From: Henckelia pumila
Taxonomy: Eukaryota > Streptophyta > Magnoliopsida > Lamiales > Gesneriaceae
Direction of reading: 5' to 3'
NCBI RefSeq assembly: GCF_033568475.1
Contig: NC_133120.1
Location: 82,374,151 to 82,438,150, forward strand
Length of the DNA stretch: 64,000 bases
Positions 1 through 64,000 of this stretch are shown here, piece by piece. The position numbers were made by a program, and so were the translations under genes. Under the pieces are notes generated by a model, which was not told the DNA's origin, made no database searches, and saw nothing but the letters and a program-made list of their open reading frames with translations. Within the stretch, counting starts at the first letter, position 1; each line of letters begins with the position of its first letter.

Positions 1-165
1 GTAGAGCTTTGTGAGTCTCCCTCGTTCCCTTCCTGGAGTCGCTGGGTAGTTTTCCTACTATTGTAGGGATTCAAGCGTGAACAGCAGGGGCGTGGGAATT
101 CTTGTGTGCCTTGGCTTGGCTTGGCTTGGCTTGCTAGTTTAATGGAAAAACGGTTCTAGTTATCT
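1..165 (+). repeat. 5' LTR (3' part) of the left copia element
   Basis: Matches 4134-4305 from GTAGAGCTTTGTG to GTTCTAGTTATCTGAGCCC with scattered differences and small indels. A short CTTGG run (near 113-133) is expanded in this copy compared with the other. The true left end is outside the window. Confidence 0.8.
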
Positions 166-3100
166 GAGCCCGAAGAATACACACCTATTATTCCCTTGAA
201 TTCTATTTCTGATTTTTACAGTGATGTTAAATATGCTATTAAGTATGATAGAGACAATATAACATTAGAAACTGTTGTGAATGGTCTGATAAGCAAAGAG
301 ATAGATTTGAAAACGAATAGGGGTGGTAATAATTCTGGTGAGACTATGTTTGTTAGATAAATATCTAAAACTCGTTTTCAAAGACATTCAAACAACCATA
401 ATCAATCCTATGCCAAGAACAGAGGTAAGAACAAGCAAAGATCTCAGTTGAGACCTATAAACATAAAATGTTTTAATTGTGGTGAAACAGGTCATTACAT
501 TAAATATTGCTCAAGGCCTACACAAAAATAAAACCAGAATTACAAAAATCAGCATGATGATATTGCTAATATGGCTTCATCTAGTGAAAACATGGGTGAT
601 GTTTTTATGGTGACTGAAGTATGTGATGTGCCTACTGTGAATTCTGTGCATTCAAGTGCTTTGTGTGAAAATGAATGGCTTGTAGATTCTGCGTGCACTT
701 TTCTTATGTCTCCATTCAAAAATCTGTATTCTACTTATAAAGAAGTGAAGCATGGGTCTGTTTCTATGGCTAATGAAAAGATGTGTCAAGTTGTTGGTCT
801 TGGTGATGTATGTTTGAAATTTGATTCAGGTTATGTACTGACTTTGAAAAATGTTAGACATGTTCCTGATTTATGTCATAATTTGATTCCCTATGCTGCT
901 TTAGAAGATGACGGTCTACAGGGTAGATGGGTTAATGGGGTCATGAAAATCTTGAAAGGTTCTTTGGTGATTTTCAAAGCTGAAAAATTGAGAAACTTGT
1001 GTGTTTGCCATGCTGAACCTGAATATTGTATGCAAAACTTTTTGAATGCTGTCTTGAATGATAAAACTAATTTGTGGCACAAAAGACTATGTCACATGAG
1101 TTCTAAAGGTTTAGAAATTTTGCATAAAGATGGTTACTAATTTGGTACTGAAAAATTGTCTTGTGTGTCATTTTGTGATGCATGTGTTCTTGGCAAACAA
1201 TCTAGAGTCAAGTTTTCACATTTCCCAAGTCCCAAACAATATGTCAATTATGAAATTCTTGAATATTTGCTTGCTGATGTTTGGGGTCCTGCTAGTGTGC
1301 CCATGCATGGTGGAAATCAATATTTCTTATCTATGATTGATGATTTTTCAAGGAAAGTTTAGGTGTTTTTATTGAAAAACAAATCTGATGTTTTTGAAAA
1401 GTTTAAAAACTGGAAAAACTTGATTGAAAATCAAACTGGTAAGAAAATTAAAATTCTAAGAACCGATAATTGTTTTGAATTTTGTAACAAATTGTTTGAC
1501 AACCTGTGTGCTGAATCTGGTATTCAAAGACACAAGACTGTCCCTTATACGCCTCAGCAAAATGGTGTTGCTGAACGTATGAATTGAACTTTACTTGAAA
1601 GGGTGAAGTGTATTCTTGCATGTTCTAGACTTTCAAAAAAGTTTTGGGGTGAAGCTGTTTGTACAGCAGCTTATTAGATAAATAGATCCCCTTCTGTGCC
1701 TTTGAATGGTAAGTGTCCAGAATTTGTATGGTCTGGTACGCAAACTGATTTGTCAAACTTGAAAGTTTTTGGTTGTTGTGCTTTTGTGCATCAAAAACAA
1801 GATAAACTTGAACCTAGATCGGTTAAATGCATTTTTCTTGGATATCTTGATGGGGTTAAGGGTTATAGACTATGGTTAAGGGATCAAACTGGTTTTAAAG
1901 TGTTAATCAGTAGGGATGTTGTTTTCAATGAATCTGATTTTCCATGTTTATCTGCTCATTTGCCCATTCCCCAAGCTGCCACTGCTCCAAACAAGGTGGA
2001 GCATTTGCCTGGTCCAAGTCTTGTTTCTGAAAATGTGAAGACTGTGCCTTTTGTGGATGAAGTGTCTGATAATCTGTCTGATAATGCTAATGATGATTTT
2101 GATATGCATGAGGAAACTAGTGAAAATATGCATGAAATGACTTGAATGATTATCAATTAGCTAAAGATAGATCTAGAAGAAATATTAGGCCTCCACAACA
2201 CTTTGATAACTTTCACATGACTTCTTATGCATTCAGTGTATTTGAATCTATTGATAATGTTGAACCTAAGTCGTATGACGAAGCTTTAAAATCTGAAAAT
2301 TCTAGGAAATTGTTAAATGCGATGAAAGAATAAATTAATTCTTTGCATGTTAACAATACTTGGATTCTTGTGCCTAAACCTGAAAATTGTTCTATTGTGG
2401 ACTGTAAGTGGCTGTTTAAGGTCAAGAATGAGTGTGAATCTGTTAGAGTTAAAGCTAGGTTAGTAGCTAAGGGTTTTACTCAAAAAGAAGGGATATATTA
2501 TACCGAAATATTTTATCCTGTTGTGAAATTTACTACTGTTAGAATTATGCTTTCTTTTGTTGCTCAGTTTGATTGGGAGTTAAAACAATTAGATGTTAAA
2601 ACTGCTTTTTTACATGGTGAACTTAATGAGAAAATTTTTATGAGGCAACCTGATGGCTTTGTGAACTCTAAGTATCTTGATCATGTGTGTCTGCTTAAGA
2701 AATCTTTGTGTGGATTAAAACAGTCTCCTAGACAATGGAATAAAAAGTTTGATGAATGCATGCTTTCTTTGGGTATTACTAGAAGTAATTATGACCATTG
2801 CTTGTATTTCAAACAAAATTCCAAAGTTTCAGTTTTCTTGCTCATCTATGTGGACGATATGCTATTGATTAGTTCTTGTGTGAAAACTGTTGAACATATC
2901 AAAAATTGCTTGAGTGCTAATTTTGATATGAAATTTCCAGGAGATACTAAAAGGATTCTTGGCATGAATATTTATAGGGATTGAAAACGGTCTATCATTT
3001 TATTGAATCAGGATACATATGTTAAGAAAGTTTTGAGTAAATTTTCCATGTCAAATACCAAACCTGTCAATGTGCCTCTAGCTGGTCATTTTGTTCTAAG

Positions 3101-3837
3101 TAAAGAGCAAACTCCTAAAACTGAATATGATATTAAATGCATGAAGAATGTGCCTTATTCTAATGTTATTGGTTCTGTCGTGTATTTAATGATTAGCAAA
3201 AGGCTTGATATTGCGTATTCCGTGAGTTGCTTGAGTCGTTATATGTCTAATCCCGGAGTTTACCATTGAGAAGCTCTCAAATATCTGCTGAGATATTTGA
3301 ATGGTTCTATGAATCATGGTTTAAAATTTTTCAGATCTGAAACTGGTGTTAAATTGGTTGGATATATGGATTCTAACTATGACAATGATAGAGACAATAC
3401 AAAATCAACAACTTCTTATGTGTTTACGTTGTGTGGTGCTTGTATTAGCTGGAAATCTCAATTACAACAAATTGTAGCCCTTTCAACCACCGAATTTGAG
3501 TATGTAGCTGTAACTGAAGCGTTAAAAGAAGTTATTTGGTTGAAAGGACTCATTTTTTAAATTGGTTTTCTTGAAGGTGAAGTTGTTGTATTTTCTGATA
3601 GTCAATCTGACATCCAATTATGTAAGAATCCTGTTTTTCATGATAGAACTAAACATATTGATGTTAGATTTCACTACATTCGTGATGTGGTTGCTAAATG
3701 TATTGTCTATCTTGAAAAGATTTCGTCTGAATTTAATCCTGCTGATATGGGAACTAAGTGTTTATCTGTTGAAAAATTTAGATCGTGTTTGAAAATTTTA
3801 AACTTTGATACTTCCGACTGATACTGACTTTGTGTTT

Positions 3838-4305
3838 TTGTTGTGGGGCGTGATGATAACTGTAGGTGACTCTCCAAAACAAGTGAATCGACGTTGGGCC
3901 AAAAAGGTAGAGATTTGTTGGGCTTTGACCCAATTACTTCTATTATTTCCAGCTCAATTAATTAGGCCCTTGTATAAAGTCTACTCCCCAAAAACCTTAT
4001 CTGCCGATCGATTGAGAGGAGAGTGAGGATTGAGCAGCCGCAAGAAGGAAGAAACGTGTGAGTTCTTTGTGAATCGAGTGAGCGTTCTATCTCTTTTTTT
4101 CTTGCATTCGTGGAGTGCTGTCTTCTTTTCTTCGTAGAGCTTTGTGCTGCTCTGTGAGTCTCTCTCGTTTCCTTCCTGAAGTCGTTGGGTGGTTTTCCTA
4201 CTGTCTATAGGGCTTCAAGCGTGAACAACAGGGGCGTGGGAATCCTTGTGTGCATTGCCTTGGCTTGCTGGTTTAATGGAGAAACGGTTCTAGTTATCTG
4301 AGCCC
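3838..4305 (+). repeat. 3' LTR of the left copia element (left boundary approximate)
   Basis: Only 4134-4305 can be aligned to its partner at 1-165. The left limit is inferred from the end of the RNase H coding region near 3822 and from the TATA-like site near 3972, which would drive transcription from the LTR. No target-site duplication can be checked because the partner end is missing. Confidence 0.6.
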
Positions 4306-5547
4306 CAAGCTCGCTGATTTTTTTCCATTTATTTTTATGTTCTTTTTCTTTGGATTCTTCTTTACCTGCTGCTGGTTTTGGGTTGTTATTGTGCAGGTGA
4401 TAGGTACGAGAGGATGGCTAATCGGCTAGAGACAGTGGTGAATACTTAACAATATGGATATGGATTGTAATCTTTTTTTTTTTTCTAAAAAAAATTATTT
4501 CAGATATGCACTGTAATCTGTAATTGATATTGTGCATTTCATTTTTTTTATGGATTGTGATTTGGTGTATCTTATCAATTGTTTGGCGTGGTATATTATA
4601 ATTTTCGTTTTACTCTCTATTATTAATTAAATATTCAAAATTTTGGACAAATAGAAATATTTAGTAATTTTTAACAAATTTAAAAAATAAATAAGATGTG
4701 ATAATTATAGATAAATTATAAATATATGACGAATTAAACATTCAAAAGTAGGTGATACAATTTGTGATTTTGAGATTAATGTGATTGATAACTTGAAAAT
4801 TATGCATTTATTCTTAAAAATTTTACAATTTATTGTTGTATACAACTCATCATGTGTCAAACCATATACATCAATCAATATATGGATATGTCATATGTAT
4901 ATGGATATGGATTATAATCGTTTAAAAGAATGATTACAGATGCTGTTTAATCTTTAATTGATATTATGCAATTAATTCATTTTTTTTTTGTATGGATTAT
5001 ACTGTTTAATTGATTTGGTGTATCTTATCAATTGTTAGAAAATTACATGTATATATATTTCAGAAGATGAACACCTATGTAGGCATATGTGAGCATCATT
5101 GCGGTGGCATTTTCAGTTTTGTACATCCAATAAATAACATCCTAGACATATATTAGTATTTTTTTCACACGATGCGTGCATATATTCTATAATTTTTTGG
5201 TGTTAATTAATTTTCGTTTCTTTCAGGATGATATTATTATAAATTAAATATTCAAAATTTTGGATAAAGAATAATATTTAGAAATTTTTAATAAATTTAA
5301 AAAGTAGATAAGATATGATATTTATAGATTATATAAGATTTTATTGAGATAATTTAAACTTAGTAACTATTTTTGGTAGGTTATGTCATATCATTGTTTT
5401 GTCTCCAAAATACTCTTACACATAACTATCATAATTCTTTTTAAATAAAATAAATAATCAAAAATTAATTTTAAAAAAATTAAATATAAAATTACTCAAT
5501 TCTTATTATATTTCATATAAATTTTGTTATACACGATAAAAATTTAA
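4306..5547. other. AT-rich spacer with an imperfect direct duplication
   Basis: No coding signal. A segment at about 4450-4710 (TATGGATATGGATT followed by TTGATTTGGTGTATCTTATC-like and ATTCAAAATTTTGGA motifs) recurs in the same order at about 4895-5330. The second copy carries roughly 190 extra bases near 5040-5230. This looks like an old segmental or repeat duplication rather than a gene. Confidence 0.5.
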
Positions 5548-5728
5548 GGGCAATTTGCTCAAAAATCCTCAAATGCAAACATGTTTTACTTTGGGGTCCC
5601 TAGTCATAAAATGTGGTACACAACAATACAAGATGTGGTACAAATTAACAAAAAATGTGGTACAAAAAAATGGCTAGGGAGTGCAGAGCAAAACATGTTT
5701 GCATTAGTGATTTTTGAGTAATTTGCAC
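5548..5728. mobile_element. Mutator-like MITE, copy 1
   Basis: This is a 181-bp element with terminal inverted repeats of about 38 bp (left arm from GGCAATTTGCTCAAAAATC, right arm its inverse) and internal GTGGTACAAA motifs. It is flanked by a perfect 9-bp direct repeat, AAAATTTAA, at 5539-5547 and 5729-5737. A second copy lies at 60976-61182. A 9-bp duplication with long inverted repeats is typical of Mutator-derived MITEs; no transposase is present. Confidence 0.75.
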
Positions 5729-5737
5729 AAAATTTAA

Positions 5738-6703
5738 TTTATATGCACGCACCGTGTGCATATATTTATTAGTTATATTATAAAATTTAAAAAAGTGGTC
5801 CGGTGGTTATTTCCTGGAATAAGAAAAAGGTGTCAAGATGGAAGTCGTGGGATCTGTTCCCGTACGTGTCATGTTGAATAGTAAACTGATCAAATCAAAC
5901 TAATAAATGATGCGGTTCAATCGATCACACGTTCTACACGCAGAATATTCAAGTTTGAAGCATTTCATTTTTCAAAAGGCTTGACTTTGAAGGATACCTC
6001 ATTTTATATAAAATGAGTCAGAAATCCATTTACTTATGCGGAGGTTAAATCGAAAGATGTGCACGAGCGGCAGGACGTGAAAGAGGGAGCCCAACCCCCA
6101 AGAGCATACCCCACAATATTAATATTTCAGTGGGGAAACCCGCAACTCTGAAAAATCTATTCCCACGTCACCTCAAGTCTTATCAACTTGTCTATATCCT
6201 GTGATAGTTAACGTGGAAGCATTACAGAAAACCAAGATTATTATCACATCTCCATATGGCTAGCTCCAGATTTCCATCATGCCATACGTCGTTTCGATCA
6301 AGTATCACCACCAACGCAACGACCAAGTTCTCGTGGTCACGCTCAAAGTGACCTTGCCCTTCATCACACATCTAAATCTGTGCTTCTTCTGCACCTGCAA
6401 TCTCCATCCAAATGGCACCAGATTTCTCAAATTTTAATTTTTAATATGTAAAAACGTACGCATGTGCAAATTGCAATGGCCGTCAAATGGTGGTTGTGTA
6501 TGATGCATGATCTCTCCGACCAACTACCAACAACTTTAAGATCCCATCAATTCTTTTCCTTCTTGTTGCGTAGGATTACATCTACTTCATCAGCCCTGAA
6601 TTGGGCAGCACTAAAAACACCATCACCCAATGACAGAGCCAGGATTTCAGCTTCGCATGAGCTAAATTTTTTTTGCGAAAAACTCAAAAACTATAGAAAT
6701 TAA
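5738..6703. other. Spacer without recognised gene
   Basis: Non-coding, less AT-rich than its surroundings. A short open frame at 6464-6703 has no recognisable motif and is not called. Around 6630-6700 there is a sequence resembling plant interspersed repeats (CAGAGCCAGGATTTC start), which the next MITE interrupts. Confidence 0.4.
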
Positions 6704-7030
6704 GAGCCCGTTTGGAAACAAAAGTTATTGGCTTAAAAAAGCACTTAAATAAGTTCAGCTTTTTTTAAAGTGATTTTATTAAAAAAAGCAAAAGTAGTTT
6801 TAGTATTTGGATAAATGTTAAAAAAGTGCTTTTTAAATTTAAAACATAAGCAGAAGCCAAAAAGCCAACAAATCAAAATTTCTGGCTTTTAAAAAAGCAC
6901 TTAATTGGGCTTAAATAAATGCTTTTTTTAAAACGTCTATTGTAACCAAACACGTAACTTTTTAAAAAAAACACTTTTTTTAAAAAATAAGTGTTTTTTT
7001 CCAAAATGTCTACTGTTCCCAAACGGACTC
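6704..7030. mobile_element. Tourist-like (PIF/Harbinger) MITE
   Basis: The 327-bp element starts GAGCCCGTTTGGAAAC and ends with the inverse of GAGTCCGTTTGGGAAC. It is flanked by TAA at 6701-6703 and 7031-7033. The GTTTGG terminal motif and TAA duplication are those of Tourist-like MITEs. The inside is a run of AAAAAGCACTT-type motifs in both orientations. No transposase. Confidence 0.65.
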
Positions 7031-7033
7031 TAA

Positions 7034-8261
7034 AACTCATATTTTTGCAAAAAAAAACTGTAAAATTTGCTTAAACCACCCCCAAAAAAAAATTGTCGTC
7101 AAAATTAACCACAAAGAATTAAATATTTATCAATGTATATGCAAACTCCATTATTTTTTGTTTTGTTTTTGGAGTGATTTTGAAAAGTAAAATGTGGGCT
7201 ATTACGAGCTAGGCTCGTGGATATTTAATATGCGTTGTGATGGCATAATTAGAAGATTATGTTTGAGCTTTAGATTTATGCTGCAAGCTATGCCTGATTT
7301 GATCGAGAAAGAGTTAACACACAACAGAGACGAATATTTCTATTTGTCATACATAGTTTTTGATTTAGGGCGAGGCATAGCCTGCCAAATCGACATCAAA
7401 TGCATATTACTTGCCTATCGATCTCAACCGTGAAAGATTATTCAGACGACCTCGATTCATGCCTTCAGGGGAGGGAAAAGGGACACCATATTAGTATCCT
7501 TATTGACCTTTAACCTTCTGATATTATTCAAGCCACGTCAATACTGTTATTATTAGCTTGGAAGTTAAAATCCAGCCTGGTTACATTGGAAGCAAGTCAT
7601 TGACTTCATTTAGATTTAGATAGATAGCACATGCACTTGTTTTCTTGTAAACGAATTCTCCCTCATCAAGAACATATGTAGCCAGGTCGGGGCAGGACTA
7701 TATTCTATATCCTGTCATCGTCCTCAATTGAGAGGCAAGAGGAGAATGCAGAAAATTATAATCTGTTCCAAAGTTGTTATCATGCCTTGTAACTCGAGGA
7801 TTGTGCATGTAAAGAGATATGACCATTGCTTGGCAGTGGTCATCACCTTCAAATACATCATTGCATGCAAACCAACTTCAAGCAACTTGGGAATATGACA
7901 TGAAATGACATTAACTATCTAATTTTATCCCTTGGAATTCATTAAAGTATTTGTAATATTTTAAATGCTTTTGCTGATAATCTTCAATGCCATTGGTATC
8001 CATGATAAGGATTATGTCCATCAGATCAATCAAGAAAGAGAAAAAAATGAATGATCATATATTCAATTACGTGGTTGGTATGAATTATTCTCTCTCAAAG
8101 GAAAAATATGATCAACAACACGCGCTCCTCCGGGCCCGAAACAGATAGCATAATGCCTCATCAGATAAACCTGAATTGATATACTCACATAACTTTCTCA
8201 ATTCTGTGCAGGTACATCATAATATAATTAAGATGATAGAACAACTATTTTGTGCATTTCA
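7034..8261. other. Spacer downstream of the BolA4 gene
   Basis: No coding region is supported. The right end should hold the 3' untranslated region and poly-A signal of the minus-strand BolA4 gene (stop at 8262). A 79-codon open frame at 7194-7433 shows no motif and is not called. Confidence 0.4.
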
Positions 8262-10258
8262 TCACTTCCCTGATGCTTCTTCAGGAGTTTTGGTAGTCAT
8301 CTGATCAACAGCATGTACTGTGTTTTGAAGTTCTTCCCATATTGCTTTGTACACCATCCTCTGCCTATTCACAGCAGATTTACCCTCAAAAGCTGTAGAG
8401 ATTACTTCAATGCTGCAAATATGCGCCCAATCAAATGAGAGGACCGCAGCTTCCAAGTATGATATACCATCGATAGGAATAATTTTAAAAATGACCTCGG
8501 TCAAACTTACTTTTTTAAAACTGATCTCTGCCTACTAAAATAACATTGTCCAATATGTTGAATTATGTATTTCTGGTTGATGAAGGTTACAAATAAATAA
8601 ATAAAATGTTTGACTTGTGTCCTTTTTCAAATTAACCTTGTTCAGTATCACAAGTAGGCAGTAGCAAGTTAACAATAAGCAGAGGGGGACAGATATTGAA
8701 AGATCCCCACATAACAAAAGTGATCAAAGGTATTAGAGTGAAGGAAAGAGCTAACCTAACATGGCGACCATCACCATAAGCATCCTTCACAATGACTGAC
8801 TCTGCACTAAGCTGTTCCTTGATCTGCAACAGTCATAAGAAAGACATTTGAAGTAGTAAAAACATAAAAGAAAGTAAATACATATAATTGTTCACCACAA
8901 ACCAATATCCAGCATGCAATCGGTAGATGAATGAAAATTTAAGTATTTCTCTCCTGCTAAAAATGTATATTCGTATTTGTGTGATATCTGATCTGTAACA
9001 TTCACAAAATCTCATCATACGCTATAGTCGATTTCTAGAAGAAGATAGCTATGACTTAAAAACCCCACTCCAGCTGTTCGGCAAGGGGAAAATGAAGTTT
9101 CATTATTTTCTTGATAGGAAAGTTGGGAATATCCAATAATTTCAAACTTGTAGCCACAAAGAATCAGCAAAAGACTAAAAGAGAGAAGTTAAAGCCAAAG
9201 GAATCATTTTAATGTAACTCTGCAGTTGTTGACATTTTATTTAATCACTTCGGAATTCAATTCACCACACTTTCTTGAGAACTTAGGCTTGTTCAGTTCT
9301 TTGATTCGTGGTAAATTATTATATGAATGAACAGTGTATCTGATCACTAGCCACCCATCTCTCACTTAAAGAGAAAAAGGTTATTCTTGCCTCTCCCTTC
9401 GTTCCATATGATGCTTCTTTTTGGTGCAAAATTGGACCAAAAAGTCCACTCTAGAGCAAAAAACGTCAAGAGTATGAGTATTCCAAGACCAAAATAATTC
9501 AAACAACACATCTTCCCCTAAACAGATAGCAACGCCATTTTCTCTAAGGTCTTGAGGAGACAACTGCATTCATCATGCTATGTATATGCGACAGTACATA
9601 TGTTCCGTGTTCCTGATAGTTCTATTACACTAATGCTCTAACAATTACAAACAAGCTGTTCAAATTGCATAAATAATCAGATCAGAGACGAATGTCTTTG
9701 TGGTCGCTTTCGTGAACCTCAAAGGCTTAACTACCTATTAACTTAAGAATAAGAAAGTGTTGCAAAATAGAGCATTTGACTGTCATCTGAGTGCTACAAG
9801 TCAACCGTTTTTTTCTACATTTTGGTAGGTATGCTGTTTCTGCTTTTAAATGCCGAAATCTTTACACACGAGTCAGGTAAATTGAAGCCAACTCTTTCGG
9901 GTAAATAATATCGCACGTTTTTTCGATCCTCATATCATCTGTGCAAGAAATGACGGTAACACAAAAACTAACACGAAATTCAGTGACCAACCTTCCTCTC
10001 CATTGATTCAATCAAAGGAGGTTCGATGGAAGCTGGATTGTCAGTTGCCTGGATACAGAAACTCCGACGGCAGTGCGTGATTCTGGTTGGTCTACCTAAG
10101 CAGGAAAGAGGAAGCTCCGCCGGAAAAGATGAGCTACGGCTGGACAGATGATAGCTCCTCCTCGTTGACAAGGACGTCGTTCCCTGCAGACATGAAAGTC
10201 TGCCAACCACCCGTAGCACCGCCGAATTCGGCCGGATTAACAGCGCTCTCGTCGCCAT
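8262..10258 (-). CDS. BOLA4: BolA-like protein, organelle type (BOLA4-like)
   Basis: This small organellar BolA protein partners monothiol CGFS glutaredoxins in iron-sulphur cluster handling. There are three exons on the minus strand: 9992-10258, 8756-8823 and 8262-8412. All introns are GT-AG and the phases fit (267, 68 and 151 nt), giving 161 aa. Residues 1 to about 75 are rich in Arg and Ser with almost no acidic residues early on, as in a chloroplast or mitochondrial transit peptide. The BolA domain follows (about 85-157): a helix with IKEQLSAE, the strand motif [10 protein letters not shown] (102-111), [21 protein letters not shown] (partly helix), and the conserved His145 in [12 protein letters not shown], the expected cluster ligand. 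Length and motifs agree with Arabidopsis BOLA4, which is dual-targeted; targeting here is inferred. The gene looks intact. Confidence 0.93.
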
Positions 10259-10531
10259 TTATATGGATCAACGGTGGCTGAGAAGGAGATGATTTTGGAC
10301 TGCGACGCTGACCTGACCTAATGACGCCTCTAGTGTAACTCGACGTCGTATCTCTCTTCGAGGGATAAGGGTGAATAAATTTTTTTTTTCCCGAACGAAA
10401 TAATCATAAATTGAATCCCTTGCATTAATTATCTTTATCACTGATTTCTTTGATGAAAAATACTTTGAGAATATTTCATTTCATTTGTTTTGTTTTGTTT
10501 TTTTTCTTTTTTGAGAGTGAATATTTCATTT
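10259..10531. promoter_or_regulatory. Upstream region of BOLA4, cut short by a retrotransposon
   Basis: This holds the 5' untranslated region and proximal promoter of the minus-strand BolA4 gene. Only about 270 bp separate its ATG from the 5' LTR of the Tat-type gypsy element at 10532. No clear TATA box was seen. Any promoter element further upstream now lies beyond 17 kb of inserted DNA. Confidence 0.45.
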
Positions 10532-11078
10532 TGTTACCCCGAGAAAATATTTCAACACGAGCCCGTTTATAGTGGGTCTACTAGATATGACCAGGACTGG
10601 TATTTTATGGGCCGACCTGGGCTGGGCCTAGTAGGCCGCACGCATTTTTTTCAAGTTCAAGTAGGACTCTGATATATGTGAGATAAGTATGGATCTTCTC
10701 AAATATTCACAAGATAAAGATAAACTTAAGAAGGATCCAATGGATGAAGAGTCCTAGTCCAGGATATGTTATAATTCGACTAGGTAACTTATTCTATTTT
10801 CTCCTATAAATACAGGTACTGTTATGGTTGTATTAATTATTGATTACTCACTTTTACATTCACGCACTCATATCTCTCAGTTTTCGCATTAGTTATACCC
10901 TCTGCCTTCAAGACACTGACTTAGGCATCGGAGGGGTCACGCCAAAAACACTTTCGGCGCCCCTTAACCTAGTTATTGTTTGTGCATAACTGGTTGTACC
11001 CGACCCGACCTGCCTCATTGGAAATTCGGAAAATCCATTCTACCAGACCGAACACGAGGTAAAATTTCGACATCATCA
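10532..11078 (+). repeat. 5' LTR of the Tat-type gypsy element
   Basis: Starts TGTTACCCCGAG and ends CGACATCATCA. It contains a TATA box (TATAAATA, 10805-10812), the likely promoter of the element. It aligns along its full length with 27221-27767. Confidence 0.95.
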
Positions 11079-11118
11079 ATTGGCGCCGTCTGTGGGAATT
11101 TGAAGAAAAAGAGTTTCG

Positions 11119-12700
11119 ATGGCTAGTCAGAATGGAAATCACCCAAATCTAGAGGAGTTAGTGACTCAGGCTGTTCAGAGGGCTTTGGCGGAAAGGGATG
11201 AGGCCAATCCTCCGCACCCCGATCATAATGCCCACCTCGAGGAGATCAAAAAGTTGAAGGAGGAGATGGAGCAGTTAAGGAAGAAGCAGGCCGGGTACCT
11301 AGCTACCACAACCAGAAACATTCTTTTTACTCAGGAGATATTGGACGCCGACCTCCCCAATCAGTTCAAATTGCCTCATGTTGGGGAGTATGATGGCAAA
11401 GGGGATCCTGAAGACCATTTGGCACGCTTTGAAAATGCAGCTCTGTTGTATAAATATTTTGATCAGATTAAGTGCCGGTCTTTCCTTACTACTCTCATAG
11501 GACCAGCCCAACAATGGTTCAATATGCTACGTCCTGGGAAGATCAAGGAGTTCAAGGATTTCAGCAAATCCTTTTTGCATCACTTTGCTAGCAGCAAAAA
11601 GCATCCTACCACTACTTTCAGCCTATTTGCAACCAAGCAACGAGAACATGAAAATTTGAGAGCATACATCCGCAGGTTTAGTGCCTTGGCTCTCGAGGTA
11701 CCCATGGCTACTCCAGACCTGCTCATCAGTGCCTTCATGTAAGGGCTGGATACAAAAGATTTTCTTAAATCTCTAATAAAGAGGCCGCCAGAAACATATG
11801 AAGAATTACTTGCCCGAGCTGAAAAATATGTCAACATGGAAGAGATACAGGTTTCGCGGGCAGCTGTGAAGAGGGAACGACCAAAAAGTCCAAAGAACAA
11901 TAGGGTTCCAAACAATAATTCAGGGATGGGACAGCCATTCCGACCTGCATTGTTGGGAGAATTCACCTCTTTCACTCCTTTACGCATGAGTAAAGTCCGA
12001 GCCCTACAAATTTGTGACGATCGAAAACTCACACAAAGGCCTCCGTGGACGGAAAATGGACCCCGAAACAGGCAATCAGATAAATATTGTCACTTTCATA
12101 ATGAATATAGGCATACTACAGAAGACTGCCGACAATTAGATCAGGAGATTGAGAGGATAATACAACAACATTCTGAAATAAAAAATATTTTGATCCGACA
12201 AGAGGGGTACCGTCCGAAAAGGAAACAACGAGGAAGATCAAGACAGAGAGCCAGGACTACTCCTCCTCAGGAATATTTCAATCGCCCAAATCAGGACCAG
12301 CCTAGGGATGACCGAGCTCATCAAAGACCGGCTCCGCCTGCTCGGGGAATTATCAATATGATTTCAGGAGGCCCTACTGATGGAGATTCCAATCGAGCTA
12401 GGAAAACTAGCAGCCGAAAATTAGTAAATATGGAGATTGACAATCAAACTGTCAACATTGGCCCGACCCTCTCTTTTGGGCCGGAAGATTTAAAAGGGGT
12501 TGCTAACAACCATAATGATGCACTGGTAATAAGGGCCATGGTCGCGAATTACGATGTGGCCCGGATATTTGTGGATTCAGGCAGTTCTGTCAATGTTTTA
12601 TTTCAAGAAGCTATCAATCAAATGGACCTGGGACAGTATAGAATAGAGCCCGTTGTCACATCACTCTTTGGTTTCACGGGTCATGCAATCCGGCCTGTGG
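11119..12700 (+). other. gag and protease region of the Tat-type element (fossil)
   Basis: The Gag region begins MASQNGNHPNLEEL, with a charged coiled-coil stretch and a retrotransposon gag domain (QQWFNMLRPGKI... FLHHFASSKK). It then has a Cys-His motif CHFHNEYRHTTEDC near 12090, the form usual in Tat and Athila elements. A retropepsin-like site FVDSGSSVNVLF lies near 12565-12600. The region is broken. Confidence 0.85.
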
Positions 12701-13249
12701 GGTTAGTACATCTGCCCCTAACTCTTGGGAAAGGCAACGGTCGCAAGACCAGGATTGTGAGCTTTATTATAGTAGACGCTCCGTCTGCCTATAACGCTAT
12801 ACTGGGTAGACCTGCCATGACCACTTTAATGGCCGTCGCATCAGCTCTGCATCAGAAAATTAAGTTCCCAGTGGGTAATCAGGTCGGTGAGGTGCAAGGT
12901 GATCAAGTTATTGCACGAAAGTGTTATGTGGAGGAAGTCAGAATAGAGCAAAAAGTAGCCAAGACTGATAATGTTGACAGACCTGGATTTGCTGGCATGG
13001 AAAAAGTCAACTTGATAGAAGACACATATGTCACCGCTGAAGAAGAAATTGAAGAAATAATTATCTCCCCTCCTTCGGGGATGGTAAAAATTTCCCGTAC
13101 CCTTGAAGCAGAGTTGAAGTAACTACTACTGGAATGCTTGCAAAAAAATAAAGACGTCTTCGCGTGGTCAGTTTCAGACCTGGTAGGGGTCCATCGGGAA
13201 ATTGCAGAGCACAAGCTCAATGTAATAAAGGGTTTTCGCCCTATTATTC

Positions 13250-14860
13250 AAAAAAAAAAGGCACTTCGGTTCTGAAAAAGATGCAGTAATAAAGGAGCAA
13301 GTGGACGAGCTACTCAGGGCTGGGCATATTGAAGAAATCCACTTCCCGACCTGGTTGTCTAACATAGTCTTAGTCCCGAAATCTACGGGAAAATGGCGTA
13401 TGTGTGTAGATTTTCTAGATTTGAATAAAGCATGCCCTAAAGATTGCTACCCCTTACCTAGAATAGACCAGCTTGTCGATTCCACTGCAGGGCATGAATT
13501 ACTTAGCTTTTTGGATGCTTACCAAGGATATCACCAAATTCCCTTGGCAAAAGAGGACAAAGACAATGTCAGTTTTGTCACATCAACAGGAACCTATTCC
13601 TATGTGGTCATGCCGTTTGGACTCAAAAACGCCGGGGCTACATACCAAAGGTTGATGGATAGAGTATTCGAGCAGCAAATTGGGAAAAATATCGAGGTCT
13701 ATGTAGATGATATCCTGGTCAAGACCAGTACTGCGGACCAGTTCATTACCGACCTAACTCAAACTTTTCAGACTTAAAAGCACTATCGGCTTAAGCTAAA
13801 CCCCAGCAAGTGTACTTTCGGAGTCCGAGCTGGAAAGTTTCTGGGTTATATGGTTACAAGAAGGGGAATCGAAGCTAATCCCGAAAAGGTCCAAGCCATC
13901 ATTACTATGAGCTCCCCCAAGAATATACAGGAAGTACAGAGATTAACAGGAAGAATTACAGCACTGGCCCGGTTTATAAGCAAATCAGCAGATAAAAGCC
14001 TCCCTTTCTTTAAGGCACTACGAAAAATGAAAAATTTCGAATGGGATGATGAAAGTGAGAAAGCTTTCCAGGACTTGAAAGCTTACTTACAGCAGTTGCC
14101 CGTGCTGAATAAGCCTATCCAAGGGAAAGAATTGTTCTTATATCTGGCGGTGACCAACCGAGCAGCCAGTTCAGTCCTAGTTAGGAAGGACGGAATAAAT
14201 CATCAGCCTGTGTACTTTGTGAGTCATGCCTTGAAGGGAGCTGAACTCAACTATTTAACGCAGGAAAAACTAGCCTTAGCTTTAGTTATCACTGCGAGAA
14301 AATTGCGTCCTTATTTTTTGTCACACCGCATCACGGTGCTCACCAACAGCGTTTTGGGAAAAATTGCAGCTAATCCAGATGCATCAGGGAGACTTATCAG
14401 ATGGATTACAGAATTGAGTGAGTATGACATCAAATTCGAGCCCCGGACAGCCATAAAAGCTCAAGCCCTAGCTGATTTCTTAGCGGAGACAGTACAACTA
14501 GAACAAGAAGAATTATGGAAGATTTTCGTAGATGGGTCATCATGTCAGTCCGGATGCGGAGCTGGAATTGTGATCATCTCGCCTTGGGGGGAAGAAACTA
14601 ATATTTCAATCAGGTTAGACTTCAAGGCCTCAAACAATGAAGCAGAATATGAGGCATTATTGCTTGGGATCAAAGCAGCACGAAACTTGGGCATCTCCCG
14701 AGCTAATCTGTATTTCGACTCCCAATTAGCAATCCAACAGAGCAACGGAAGATTTGAATGTAAAGATGAGAAGATGTTGAGATATATCAAAGCATTAGAC
14801 AAAGCCAAAGAAGGGTTCACTGAGTTGAACTTAGAGCTCATCCCCGGGCTGAAAATATGA
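13250..14860 (+). other. Reverse transcriptase and dual RNase H region of the Tat-type element (fossil)
   Basis: The gypsy reverse transcriptase shows KWRMCVDFLDLNKACPKD, PFGLKNAGATYQRLMD and the catalytic YVDDILVKT near 13700. It is followed by the connection/RNase H part (TQEKLALALV near 14260). A second RNase H-like domain, with IFVDGSSCQSGCGAG near 14520 and NNEAEYEALLLGI near 14635, is a hallmark of the Tat lineage. The region is broken. Confidence 0.88.
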
Positions 14861-15071
14861 AGGCAGACCACTTGGCCCGCTTAGCCAGTGCTCTGAGTAA
14901 CCGATCTGATCCCATTGTCGCAGGTCGGGAACTTGTTTCGCAACTAGAAACTCTGGATGAAATTATAGCTCAGGTACCGGAAGGAGACTGGCGATATGAT
15001 ATACACAAATATCTAATCAAGAAAGAATTACCGAGTGATAATAAGAAAGCAAAGGAAGTTAAGAGAAGGGC

Positions 15072-17942
15072 TGAAACGCCTAGTACTACTAATTGCGGAA
15101 AAACTTTTTTTTTTTATACTATATACATATACGCCCATACATATATGTATAAATATTAAAAATAATATTTCAAATAATAACTCGCTTAATAAAAATAATA
15201 AACAGTTATTTGATAAAATCTTGAGTCATGCAATAGATAAAATAATGTCTATAGTGAAAATTTATAACTTATGTCTACTAAAATCATGAAAAGTCAATAG
15301 TTAATCATAACCATTGAAAACATAAAAATATCCTGAATAAATAACTCATGCATAAATAAAATCCTAGCGAGACGGTCACGGGGCCACTGCCATGCTCGCT
15401 CATACGTCCTCGCCACCGGTAGGAGCTACATCATACTCACCTGCACCATATAAGCGTAGTGAGCCTAGAGGCTCAACATGTCTAATCCTTTATAACAAGG
15501 GTTAAAATAATGCATCACGTAAATACTAATACATATACATGTATATGAGCATGCATGGAAACATTTTTCATAACATAAATGCTGAATCATAAATCTTATA
15601 CATAACATAACTTTCTTCATCATACATAACATAATTGAGCATGTCATAAACATAAAAACTGTGTATGGTCATATCCATGAATGTGACTAATAACTGTGCC
15701 GACTGATCAGTCTAAAGAACCATCGTACGTGGCGGTGGATAAATCCACCTCTATGCTGGTAGTAAACTACTTCTGTGCCAGTGGTAAAACCACTTCTATG
15801 CCGGTAGTAGAACTACCTCTGTGTCAGTGGTAAAACCACTTCTATGCTGTCACATCACTTCAATTTCCATAAAATATTTTTCATGCTCAAATCTTAATCA
15901 TAAACACATCATAAAATATTTCATGTATGCAAGCACTTAAAATATGTCCGTAATATATATTTAATTAATTTTAATAATAAATATACTTTTACTTAAAATA
16001 GACTTCATGCATAAAAATAATTAAATATATATTCCGGACTTAGTTTATTTTCATGGATTGGTCCAGACTGCTGGTCTCTCTACTAAACCTCTTAACTGAC
16101 TTAAAGTCTGTTAACTAACTTAAAGCCATAATTAAATAAATAATTTTAAAAATTATAATTTTTACTAAAATAAAATACTTAAATGTTATTGGGCTTAAAT
16201 AAAAATATTTAGGCCCAATAACTAATTAATTCATAAAAATTCCTAGACTGACCCAATAAAATCACTGACTAGGCCAAAAATTCCGATGGGCCCACGGGCC
16301 CATAAAATTATTGGGTTAACTTAAAAATAATTTAAAAAGCCCAAATAAAATTATTTGGAGGCCCAAATAATTTTCTAACTAATTAAATGGCCCATAAACC
16401 AATTAAAACATTAAACATTTTAAAATTAAAATACTCGAGCCCGGCCCACCTAGCCCGGACCCGGACCTACCTGACCCGACCCTAGACCCTACTTACCCGA
16501 CCCACTACCCTGACCCGACCCTGAACCACCCAAAACCCCCCAACCCGATCCCCCCTCCTCTCGTTACCTTCGGCCGTGCGAGCAGCAGCTTCCCGGGGCT
16601 GCTGCCGCCGTGCTCCGGCCGTCCCCTGGCCGGAGCACCACCACCTAACCCTAGCCCTCTTCAAGACGTTTCCAACAAGCTAAAAACCAGCCCAAACCGA
16701 TCCCTAACGAAGGAGAACGAAGCAAAACCATCTATCCCTTAATCTGCTCGCGTCCTGCGAGCGACGCCGGACTTCCGACCGTTCGGCCGCCCAGCTCCGG
16801 CCACCACTGGCCGGAGCACAACTTGGATTACCTTCCCCTATGTCTTGTGGTTCTAACCCAACTGGAATCAGTCTAAAACACGCCTTATGGACCGAGAACG
16901 ACCCAATCTCCCAACATCGCTCAACCTGCGCACCCTAGGACCTGTTCTGAACCAGCTCCTCTCCTGGCCATGCATGGCTCGAACCAGGCAAGCCATTCAA
17001 TCCTAGGGACCCTAAGACATCACCCTAGACGTGGCCAGCATTCCATCAGTAGTCCATGTTAGAAGAAAAACGTGAGCATGTAGAGGTAGATGAGCATTCA
17101 TGCACAAATTTGATCTACGGGAAGAAATATCATGAGATACCAACAAAGCAACCTCAAACCATTAAAAATCTGACATAAACGATAATTAGCTTATATGGTG
17201 GCCAAGAAAAGGATTTAAACATGCCTTTGATTTTTAAAACGAAGCTAGACCGCGTGAACGATTCCGGGACGACGGGCGATGACGACAAGCCTTGAACCTT
17301 CAAAAACGAGCTATGGAGTTCTTCAAGGATTGCTAGGTGAAGAAGATGAATATGGAGGGGAATGGGTCGGCTAATGGTGAAGGGAGGCGTGTGTGTGTGG
17401 GGTTTAGGGTTAGACTTAGTCTAGGTTTTGATATTTAAGAAAATAGGGTAATTAATATATTATTAAGGATATTAAATATATAGATAAAATATAACTTAAC
17501 ACAAAACTCTAAAAGAAATATTTAAAAATCTGAAACATTAATAAAAATCCCGAAATTAAAATTAAGGGAATTTTTAAAAGTGATTAAAAGTCATTATCTT
17601 GGCTAATTTTGGATAAAAAGGACTCCTAAAATTATATAAAATCAAATACTAAAACTTTTGAGATAATAAAACTCAAAATAATATTTTAGGGCTCTAAAAA
17701 GGCTCATAAAATCATTTGGGTGGAAAGTTGTCATCTCGTCCGTCCACGTTCCCGTCTACGCGATCAAATATTTAAAATACTAAAAATCATAAAATCACTA
17801 ATTATGGGTTAAATGCTTAAATAAATTAAATCATGCATATAAATCACATAATAACACATAAATTCATTTAACCCTTATTTTTAAAATTAATTTCTCCTAA
17901 TTATGCATGCGGATTTACGTATTAAAATTTCTGGGTGTTACA
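15072..17942 (-). repeat. 3' LTR of the gag-only element
   Basis: On the plus strand it starts TGAAACGCCTAGTACTAC and ends CTGGGTGTTACA. It contains a five-unit hairpin array (15734-15848), GC-rich inverted repeats near 16600-16650 and 16790-16820, and AT-rich ends. Short open frames of 60-63 codons inside it show no motif. Confidence 0.95.
15734..15848. repeat. Five-unit hairpin array in the 3' LTR
   Basis: Five consecutive units of 22-24 bp each contain a short inverted repeat with an A-rich loop, then a spacer of the type TCTATGCC. Stems read GGTGGA/TCCACC, GTAGT/ACTAC, AGTGGT/ACCACT, GGTAGT/ACTACC and AGTGGT/ACCACT. Where the left arm changes, the right arm changes to match, so pairing is kept. 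Confidence 0.8.
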
Positions 17943-17946
17943 ATTC

Positions 17947-17947
<1 letters not shown>

Positions 17948-17983
<36 letters not shown>
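17948..17983 (-). repeat. Polypurine tract (G36) next to the 3' LTR
   Basis: Thirty-six C on the plus strand, read as G36 on the element's sense strand, end 5 bp from the 3' LTR. That position is where the plus-strand primer of reverse transcription lies. The exact length of such a homopolymer may be a sequencing artefact. Confidence 0.7.
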
Positions 17984-18174
17984 TTAAATTGAATTTCGTC
18001 CTCGAAATTCGACGGATCAAATTCTAATAACGGAGTTCTTCAAAATCCAATTCACTAAACTCATTATCACATATCTAGTTCCTAAGTTTCGGTATCCCAA
18101 AAGTAATGCTTCTGCTGCGCACTCTGATAAACAAAATATTTTTAACTTCACCAAAGTTCCCTTAAAAGACTAGG

Positions 18175-19233
18175 TTAGGGCATACCGGAGATCAAAGAGG
18201 TGTTTGGGTCTGCCCCAGCTGCTTGCATGACAAACACCCTCCCTGTGGTGTTCTTCTTCCGTGGACAATTTATGGACATGTGCCCCGGCTCCTTGCAATG
18301 GAAACACACATTCGACCCACTCAGGCACAGACCCGAATGTGGTTTCTGACACTTCGGGCAAAGTGGTACTCCTCCTGACTTAGGGGCCCCGCCCCTCTGT
18401 TGCTGCTGCTGCTGACCCTGCTGACTCTGCTGGTTAAGGTCCTTAGATGGCCCTGTGTACTGTTTCTTCGTAGGTGGCTGCGAAGATGGTTGATAAGATT
18501 CCAGCTGGAGCTGTCTCTTACGCTGCTGTTCCTTCTGTATATCTCTTCTCCCCTCCTCAGAGCGCAATGCTCTACTAACTGCAGCCTCATAAGTAGCGAC
18601 ATCCAACATGCGGACGTCATGCTTAATGTCAGCCCGTAACCCATCAACAAACTGTCTCAATTTATCCGGTGCACTGTCAGCAATAAGGGATACAAAGCGA
18701 CACCCTCTCTCGAACTGTGTGATATACTCCACCACAGACTTGTCCCCCTGGCTGAGACTCATGAACTCCCGGATCATGCGGCTACGCACATCCTCAGTAA
18801 AATACTTGGCAAAGAACATACGTCTGAACTCTATCCACGTCAAAGTAGGTAGGTTCACGCCCCTAACAGCGCCTTCCCACCAAGAGGCTGCATCCCTTCT
18901 CATCATATACACCGCACACTTGACCCTATCAGCGTCTGTAATCCCCATGTAGTCAAAGATAGACTCCAATGATCGAATCCACCCCTCAGCAATGAGCGGA
19001 TCAGTGGTGCCTGTAAACTCCTTTGGTCCCTTCTTCTGGAACCGCTCAGCCACATCCTCATCATGTGAAAGCCTCGGACGTGCCGCCTGCTGCTCCAACA
19101 GAGCAGTAATCCCAGCCATCATATTCGCATTGGCCTGCTCCAATGCTGAAAGAGGATTCTGCGGAGGGGGAGGTGGAGGTGGAGGTCTTCCGCGTCTATT
19201 CATCTGTCTGGGAGGCATTCTGTACCACCACAT
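18175..19233 (-). CDS. Gag protein of the gag-only element (looks whole)
   Basis: A 352-residue open frame encodes a Ty3/gypsy-type Gag. The N-terminus is Pro-rich (RGRPPPPPPPPQNPL). The retrotransposon gag domain (about 65-210) carries FTGTTDPLIAEGWI, ASWWEGAVRG and FAKYFTEDVRSRMIREF. A Gln-rich basic stretch follows (about 240-285), then a CCHC zinc knuckle CFHCKEPGHMSINC near residue 315. It would form the particle that packages element RNA. No pol follows before the G36 tract and LTR, so the protein ends with gag. Start choice: the first Met lies about 190 bp inside the 5' LTR; the second (MPPRQMNRRG) would also serve. Confidence 0.9.
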   Translation of the reverse strand: MWWYRMPPRQMNRRGRPPPPPPPPQNPLSALEQANANMMAGITALLEQQAARPRLSHDEDVAERFQKKGPKEFTGTTDPLIAEGWIRSLESIFDYMGITDADRVKCAVYMMRRDAASWWEGAVRGVNLPTLTWIEFRRMFFAKYFTEDVRSRMIREFMSLSQGDKSVVEYITQFERGCRFVSLIADSAPDKLRQFVDGLRADIKHDVRMLDVATYEAAVSRALRSEEGRRDIQKEQQRKRQLQLESYQPSSQPPTKKQYTGPSKDLNQQSQQGQQQQQQRGGAPKSGGVPLCPKCQKPHSGLCLSGSNVCFHCKEPGHMSINCPRKKNTTGRVFVMQAAGADPNTSLISGMP

Positions 19234-19423
19234 ATTTCTTTACGTAAATCGCAATGCATAACTAAGGGTTTCTAAAGTCTTACTGAACATGAAATACTTA
19301 AAATTAATACATATGCTCCTTCTAAATTTTATTAAAACATTTAAAACTTACAGACCAGTAGCAGGATTTCTGAGCTTCACGTGGCAGATGGACACCCTCC
19401 GAGGACCGTGCTCTGATACCAAT

Positions 19424-22294
19424 TGAAACGCCTAGTACTACTAATTGCGGAAAAACTTTTTTTTTTATACTATATACATATACGCCCATACATATATGTA
19501 TAAATATTAAAAATAATATTTCAAATAATAACTCGCTTAATAAAAATAATAAACAGTTATTTGATAAAATCTTGAGTCATGCAATAGATAAAATAATGTC
19601 TATAGTGAAAATTTATAACTTATGTCTACTAAAATCATGAAAAGTCAATAGTTAATCATAACCATTGAAAACATAAAAATATCCTGAATAAATAACTCAT
19701 GCATAAATAAAATCCTAGCGAGACGGTCACGGGGCCACTGCCATGCTCGCTCATACGTCCTCGCCACCGGTAGGAGCTACATCATACTCACCTGCACCAT
19801 ATAAGCGTAGTGAGCCTAGAGGCTCAACATGTCTAATCCTTTATAACAAGGGTTAAAATAATGCATCACGTAAATACTAATACATATACATGTATATGAG
19901 CATGCATGGAAACATTTTTCATAACATAAATGCTGAATCATAAATCTTATACATAACATAACTTTCTTCATCATACATAACATAATTGAGCATGTCATAA
20001 ACATAAAAACTGTGTATGATCATATCCATGAATGTGACTAATAACTGTGCCGACTGATCAGTCTAAAGAACCATCGTATGTGGCGGTGGATAAATCCACC
20101 TCTATGCTGGTAGTAAACTACCTCTGTGCCAGTGGTAAAACCACTTCTATGCCGGTAGTAGAACTACCTCTGTGTCAGTGGTAAAACCACTTCTATGCTG
20201 TCACATCACTTCAATTTCCATAAAATATTTTTCATGCTCAAATCTTAATCATAAACACATCATAAAATATTTCATGTATGCATGCACTTAAAATATGTTC
20301 GTAATATATATTTAATTAATTTTAATAATAAATATACTTTTACTTAAAATAGACTTCATGCATAAAAATAATTAAATATATATTCCGGACTTAGTTTATT
20401 TTCATGGATTGGTCCAGACTGCTGGTTTCTCTACTAAACCTCTTAACTGACTTAAAGCCTGTTAACTAACTTAAAGCCCATAATTAAATAAATAACTTTA
20501 AAAATTATAATTTTTACTAAAATAAAATACTTAAATGTTATTGGGCTTAAATAAAAATATTTAGGCTCAATAACTAATTAATTCATAAAAATTCCTAGAC
20601 TGACCCAATAAAATCACTGACTAGGCCAAAAATTCGGATGGGCCCACGAGCCCATAAAATTATTGGGTTAACTTAAAAATAATTTAAAAAGCCCAAATAA
20701 AATTATTTGGAGGCCCAAATAATTTTCTAACTAATTAAATGGCCCATAAACCAATTAAAACATTAAACATTTTAAAATTAAAATACTCGAGCCCGGCCCA
20801 CCTAGCCCGGACCCGGACCTACCTGACCCGATCCTAGACCCTACTGACCCGACCCACTACCCTGACCCGACCCTGAACCACCCAGAACCCCCCAACCCGA
20901 TCCCCCCTCCTCTCATTACCTTTGGCCGTGCGAGCAGCAGCTTCCCGGGGCTGCTGCCGCCGTGCTCCGGCCGTCCCCTGGCCGGAGCACCACCACCTAC
21001 CCCTAGCCCTCTTCAATATGTTTCCAACAAGCTAAAAACCAGCCCAAACCGATCCCTAACGAAGGAGAACGAAGCAAAACCATCTATCCCTTAATCTGCT
21101 CGCGTCCTGCGCGCGACGCCGGACTTCCGACCGTTCGGCCGCCCAGCTCCGGCCACCACTGGCCGGAGCACAACTTGGATTACCTTCCCCTATGTCTTGT
21201 GGTTCTAACCCAACTGGAATCAGTCTAAAACACGCCTTATGGACCGAGAACGACCCAATCTCCCAACATCGCTCAACCTGCGCACCCTAGGACCTGTTCT
21301 GAACCAGCTCCTCTCTAGGCCATGCATGGCTCGAACCAGGCAAGCCATTCAATCCTAGGGACCCTAAGACATCACCCTAGACGTGGCCAGCAGTCCATCA
21401 GTAGTCCATGTTAGAAGAAAAACGTGAGCATGTAGAGGTAGATGAGCATTCATGCACAAATTTGATCTACGAGAAGAAATATCATGAGATACCAACAAAG
21501 CAACCTCAAACCATTAAAAATCTGACATAAACGATAATTAGCTTATATGGTGGCCAAGAAAAGTATTTAAACATGCCTTTGATTTTTAAAACGAAGCTAG
21601 ACCGCGTGAACGACTCCGGAACGACGGGCGATGACGACAAGCCTTGAACCTTCAAAAACGAGCTATGGAGTTCTTCAAGGATTGCTAGGTGAAGAAGATG
21701 AATATGGAGGGGAATGGGTCGGCTAATGGTGAAGGGAGGCGTGTGTGTGTGGGGTTTAGGGTTAGACTTAGTCTAGGTTTTGATATTTAAGAAAATAGGG
21801 TAATTAATATATTATTAAGGATATTAAATATATAGATAAAATATAACTTAACACAAAACTCTAAAAGAAATATTTAAAAATCTGAAACATTAATAAAAAT
21901 TCCGAAATTAAAATTAAGGGAATTTTTAAAAGTGATTAAAAGTCATTATCTTGGCTAATTTTGGATAAAAAGGACTCCTAAAATTATATAAAATCAAATA
22001 CTAAAACTTTTGAGATAATAAAACTCAAAATAATATTTTAGGGCTCTAAAAAGGCTCATAAAATCATTTGGGTGGAAAGTTCTCATCTTGTCCGTCCACG
22101 GTCCCGTCTACGCGATCAAATATTTAAAATACTAAAAATCATAAAATCACTAATTATGGGTTAAATGCTTAAATAAATTAAATCATGCATATAAATCACA
22201 TAATAACACATAAATTCATTTAACCCTTATTTTTAAAATTAATTTCTCCTAATTATGCATGCGAATTTACGTATTAAAATTTCTGGGTGTTACA
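19424..22294 (-). repeat. 5' LTR of the gag-only element
   Basis: Same length (2871 bp) and ends as the copy at 15072-17942. The hairpin array recurs at about 20086-20200. Immediately to its left is the initiator-tRNA primer site TGGTATCAGAGC (minus strand), which fixes the orientation. Confidence 0.95.
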
Positions 22295-23441
22295 AGGGCT
22301 CTCCGTTTTGTCGTGATCGATCAAATTTTGTTTAAACGATCTTTCTCTCAGCCTTTGTTAAAATGTTTGGGTCCTGATGAGGCCAATTATGTCTTACGAG
22401 AAATTCATGAAGGGTCTTGTGGTAGTCACCTGGGCAGTCTGGCCCTAGCTTGAAAAGCACTTTTGGCAGGATTTTTCTGGCCAACCATGCGGAAAGACTC
22501 GGCAGATCTGGTTAATTCTTGTTATAATTGCCAGAGACATGCTAACCTACAATGGAGGCCTGCAGAATACATGAAGGTAGTGGTGGCTGCTTGTCCTTTC
22601 GATCAATGGGGAATGGATATTGTGGGGTCATTCCCTGTTAGCACAGGACAAAGAAAATTTTTGTTGGTCGCAGTCGATTATTTTTCTAAATGGGTTGAAG
22701 CCGAGCCCTTAGCCAAAATTACAGAAAATGAAGTGCTCAATTTTCTATGGAAAAATATAGTGTGCCGCTTCGGAATCCCTCTCAGGTTGGCATCAGATAA
22801 TGGGAGACAGTTCTGTGGATCCAAAGTTCGGGTATGGTGCCAGGAAATGAAGATCGAACAAGTTTTCACCTCTGTAACATACCCTCAAGGGAATGGACAA
22901 GTCGAAGTTACCAACAGAACGATAGTCCAATCCCTTAAGACACGATTGGATGCAGCCAAGGGCAAGTGGGCAGACGAGCTCCCTTCAGTATTGTGGTCTT
23001 ACCGAACTACAACTCGATCCAGTACGGGTGAAACCCCTTTCAGCATGGTATATGGGACTGAAGCTGTCCTCCCAGCAGAGATCGGACAAGAGAGTGCCAG
23101 GATCATGGCATACGGCCCAAAAAATCAAGAACTGCGAGCAATGGATTTGGACTTACTTGAGGAGCACAGTTTCCCGATCTGCAATTAGGCTCGCAGCCTA
23201 TCGCAAACGAATGACCCAGGCCTATAACAAAAGAGTATACCCTAAGGTTTTCCAGGAGGGAGATCTGGTTATGCGAAAGATACAACATCCAGGAGAAAGA
23301 GGAAAGCTAGAGGCCAAGTATGAAGGCCCATTCAAGGTGATAGGAAAAGCTGGCATAGCTGCATATTACTTGGAAGATGCCCAAGGCAAGAGGGGTAAAA
23401 GGCCATGGAATGCTCAACACTTGAAAAAATACTATCCCTAA
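22295..23441 (+). other. Integrase region of the Tat-type element, right of the nested insertion (fossil)
   Basis: This continues the gypsy integrase: zinc-binding end (YNCQRH near 22520), catalytic core with GMDIVGSFPVSTGQ near 22610, VDYFSKWVEAEP near 22670 and DNGRQF near 22800, then TYPQGNGQVEVTNR near 22880. The C-terminal part ends in KRPWNAQHLKKYYP just before 23441, as in many plant gypsy Pol proteins. Broken. Confidence 0.85.
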
Positions 23442-23649
23442 TAGCTCAGCTCGGGCCTCATCATGCTATAGCGCCCTAAGCTGGATAACCAGTTAGTCAT
23501 TCTCTTTTTGCTATTTATTTCTCAATCTTTTGCAGAAGTCAGTCCTAGTTTATTTACTTTATGGTCAGTCCTGGTTTATTTACTTTATGGTCAGTCCTGT
23601 TTAGCGTCAATTTTTGGAACAATTTGAATGCAAAAGTCAATTTTGTTTT

Positions 23650-24140
23650 ATGGAACTTACCACTCAAAGTCCACCTCAGTGGCCCACATCAGTGGAATTC
23701 AAAGTCCAGGCAGGTCTGGCACTCAAAGTCTACCTCAGTGGCCCACATCAGTGGAATTCAAAGCTCAGGCAGGTCTGGCATTCAAAGTCCACCTCAGCGG
23801 CCCACATCAGTGGAATTCAAAGCCCAGGCAGGTCTGGCACCCAAAGTCCACCTCAGTGGCCCACATCAGTGGAATTCAAAGCCCAGGAAGGTCTGGCATC
23901 CAAAGTCCACCTCGGTGGCCCACACCAGTGGAACTCAAAGCCCAGGCAGGTCTGGCACTCAAAGTCCACCTCAGTGGCCCACATCAGTGGAATTCAAAGC
24001 TCAGGCAGGTCTGGCATCCAAAGTCCACCTCGGTGGCCCACATCAGTGGAATTCAAAGCCCAGGCAGGTCTGGTACCCAAAGTCCAACTCAGTGGCCCAC
24101 ATCAGTGGAATTCAAAGCCCAGGCAGGTCTGATACTTAAA
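23650..24140 (+). repeat. 59-bp tandem repeat, eight copies
   Basis: The motif AGTGGAATTC recurs at 23691, 23750, 23809, 23868, 23927, 23986, 24045 and 24104 (one copy reads AGTGGAACTC), exactly 59 bp apart. Each unit also has CCCAGGCAGGTCTGG and AAGTCCACCTC. It lies between integrase and the opposite-strand gene region. Tat-lineage elements are known to carry variable tandem repeats in this 3' region, and these can seed satellites. Confidence 0.95.
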
Positions 24141-24753
24141 ATTAGTAATTAGCAATACTAACATCCACATTTTGGTGGGTCATTGAAAATCCAAGTATGA
24201 TTCAAGCTCGAGGGTCACAGTAGAGCTTAAAGATCTTAGAAAAGGTACTAATTTGCATTCAACTAGTCCAGGCACCCTTGAAGGTCGGAATTCAATTCTC
24301 ACTCATCCAGTCCGGGTACATGTAGCTCGGGTTTTAGGGATACGCTGGATTAATTATGACTTGATTCAGCCAGTCCGAGTGCATATAGGATAAGTCCTTG
24401 AAATTTTTAAGGGTGTGGTTTTGTCATCCAGCCAGTCCGGGTATATTTAGTATGGGCTTTCAGTAATTTACACGGTAAAGTTTGACTCAACTAGAATTCA
24501 ACCAGTCCGGGTATATGTGTAGGTCGGACCCTTAAAGGATTTATACTTGATAAGTTTTGTGGCTGGATTTGCATGCACATTTATAAAAGTAAAATCATGT
24601 TAGAAAAGGAAAATTCTTAAATAAACCTGAACTGGGAAGAAACATTCATATGTGAAAGAGTAAACAATGTATCAGCCCTACCTGGGCAACAACCGAAATC
24701 AATGACCTCGCAGGGTCTACCATTTAGATCATGTTTTTAAAACAATATACAAA

Positions 24754-26763
24754 TCAAGGGGCGGGGGCGTCTTGTGACTTTGAGCTCTGATCGGGATCTT
24801 CCGATTTCTCTTGCTCGGCCTCCTCCGAGTCTTCATCAGGCATGTCATCAAGAGCCTTGGTACAATCTAGAAAAAGGGCGGGGTGCTCGGCTTCTGAGTA
24901 CCCATTAGCCCTGAACTGGGCTAAGCACCCCTTGAAACCCTCATCAAAGAAGGTATCCGCCTTCTCAGCTATGACGTTAGCAAAATTAGCGGAATTCAAG
25001 AATTCTCTTTTCCCGACCTCATTCGCAGCCTCAAGTTCCCGAGTCAGGGCCCGTACTTGGTTCTTTAGCTCAATCTTATCCACTTCCAGCTCGGCAGTAT
25101 TTTTATGAGCAGCTTCCAGAGCATCCCGTGCGGATTCAATCTCCACCCTCATCTCGCTCACCTTTTCCTCATGATCAGCCTTCATTTCCCGGGTTTTTCG
25201 TGTGAGCTCAGAAATCCGATCAACGAAGGCCTCCTGGTTCAGGTTGTGTTCCTCCCGGTCTTTGAAAGCTCGGCTGGTGATCTCCTCTCCCCAAGCTAGA
25301 GCCTGTGAAAGCACAAAGGGTAAAACCTAGCTCGGTACATGACAGCTCAGTATACAAGGTATGATCGAAAAATGCAATATACCTGCAGGGATGCAAGAGC
25401 GAAGTTCTGTTCAGCTTCCAAGGTAGGCACTCCTTGAAGGATTTTTAAATCAGAACGGGAAATCAGGTTCTGCATTATGCCTAGGCACCCTTGGGGGTCG
25501 GGTTTCGAAAAAAATGACATCTCTGGGACCCCGAGCTGATCGGGCATTCCCTGAGGCTCAACGTCAGGTAGGGACCCGAACTCTATTATGGGTTCTTTGC
25601 CACGGGCTCGGGACGAGGAAACAATGGACGGCTGCTCAAGCTCGGGAAGATTAGTGCCGGGTTTTTCTTTGGTTTTGGAAGCTTTCTTTTTTTACTGTTC
25701 AGTGGGAGGAGGTTCGGGATGAGTTCTGGCCTCACCGTCCTCTGTTTTCTTCCTCTTCAAGTTCTTCAGTGCAGCTTTGAAGTTGGCAGGCATAGCGGCA
25801 GATTTGATCCTGTCGTCTAAAAAAATAATAATAATAATAAAATAAAAATACGGTAAATCAAAGGCATAAGGGGAATCAGTCTAAGATAAGGATAGCACGG
25901 GTACAGGGGTACTACCTACATCCCCTTGGATCTCTACTCCCTTCCCACTGAAGCCATAATGACAGAGCAGATCCTCCTCAATCAGGCTCTCAATATCAAA
26001 AGTTTGCGCGGACATGGTGTTGATAAAATTGGTAAAGTTGTGAGTAGGCAGGGCTGGCGGTTCAGGACTGGTAAAGTTCATAGCCCAGTTAGACCGGCAT
26101 TCCCATGGCTGGTTGGGGTTGACAAAAAAGTATCTGTTTGTCCAGCCTTTGTGTGAGCTAGGCTTACCCTTCAAAAAGGGGTATTCGGGTCGCATGGAAA
26201 TATAGAAGCGGCCCGGGACGGTTTTCTTAATTTGCAAAAAGTAAATGAAATTTCCTATGTCTAAGGGAATTCGGAAGAAACAGAAAAGTACACTTAATGA
26301 TAGAATTGAACTAAAAGAGTTTGGGGATAATTGACTCGGGCACACACAAAAGTATTGACATAAATAGGAAATGCAGTTCGGGACTGGAAATCTTAAACCC
26401 ATCTTAATTTGATCTAGGCTGAAGCTCAAGAAATTAGGGGGGGTCTGTGAGCCCGGTCTTTACGGCCCGGGATTATAAGATCATAGGTATCGGGCATTCC
26501 CGATTTCTCCCTAATGAGGGGACCTAGGTCTGGACTTAGATGGAAGGCCAGGACTTCATACCATTGTTTCCCTTTGGCGGATAATCGGGCTTCATCCGAT
26601 CTGAGTTTGTGCAGTCGCTTTAATTTTTCTATACGAGTCTCCGACAGATCCAGCTCTGAGCTTGGATTATTGGAATCGGAGGGCTCGGGGTTGTTAGAGG
26701 GAGATTGGATGCTTCAAAAAAGGCTACTATTTCCCGAACAGAAGTCTCGTCTGGGGAGGACAT
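24754..26763 (-). other. Opposite-strand gene region of the Tat-type element (fossil)
   Basis: Several minus-strand open stretches lie between the tandem array and the 3' LTR. One, near 26300-26430, shows FPVPNCISYLCQYF and PSQLSPNSF, matching the plant putative gypsy-type transposon domain (PF04195). The last, 24754-25314, is a coiled coil rich in Glu, Lys and Ala with an acidic tail. The likely start MSSPDETSVRE is near 26763. A TATA-like TTATATATAC (minus strand) lies near 26934-26943, about 175 bp upstream. Antisense genes behind pol are reported for some Tat-lineage elements. Broken in a few places; function unknown. Confidence 0.65.
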
Positions 26764-27220
26764 ATTAATCAACCTAGTGTAAGGACGGTAGGACTTACAG
26801 GTGAAAGAGTTGTAGCTCGGGAGTGACACAAACAAGACAGACGTAGTAGTCCGGGTCGGGCAAGCTCTTGAAATTTTTGCAGCGTAACAGTACAAGAGTG
26901 AAAGGTGAAAAAAACAAAAATTTTACCGCCTAGTATATATAAAGGTGGTGAATCGATCTGGACCGTTGATTTTTAACATGATCTATGGCTCAGGACGGGA
27001 CAAGCCATGTTTTTTTTGGTTTCTAGAAAAGAACCGTCAGAGGACATCTGAGCCGTTCATTAAAAACACATCACGCGGATCCTGATCTGGACCGTTCAAA
27101 AGAAACACATTGCATGAATTAAATTCTGAACTGGTCGAATGACACATGCATAAATCGGGGTCCGGATTAAATTCTTAGCCTAACTTCATTCTTCTTTTAG
27201 ACCAGTTAGGGAGGTACTAT

Positions 27221-27767
27221 TGTTATCCCGAGAAAATATTTCAACCCGAGCCCGTTTATAGTGGGTCTACTAGATATGACCAGGACTGGTATTTTATGGG
27301 CCGACCTGGGCTGGGCCTAGTAGGCCGCACGCATCTTTTTCAAGTTCAAGTAGGACTCTGATATATGTGAGATAAGTATGGATCTTCTCAAATATTCACA
27401 AGATAGAGATAAACTTAAGAAGGATCCAATGGATGAAGAGTCCTAGTCCAGGATATGTTATAATTCGACTAGGTAACTTATTCTATTATCTCCTATAAAT
27501 ACAGGTACTGTTATGGTTATATTAATTATTGATTACTCACTTTTACATTCACGCACTCATATCTCTCAGTTTTCGCATTAGTTATACCCTCTGCCTTCAA
27601 GACACTGACTTAGGCATCGGAGGGGTCATGCCGAAAAAACTTTCGGCGCCCCTTAACCTAGTTATTGTTTGTGCAGAACTGGTTGTACCCGACCCGACCT
27701 GCCTCATTGGAAATTCGGAAGATCCATTCTACCAGACCGAACCCGAGGTAAAATTTCGACATCATCA
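27221..27767 (+). repeat. 3' LTR of the Tat-type gypsy element
   Basis: Starts TGTTATCCCGAG and ends CGACATCATCA, 547 bp like its partner. A short purine stretch (GTTAGGGAGG, about 27205) precedes it as the presumed plus-strand primer. CATTT follows directly at 27768. Confidence 0.95.
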
Positions 27768-27772
27768 CATTT

Positions 27773-29740
27773 GTTACTTGTTAGTAAAAACTGGTTTATT
27801 ATCGATGACGTGTAGAGACGAGGTATCGAGTTCGAGACTCAATTGTGACAATCTCCTCCCGACTCAAAAATTAAATGGTTAGTTTAATTCTTGATGCAAG
27901 GAAATTATTAAATGCATAGTATATATACAGAGAAATTTTCAGTTGACCAACCAATGATATCCAACTTGTCCCCGACCACTAAAATTTGGTCGAGGTGGAA
28001 AAATATTATTGGGCAGCTGAAAAGTCCTCTATATATATGTATATATATTATAATACAATTCTATGTTTGCCCTAAAAATTTCTAGGCAGTTGGATCCAAG
28101 TATTTGCAATGTATAGATTTCAGATTCTCCCATCATCATGTTATGAATTTTATATCACACGTGTTAACAGATTTTAAATCCTCTCAAGTTTTAACAATAA
28201 CTTCACTCGAAATAGACTTTTTAATTAATATATATATACTCCCATTTATTAAATAAGAGGCCCTCTTAGAAAAACTGCATAGTCTCTTGGTATGGCAAAA
28301 CAAAATTAATAATAATTTCTATTTATTTATATATTTTCAAATTTCAAATTAGTTGAAAAAAATGAAGTGCGAAATAACTAATAAAATCAATGATGCTTTA
28401 AATGCTTCTTATGGATTTTTAACCTAAAAAACTTTTATTTATTTTTACCATAAATTTATTATATTTTTTTTATTGAAATTAAGTTTAATAAAAAAAATCA
28501 AATTTTCATCACACACATCGTATGTGTGTGTGTGCGCGCAAATATGCTAGTACATATAAAAGAAAGGACATCGTGTCATTCAAACTATTTAAACCGTATG
28601 GAGTGAATTTTAGGTATACCGTACAAAAAATATCGGTATGAAAAATTTCATATCAGTATCGATACTGAAATTTCGAAACTTTGGTATGAAAAAAATTCAT
28701 ACTGATATCGTACAGATACCCAAAAAAATCGTTATATAGAAAAAATGTTTGTATGTCGAAAAAATTTCGATACGATATCCCTATAATTCTGTATTTTGGT
28801 TCGATATGTCAGCCGTAAGTTCGAGTATATCATGTTTTAATTGTCTTACCAGATGAAATTATCTCATCGAAGACATGTCATTTTATTTGATATCATTTGT
28901 AGGATCTAACGTCTACGTGTCATCTATTGCAACATTTATAACACAATTCAAATTTGTTAAACTATATGTCATTGGAAAAAAAAAACAAAAAAAAACAAAA
29001 CAAAATCAAGTTTGAATCACTTTACTGTTCATGGAAATTATGAATATCCAAAAGATCTAAATACTTTCGACCAAATATAACCTTAAAATAGTATAATTAC
29101 CATGCAAGGCCTCAGCTATAACATCTATGCAACAAAAATTACTCAAAAAAATCCTCAAACGACAGCCCAAATCTTGAAGTTGGTTATATAAATAAATCAT
29201 AGCAATAAATCAAAAGCTTCCACCAAGAAATGGTTCTGGGCTTATTGACAGCCTCATTTGGAGGTGGACTGGACGGCCCAATATATGTTATGATTGATGT
29301 GTAATGATTTTGTCCATTTGATCTTCTACCTATTGTTTTCGGCAAAAAATCTCGAGTTTTTTTTACTCCTTATTTTAATTTTTAAATTTACATAAGTGAC
29401 AAGATATCTCCTTCTATAACGAGTAAGATTCGATTTGATTTAAAATCAATACAATTTTAAAAAATTGAAGGTAATAATAGTGCTAATAATAAAAATTAGA
29501 GAAGCAGAGTTTCCCATAATTCAATGCCAATACACAATTATTTTCTTGTGAAGCGAAATTCTGATTTCATTAATGAACTTACACGGACTAATGCCCACAT
29601 CATAGAATATAGGGTATTGAAATAATTCATGTTAGGGTATGTAATTTAAGTATACAAAATGCTGTATAGTTTGCCAGGACGTTTAATAAGCAGCCACCAA
29701 TAGTACATACATTTTATGTAAAACACTATATTATAAATAT
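27773..29740. other. AT-rich spacer with small repeats
   Basis: No gene is supported. A short element with imperfect inverted ends (AGAGAAATTTTCAGTTG and the inverse of AGAGGACTTTTCAGCTG) lies at about 27929-28030 between ATATATA runs. At about 28610-28830 there is a repeat full of ATACCGTAC, GATATC and AAATTTCG motifs, related in style to 61280-61985. A TGTGTGTG/CGCGCG microsatellite lies near 28520-28540. Confidence 0.45.
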
Positions 29741-30022
29741 TGTTGTGAAAAAGTAAAAATTTATGGTAAAAAGTAAAAACTCCAAAACTCAAAATATATC
29801 AAACTCTATACTTCACAATATTTTTCTCTCTTCACAATTATGTTTTTCTACACAAATGGAGAGACCTATTTATAGATCTCAATTGGAGATTAGTCAAAAA
29901 TTAATACATCATTAATTACATCATCACACACTAATTTTCAATATTTTACAACTCAATTTTCAACTTTCAACCTTCAACATTCAATAATAAATAATAATAT
30001 ATATTTATATATATTTTCAACA
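29741..30022 (-). repeat. 3' LTR of the minus-strand copia element
   Basis: 282 bp, bounded by TGTTG and CAACA. The sense-strand tract AAGGGGGAG abuts its inner end. Confidence 0.95.
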
Positions 30023-30187
30023 CTCCCCCTTGTGATGATGATCATGATAGAATGATTATCTACATTACGTGTTGTATACTGCCTCGTTAAAAACCTTACT
30101 AGGAAAAACCCATTGGGACAAAAACCATAGTAAGGAAAAAAGAGTGCAGCCACGTAAACTCCCCCTGATGTCAACATGAATGATTCT

Positions 30188-31640
30188 TCACATATTTCGT
30201 AGATTGCGCATCCCAATATTATAAATGTGTTTTCTGAATATCGTCGTGGGAAGTGCCTTTGTGAAGAGATCGGATGAGTTCTCACTTGATTGAATGTAAC
30301 AGATATCAATATCTTTATTCTTCTCCAGCTCTTGAGTGTATGCAAAAAATTTAGGAGGAATATGTTTAGTTCTGTCACTTTTGATGTATCCTTCTTTCAT
30401 TTGGGCAACACATGCGGCATTATCTTCATACAGTGTGATTGGATTCTTGTCCACTGATAATCCGCAAGAAGTTTGGATATGCCGAGTCATTGATTTAAGC
30501 CAGACACATTCACGGCTTGCTTCATGTAGTGCAATAATCTCGGCATGATTTGATGAAGTTGTAACAAGTGTTTGTTTCTGTGATCGCCAAGAGATTGCAG
30601 TGCCTCCACGAGTAAATACATATCCGGTTTGGGAACGTGCCTTATGTGGATCAGATAAGTATCCAGCATCAGCATAACCAATTATTCTCTGATTTGTATC
30701 TTTTGGATACAAAAGTCCCAAATCCGTCGTTCCTCGTAAATAACGGAATATATGTTTAATTCCGTTCCAGTGCCTCTTCGTTGGACATGAACTGAATCTT
30801 GCCAATAAATTTACTGCAAAAGATATGTCTGGTCTAGTGCAATTTGCAAGATACATAAGGGCACCAATGGCACTTAGATATGGTACTTCAGGACCAAGAA
30901 CAACTTCATCATCTTCACATGGACGAAATGGATCCTTTTCTATATTCAATGATCTGACAACCATTGGAGTACTTAAAGGATTTGATTGATCCATATTGAA
31001 ACGTTTAAGGACCTTCTCTGTATAATTAGACTGGTGAACAAAAATTCCACATTCTTTTTGTTCAATTTGTAAACCAAGACAATACTTGGTTTTTCCAAGG
31101 TCTTTCATTTCAAATTCTTCCTTCAAGTATAACATCACTTCTTGAATTTCTTTATTCGTTCCAATGATGTTTAAATCATCAACATATACAGCAATAATCA
31201 CGCATCCCGATGTTGTTTTCTTGATGAAAACACAAGGGCATATTGGATCATTTACATATCCCTTTTTCATCAAGTGTTCACTTAGCCGATTATACCACAT
31301 TCGGCCGGATTGCTTTAACCCATACAATGATCTTTGTAATTTCACAGAATAAAATTCTCTGGGTTCTGAACTTTGTGCTTCTAGCATCTTAAATCCTTCA
31401 GGGATTTTCATGTATATATCACTATCAAGTGATCCGTATAAATAAGCTGTAACAACATCCATTAGACGCATGTCCAAGTTTTCAGACACTGCTAAACTGA
31501 TCAAATACCGAAACGTAATTGCATCCATAACAGGAGAATATGTTTCTTCATAATCAATTCCAGGTCTTTTAGAAAAACCTTGTGCAACAAGTCGAGCTTT
31601 ATATCTCACTATTTCATTTTTCTCATTTCTCTTTCGAATA
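30188..31640 (-). other. Reverse transcriptase and RNase H region of the minus-strand copia (fossil)
   Basis: The copia-type reverse transcriptase shows RLVAQGFSKRPGIDYEETYSPV, KLQRSLYGLKQSGRMWYNRL and the active-site motif YVDDLNIIG. RNase H follows with ADAGYLSDPHKARSQTGYVF and KHIPPKFF. These are the standard order and motifs of the copia pol end. Confidence 0.9.
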
Positions 31641-31645
31641 AAAAC

Positions 31646-33680
31646 CTATTTGTACCCAACAGGTTTAACACCTTTAGGTGTAAGGACTATAGGTCCAAAA
31701 ACACTACGTTTATTTAGCGAATTTAATTCAACCTGGATGGCATCTTTCCATTTTGACCAATCCTTTCGAGTTTTGCATTCACCAAAAGATTTTGGTTCAT
31801 TATCTTCATTTACGATGTCACATGCCACATTGTACGAAAATATCTCATCAATATCTTGTACATTCTTTCGGTTCCATATTTTTCCAGTATTAATATAATT
31901 GATAGAGATTTCATGATTCTCGTCAGTTTGTGGTTCTGATAGAATATTTTCATCATCGTGTGTTTCTTCTGGAACACCATTTTCTATTTTCTGATCATCA
32001 TTTTTCTCTATGTATTTTCTTTTCCAAGGATTTTTATCCTTTGAACCGACTGGCCTTCCACGCTTCAGGCGTTTTATGACATCATGAATGTCTTCATTTT
32101 GTTTCTTTGAAATTTCAACTCGAGCAGGGGCATTTACAGCACGTATATATGATTTTGTTACCCCTTTTGTGTCTGCAAATGCATCTGGCATTTGATTTGC
32201 TATTCTTTGCAAATGCACAATTTGCTGTACATCTTTATCACATTGTTTAGTTCTAGGATCCAAATGTAATAATGATGGTACATACCATGTGATTTCTTTT
32301 TCGATGTGTTTCTTTTCTCCCCCTAACATTGGGAAGTTATTTTCATCAAAATGACAATCAGCAAACCGTGCTGTAAACACATCGCCTGTCTGAGCCTCAA
32401 GATATCTAATGATTGATGGACTATCATAGCCGATATAAATACCATTCTTTCTTTGAGGTCCCATTTTTGTTCTTTGAGGTGGTGCAATAGGCACATACAC
32501 CATACATCCAAAAATTCTCAAATGAGAAATATCTGGTTTTTTGCCAAATACAAGCTGCAATGGGGAGTGTTTATGATATGCACTTGGCCTGATGCGAATC
32601 AATGCAGCAGCATGAAAAATTGCATGTCCCCATATAGAAATAGGGAGTTTCGTTCTCATAATCATTGGTCTAGCAATCAATTGCAGACGTTTAATCAATG
32701 ATTCAGCTAATCCATTTTGTGTATGAACATGAGCTACAGGATGTTCAACAGTAATTCCCATCGACATACAATAGTCGTTAAAAGTCTGGGAAGTAAATTC
32801 TCCAGCATTATCAAGTCTTATTTTCTTGATCGTATATTCGGGAAATTGATTCCGCAATTTTATTATTTGAGCCATCAATTTTGCAAATGCCACATTCCGA
32901 GTGGACAATAAACATATGTGACCATCTGCTAGAGGCATCGATCAATACCATAAAGTATCGAAATGGTCCACATGGTGGATGAATTGGCCCACAAATATCA
33001 CCTTGAATACGTTCAAGAAATATGGGTGATTCCTTTTGGATTTTAGCTGGTGATGGTCTTATAATAAGTTTCCTCAGAGAACATGCTTTACACTGAAACT
33101 TATTATTCTGAAAGATCTTCTGGTCTTTCAGTGGATGACCACTTGTATTTTCTATAATCCTTCGCATCATTATTGAACCAGGATGTCCCAATCGATCATG
33201 CCAATTTGTTAGTATTGAAGAATTTCCAATAACCATATTTGATTCGATTGGACTTATATGTGTATAATGCTATCCAGTATGGAGCATTGATAATTTCTCA
33301 ACTACATATTTCTTTCCTGATTTATATGTAGTAAGACACATATATTTCTCATTTCCTTCGGTTATTGTTTCCGTATCATAACCATGAGAATATATATCAT
33401 TAAAACTCAACAAATTTCTTTGTGATCGTGGTGAATATAAAGCACTATTTATCAAAAATTTTGTACCATTAGGTAACAAAAATTGTGCTTTGCCACATCC
33501 TTCAATCAAGTCTACAGGACCTGATATTGTATTCACCATTGTTTTTGTTGGTTTTAATTCCAAAAAATATTTTTCATTTCTGAGAATAGTGTGCGTTGTA
33601 CCACTATCTGGTATGCAAACTTCCAGTGCATTATTTCCATCTTTGATCATAGCATTTTCCATAATGATCTTCAAAAACAA
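31646..33680 (-). other. Protease and integrase region of the minus-strand copia (fossil)
   Basis: A protease-like stretch has CIPDSGTTHTILRN near 33600. The GAG-pre-integrase has WHDRLGHPGSIMMRR near 33190. The integrase follows, with GDICGPIHPPCGPFRYF, LDNAGEFTSQTFNDYC and VAHVHTQNGLAESLIKR, then the linker GCMVYVPIAPPQRTKMGPQR typical of copia integrase C-termini. Broken. Confidence 0.88.
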
Positions 33681-33949
33681 TATGCAATAAAATGAATTAA
33701 GAAAGATACATGCAAATTATAATATGTTACAATTTAATTGCAGAATAAAACAATACATGCAAAATATAATATGTTTTACAATATAAAAATTACATTGTTA
33801 CATTCTTTTCCCACCAGTACATTTAATCAATATCTTCGAAATCATTCAAAAAGTAGGCAGCATCTAAATTCATTGAACCACTTGCATGGTCAATGTTTTC
33901 AGTAAAATTGGTCTCTTTTTCTTTCCCCTTTATTGAATCTTTATAGAGC

Positions 33950-34872
33950 TTACACAGATGCTCAGGGGCTCGACAAGTTCTTGATCAATGTCCTGGAGTG
34001 CCACATCTATAACAAACACTCTCAGTTCTTTTTGGATGATTTTCATTTTCACCCGTATTATCATGCTGCCTCTTTTGTGGGTGGTTCGTGACGTTCCTTT
34101 GAGATGAGTTATTGAAATAACTATCTCTTTTATTTTCAAATCCACGGCCTCGACCACGACCGCGATCATTTCTACGCCCACGTCCTCGTCCACGACCTCG
34201 ACCAAAATCTTGTCTATATCTTTGATTTTGGTTTTCATTTTTACTTACGACATTTGCTTCAGGAAATGCCGTTGAACCAGTAGGTCTGGACTGATGATTT
34301 CTCATGAGCAATTCATTATTTTTTTCCGCCACGAGTAAACATGCGATGAGTTCTGAGTATCTTGAAAATCCACGCACTCTATATTGCTGTTGTAGAGTTA
34401 TATTTGATGCGTGGAATGTGAAAAATGTCTTTTCAAGCATTTCCATCTCAGTAATATTATGCCCACAAAATTTCAGCTGTGAGACAATTCGATACATCCC
34501 AGAATTATAATCACTCACCTTTTTAAAATCTTGGAATCTTAAAGTATTCCATTCATCTCGTGCGGTCGGAAGTATAACTTCCCGTATATGCTCAAAACGT
34601 TCTTTTAACCCTTTCCACAAAATCATTGGGTCTTTTTCGGTCAAATATTCACATTTCAACCCCTCATCAAGATGTCTGCGTAAAAATATCATCGCTTTTG
34701 CTTTATCTTGTGAGGATGATATGTTATTTTCTTTGATAGTTTCGTTAAGACCCAATGACTCGAGATGCATTTCTACATCGAGGGTCCATGGCATATAATT
34801 CTTTCCGGTTATATCAAGTGCAATGAATTCGAGTTTCGCCAAGTTCGACATGGTGGTACTAGAAAATAACAA
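33950..34872 (-). other. gag region of the minus-strand copia (fossil)
   Basis: The copia Gag region (UBN2 type) starts near MSNLAKLEFIALDITGKNY. It continues with KAMIFLRRHLDEGLK and LKERFEHIREVILPTARDEW, then an Arg-Gly-rich basic stretch (GRGRGRGRGRRNDRGRGRGR near 34150) and a zinc knuckle beginning CYRCGTPGH. Confidence 0.88.
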
Positions 34873-35255
34873 TGCATTTTATTAGTTAATTTCCATAAAT
34901 ATGACAATACAAAATAATGGAAGAACGTAAATTACAAGTGCGTATGCAAATAGAGAAAAAATATGTGTTGGAAAATCGCTGGTGAGTAAAAGACTCGTGA
35001 GCATGATGATCATAGTCGTTATGAAAAATATCCTTATAAATGTCATCATCTCCATCTTCGAAAAAACCGAGGATAAAATATTTTGAGAGAAAGAATGAAT
35101 TTGGTGTGATTGAAAATGAGTTTGAGTGAACATATTTATAGGACAAAAACTAGCCGTTTGTGATCGTTTGTGACCGTTGGGGGTAAGAAAAAAATCGAGT
35201 ATGTGTTGAATAAAAATTCGTGATAATGATGCAATGCATATAATGATAATCATAA

Positions 35256-35500
35256 TTAAATAATTATGTATATCATATCACATTATTATAAGGTCGGTGT
35301 CGTAGACAACCTTTTATATAATATTGTGAAATTATACTAATATGGTTAGTATATAAATACACAATAATATATATCATATCACGTTATTATAAGGTCAGTG
35401 TCATAGACAACCTTTTATATAATAACATGAAATTATATATTAATATAGTTAATATATATACATAATAAATATATATCACGTTATTGTTTAAAAACCTTAG
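35256..35500. repeat. Two to three imperfect tandem units in the copia leader
   Basis: The motif CATTATTATAAGGTC followed by GTGTCGTAGACAACC at about 35280-35320 recurs at about 35382-35425 with few differences. A partial third unit starts near 35470. The period is about 105-110 bp. It lies between the 5' LTR (right) and gag, in the untranslated leader. Confidence 0.6.
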
Positions 35501-35750
35501 AGGCTTTTATACTTGTCGTATCCCTTACCGAGAGTGTGGGATATCGTCTTAACATCCTCCCAGGATTTATAACAAGTTTTGAAAAAAAAACTATTTTTTT
35601 CATAACATGATATTATATATTAATATATACACAATAAAAATATATAAACAGTAAAATAAAAATTCTTACTTGTTGAATATTTTTGATTTCTTCTTGTATT
35701 TTGGAGCGTGGGAAAATATAGAGAACCTTCGAGCGATCGTGCTGATAACG

Positions 35751-36032
35751 TGTTGTGAAAAAGTAAAAATTTATGGTAAAAAGTAAAAACTCCAAAACTC
35801 AAAATATATCAAACTCTACACTTCACAATATTTTTCTCTCAATTCAATTGTGTTTTTCTACACAAATGGAGAGACCTATTTATAGATCTCAATTGGAGAT
35901 TAGTCAAAAATTAATACATCATTAATTACATCATCACACACTAATTTTCAATATTTTACAACTCAATTTTCAACTTTCAACCTTCAAAATTCAACAATAA
36001 ATAATAATATATATTTATATATATTTTCAACA
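35751..36032 (-). repeat. 5' LTR of the minus-strand copia element
   Basis: 282 bp, same termini as 29741-30022. The primer site CGTTATCAGCACG lies directly inside it on the minus strand. AATAT follows at 36033-36037. Confidence 0.95.
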
Positions 36033-36205
36033 AATATAATTTTTTCCAATTAATTATTACAATGTTAATTTGGACCGTTCTATGTCCCTACACTAGATAT
36101 TTATTATTTTACACAACATGATATACAAGTTGCACACATAATCTGTAAAAATATGTAAAAAAAAAAAAAAGAGAAAAGAAAAAAAATAAAAGCATGGAAG
36201 ATTAA

Positions 36206-36971
36206 GGGAATGTTTGGTAAAACTTCTGCAAAGCGTTGCTTAGCTTCTATTTATATAGAAGTATTTTTTAGTGTTTGCAAATGTTAAATTCTGTTTTAAC
36301 TTTTACAACTTTTACTCAAAAGTAATAAGCTAAAATTTGATTTTTTTTTTGCTTCTACTTTTTTGTTTAAGATATATTATATTACAAGTTGACATTTATA
36401 CCCTTAATAAACTTATCATATTACATATGCTTTTATTTTTTTTAATTTTACATTTTTATTACAAGCATTTTTTTTAAAAAAATATTTTTTTAAATTTTAC
36501 ATTATTATTACAAGCGTTTTTTTAAAAAAAATATTTTTTAAAATTCTACATTATTATTACAAACATTTATTTAAATATATATACATATATCATTTTCATA
36601 AATTTTTGTAAATATTTTGTATATTTATACAAATTTTGTCATTTTTTATATTTATATTTTTATTAATCTTATATATATTTTTTCAAGTATTCATGTTATA
36701 AAAAATAAAATATTTTTGATACAAAATTCATAATGTAATAATAATATATAAACTCACTTTTTATAGTGCGAGTATCAAAAATTAAATAATCAAAAGAGTA
36801 TGGTTGTCATTTAGCTAAAAATTAAGCTTGGAAGCAATTATTTTCTAAACACTAAACTTTAGTTTATATTAACTTTCAACTTCTATTTCCAAATATTTTT
36901 TACTTTAGCTTCTCACCAACTACAAAATAATCTCAACTAAAATTCATTTTAAATAAATAAAAACTCTTCCC
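36206..36971. mobile_element. Tourist-like element, 766 bp
   Basis: Begins GGGAATGTTTGGTAAAAC and ends with the inverse of GGGAAGAGTTTTTATTT. TAA flanks it at 36203-36205 and 36972-36974. The very AT-rich interior has no transposase. The terminal motif and TAA duplication fit a PIF/Harbinger-derived element, but the inverted repeats are short and imperfect. Confidence 0.5.
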
Positions 36972-36974
36972 TAA

Positions 36975-38451
36975 ATATATGATATTACAAGTTGCACACA
37001 TAACCAATGATTGGCTTGGACTTGGAGGATGGGTAGGCATAATGGTAGAAAACTTAACATGCAAATAACCAAAGCTGCTTTAAAGTGAAGATTACGTGAT
37101 TACAATGTATGACCACATCAACACATTATTATTAAATATAAATAATACATAAATATATATTGATTTGGTAACAAACATATTACATATATGTATGTCCAAG
37201 AAAACAACTTTTTAGATTCGTGACATCCATACCATATTCCTCCACAATTAGCGGACACGGGATTACTGTTTTAATGGAAACCATGTCCTTATTTTGCTCC
37301 AACCCCACGCTTTAAATATTATTAAATCATTGGTTAGATCACGCCTTTATATGCCAACTGTATAAACATATACATTAAAAAAAAAAAAACTTGACCATAA
37401 TAATTTAGATGCACGTGATAATTGTTTTATATCCAGAATTAAACAATACAGATATAAAATAATTGTTTTATATTCAGAGTTTAGTGTGTGTGTCTGTATA
37501 AATCCAAGAAAGAAAACAGAAAAAGGAACAAAAAAAACTTGTAAGTCGTAAATCACTCTTTATTAAGACAATCCAATCATGCGCGGCACCCGGGGGCCAT
37601 GGCCCTATTTTGAATTTTTAATCCCCAATTATGAATTATTCCTCCGCATCTCCCAAAAATTCTCAGCCTATAACAAAAAGTAGCAAACCAAACACTATCA
37701 TGATCTGTTAACCAAAAAATTATATTATTTAATTACATATGTAACTAAATATAAAAAGCATGTATTGTTCTTTTTTTTTTTTTTGAGAGTAAGCATGTAT
37801 TGTTCTTATTGCATATTTGTATGCACATATCTACACTATTATATTGCATGTTGCATATTTGTATGTACATATTCTACACTATTAATTTAACAAGTGACGT
37901 ATTGTTGAAGTTTTTTAAACGTAAAATATAGTATAAATTTTAATCGAGCATTCCTGTACTTCTTATTCAATTTTCATCAGAATTAAATTACTGCATCTCT
38001 TTTCCATTTTGCTACTCAAATTTAAGTAATCATATCCCAAACCTCAGGGTCTTGAATTTATTGTTTTTTTTAATGACGATGAAAATTAATTGATATGTTT
38101 CTATGGAAATTAGATAAACTCTCGATATACGTTTTGATAATTAGAATTATTATTTTATCTAATTATTTATTTTATTCTAAGAGGCGAGCGGTGTATAAAT
38201 ATATTATTTATTTATTTTTGAATGATATTATTATTTATTTATGAACACCGTTGCTAGTTAATAAAGGTGACAGAGTGAACGGAGTCAACAGAAAATAACT
38301 GGGCTCCCCTTCTCTTCTCTTCTCCTCTTGTCATTCTCATTCTCCCCGCCCCACATGCATACATCTTCCATGTGCGTAGATGCTTAAGAAACTGGAATTT
38401 TGATATTTCTTTGAAGATTTTGAAATCCTGTTAGGGTTTGAAGATAGGAAA
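36975..38451. promoter_or_regulatory. Spacer and promoter region of the SCAR gene
   Basis: AT-rich, with no coding signal. The last 180 bp before the ATG at 38452 include a pyrimidine-rich tract (CTTCTCTTCTCTTCTCCTC near 38310), typical of plant 5' untranslated regions. The exact start of transcription cannot be read. Confidence 0.4.
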
Positions 38452-41400
38452 ATGCCGATTGCCAGGTACGAGATAAGGTCCGAGTACAGTTTAGCTGATC
38501 CGCAGCTGTATACTGCCGCCGATAAGGATGATCCGGAGGCATTGCTCGAAGGAGTGGCCATGTCTGGCTTCGTCGGCCTCCTCCGCCAGCTGGGGGACCT
38601 CTCCGAGTCAGTTATTTTTTTTGAAAAAAATCTTAGCCTCGTGGTTTGGATGTTCTTTGTGTTTGAATTTTGCCTTTTTGTATTAAAATGTGGGGAATCG
38701 AGAGTTCTTGAGGTTGAACTTGTGTGCTCGGGGAATCCTGTGGGCTGAGATCTATGTCAAGTTATCCATAATCATGGTTTGCAACTTCGTTTTTTCTTTT
38801 CTTTTTTGTGTTGCGGGTCCTTTTAATTTTTTTTAAAAATCTGGATTACAGCCTACGATCTTTTCCCCCTGAATTTCATTCAAACCTTTAATGTGCTTGC
38901 GGGAATTTATGTTGTCAAATACTTTGCTAGAAATATCTTAACAAAGAAAATGCTGTGTTTTTCTCAATCAGCTGGACATGCCATCCTTTTTATTTATTAC
39001 GGTTAGGAAAGGCAGCCAAGCCACCTTTGGGACCAACTATGGCTTCTTTACTATTATTTCAATGTGAATTTAGCTTCTCAGTTAGTCAGTTGTACCAAAG
39101 CTAGTTATTGTGTGTTTCCACACATATGAAATCTCGCCTGCTCACATGAAACGAGGATACTTTTAGCTTTTGTGATTCCACTTACTTCAGACTGTTATCC
39201 ATTTTTTGTAACAGCCTGCAGTCCATTTAGTATTAGTGGTTGTGCAGTTCTAACTTTCATCTTTTTCCTTGTTTCATTTCTTTTTCTTTTTTTCTTTTTT
39301 TTTTAATGCAGATAGGAATAGTATCGACTTCTTTCATGTATTTTGGACATTTTTTTACATGAATGGTGTTATTTCTTAATGTTACATAACCCACCATCAG
39401 TCACACCAACTGATCTTCACCCCACAGTTCACTTTGACATATAGTGAGAAATGAATCTGATTGTTGTTATCATCATTTTGAATTTTTCTTTGAAGGTTTG
39501 CGGCGGTGATTTTTCATGAACTACATGACGAAGTGATGGTGACTGCTACAAGAGGGCACAACTTATTATCTCGAGTTCAACAGCTTGAGGCTGAGTTTCC
39601 GGCCATCGAGAAGGCATTTCTCTCCCGGACAGATCATTCTTCAATAATGAACAATGCTGGTTAGAACAAGCTCTTATTCTGATTATACTTTTAATCCCTT
39701 GCTAGTAAACCTGGTTATGGGGCCTTCGTAGTTGCTTGTCCTTGTCAACACTCTGATGATTTTGGTTATGTACTTCTGAGAAAATCCAAGCTGTGTGGTT
39801 GTTCATTTGACTCTTCTTGTTGGAACTTATGCAATGATTGACTGAACGGTTCATTGAAGTGGCGAATCTCCAGAGCTGGCTGCTGGATTTCCGTCCTTGT
39901 TCCATGGGTTCCCCTTTCTGAGCTCTGTGTGAGAGTGAATACGAGAATAACATCCTCCATCTTCTAGTTCTAGAGAGTTATATGAATTTTAGTTTTTCTA
40001 AGGATACTAATTTGTAAGGGACTTGGTCTTCTTTCGCGCCACATCTTTTGCTCTTAAGAGGCCTGGATATGCTTTGAATGTAAACATTATGGTTTAAACA
40101 TTACGATGCAGGTGTTGATTGGCATCCTAATCTACAGATGGACCATAATATAGTGACCAAGGAAAATTTACCTCGGTTTATAATGGATTCATATGAAGAA
40201 TGCAGGGGTCCTCCTCGGTTATTTCTTTTAGACAAGTATGAGCTTTTGATTCTTTTAGATTGATTGACTATTGTATTCCATCAAAATGACCATCTCATTG
40301 ATACCAACCTTTAGATTTGATACTGCTGGAGCTGGGGCATGCCTGAAACGCTATACGGATCCGTCATTTTTCAAAATAGAGGCATCTTCCATTGAAAGGA
40401 ATAGTACTGATATTCAGAAGGAGAAAAAGATCCACAAAACCAAGGTAATTCCTAAACAATTGATAGCAGCTTTTAGCATCAGCACTGCTGAAGTTTACCT
40501 AGGAGTTTCAACACCCAATAACTTCGTTTGTCTTTTTAGTGGTAAAAATTCATTTGATTTTTTGTACAACATATAGCCCCCTGTATATATCACCTATACT
40601 CAGGTGAGTTTAGAGGAAGGGTGAAGGGGGTTAGTCATCAGCAAAAAATTGAAATTTTAATAAATAATTCTTCCAAAAATTTTTGTTTTGCCACCTCGGA
40701 TTCTCCTGTTCCATATCCTAGGTCGGTCCCTACACTCTGTATTTTGACCTGGATATCTTGGAAACTCGCTCTTTTTTGGAGAGAATAAGTATGCCAGATT
40801 AATTTTCTTTTATTTTACATGCACTACTTTCTTGTACATTTATACGGACACCTAAATAGTATAGTAATCACGTATGATAGCCTTAAGTGGTAAAGTACCG
40901 AGCATGATGATTTCATAATATGTAACACCATTAGGAATCTTTCTTTGCGCCCCCTGCTTCTCTTTTTCTTCAGTTCTGCCAAACAGTTCCTCTTACATCT
41001 TACAGTCCTGCAGAACTGTCCATTACTTGACTGTATAATTTGCATGACAAACAGAGAAAAGGGACATACAGGAGGAATGGAGGAACCCCTGAAGTTTTAC
41101 CATCTTCACATGCAAAGTGAGACAATTGTATTTTAATTTGCCATTGCTACACTTCAATTTAAAATACATCTCATATTCATCTTAAATTTTTCAGGCTTCA
41201 TCAACTTTTCATGGAGGATCATGATGGAAATGGCGAAAGCAGTCCTGCACGTCGTGTGCAATTAAAGAGAAGGCTGAACGGATTCCCACTTGACTTGAAA
41301 ACTGGGCAGAGCTACATGGAAAAATTATTAGAAACTGCTTCTCCGGAGCATAAAGTGCTTCATGAAATCACCATGAATTCATCATCCTTGATGACATTGC

Positions 41401-44400
41401 CAACGACTGATCATGATGACGCTAGTTCTGGAGTACTTCAATTTGGAATGAATGCAGACAGAGACAATGTGGAGAGGAAAAGAAGTCTTCCATTTCCACA
41501 GAGAGAGGATATTACGCTGAAACCATCCATGCATGAGCAAGATGAGGTTTCCACTTGTAAAATTTTGAAGGAAGACAATTCATATTCTAGGATTGTAGAA
41601 GATAGTGTCACATACTCTTGTGATCGGGTAACTAGTGAAAAGGATATGCTTGTTGATGGAGAAAGTAAAGGATATGACAGCTTAATTGGTTATCTAACTG
41701 ATGATTTTGTCAGTGAGATAGACAATTTCGTGGATGCACCAACAGCCATTGAGTCAGAACTTGATACAGACTCTGAATTGAGAGAAAAAACTAATATTAG
41801 CTCTTGTATCAATAGACAGCTGCCGACTTTTGATGTAATTGCCACTGAGGAACAACACTTTCATTCGACAGATTCTCAATCTACCGGAAACTCTATTGTG
41901 TCTGATGATGAGAATCATTCATCCGGCAAAGAGATTTCTAGTTTCTCTACTTTGTGCTTTCCAAATACTTCAGCTGATAGCACACAATCTGAACATTATG
42001 TTGCTGCCTATACACCTGACATTGAGATCATCAAAGCACCATTTTTCCAGAAAACTGCAGATGAAGATTGTCCTATGGCTCACCACACCAAATCTGCAGT
42101 TTCTGATGATACGTGCACTGGCGCACGTTCTATCACCAACCACTGTCCTGACTTTGTAAAGCAGATTTCTGATAAGAACCTTTCCGGTTTGAATCCTGCA
42201 TTAGAAGATTCTAATTCAGAACACACTTTGGGAGAAATTATCTTAAAGGCACCTGAATTAGGTGAAAAGTTAAATATTTCAGATAAAGAAGTTGAGACAA
42301 ATCCGGCCTCTGACGCAGCATGTTCTCCCAGCTTCTCTGATTTCAGTTTGCAGTCGGAACATGATTCCCTGCTTTCCTCTTCAGGAGTTCATCTGATGCA
42401 TAAATCAATTGATGGGAATACAGCATGTGCAAATTTGTGTCTTACCACAGATAGTCCAATTGCAGTGTCTTTTGATTTCGTGCAAGTGGATGACCTTGAT
42501 CGGGATGACCTGTCAGAACCTGAGTGCGATGAAAACTCGTCCCTTGCCAGTGGCGAAGCAGAGAAAGAAAAACTGGCTGTAGATCCAGGATGTTCTCTCA
42601 GTGTCTTTGACTCCAAAATTCAACTAGACGATAATTCCCCAAGTTCCTCAGCCAGAAGTAACACAGTTCAGAGATCAAATAGTGAGAATGAATCATGCAA
42701 TACTACTATCTCCGATAATTCTTGTGACGCCACAATTGCTGCCATTTCTTCTCATAAGCAGCATACTGACGATTCGAATCAAGAGAACCTACATCTAGGT
42801 GATGACCTAGTTTTTTTGCCAAGTAATCGAACTAGTCTTCCTCCAAACAAAGGTAATGTATCACAGATGATTTCTATTGATAATCTTGTCGAGGATGAAT
42901 CAAATGATGGAGATTTAGAGTTGTCTGAAAACTATAGATTTGATTTTTCCAATTCAGGTCATGATGGACATAGTTTCCTTTCAGCACTTCCAAAAGAAGA
43001 AAAATCAATTGACGAGTCAGATAATGCGGCCTTAAATGCTTCTGCTAGTGCTTCTAATGACTTCTCATCTATCATGGAGGCTGCTCTTGGCGAGGAACTC
43101 GAGAAAACATCCCTTGGTAATGCTCAAACCGTTGACACAGAAGAGCATGGCGGTAATAGATCAGTTCACAATCAGATTTGTTCACCAAATATAATAGCAT
43201 CACATGTAAAATGCTCTCAAGATTGGATAGAGATAGGTTTAGATACTCATGACAGTGAAGTTGTTAATCTTGATAAGGAGACAACAATAAATAAAACTCT
43301 GGCGGTTGAAACTCTCAAGTCTTGTGAAGTTCTGGGATCGAAGGTCACAGGAATCACAGATGTTGCTCCCTCCCATGATTTAACAGCTCTAGAAAGTTTG
43401 TGTTTTAAACAAGAGAATTTTGTAGGGCCGACAGATATTGTAGAAAATGGTGGAATCACCTCATGTAGGAGCTCCTGTGCTCAAGAAGCAACAGATATCC
43501 CTGCATCTCCCGAACTTACGCCATTGAACGATAATAATGTCTTGTTGAGTGAGCCTAATTCACGGACTGATGTATCAGGGATTGCAGTTGTGGCCGTTAG
43601 TGTGCTTTCTGTTGCTGATAATGTTGGCCAAAATGGTGTCTGTTCAACTCTTAGTATCAATCAATTGGTAAATGATGGTATACCTTGTTTTGAGGATTCG
43701 AATCCCGATAAACTTGAGAATGACAAGAATTGTGTCTTGGAAAGACAAGGGGAATCTGGCTTAGGGGAGGAAGTAAGTCAAAAAAATGTAGCCCCATCAG
43801 ATTTGAACAGAATATTTTGTGACACTATCTGTTACAATCATCCAAAGTCTGAAGAAGCAGATACAATTGTTAATCTGGATTGCAGTTCAAAACATTGCAT
43901 GGATTTGGCCAATACTGCAACAACCCAGTCTTCCTCAGAGCATATTAACTTAGATCCAGAACAAAAGTTGTGCCAACAAAGGGACCTCTTATATCACAAT
44001 GTTTGTTTTTACAATATAATGGAAACAACACCACAAGAACAAGCCAGCGAGCTAGCTACCCAACGCAGTCAAGAGTTCATGGATTCTGGTGTAATACATG
44101 CAGGGTCTACACTTGACCAGCATATGCTAGAGGTTGATGATCATCAAGCAGCCAGTAATTCCGCTTCAAATTGTTCACTTGTTAGCTTTCCTGATCAGCC
44201 TATATTAGCGGAGCTTCCAGCACCAAGCAACAACGAAGTTGATGTCTCTAAGCATTCCGATCATACTTTAGGTTCTATGCTTCCAACTGGTAATTGTTTT
44301 TTGGAAGCAAATTCAATCAATCTGGGAGAATTTCCTCCTTTGCCACCTCTTCCTCCGGTTCAGTGGAGACTGGGAAAGGTTGAACAGACAGTTTCTACCA

Positions 44401-45418
44401 TACAGGGGGAGAATCAACAAGAGGAATTCTCTCAAGGAACCTCCACCCCTTCCGCTTCCACCCATGACGTTAGTTCATTCCCTGGAGAATCGAACGGATC
44501 TTTGGTTCAATTTTCTCATGATACAATACCAAATAAAGAGAAGGTAGCGCACAGTCCCTTGATTCAGGAGATTGTTGGCCCTTCTTCAAACACGGAAAAT
44601 GAGAAGCAAGAGGTCACCCTGTCATCTTCAGAGACATTCGCTTTAATTTATGCGGAAGATGTTAATCAAATTTCCCCTGACATTGCCTCAAGCAAAAAGG
44701 AGGTTGAGCACAGTTCCACTAATTTGGAGGCCGGTGTCTTGACGCATGAGACAATCAACCATATACAAAAGATAGAAAATGTAAAGCCGGAGTTCGTCGT
44801 TCCATTTTCAGTGATTAAATTTGCATCACCGGATGTGGAGGGTGGAAACACAAATGAGAATCGAACAAGGAAATTGCCTCTACCTCAAAATCCTCTTATT
44901 GATACTGTCACTGCTCTTGATAAAAGCAAAGTAAGTATCTTTGACCTTCTTGCTCTAAAAAAACAATGTTGATTCTTTGAAGTGCATATTTTCAGTGTCG
45001 ATTGTTTTGCAGCTAAGGAAAGTTACCCCACGAATTAAAGCTGAGATACCAAAAGTGGAGGAAAAAGATTCACTGTTGGAGCAAATAAGGACCAAGGTGA
45101 GTGCACATTGATTGTTATGAATTTTAATATCTATAATGTTATTTTCAGATGATTGCTCAATATCATTTTCATTTGACAGTCCTTCAACCTGAGACCTGCA
45201 TTGGCGACAAAGCCTAGCATTCGAGGTCCCAGAACTAATCTTAAAGTTGCTGCAATTTTGGAGAAAGCGAATGCTATCCGACAGGTTTCTTGTTTCTTTG
45301 AACATGCATTTATGCTGTAGTATTGTGTAAATCAAGGTCATATTAATGAACCTGGAGAATATCACAGGCCCTGGCTGGCAGCGACGATGACGATGAGGAT
45401 AGTTGGAGTGATTCATGA
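38452..45418 (+). CDS. SCAR2: SCAR/WAVE family protein (SCAR2-like)
   Basis: This is the activator subunit of the WAVE regulatory complex, which switches on ARP2/3 to nucleate branched actin for cell shape (trichomes, pavement cells). Exons: 38452-38606, 39496-39659, 40112-40235, 40315-40444, 41055-41116, 41195-44930, 45013-45096, 45180-45284, 45368-45418. All introns are GT-AG and phases agree, giving 1536 aa. The SCAR homology domain fills about residues 1-195 ([54 protein letters not shown]). A basic region follows ([13 protein letters not shown], about 230). The long exon 6 is acidic, Ser-rich and apparently disordered. A short proline stretch [12 protein letters not shown] lies at 1258. 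The C-terminal VCA module has a WH2 helix (about 1476-1491), a connector ([13 protein letters not shown]) and an acidic tail [13 protein letters not shown]. Exons 3-5 show ordinary plant introns. Intact; the SCAR2 paralogue call is by size and layout. Confidence 0.94.
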
Positions 45419-46506
45419 AAAGCAGTCAAGAGTTATTTTTGCCAAAGCATTTTTGCTACAGGAAATTTTCCTAACGCACGGTGGAATGGGGGGTGAAGAT
45501 CATACCATGAATCCTATATCTACCCGACAGGCCTTTTGGTTTTTTCTTCTGTCCACCTCCATCTCTTAAAATAACTGATTCCCCTAGTGTTGATTTTATC
45601 CTGAAATAACACGTGGTCATAAATATTGTTTTATACATGAACAAAAGCAAAACTTATAAATGCACAGTTATTAATTTGTGTAAATAGTTGAGGGCATACA
45701 TTCTTCTGTATAGTTGATGCCACAGATTTGAATTGTAAGAGGTCGCCTTCTTCAGTTTTGCTCTTTGTTACCAGCATTTTAGCTTGTCTTCATATGATAG
45801 AATATGTTGAATATAAAAACTGTTGGAAACGAGTTTCCTTGGTTTAACAATGGATACGGTGAATATTGAAAATTGAAGCATGTGAATTTGAGGTTTGTTG
45901 TTTCCATAAATGGCATCAAAATGGTAATATGGATCGAAAAGGAGCTGCCAGTAACTGCAATTTATCAGACATGAGCCTCCTCCCTCTACCTCCCGACAGA
46001 TTTGATTTTCTCACTTAGGCCTGATTTTTAGTCTCCTGCAAAGTGCTTTGGAGAGTGCAATTCTGTGGTCATTTGGCCCGAATTTTAACAAGGATGCTGC
46101 TTCTAGCGACAGAAAACAATTAGAATTGACATATGGGGTAAACTTAAACCAAATGAACCGGTCGATCTTTACATAAATTCGGATAAGTGTATTAAGTTGC
46201 AGTCTGGTGATCAAAGCTGGCTGTTGTTTGCCATCATTCTTTACCATGTAAATCGGTATGGTACAGTTCATATTCGAGGATGCAGGTGTTTTGTCCCTAC
46301 CAAGAATCAGCTGTTTACAAGCCATGACTCTTCTCCACCTGGAGGACTTGCTTACTCCCAATGGACTTGGCAGCCTGCCATACTTTTGTTCTTTAAGCTG
46401 AAGCTACCACAAGTCAACTTATTTCCAACGTGTGAACCTCTTGACTGTTAGTTCTTCCCATTCCCAGGTACTTCATTGTATTTTGTGTAATAATTTGTAT
46501 ATCAAG
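45419..46506. other. 3' flank of the SCAR gene
   Basis: The 3' untranslated region of SCAR2 lies here. No further gene is supported: the 116-codon minus-strand open frame at 46011-46361 has no motif and is not called. Confidence 0.4.
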
Positions 46507-46516
46507 GTATTTTGGT

Positions 46517-46775
46517 AATGATCAAGGGACTGTAGTGGCAGCTATTCATGGCAGTCTTCCTGGAATTTCTGATCCTAAGATTGCTGAGGTGTTAGGGATC
46601 AGGGAAGCCCTCATTTGGCTAAAAGAATTGCACTTCACAAATATAATCCTTTCATCTGATGCTTTGTCAAAAGATCAACGAATCATGCTGGTCATTACCT
46701 TCTTTAATTTATGATGTAACTGTACTCAGACTTTGTTTGAATACATTTTTATGCTTTGTTCAAAAAAAAAAAAAA
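46517..46775 (+). pseudogene. 5'-truncated LINE 3' end (RNase H fragment) with poly-A
   Basis: A 259-bp insert ends in A14 (46762-46775) and is flanked by the 10-bp direct repeat GTATTTTGGT (46507-46516, 46776-46785). Those are the marks of target-primed retroposition. Its start encodes an RNase H (RVT_3-type) piece: GTVVAAIHGSLPGISDPKI, EVLGIREALIWLKELHFTN and IILSSDALS, with the ExxGIxxALxxA-like helix and the SDA strand. Plant LINE ORF2 proteins end in such a domain, so this is most simply a severely 5'-truncated LINE. A processed copy of an RNase H-domain host gene is possible. Confidence 0.75.
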
Positions 46776-46785
46776 GTATTTTGGT

Positions 46786-48030
46786 GACCATCAATTGGAA
46801 TATAATGTGAGTCAGATTCCGTTTGTTTCAGTGGAGGATTGATAGGTGGTTGTACATCCATAGTTTTTTGTTTAATAATTTGTACATCAAAATTTTCCTG
46901 ATACACAATAAAGATCGTTTTTTGAGGCGCCTCTCATTGCCTTTTATAGTTTTATTTATTGTTCATATAAATGATAACATAAATAAAGTTTGTATACACT
47001 AATTGTGGCCAATTTAAATCTTGTGGCTACCAAAGTATCAAATGTAGGTCCAATGGTCTTACTCCCATAAAGCTGTTGTGCAAGACTTATCATCACCACC
47101 ATTATTATTTTATGGAACCACGTGCATTAATTCCGTGTTTTGCAGTTTCCTCCGAATGATCCCAAAATGACGTCTTATCAGAAAAGAAATTTTTTGTTAC
47201 CTTCCATAGTTATATTCTCTTATATTACGGTTGGGATTGATTTGTGAGGATTTGAGAAATGGATTTATAATGTGTTTAAAGAATATAATTATTATTGAAA
47301 TTATTTAATATGATATAATGAATTTGAAATATTGTTAATCAAAATAAGTCGACAATCATTGCAAATCTACTAACCTAAATATGACCTTAATGTTTTATGT
47401 TTATGATTGTATTTAATTTTTTTTTTTTTTTTGAGTATTCAGTATTCGTCTAGATAAATAATTGTGACGATATATACCATGTTTTATGTTTATAGTCTCA
47501 GTAAAAAATTACTGAATGAATTTTAATTTTTGAATTAAAGTGTGTGTGTTTACTCCAGTTGACAATGATTCCATGTATAACATTACAAATGCTATTTTCG
47601 GTAACAAAATTCATCAATCTGGTGGAATTCAACTTCGGCATGTCGTCTACGCCAAGTAAAAGAAGTCATCAATCAATTTATTTTATGTATTTGATACTAT
47701 TATTATTATATTGGTTCATATATGCATTTATTTTTCAAGCATATATTATTATTATTAAGCACTAGTGCCCATTATTATATGGTTTTCAAAACAATAGTAT
47801 GGTAAAGAAAATGATTAACCATGATTTGCTTATATATATATTTTTTTTATCATATTTAACCAAATAAAAACGCAATTAAATCTGGACTTAATCAATACAC
47901 ATTGAAAAATAACAAATACGAGTTCTCATATTATTAAAAATTATATATAGAAGTACGATTACAAAAAAAACTAACATACAAACATAGATAAACGTAGTTG
48001 AAAACATGTTGAGCATCAACTTCCTGGGTT
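46786..48030. other. AT-rich spacer between SCAR and WRKY genes
   Basis: No gene seen. There is a poly-T run near 47415-47432 and an ATTATTATTATT stretch near 47695-47760. Open frames here are short and without motif. Confidence 0.4.
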
Positions 48031-48039
48031 GCCTTATTT

Positions 48040-48375
48040 GGTCAAGCATCATCTCAATTCACGAACCCAAAAAGTCAAAACTATAATTCATAAATATGTA
48101 TGTATATAATATATAACGAACATGCACGTCACCATGAAAAAAGAACGAATCATCTCCTACAGCGTACACCATAGGTGGTTGTTTCATGTTTGATGTTTGT
48201 GTCGATTAAATAAAAAAAAATATATTTACAGACGTGTTAGTGTGAAATTAGAATTAGGTGGGGGATGGATAGGTGAACTCGTCCGCAGGGGATCAAACCT
48301 CTTGTCTGAATCAGCCGCCAAGAGCTGGTCAAACCCACAAAAATTGACCAAAAAATGCAAAGTTTCCACGGTCAA
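48040..48375 (+). promoter_or_regulatory. W-box cluster in the WRKY promoter
   Basis: Five W-box cores (TTGAC followed by C or T, either strand) lie upstream of the WRKY gene: 48040-48045, 48073-48078, 48327-48332, 48344-48349 and 48370-48375. The last three fall within 50 bp and about 120-165 bp before the ATG. The defence genes WRKY33 and parsley WRKY1 are known to bind W-boxes in their own promoters, so self-control is inferred. A TATA-like TTATATTTA lies near 48425-48434. Confidence 0.65.
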
Positions 48376-48490
48376 AATTAAATGTAAGCTTCTAAGAAAC
48401 TCCCTTTAATTTGTGTTCAATCTATTTATATTTATTTTCTACCTTCTTTCCCACACTGACCCCAAAAGATCTTTGATCCATTCAACTTAT

Positions 48491-50935
48491 ATGGCTTCTT
48501 CTGGAGGCAGCTTGAATACCTGTCAATCTCATCACCAAAGCTTCTCCAATTTCTCCACCCAATACTTCACTTCCGATCTTCTTGCTGCTGATCAATCTTC
48601 ATCGGCCATGAATCAAGAGAAATCTTCTTTCAACTGGGTCAACTCCGATCACCAAAAAAGCATAGAAATCCCAAAGTACAAGTCGTTTCCGCCGTCTTCT
48701 TTGCCGGTTTCTCCGCCACCTGTTTCTCCTTCTTCTTATCTTTCCATTCCTCCGAGTTTGAGCCCTTCTGTGCTGCTTGATTCCCCTGTTCTTTTCTCTT
48801 CTGGCGCTAATGTAAGTTTGTTTCTTCAAGAGTATTCATTCATTTCTTGTATGTATCTCTTCTAATGTATTGAAATGTTGTCTTTGTTCAGGTTCTTCCT
48901 TCTCCGACAACCGGGGCTTTTGCTGCTAAGCTGGATCAGGAGGACACCAAGTTTTCTGACTTCTCTTTCCATTCCCTTACAAGGCCTTCTCATGATTCTG
49001 CATCATCCATTTTTCCCTCCAATTCTACGGTATATTTACGTTCTTTGATCAAGATTTACCAAGTTTCCGTGAAGGTTTTAGCTTCTTCTTTTTGCCAATA
49101 AAATTAGGCACATAGTAGTTTTCTATGTTATAAGATCATATTCAACTCTGTTAGGTTTGAATACGGGACTGATTCTCTCTTGCACTTTCTTGGTAAAATC
49201 TTGTGAAATTGATTAATAGATTGTACAATAATTGGAAAGAAGGATGAAATTTCTTTCTTAGTCTTGAATGTATAATTATATTCTATATGCAATTTGAAAT
49301 GTCAAAGCAATTTGTATATATTTAATAATGCTGCTGACAAGTCAACAATCAAACGTTTATCTAACAGGATTCATTCAGAAGACAACAGCAAGAAAAGGGA
49401 ACGTTTCATTTACTTGACAAGCGAACTGAGTTTCCTACAATAAAGTCTGCACTAAAATCAGAACCATCCCAAATGCATAGTTTCGGTTCTCAAGAAATAT
49501 CCACGATTCAAAGCAGCTTGGAGAATACATCTACCCCACAGCCTAATCAGTTGATCCAATATGGTCAACCATCTCAGTATGTTAGGGAGCAAAAAAGATC
49601 CGACGATGGTTACAATTGGAGGAAGTATGGACAAAAACAAGTCAAGGGAAGCGACAATCCTCGGAGTTACTACAAATGCACGTTTCCGAACTGTCCCACG
49701 AAGAAGAAGGTGGAGAGGAATTTGGATGGACACATTACTGAAATAGTATACAAAGGGAATCATAATCATCCGAAGCCTCAATCTACTCGGAGATCGTCGT
49801 CTAATAATTCGGTTCAGAATGTTGCATACAATAACTTTGGAATCCAAAACCAATCAAACTCGTTTCTTGAGAATGGTCAGATGGAATCTGTGGCAACCCC
49901 ACCCGAGAATTCATCTGCTTCTTTTGGAGATGATGATTTTGAACAGGGATCCTCACTTAGTAACTCGAAAGATGAGGACGAGAATGAACCAGAGGCCAAG
50001 AGATGGTGAGTGGGATTAGGACCAAGTTTCTATAATCAGATGATGTCTGAAATCAATCAATAGCATGGATTCTAATCTTACATGATGTTGTTTTTCAGGA
50101 AAGGGGAAAATGAGAATGAAGGGATATCAACTGCTGGTAGTAGAACCGTTCGAGAGCCAAGAATCGTCGTTCAAACGACAAGTGATATCGACATTCTTGA
50201 CGATGGTTATAGATGGAGGAAGTATGGACAGAAAGTGGTTAAGGGCAACCCGAATCCTAGGTAAATATCTGGCTTTGTCTAAGGTTAGTGTTCGGACGAG
50301 CTTCTTAGAAAAGCACTTCTCAACTTTTACGTTAACAAATATTTGAAATTTTGTTAACGAAAAGCTGAGAAGTTATTCTAGAAGCTCTCACAAACACTAA
50401 CTAAGTCTGTAACCAAATTGAGACAAGTACATATATAATATATATCTCAGATTTGAAAACAAAACCTTAATGACTGCTATTCTCACATTCCTGCAGGAGC
50501 TACTACAAATGCACATACAATGGTTGTCCGGTTAGGAAACATGTAGAGCGAGCATCCCACGACTTAAGGGCGGTGATCACTACATACGAGGGGAAGCACA
50601 ACCATGATGTCCCCGCAGCACGCGGTAGTGGCAGCTACACTATGAGCAGGCCGCCACCAACCGCCGCCAACAACGCCCCAACCGCAATAAGACCCTCTGC
50701 TATCGGCACCCATTCCAACGGGACAAGCTACCCGAACCCGACGAGAATGCAAACAATGCAACACCAAACACCATACACACTTCAAATGCTCCACGACACC
50801 GATAGTTTCGGATTCTCGGGGTTCGGAAACTCTGCAGGTGCCTATGCCAATCATATGCAACAGACAGAGAATTCCCAGTCGATAGCCAAGGAAGAACCAA
50901 GAGACGACTCGTTCTTTGACTCGTTTCTCAACTGA
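48491..50935 (+). CDS. WRKY33: Group I WRKY transcription factor, WRKY33-like
   Basis: This is a DNA-binding regulator of defence and stress genes that recognises W-boxes in the nucleus. Exons: 48491-48811, 48892-49029, 49368-50005, 50099-50260, 50497-50935; GT-AG introns, matched phases, 565 aa. Two WRKYGQK motifs lie at residues 237-243 and 405-411. Zinc ligands are C257, C262, H285, H287 (C-X4-C-X22-H-X-H) and C425, C430, H454, H456 (C-X4-C-X23-H-X-H). An intron splits the Arg codon after NPNP in the second domain, as is usual for group I. The N-terminus has a cluster of Ser-Pro sites ([33 protein letters not shown]), the MAP-kinase target region of WRKY33-like proteins. KRWK near 364-367 resembles a nuclear signal. 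Start: first ATG after the TATA-like region. The closest paralogue (33, 25 or 26) is not settled. Intact. Confidence 0.94.
50284..50400. mobile_element. Fold-back MITE inside the last WRKY intron
   Basis: A 117-bp near-palindrome in intron 4. The left arm starts TTAGTGTTCGGACGAGC and the right arm ends in GCTCTCACAAACACTAA; the arms continue inward through CTTCTCA/TGAGAAG and GTTAACAAA/TTTGTTAAC to a loop near 50340. CTAAG stands at both sides (50279-50283, 50401-50405). The inverted repeat of about 55 bp per arm could form a long hairpin in the pre-mRNA. Confidence 0.65.
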
Positions 50936-52972
50936 AGCATTGCCACTTGGAAGGTTGACCCCTGTCTGTTGTGGGAGAGTTATCTGTGATGGTCATGGCA
51001 TCAAAGATTTAACTTTATGTTGTATATGTATATCTTACAAAAGCAATTAGGGGAAATTCTTTTCATTTGTATCAAGTCCATTGAAGCTTAGAGTAGTATC
51101 CTGATAGTTGCAGCACGTACACGAAGAAAAGTAGAATATATATAAAGCAAAAACATGTTATAGAGCTTGATGTATTCAATTATTTGGTTTGTTTTTCTGC
51201 CAATAAATATTCAATAAACTGACCCCTCTGCATTCCAAACACTGAATGCTCCTTCATTCATGCTGATGCAATTTCACTCATATATATGATTGAGAATTTA
51301 GGAGCTTCTTGGGTACCCTGGCTGGCCCTGCATGACAAGTTAATGAATGATTTAAGCTCTGTTTTCTGGGGTGTGTGTGTTTGAGGTTCAGCTAGCCCAT
51401 GCATGTATCAGAGGACCATTCTAATTTACCATATTCAGCCAATTTTAAAGAATGAAGCAAGGATTATATGTGTTTTAATATTGATGAAAACTTGGAAGTC
51501 GTGTGGGCTGTGGCTTCAAGTCTTGGAATGGAGTGATGAATGCTGTATTTTAACAGTGTGGTGTGTAAAAATAGACAGGGCAATAGACAGCCATGCTGGC
51601 CCATGCACAGGGCAACAGAGTGTGTCTAAAAACTAGTTAAAATTGCACTTTTAGTCATGTTTTTTTCCCCTGATTTCGAACTTTTGGGTGGTTAGATTTT
51701 AATCTTGATATAATATTTTTCAAAATTTGACAATCTTGATAGTTTTTCTATGAAAACTTGATATTGATGTGATAATGCACAACACAGAACCACGTAGGCT
51801 TCAAACCAACTAAAATTACCAAAATAATAATAATTACGAAATATTAAAAACAAAATTTGACAACATATAATAAAATATAAAAGGAATTTTCTCAATTTTA
51901 ATTAATAAAGAATGCATTTTATAGTACTCACCGTACCATTTAAATGTTAACATTAAAAGATAATTTTTTTAAAGTCAAAGCCTTTTATAAAATTTTCTAA
52001 TCGTTATTTATTATAATTTAAAAGCCTCTTAACTGAACTAATTAAAAAAAATTAAATATGAAAAATGCGCTGATTTGGGGGATAAACCTCTACCCCTGTT
52101 AATTGTTACTCACATGTAGTTTGTAAATAACTCGCTCAAAACTCGAGTTTGAGATCGAATAAATAAAATTTTAATCAACTAGAGATTGAGTAATATGGTA
52201 GTCAGCTAATATAAAAAAAATAAAAAATGTAAGATGCTCTCATAGGTAAATTATGAGACGAATCTTTTAACTAGATGAATCATGATAAATATATATATTT
52301 TTTTTTTTTGTAAATACAGAGTGTTGTACTGACTACGTATAAATATCAATTAGAATATCTCATAAAAGACCACCAAAAATAGTAAACAATTTTATCATAC
52401 AACATATTATTTCCCAAAATACCCTCATAATACCATTTTTTATATAAAAAAACAAAAAAATTTATATGCTCAACCTTTTTTATTATTATGTTTTAATTTT
52501 TTTATGGGCTATCCAAATTCCAAATTCTTTCATCAAAGGTTAGTTTGGTAAAAACATTGTACTCATATCTACCACAATTTCCGGAACTAGAGTTGGAGAG
52601 ATTGTAGTCAAAATATCCGACTTTTCCCCCTCAATAAAGTAGAGGGGGGGACGGGCATAGCCATGCATGTTTTCAGAAATTTTCAGAGCAAAAACAAAAA
52701 AGTCAAGCACAAACTGACTCCAAATTATTTGTAAATGTGGACACAAAAAGCACCATATCCCATACAAACATTTTTTTCTGAAAAAGTGGACTAAGCCCAC
52801 ATGCACAATACAACCACAAAAATCTAACCATTTCAGTCCCCACCAACGCACCAATCATTCTGATTTTATTATTATTTACCTCATACCAATACCATGCCAT
52901 TGTCACACAAATACCATCATTAATTAACTTATAAATCAACTACTTCATATAACTTGGCAGTGGATAGATATA
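50936..52972. other. Spacer between WRKY and patellin genes
   Basis: Holds the 3' ends of the two convergent genes (WRKY from the left, patellin from the right). No gene is supported in between. Very AT-rich, with poly-T near 52298-52310. Short open frames show no motif. Confidence 0.45.
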
Positions 52973-54576
52973 TCAACACTTGACCATGTATCTGTACGCC
53001 GCCACCTTCCGCTTTCGCGAGGCGGAGTTGTCCACAGAGAGCACCAGTTTCCCGGCTTCCGCGGCCGCGAACGAGTTGTGGATTGCCTCCTCGGCGGCGC
53101 CGACCCGACGCTGCTTCTCCACGGCGATGCTGTACCTACCTTGTGCATTTGGTTGGAATTCAGCGCTGTAATATATTTCCCACCCCCCAACCACTATGTC
53201 CCATATAATCGCTGCCCCACCCTGAACAGTAAACAACACATGATATACAGACATGTTTATTCAGCTACTCAGAGACAGACAAACAATTTTAAAAAACACC
53301 AAATTAATTTATTATACACAACACAAAAGCACACCTCTATGCCTTCTATTTCGATGTTGACTTTCTCCCCAGCTTTGACCGTGAACTCCGATGCTGCGGC
53401 TGCTTCTGAATCCTCGAACTCGTCGTCGGGTCGACTCAGCCCGCCGTATTGAAACGGAACATCTTCCGGTCTAATAAATCTGCACATTATCATCATATAA
53501 CATATATGATCAGTACTACAATATTGTAAAAAAGGCCGAAACAATCTTTGTGATTTTACAGTCTCAATTCTAAATTCCGAAAGCAGGGGTTACTTGTAGA
53601 GAGTCTCGGTGACATTTCCTTCCTTGGCAATCACAAATTTGGTCTTGCTTCTTTGAGTCAAAAATGGGCTGAACATTGAGTACAGCAGACTGAAGTACCA
53701 GGGCACATTTATGAATATCTGCACCAAAAAAATCAAACATATATATCTAACACAAAGATATGTGCTTTTTGAAAGTTCATCTGATTATCAGAAAATCCCA
53801 CAAACTACGTACAATCTGGGATTTTGAAGTTCAAGAAAGAAATGGCAACGGGTGAATATATAATATACCTTTCTGGCTACCATTTCAGGGTAATTGTCTT
53901 GGAACAAAGAGAGAATGTGATTAGACACCACCCTGAGCTCTCTTTTAGGCATATCTTTAAGATCAGTGACCTGGATGATGGAATTCACCCCACCAGGCTT
54001 AAAATTCAGAAGCTTGATCCCTCTCTCAAGAATCTGAACCCTCCACCTCAAGAATTCCTTCAGTTTTTCCTCATCTCCAAAGATCTTCTCGTACATTTCC
54101 TTGTCTTTGAAGATCCCATAGGCATTGTAACAAGCAGGATGCCCTTCCCTATCATATCCATGCATGAATGCCACCACACCTTCCAGTTCTTGGAATGCCC
54201 CCAAATCCTCCTCCAAAATGCCGTCGGCCCCGAAATCCTTCCTCCAATCCAAGCACTTGAGCAGCATGGTGAGAGCATCCTGAACCCTGAAATCCCTCGC
54301 TCGGAGGAATTTGAGCAGGATGACGTCAGTCCTCTCGTCTTCAGACCCGCACAAGGGGACGCCCCACATGGAATCAGGGGCGTGAGATGCCGTGAGATGG
54401 TCCTTGAGCTCCCGGAGAGCCTTTCTTTCGGAGTTCTTGAGGTGGGCTATGAAGTATGTGTCTTCCTTGAAAGATGGAGTTCGAAATGACGAGGTGGCCT
54501 CGAACAATGATCCCACGATGCTTTTGTTGAAGGGCTTTGGGGAGAATAGAGGAGTTTGTTGGGGGCTAGCTTCCAT
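52973..54576 (-). CDS. PATL6: Patellin, Sec14-GOLD lipid-binding protein (PATL6-like)
   Basis: A phosphoinositide-binding peripheral membrane protein of the patellin family, implicated in membrane traffic and cell-plate formation. Minus-strand exons: 53869-54576, 53594-53718, 53335-53479, 52973-53221; GT-AG introns, phases fit, 408 aa. CRAL-TRIO N-terminal motif: ILLKFLRARDFRVQDALTML. The Sec14 lobe has HGYDREGHPACYNAYG, RWRVQILERGIKLLNFKPGG and SIIQVTDLKDMPKRELR, then LSLFQDNYPEMVARK and IFINVPWYFS. The bridge is KFIRPEDVPFQYGGLSRP. The GOLD domain runs from about residue 315 to the end (AIIWDIVVGGWEIYYSAEF, EAGKLVLSVDN, KVAAYRYMVK). A Met 13 codons upstream (54615) is in frame, but starting at MEASPQQTP gives the length and N-terminus usual for PATL6 (about 409 aa). 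The N-terminus lacks the long acidic stretch of PATL1/2, supporting the short class. Intact. Confidence 0.93.
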
Positions 54577-55060
54577 TTTCGAGCTGTGGGAGTGTGGAAG
54601 ATTGATCACATTCACAGCAGAAGAAGAAAAAGGAAGAAAGGAGATGGAATTTAGCGAGACGTGGGGGCTTCTTGCTTGCTCTGCTTTGTCTGACTGATCA
54701 GCCTTCGTGTTTTATTTATTGCACTGCCTTATTAGCTTCTTTAATTTGACATTGCATGTGTATATTTTTCAATTTTCTTTTCCCCTTTTTATATATATGA
54801 GAATTAAGACATGTTCTCCGTGAATCTCTCCGATCGATATAATATTATGTAAATAACGTTTATCATGTAACTTATATATAGGACAGACATATTCGGTCTC
54901 AAAAAATATTGATAAAACGTGTGGTCATGCGATGGTTGCCACAATTACATATATTTCATCGCATTCATATGATAACTTTTATGACATGTTTAGTCATGCT
55001 TACTTAAGCCATTTTAAGTTTCAATTACAACATGTTTTTCTGTATGTATTTCCTAGCTAA
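54577..55060. promoter_or_regulatory. Upstream region of the patellin gene
   Basis: 5' untranslated region and promoter of the minus-strand patellin gene. A pyrimidine/purine-rich stretch (GAAGAAGAAAAAGGAAGAAAGGAG near 54618-54642, split here by description) precedes the ATG. A TATATATA run lies at 54790-54797. No W-box or other named site stands out. Confidence 0.35.
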
Positions 55061-55235
55061 CAATGGCGGAGTCAAAAATTTCAATCTATCCGGGCTAGAA
55101 TTTTAAGCTCTTCAATGATTTAATTTTTTGCATTGAGCTACCCAGGCTAAGATCAAATTAACCTAAAATTTTTCAAAATTAATATATAAAAAATTTCAAA
55201 AAAAATTTGTGCCACTATGTAGCTCCGTCGTTGCT
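55061..55235. mobile_element. Possible small non-autonomous element
   Basis: Starts TGGCGGAGTCAAAAATTTC and ends ATGTAGCTCCGTCGTTGC, with short imperfect inverted ends (GGCGGAGTC against GACGGAGCT). The inside is AT-rich with GCTACCCAGGCTAAG and CCGGGCTAG motifs. This style is common in plant interspersed repeats. No clear target duplication was found. Confidence 0.35.
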
Positions 55236-55249
55236 TGCTGAGTCTTTAG

Positions 55250-56540
55250 ACTCACTATACTTGAATGGTGCAAGTAATGACGAAATTGATGACTTTATTG
55301 ATGATTATATAGCTGGCATGAAGATGAGCAAGTGGTCGAACTGACGAGTGATGCATGAGTGCGATAAGTTTATGAAACATGTTATTTCAAAAATGCTTTT
55401 CTTTTAGATAAAGAAAACACAAGTTTTACTTATCTTGTTTTTATGTTGGCCATGTTGGCAAAACTAAAACCTTATGTCTTTTGGTTGTTGGGTACATTTT
55501 AATAATTTTTTTAAGTAAAAATTTTTAGTTTCGCAATTTATTTTCATTAAATATTTTTTAAAAAATGTATGTTTGTTAGCGTTCTCGAGTTTTGAGAAGT
55601 TACATGATGATTCTAAAGTGGTAGAAGATTTTGTCGAGCATAATATTTTTTCAAGGTTTGGGATTCCAAAAACAATCATAAGTTTTTTTCAAACGAACAG
55701 TAGAGAGTTTATTGAAAAAATATCATGTGAAACACAAGGTTTCAACTGTATATCATCCTCAATCCAATGGACATGTTGAAGTATCAAATAGAGAGATCAA
55801 GTATATTGGAGAAAACAATGAATCCAACTAAAAAAGATTGGAGCTTGCAATTGGATGATGATTTGTGGGCCTATAGAACTGCTTACAAGACAACGATCGA
55901 AATGTCACCTTATAGGTTAGTTTTTGGGAATCCTTGTCATCTTCCAATAGAGTTGGAACACAGAGCATATTGGGCTATCAAGACTTTCAATATGAAGATG
56001 TATGAAAGTGAAGAGCATAAGAAGTTACAATTGCAAGAACTAAAGGAAATACACAATGATGCCTATGAAAGTTCAAAGATCTACAAAGAAAAGACAAAGA
56101 CATTTTATGAGAAGATAATTTCTAGGAAAGAATTTGAAGTCGGTCAAAAGTCCTCCTCTACCATTCACGTTTTCGATTATTCTCAGGTAAGTTGCGTTGA
56201 AGATGGATTATACCTTTTATTGTTACTAATATTTTTTCTCATGGTGCAGTTGAGATTCAAAGTTTGAAAACTTCACTGAAGCATTTCTATGACGGTTTCC
56301 AAGTACATAAAGTGCAAGAAACAAACCTTGAGGATCCACAACAAACTGATTGAATTGAACCATGAAGTCGGGCCAATGACAATAAAAAGAGGCGTTTCTC
56401 GAGAGGCAACCCAAGGAGATTAATTTACTTTCATTTAATTTGTTTATTTTATTTCATTATTTGTTTCATTTTTCTTTTCTTTCATTTTACCTTACATTGG
56501 GGACAATGAAAAATTTAAGTGCGGGGGATAGAATTAAGAA
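55250..56540 (+). mobile_element. Remnant of an Athila-like Ty3/gypsy element
   Basis: The integrase end resembles Athila-type Pol: FGIPKTIIS near 55665, then [42 protein letters not shown] near 55856-55980 (quoted across two adjacent motifs: [12 protein letters not shown] and [17 protein letters not shown]) and [20 protein letters not shown]. At about 56490-56530 it has GGGGACAATGAAAAATTTAA and GTGCGGGGGA, a landmark usual behind pol in Athila-like elements. No LTR is visible on either side, so this is a fragment, broken and old. Confidence 0.75.
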
Positions 56541-57544
56541 TTTCGTTCTTAGTTTTAGCTCATTTTTTCAGAAAAATAAATATTAGGCTGATAGTTAGTG
56601 ATGAATATAACTTTTGAGATTCACTATCTCATGATGATACTTAATTGAGGACATGCAAACTTTTGAAAATAGATGATTTGCTAACCTTGGATCATTTTGA
56701 TCTTCAACGCAAATTATACTTTGATATGGTCATTGAATATTTTAGAGCACGAATGTGTCATAGCTTGTGAAGTGTATATGATATAGTAAATATAATGTGA
56801 TCCTTGTGGTAGTTTTAAGAGGTTGCTAGTGCTTGCCAGAACTTAACTACATATTCTTTGAGGTGTGAATCTAGAATGCGAGCAAACATGAAAGCGATAT
56901 AGGTGAATTGTTGACATGTTTGAGTCTTTCAAGCCTACCGTGTAAATAAAATTTATCCATAGTGTCCTTTTGAGCTTAATTGAAAAAAATGGTGTACGCA
57001 TGACATATTTTAGACCCAATTCGGCATTCTTTGGATAGGCTATAAACCTTCCTAATGAGCCTAAATATGAATCTACACCTTTGAAGGGAGTATGATGTGT
57101 TGTGTTCTATGCATTGTGATTATCATGATTTATATACTTTTGAGTTCATTATCAAAGAATTCAATGCATGAAAGAAAGAAAAAAAAAAGAAGAAGAAGAT
57201 CTACCATGAAAAAAAATATGTCTCCGAAAGGAGCAAGAAAAAAAAGTAGTAGTCAATGTATGAAAAGGAAAAGAAAAATATCGTGCAAAAAGAGAAGCTC
57301 GCATTGTGCATATTTGCATACTCTGTTATTTGTTATATCATTACCTTTCTTTTATAAGTCAATACCGAAGCCACTTTTCAAGCTAATGAAGTCCTACTTG
57401 ATTTGTGTTTGCAAGTGACTAAGATAGTGGAGAAGTGTATGCAAGAGAGTTTATGCTTGTGTTGATGTGCAACTTGAGATGTTGTGGGTTTTCATTGATT
57501 GGATCTGTGAAGTGTGCACGACCCTTTTTGATGACCATACACAC

Positions 57545-57770
57545 ACAAAGACGGATTTACTGTAGGGCGAAAGAGGGCCACGACCCCCCGAAAATTTTTA
57601 AAAACTTTAGTAGTATATATATAGTATAATTTTTTTTGTTTTAGATATATATATTTTTGGCCCCACATAAATCATTATTAATGTATTTGGTCTATTGGTT
57701 CGACCTCCCAGGTCTACAGAAGAGATCCGAGTTTGATTCTACGTAACGTACCCCTTTGAATTCTCACTTT
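57545..57770 (+). repeat. Possible SINE-like or other interspersed repeat
   Basis: Starts near GACGGATTTACTGTAGGGCG, a common plant repeat start. Near 57690-57760 it has TTGGTCTATTGGTTCGACC and GAGTTTGATTCTAC, spaced like polymerase III A and B boxes of a tRNA-derived head. No target duplication was identified, so the class is uncertain. Confidence 0.3.
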
Positions 57771-58291
57771 ATTTAAAACTATTTTATCATTTTTTGTTTT
57801 AAAATTAATATTTTATTTAAAACCCTATTATAATTTTTATTTTTTATTTTTTAAAAAATTAAAATATTTTTATTGTAAAAATCTCGTGAATTTTTTTAAA
57901 ATTTTTTAAAGTTCTTATTTTACTTGTTTTCAATGTAAATTATTTTGCTCTATTTTTAATACGTTTGAAGTGATTTTAAAATTTGAGATTTTGAAGTTTT
58001 TGGTAGTCAATAATTTCATTATTTTTTTAAAATCAAGAATAATAAATTTTCGTCTTTTCTTAACATCAAAATTATCTCAGTACGTGATTGATAATTTTTC
58101 ATTTAGTCACGTAACTTCTATATATTAATTTTTTTTTCTTTTTTGTTTTGTATTATAATTAATTTTATTGACTTCTTGATTGATGATCTTATTTTGTTTG
58201 CAAGTTGCAATATTTTTTCTAAATAAAAATGTATTCATCGACTTATACAGAAAACAAACTCATATCCACTTGTGTCTTCAAGACCAGAATC

Positions 58292-58296
<5 letters not shown>

Positions 58297-58332
<36 letters not shown>
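58297..58332. repeat. (AT)n microsatellite
   Basis: About 17 uninterrupted AT units. Confidence 0.95.
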
Positions 58333-58335
<3 letters not shown>

Positions 58336-59172
58336 AATTTATGCATTGAAATACTTTATGCATGCTTATTTGAATTAATGTTTTAGCATGTTATTTTTAG
58401 GATCGAATTATGTTTTAAATACGTTATTCTTTTGAGCATGTATATTTTATAATTTCGAGTTGCATGTAAGAAAAGGTTCAGACGTTCCTGTATACATTAG
58501 TATCATTTTGTTCAACGAGATTTTAAATAAGTTTTGAGTCATGTGATTTTTGACTCGTCGATTAAACTTAATTTTATGTGTGATATTTTATACCTACGAA
58601 CACAACACATCATTTAGAAAATCAAAAAATTATGGCATTGCAAGAGAGCTAACGTGGTCATGTGGTCTGCCACATCTATTTGGCCCCTTTTTATCTCAGT
58701 TTACTGGAAGATGTTTCATGGATCTTTGGAGCTGGGTTTGTTCATTTGGGGAGAAAAATGACTTGTCCATGGTAGCTTTGGTATCATGGAGTCTTTGGAT
58801 GGATAGGAATCAATTTGTATTTGAGAACAGATTTTTTTTGCCGGAAGAGGTGGTTTCTCGAGCAAGCTGGATGTGGGAACAAAGTGTATCTTATCACAAA
58901 GATCACATAATCTATCTATCATCCCAACCGATAGTTTGGCAAAGATCAAATCTGGATTGTGTCAAAATTAATGTCGGAAGATTTTTTCAGGTATTGGGGT
59001 GGGTGTTGTTGCTCGGGATAATCAAGGTGTTGTCCAATTTTATGGATGAGATTTTCTCACCTTTTGGAGCGGAGTTGATGGCCGTTCGAGAAGGGGTTCG
59101 GTTGGATATTCACCATCATTGGCGGAAGATTATTATCCAGATGGATTGTAGCAATGTCTGAGGCCATTTTAA

Positions 59173-59676
59173 CGGTAATTTATAATTCGGATGAAATTTG
59201 GTACAAAACATGAAAAATATGGTACAAATACATGATATTTGAGTATCAAATGTGTTAGATCTAGTATAAATATATGATTTTCGAGTACTAAAAAATATTG
59301 ATATTAATAGCACATTTATCTTATTTGGATAAAATCGGTACAAAACATTGAAATTATGGTACGCATATGTGATTTTTGAGTATCCAATGTGTTAAATCTG
59401 GTATAAATATATGATTTTTGAGTACTCAAACACATGTTGCAAGTTCACATTAATAAAGATTGTTTAGATTTTATACTCAAAATTGTATTTTTTGTACTCG
59501 ATCTTGAATAATTAGTGCTCAAATATCTTGTATTTGTACCATATTTTTAATGTTTTGTACTTAATTTTATCCGAGAAAAATAATGTGGGCTCAGGGAGTG
59601 CAAACAAATTTTTTCTGACAAGGGACTGATTCTTAATTTGCTTTTGGATTTAGGGACTGAACACCAATTCACCCCG
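59173..59676. mobile_element. Inverted-repeat DNA element inside the LINE pseudogene
   Basis: A 504-bp insert with ATTTTAA at both sides (59166-59172, 59677-59683). Within it, 59186-59250 is repeated inverted at about 59512-59575 (GGTACAAAACAT, AATATGGTACAAATACA, GATATTTGAG). A second direct unit with GGTACAAAACATTG and TATAAATATATGATTTTTGAG lies at about 59337-59425. No transposase. The GGTACAAA motif is shared with the MITE at 60976-61182. Confidence 0.65.
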
Positions 59677-59837
59677 ATTTTAAATCCTTCTCCTATTGCA
59701 CCCAGAAGCAGCGATTTTCTCTTTTATTCGGAATTATTGTTCGCTTGCGGATAATGCTTCATGTATTCTACAAAACTGTCGTCGTCAGGCAAATAATGTG
59801 GCTCATCTCCTAGCTTCTCGGGTCATCTTCAAGCATA

Positions 59838-60440
59838 AACATTATTTTGGTGTAAGTTTTGCACTAAAATAATGCAACTTCTGCATCAAATACAACATTC
59901 ATCTCCAACTCATTTACATCAAATCTTACACCAAAAAAAATATTCTCGAAATATTTCTTTTATTTTACATATATTATTTTTTATTGTTATTCAATATATT
60001 TTTACAAATTATGAAATTAAGATTTATATTAATAAAATATTTTATCGTTAATAAATATAAATAATAAAACTTAAGTTTATGATTTTATAATTTAATTATT
60101 TGCATTTGTATTTCAAAATAAAATAATTATTTAAATGTTAAAAATTAAATTAAAAATAAAATATTTATTGATTATATTAAAGGATTATAAATTAAATATT
60201 TTTTTCTAATATTTAGTTATTAAAATAATACAAAAAAATATTTAATTAATATTTAAATTTATAAAAAACAAATAAAAGATATTAAATTTTTTTTAAAAAA
60301 AATAAAATTATTGCACCAAATTTGGCGCAGGTTAAAAAACCTGCGCCAAATTTGGTGCAAACAATGGAGGGTGCCATTTTGGCGCAGGATTTGGCGCCCC
60401 CATTGGAGCACCTTTGCTACGCTAAAATGGCACAGCGTTG
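59838..60440. repeat. Repeat-rich insert with a perfect palindrome
   Basis: The left part repeats TTGCACTAAAAT and CTGCATCAAAT motifs. The right part has GGCGCAGGATTTGGCGCC and AAAATGGCACAGCG. Between them is an AT-rich core. At 60311-60360 two perfect 23-bp arms (TTGCACCAAATTTGGCGCAG... and its inverse) flank AAAA. Probably a MITE; boundaries are approximate. Confidence 0.45.
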
Positions 60441-60975
60441 GAGCTGCCCTCATGGACTATCTTGTTTAATTTTAGTTGATTTTGTTGAGTCATATTCGAG
60501 TTTATTAGCTCACTCTGTAAAGCATGACTTGTTGGGTTGATTTATATAATGTTTTATCCTCAATAAATAAATAAATAAATTCCTAAAGATAATTGTGATC
60601 TTGAAAATTTTGGTTAGATAATATTCTCATTATAGTTAAATAATTTATATATATTTAGTCAAAAATAAATTCAATTATATAACTAAATCTTTGACTATCT
60701 CTCAATTAATTGGAAAGATTTCGATCATAATGAAGACTAATTGGGATTTATTCTTTTGCTAACATATATATTTTGTGTACTATTTCAGGCAATATTAATA
60801 CAATGCAGTAGAGGTTCTCATTCCGATAAAAATAAATATTTGTTGCAATATTTTTCACTAGCAAATTGATTTTAGTAATTATGGACTAATTAATTCGTGT
60901 TTCTAAATTTTTAATATAATCGATAGTCTTGTAATAGTTTTCAAATGTCAATATGTGTGCAGGAGATTCTGTAAT

Positions 60976-61182
60976 GGCAATTTGCTCAAAAATCTCCAAA
61001 TGCAAACATGTTTTGCTTTGAGTTCCTTAGTCATAAAATGTGGTACAAAACAATACAAGATGTGGTACGAAACCATACAAGATGTGGTACAAATTAACAA
61101 AAATTGTGGTACAAAAAAATGGCTAGGGAATGCAGAGCAAAACATGTTTGCATTGGGGATTTTTGAGCAATTTGCACTTCTG
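60976..61182. mobile_element. Mutator-like MITE, copy 2
   Basis: Same family as 5548-5728: starts GGCAATTTGCTCAAAAATC, carries three GTGGTAC units inside, and ends with the inverted arm. It is flanked by the 9-bp repeat TTCTGTAAT (60967-60975, 61183-61191). About 25 bp longer than copy 1, partly from one extra internal GTGGTAC unit. Confidence 0.75.
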
Positions 61183-61284
61183 TTCTGTAATCAAACTTAA
61201 ATAAGGAAAATTCTTTTTGATATATAATAATCATCTAGTAATAAATTTTAAAACTAAAATAGTTTTTATAATATTATAAATAGG

Positions 61285-61985
61285 GCTGACAAAAAAATAC
61301 CGAAATGCCGTCATACCGACTTTACCGTATCGAAAAAAACCCGAATATATCGAAAATTTCGGTATACCGTATCGAAATTTTCGGTATCGGTATAAGATTT
61401 TCGAATTTTCGATATTTCGGTATACCGAAAAAAATCGATATACAAGGTATCGATATTATACCGATATTTTTTTAAAAAAAAAATAGTATAAAAAAATCGG
61501 TATACACGGTATCATACCGATACCGTACAGAATTTCAGTATTGGGTACGGTATCAGTATGGATTTATGTCATACCGAAATTTCGATATAAATTTCTGGTA
61601 CGGTATCGAAAATTTCGATATCGAAATTTCCGGTACGGTATGCGGTATTTGGTACGGTATGCGGTATACCGTACCGAACCACCCCTAATTATAAACGTAA
61701 ATTTTCGGTACGATATGCGGTATTTGGTATGATATGCGATATACCGTACCGAACCACCCCTAATTATAAACGTATTCATATATGGTTAAAGTAAATTAAT
61801 GCCATATTCATTGAAATATAACCGCATACCGTACCGAACCACCCCTAATTATAAACGTAAATTTTCGGTACGATATGCGGTATTTGGTACGATATGCGAT
61901 ATACCGTACCGAACCACCCCTAATTATAAACGTATTCATATATGGTTAAAGTAAATTAATGCCATATTCATTGAAATATAATATC
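61285..61985. repeat. Palindrome-rich repeat and 160-bp tandem duplication
   Basis: 61285-61665 is packed with self-complementary motifs (GGTATACCG, ATACCGTACCG, AAATTTCGGTA). From about 61666 a 160-bp unit (with GTACCGAACCACCCCTAATT and ATTCATATATGGTTAAAG) is present twice, the second copy at about 61826-61985, almost identical, so the duplication is recent. It ends about 70 bp upstream of the X8 gene start codon. Confidence 0.8.
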
Positions 61986-62056
61986 GTTTATTTTTCGAAA
62001 ATTTCACAGCTGCTATATAACTAGTTCGCAATACCAACAAAGTCGGATAAAAAAAA

Positions 62057-62936
62057 ATGGCAAAGCAAAATATCAATTTGTTTCTTGTTTCAATCTTTTT
62101 CGTGATAGTCGCACGGAGATGCAATGCCCAGTTAGCACGAGTAAGTTGTTATAGTTCAATGATGATTTGTTGAATTATACATCATCCAAAAATTCATAGA
62201 AATGTATAAAAATCTTTTTGCAGCTTGCTAGTCATATATTCATTAATATGTATCCGTTGGATGATAATATATCCTATACTAACATTAAAAATAATTATTT
62301 TCAATTTTTATTTCAGCCAACAGTATGGTGCGTGGCGAACCTCGCTGCCTCAGAACAAGATTACCGATGGTTTTTGAAATTTGCATGTTCTTCGTTAGTG
62401 AATTGTGACCCGATTAAACCAGGAGGTGTGTGCCATGAGCCCGCTCATACGTACCATTGGACATCTTACGTTCTCAATATCTACTATCGTTCGACAGGCG
62501 TTTGTTGGAAGGGAATCGGTGTTCCAATGTTTCAAAATCCATGTAACATAAAATTTTCTTTCTCGATTTTGTTATCTTATTTAATATAATATATCATGGA
62601 TTTTTAAATAATGTTAAGCTAATATTGCATAATGTTATTTAAAAATATAGACAAATTTGATTATTTTATTGTTAAATTTAATTAATTAGTTTGATCGGAA
62701 TTGGTATATGCTAATTTGTTTTTATTTTAGAATATATATAGTATTTGTACAAACTTTTGTGCAATTGAAATGGAAAGTTCTTGAGTTCTAATAATTTTGT
62801 TGTTCGAATTATTTATGGGATTTAGTATGTATCAAATTATAGTGTAAATCAGAATATACAATTGTTTTAGTAATATTGTGTAATTCTATTTTTATCTTGG
62901 TGTTTTGCAGCTCATGATGATTGTGTCTTCGAATAA
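62057..62936 (+). CDS. Small secreted X8 (CBM43) protein, Ole e 10-like
   Basis: An apoplastic protein with one X8 carbohydrate-binding module; this family binds beta-1,3-glucan such as callose. Exons: 62057-62140, 62317-62542, 62911-62936; GT-AG introns, phases fit, 111 aa. Residues 1-24 form a signal peptide (NINLFLVSIFFVIVARRCNA, cleavage before Gln25). The X8 domain runs from VWCVAN (31) to the end with six Cys (C33, C52, C58, C67, C91, C108) in the normal order, KPGGVCHEP at 62-70 and YVLNIYYRSTG at 79-89. The last exon adds only SHDDCVFE, completing the motif usual at the end of X8. No GPI anchor or glucanase domain, so it is of the single-module type, like olive pollen Ole e 10. Intact; expression and tissue are unknown. 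Confidence 0.88.
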
Positions 62937-63374
62937 AAGTGGGGTGCAAAATAATTGTTGCGTACAACATGAGTTGCGGCTAGCTACTAAATAGGTGATT
63001 GATGATTGTATTTCTGATTTTGGATGTTGTCAATTATATTTATTTTCAATCAATGGTATGGGGTATGCTTCGAATATATTATGTATTTTTTTAAAAATAA
63101 ACTGAAAGATAAAATTTCAAAAACTATGTAAGTGTAACCTTTAAAATAGTACATGGTATGATAAAAATGCTCTGAGCAATCATTTAAATATTATACGTTA
63201 TGTGTATTCACAACAAAATAATATCTGAGTTATTTTACAAAACTTTATATTTAAATGGAAGTGTAAGAGAAATAATGAATCATACTTTTTTATGTTTGAA
63301 GTGACAGTTTCAATAAAATTAATATTTTCCCATGAAATAGTTATCTAATGCTAATTAATAGATGGGATAATATT
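62937..63374. other. 3' flank of the X8 gene
   Basis: 3' untranslated region of the X8 gene and AT-rich spacer. No further coding signal. Confidence 0.4.
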
Positions 63375-63903
63375 CAATTCAGTCTCCTCATTTTATGCTA
63401 TGTTCTTGATTTAGTCCCTGATTTTCCATTTATCCTAAATTAATCTTTCGTTTTTCGCTTAGTTTCTGGAGTTAGTCATAAAATATGGATGAATGAATAA
63501 AAACCTGACTAACTTTGAAAGAAATTTAATAAGAGAGAATAGAATATCAAATCAAATAATTTAAAGTAGCGAAATTCATATAATCTAATATAACAAAAAG
63601 AAACAAACATTAGGATTCGATGAAAAAAAATAGTAAAACCAATTTCAGAGAAGGGTTGTTGATTTGCCCAACGCTGGTTGGAAAAAAAAAAGAAATAAAA
63701 ATAAGGGCTTCCAAATGAAAATCGAATTTAGGGAAAGAAAGGAAGAGAGGCTTTGGATAAACATTTGAGCACATGACCATCATATGGGAGATTCAGTCCA
63801 TTTTTACTCTCATAATAATTAACGGAAGTATCAAATTCGGAAAACAAGCGAAAAACTGAGGACCAATTCGAGACAATTGAAAATTGAGGGACTAAACTGA
63901 ATT
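63375..63903. mobile_element. Probable MITE with long imperfect inverted repeats
   Basis: The left arm (63375-63465) starts AATTCAGTCTCCTCA and includes TTTAGTCCCTGATTTTCC and TTTTTCGCTTAG. The right arm (63843-63903), read inverted, has AATTCAGTTTAGTCCCTC and CAGTTTTTCGCTTG. Arms of about 60-90 bp flank about 380 bp of non-coding sequence. No clear target duplication. Confidence 0.45.
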
Positions 63904-64000
63904 TAGTTTAGCTAGATTTTAAAAATTAAAATAAAATTTTTTGGAGCTTCTTTACACACTTGGGCCTGAGGTAAAGGCCTCTTGGGCCTCCTCTCAGGTC

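Follow-up and report, generated by a model that had tools for sequence, protein, structure and literature searches.

A gag-only retrotransposon family with a capsid-swapped subfamily in the genome of Henckelia pumila

The DNA analysed here, referred to as the window, is a stretch of 64 kb from Henckelia pumila. It contains a minus-strand retrotransposon of 7,223 bp at positions 15072-22294, which is inserted into another (host) element and shows the following features:

15067..15071, no strand: first copy of the target site duplication (TSD), AGGGC, from flank comparison
15072..17942, minus strand: 3' LTR of 2,871 bp, TG...CA on the minus strand, from LTR alignment
17948..17983, minus strand: G tract of 36 G, an expanded polypurine tract
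17984..18174, minus strand: 3' UTR of the gag-only family type
18081..18117, minus strand: 37-base family tag inside the 3' UTR
18175..19233, minus strand: gag, intact, 352 aa
18184..18185, minus strand: GT at the place where the intron-like stretch of pol-bearing relatives has its 5' end, with the gag stop directly after it
18262..18312, minus strand: CCHC zinc knuckle of the nucleocapsid, aa 308-324
18538..19170, minus strand: capsid-coding block, aa 22-232, in the window copy of the non-helper type
19234..19409, minus strand: 5' UTR
19410..19421, minus strand: primer-binding site TGGTATCAGAGC
19424..22294, minus strand: 5' LTR of 2,871 bp
22295..22299, no strand: second copy of the TSD, AGGGC, from flank comparison

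Every part of the architecture named in the original prediction (two LTRs, a 5-bp TSD, a primer site, a purine tract and an intact gag in an element devoid of enzyme genes) is present. The LTRs make up 79.5% of the element, close to the expected four fifths, and with 98.8% aligned identity (32 substitutions at 2,870 sites, K2P 0.0112) they differ by the 1.2% estimated earlier. With the flanks joined at a single TSD copy, a reading frame of the host element continues without a stop through the junction and some 50 codons beyond. The gag product matches the Pfam models Retrotrans_gag (5.3e-14), Ty3_capsid (4.3e-8, aa 65-224, inside the block of aa 22-232) and zf-CCHC (7.6e-5). Gag is the single frame of the element, in which no integrase and no other pol domain was found; likewise, inspection of open reading frames and sequence detected no pol in the 191 bases separating gag from the G tract. 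This tract is expanded in the window copy, with 36 G against 7 G in most other copies read. The primer site TGGTATCAGAGC is presumably of the tRNA-Met type. This assignment agrees with what the consulted part of PMC6317226 states for most chromoviruses.

A genome-wide search (885 Mb) for gag and a cross-match of the 115 best matches with the best 132 protease-RT, 117 integrase and 40 UTR matches and with 100 of the 182 places of the family tag revealed a sharp division. Among the first 84 gag matches, 67 carry evidence for the gag-only form (tag, 3'-UTR match or read junction) and 17 are without direct evidence either way among the matches listed. Most members carrying pol, the outcome that had been set against a distinct family, was not observed, with a protease or integrase match near none of these 84 among the matches listed. 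The last 31 gag matches show the reverse picture: a listed pol match accompanies 23 of them, and the gag-only tag or 3' UTR is found near none among the matches listed. In all 30 loci read, the window copy included, the gag-to-LTR junction is the same: gag, a UTR of about 180-200 nt, the polypurine tract and then the beginning of the LTR. The 37-base tag occurs at 182 places in the genome with at most three mismatches, compared to none for a reversed control.

It appears highly improbable that the window copy arose at this one locus alone, by simple internal deletion from an autonomous family. The existence of pol-bearing relatives whose LTRs are related and whose primer site is the same speaks for such a deletion, but the shared junction belongs to many separate insertions, the tag is widespread, and pol-bearing gags within the 115 best matches differ by 13-16% in protein. 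The private deletion was rejected on the junction, the tag and the cross-match, which also bear out the proposal of a distinct gag-only family. The window copy is thus best regarded, within an explanation in which we have good confidence, as an ordinary member of an established non-autonomous family of the TR-GAG type. Its recent movement, also anticipated, agrees with the low LTR divergence and is shared by five further copies, whose LTRs differ by a K2P of 0.0023-0.0046 across some 1,300 bp. The original prediction was probably also right in assigning the enzymes to another element, judging from their absence in a recently inserted copy. In addition, four LTR pairs are spaced only 2.98-3.15 kb apart. 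The one pair read (L007/L085) is a gag-less derivative with LTRs of about 2,861 bp and an internal part of about 281 bp. Its LTR ends are 98.9% identical over 269 bp, which indicates that a copy can move without a gag of its own.

The size of the element and its large LTRs had been considered a distinguishing mark, and this view was not supported. In their first description by Chaparro et al. in 2015, TR-GAG elements reportedly had a total length under 4 kb, which the window element exceeds. A later rule, in the consulted part of PMC6022998, rests on domains only, and the length quartiles given in the corresponding part of PMC10025401 for TR-GAG in PlantLTRdb are 3,608, 4,837 and 8,054 bp, so that 7,223 bp lies below the upper quartile. 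Furthermore, the LTRs of a pol-bearing relative (L069, the sole relative with a whole measurable LTR pair) are about 2,644 bp long. The LTR length of the window element therefore looks typical of its lineage, and the giant LTR was rejected as a novelty.

Three pol-bearing relatives were found (L069, L070 and L071). The window element has its primer site in common with L069 and L070 and its polypurine region in common with L069 and L071. Pieces of L070 and L069 are recognised by protease, RT and chromodomain models, among them Pfam Chromo, which matches a single piece of L069 at 2.1e-6. By this chromodomain, the lineage is that of the chromodomain Ty3 elements (chromoviruses); from sequence resemblance, we take it to be probably the Tekay/Del clade. 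Of the pol-bearing copies, L071 was read the furthest, and its gag contains a stop. The LTRs of the relatives have blocks alignable with those of the window element at 79-84%.

Based on the directly established structure, family, recent moves, low gag dN/dS, capsid mosaic and pol-bearing relatives, we consider it probable that a TR-GAG-type non-autonomous element is mobilised by its pol-bearing relatives and retains gag because the gene benefits it. RNA synthesis would proceed from the large LTR, with Gag as the only translation product, and this Gag may co-assemble with the Gag and Gag-Pol of the relatives, which have the primer site, the polypurine region and LTR blocks in common with the element. 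Their enzymes would then reverse-transcribe and integrate it. The nucleocapsid half most likely serves to package the RNA of the element itself, and the capsid half to enter the particle of the helper.

The usefulness of gag can be judged from substitution rates. For 18 intact copies, dN/dS in comparisons inside the gag-only lineage B, to which this evidence is limited, was 0.03-0.15 for the capsid part and 0.24-0.42 for the nucleocapsid part (six comparisons each). The nucleocapsid intervals are wide, with upper ends of 0.48 to 0.93 in five of the six comparisons, which stay below 1, and of 1.53 in the sixth. These low values point to constraint on gag. The whole-gag dN/dS between subfamily A and lineage B (0.11-0.14) was set aside as proof of selection, because the capsid block of A is recombinant. 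Against this interpretation, recombinational exchange with helpers might be enough to preserve a readable gag even if selection did not act on it in gag-only elements. According to an alternative explanation, which we regard as unlikely, only cis signals matter and gag is a passive relic in young or recombination-patched copies, with all proteins coming from helpers. The recent movement of the gag-less L007/L085, stops in gag in 37 of the 84 gag-only matches and the replacement of one capsid block by recombination are consistent with it. The low dN/dS values of both parts, however, argue against a relic, including those of the nucleocapsid part, whose DNA in a window-by-window comparison is 57-83% alike between gag-only copies and helpers.

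In subfamily A (three copies read, L033, L034 and L035), the capsid block of aa 22-232 is of the type of a pol-bearing family, whereas nucleocapsid and UTRs remain of the gag-only type. The block of L035 matches the helper L079 at 112/120 informative sites, compared to 2/77 and 4/112 in the flanks, a contrast reached by none of 10,000 shuffles; L033 and L034 gave near-identical counts. Between two helper families, fam2 (L079) and fam3 (L087), the agreement is 93-95% for LTR end and UTR and 83-97% for the capsid part. The capsid consequently looks native in helpers, and on the basis of these two the transfer looks to have run from the helper to the gag-only element as receiver. In the preferred explanation, subfamily A would have acquired a new capsid half from a helper family through recombination, a hint of how such parasites might keep in step with their helpers. 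The mosaic, though real, may instead be devoid of adaptive meaning, having arisen by chance through template switching or gene conversion, and we give this reading a substantial chance, if somewhat below even. A single event with the same limits in all three copies read would suffice, chance hitch-hiking can amplify any recombinant, and two B1 copies show an equally young age by LTR divergence. On the other hand, the limits of the mosaic enclose the capsid domain. A-type copies also have fewer stops in gag (2/24 against 35/60 of the others among the 84 gag-only matches), a contrast that is biased by the assignment of A-type from the 150 best capsid matches and shrinks to 11/35 against 26/49 if the 11 unassigned matches (at most 90%) are counted as A.

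A further feature of the pol-bearing relatives is an intron-like stretch of 194-204 nt (GT..AG) at the gag/protease boundary, which is exactly absent in one copy otherwise 98-99% identical; in L077/L086, examined for fam3, the junction is not shown. As a general mechanism, stop-codon read-through from gag into pol was rejected: the gap between gag and protease falls into all three residues modulo 3 (0, 1 and 2 in 4, 6 and 12 of 22). Introns in plant LTR elements are reported, in the consulted parts of the sources, for Ogre and EVADE (PMC12786077), BARE-1 (PMC3735527) and the sunflower elements Tyran and Varan (PMC7730604), and Bianca and Ogre are groups with two separated frames (PMC6317226). 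If transcripts confirm the boundary intron, a chromovirus would join the few plant LTR elements so reported. In Ogre, of the Tat lineage, an intron removed from part of the transcripts joins the gag-protease and RT frames, according to that portion of PMC6317226; Ogre is not a chromovirus and its intron follows the protease, whereas the intron-like stretch described here precedes the protease in a chromovirus and is seen at the DNA level.

Gag-only families themselves are already known; the capsid-swapped subfamily and the boundary intron-like stretch extend the original observation. In soybean, Du et al. (2010) reportedly described a partnership of autonomous and non-autonomous elements that is likewise renewed by recombination, where LTRs are said to be exchanged instead of a capsid-coding block. 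TR-GAG elements, which have been counted in plant genomes and observed to insert in an Arabidopsis ddm1 mutant (PMC8704663), resemble the window element in having two LTRs with TSD, primer site, polypurine tract, a lone gag frame, no pol and many copies alike; a capsid-swapped subfamily is unmentioned in the consulted parts of PMC6022998, PMC10025401 and PMC8704663. The noaCRM of hop (PMC12371157), the CRC TR-GAG of Coffea (PMC5818461) and noaCR5 of sorghum (PMC4079200) are described there as enzyme-less chromovirus derivatives, recently inserted and kin to autonomous partners like the window family. They belong to the CRM clade, and mosaic recombination including gag is known for centromeric non-autonomous chromoviruses, but replacement of the capsid only is unmentioned in the same partial sources. 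BARE-2 of barley also uses the products of another element, BARE-1, whose splicing sets Gag against Pol; as a Copia element that cannot make Gag it is the reverse of the window family (PMC3735527, in part).

A broader reading, which we offer tentatively as one joint proposal, is that, in this chromovirus lineage, gag-only parasites keep their own RNA-binding Gag half and trade the capsid half inside shared particles. The donor would be whichever autonomous family is currently active, and the capsid-matched subfamily would then expand. Autonomous families may balance Gag against Gag-Pol by retaining or splicing the boundary intron, and the gag-only form would descend from the unspliced, Gag-only reading after loss of pol. 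The three tiers in one genome (gag-only, capsid-swapped and gag-less mover) provide a natural test system for capsid matching, packaging and trans-mobilisation. Like the window element, LARDs are large non-autonomous LTR elements (at least 2,000 bp in the consulted part of PMC6022998), but they have no coding domain, and the window element with its intact gag falls outside this class. The gag-less L007/L085 would fit it by the no-coding rule.

The original prediction of a gag-only retrotransposon with both LTRs, a target site duplication (TSD), a primer site and an intact gag was borne out, and the element has the following parts:

15072-22294, minus strand: gag-only element
22294-19424, minus strand: 5' LTR
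19421-19410, minus strand: primer site
between primer site and gag, minus strand: 5' UTR
19233-18175, minus strand: gag with the Pfam domains Retrotrans_gag, Ty3_capsid and zf-CCHC
between gag and G tract, minus strand: 3' UTR
17983-17948, minus strand: G tract (36 G)
17942-15072, minus strand: 3' LTR

The LTRs differ by 32 substitutions at 2,870 aligned sites (K2P 0.0112), corresponding to 0.43 My at 1.3e-8 or 0.86 My at 6.5e-9 substitutions per site and year, both rates being taken over from other plants. When the flanks are fused at a single copy of the TSD (AGGGC), the frame is open across the junction, in an interrupted Ty3 element with RNaseH domains and integrase core on opposite sides of the insertion. 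In this host element (window 13850-14860 and 22463-23188) an integrase core is accompanied by two or more RNaseH-type domains, the domain set described for the Tat lineage (PMC6317226). The polypurine G run (window 17948-17983) comprises 36 G; of the 30 copies read, most have 6-8 and two others have 13 and 14, and its expansion is private to the window copy among these 30.

In the 885-Mb genome (contigs C1-C4 of 183-234 Mb), the best 115 of 30,453 gag candidates were scored and 30 of these loci, including the window copy, were read with 1.5-kb flanks. A polypurine tract and an LTR start were located within about 200 nt 3' of gag in all 30, and the exact primer-site pattern upstream of gag in 24. 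The family tag, a 37-base 3'-UTR sequence, occurs at 182 genome places with at most three mismatches (reversed control, 0). A positional cross-match used the best 132 protease, 117 integrase and 40 3'-UTR matches and 100 of the 182 tag places. Among the matches listed, the tag, a 3'-UTR match or a read junction was present in 67 of the 84 top gag matches (the tag in 55); the last 31 had a protease match 174-189 nt downstream in 22 cases, protease or integrase in 23, and tag or 3' UTR in none. Neither state, gag-only or pol-bearing, had listed evidence at 17 of the top 84 and 8 of the last 31. Taken together, junctions, cross-match and tag places indicate a family of many tens of copies, probably about two hundred. 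The claim of a distinct gag-only family therefore holds, with a structure common to all loci read, and the proposed check for pol among relatives found no listed protease or integrase match at any of the 84 top gag matches. Three gag matches on C1:141518878-141528229 and three tag matches on C2:14979151-14987436 are spaced at ~4.12-4.16 kb, about the length of an LTR and an internal part together; this spacing points to tandem arrays in which LTRs are shared.

By structure, the family fits TR-GAG, the gag-only type of plant LTR retrotransposon. The first description reportedly set a total length under 4 kb, which the window element exceeds. A later definition goes by domain content alone (PMC6022998), and a fresh TR-GAG insertion was observed in Arabidopsis (PMC8704663). 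The element is real and its interpretation as a family right; the supposed novelty of large LTRs combined with gag is weak, since TR-GAG elements longer than 4 kb have been reported (PMC10025401) and a pol-bearing relative, L069, has LTRs of ~2,644 bp (99.1% identical). The main interest of the family and its relatives lies in a capsid mosaic and an intron-like stretch.

L069 contains gag, protease and parts of RT and integrase. In a second relative, L070, the RT frame is broken at the same place, pointing to a common deletion, which runs from RT into integrase; the two possibly represent a second non-autonomous family with gag, protease and partial pol. Models of aspartyl protease, RT and chromodomain match pieces of both. 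A third relative, L071, has a 1,180-aa open frame covering pol and part of the preceding spacer, and a gag interrupted by a stop; the genome matches listed include copies that combine an unbroken gag with a long open pol frame. The primer site is common to L069, L070 and the gag-only family, as are 33 bases of the polypurine region (97-100%) to L069, L071 and the family, and LTR blocks, where alignable, are 79-84% identical. On these shared parts, relatives of this type are plausible enzyme donors.

Subfamily A of the gag-only copies carries a replaced capsid. Along gag, its member L035 shares 97-99% identity with the window copy as far as element position ~3107 and 96-99% from ~3762 on, but only 71-91% in between, where L035 is 96-99% identical to L079, a locus whose protease was read and whose capsid piece is followed by an integrase match 2.9 kb downstream. 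The block agrees with L079 at 112 of 120 informative sites and the flanks at 2 of 77 and 4 of 112, a pattern reached by 0 of 10,000 shuffles; L033 and L034 gave nearly identical counts. The block spans gag aa 22-232, including the Ty3_capsid match (65-224) and excluding the zinc knuckle (308-324). Genome-wide, the best 150 of 29,389 candidates for the A-type capsid piece were scored, all 97-100% identical. Gag-only loci account for the top 20 and for 7 of those below; among the remaining 123, which are of other kinds, at least three have an integrase match 2.4-2.9 kb downstream. K2P is 0.0023-0.0046 in three A-type copies, and two copies of lineage B1 are just as young. By mosaic sites and low K2P, A is a young subfamily carrying the capsid of a helper; the swap may have benefited it. 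Among the 84 top gag matches, stops occur in 2 of 24 A-type and 35 of 60 others, a count biased to well-kept A copies (11/35 and 26/49 if the 11 unassigned matches of <=90% identity were A). Gag-region mosaic recombination is known in centromeric chromoviruses (PMC4079200); in titles, abstract starts and cited passages of the literature searched, replacement of the capsid alone was not described for any gag-only element.

The LTRs of the family are mosaic too: region ~440-1300 from the 5' end of the window LTR is hardly alignable to 13 gag-only copies compared (41-71% by windows), and parts of it are 92-96% identical to loci L004 and L007.

In five pol-bearing loci (L069, L070, L071, L078, L079), a stretch of 194-204 nt with 41-47% T separates the final codons of gag from protease; it starts with GTA and ends with CAG, and its removal would join the gag and protease frames. 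L074 (G000:C3:187132600-187133200) lacks exactly this GT..AG stretch and, on the two sides of the gap, is identical to L078 at 129/130 and 187/191 and to L079 at 128/130 and 260/263 positions; it looks like a copy of reverse-transcribed spliced RNA, in which this absence would be expected. Four loci of another family (L072, L073, L075, L076) also lack the stretch; in these and L074 the capsid match lies within a single open frame of 1,251-1,486 aa. Gag-only copies retain GT and the first bases of the stretch, and their gag stop falls inside it. Introns of this type are described for Ogre and EVADE (PMC12786077), BARE-1 (PMC3735527) and Tyran and Varan of sunflower (PMC7730604), and two frames for Ogre and Bianca (PMC6317226). 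For Tekay, none was found in titles and abstract starts of the literature searched, which leaves absence unproven.

Selection on gag was estimated from 18 intact copies, 16 of them gag-only. In six comparisons among the gag-only lineages B1, B2 and B3, dN/dS was 0.03-0.15 for the capsid part and 0.24-0.42 for the nucleocapsid part, the latter with upper interval ends of 0.48-0.93 in five and 1.53 in one; 47 of the 84 gag-only matches have no stop in gag. These values favour, but do not prove, that Gag was needed while pol was already lost. A gag-less form, L007 with L085 (G000:C4:197040792-197045700), has full-size LTRs of ~2,861 bp; what remains between them, ~281 bp, consists of the 5' UTR and polypurine region along with ~40 bp of gag. 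Its LTR ends share 98.9% identity across 269 bp, indicating that this form also moved, and recently. Three further LTR pairs with 2.98-3.15-kb spacing are present in the genome.
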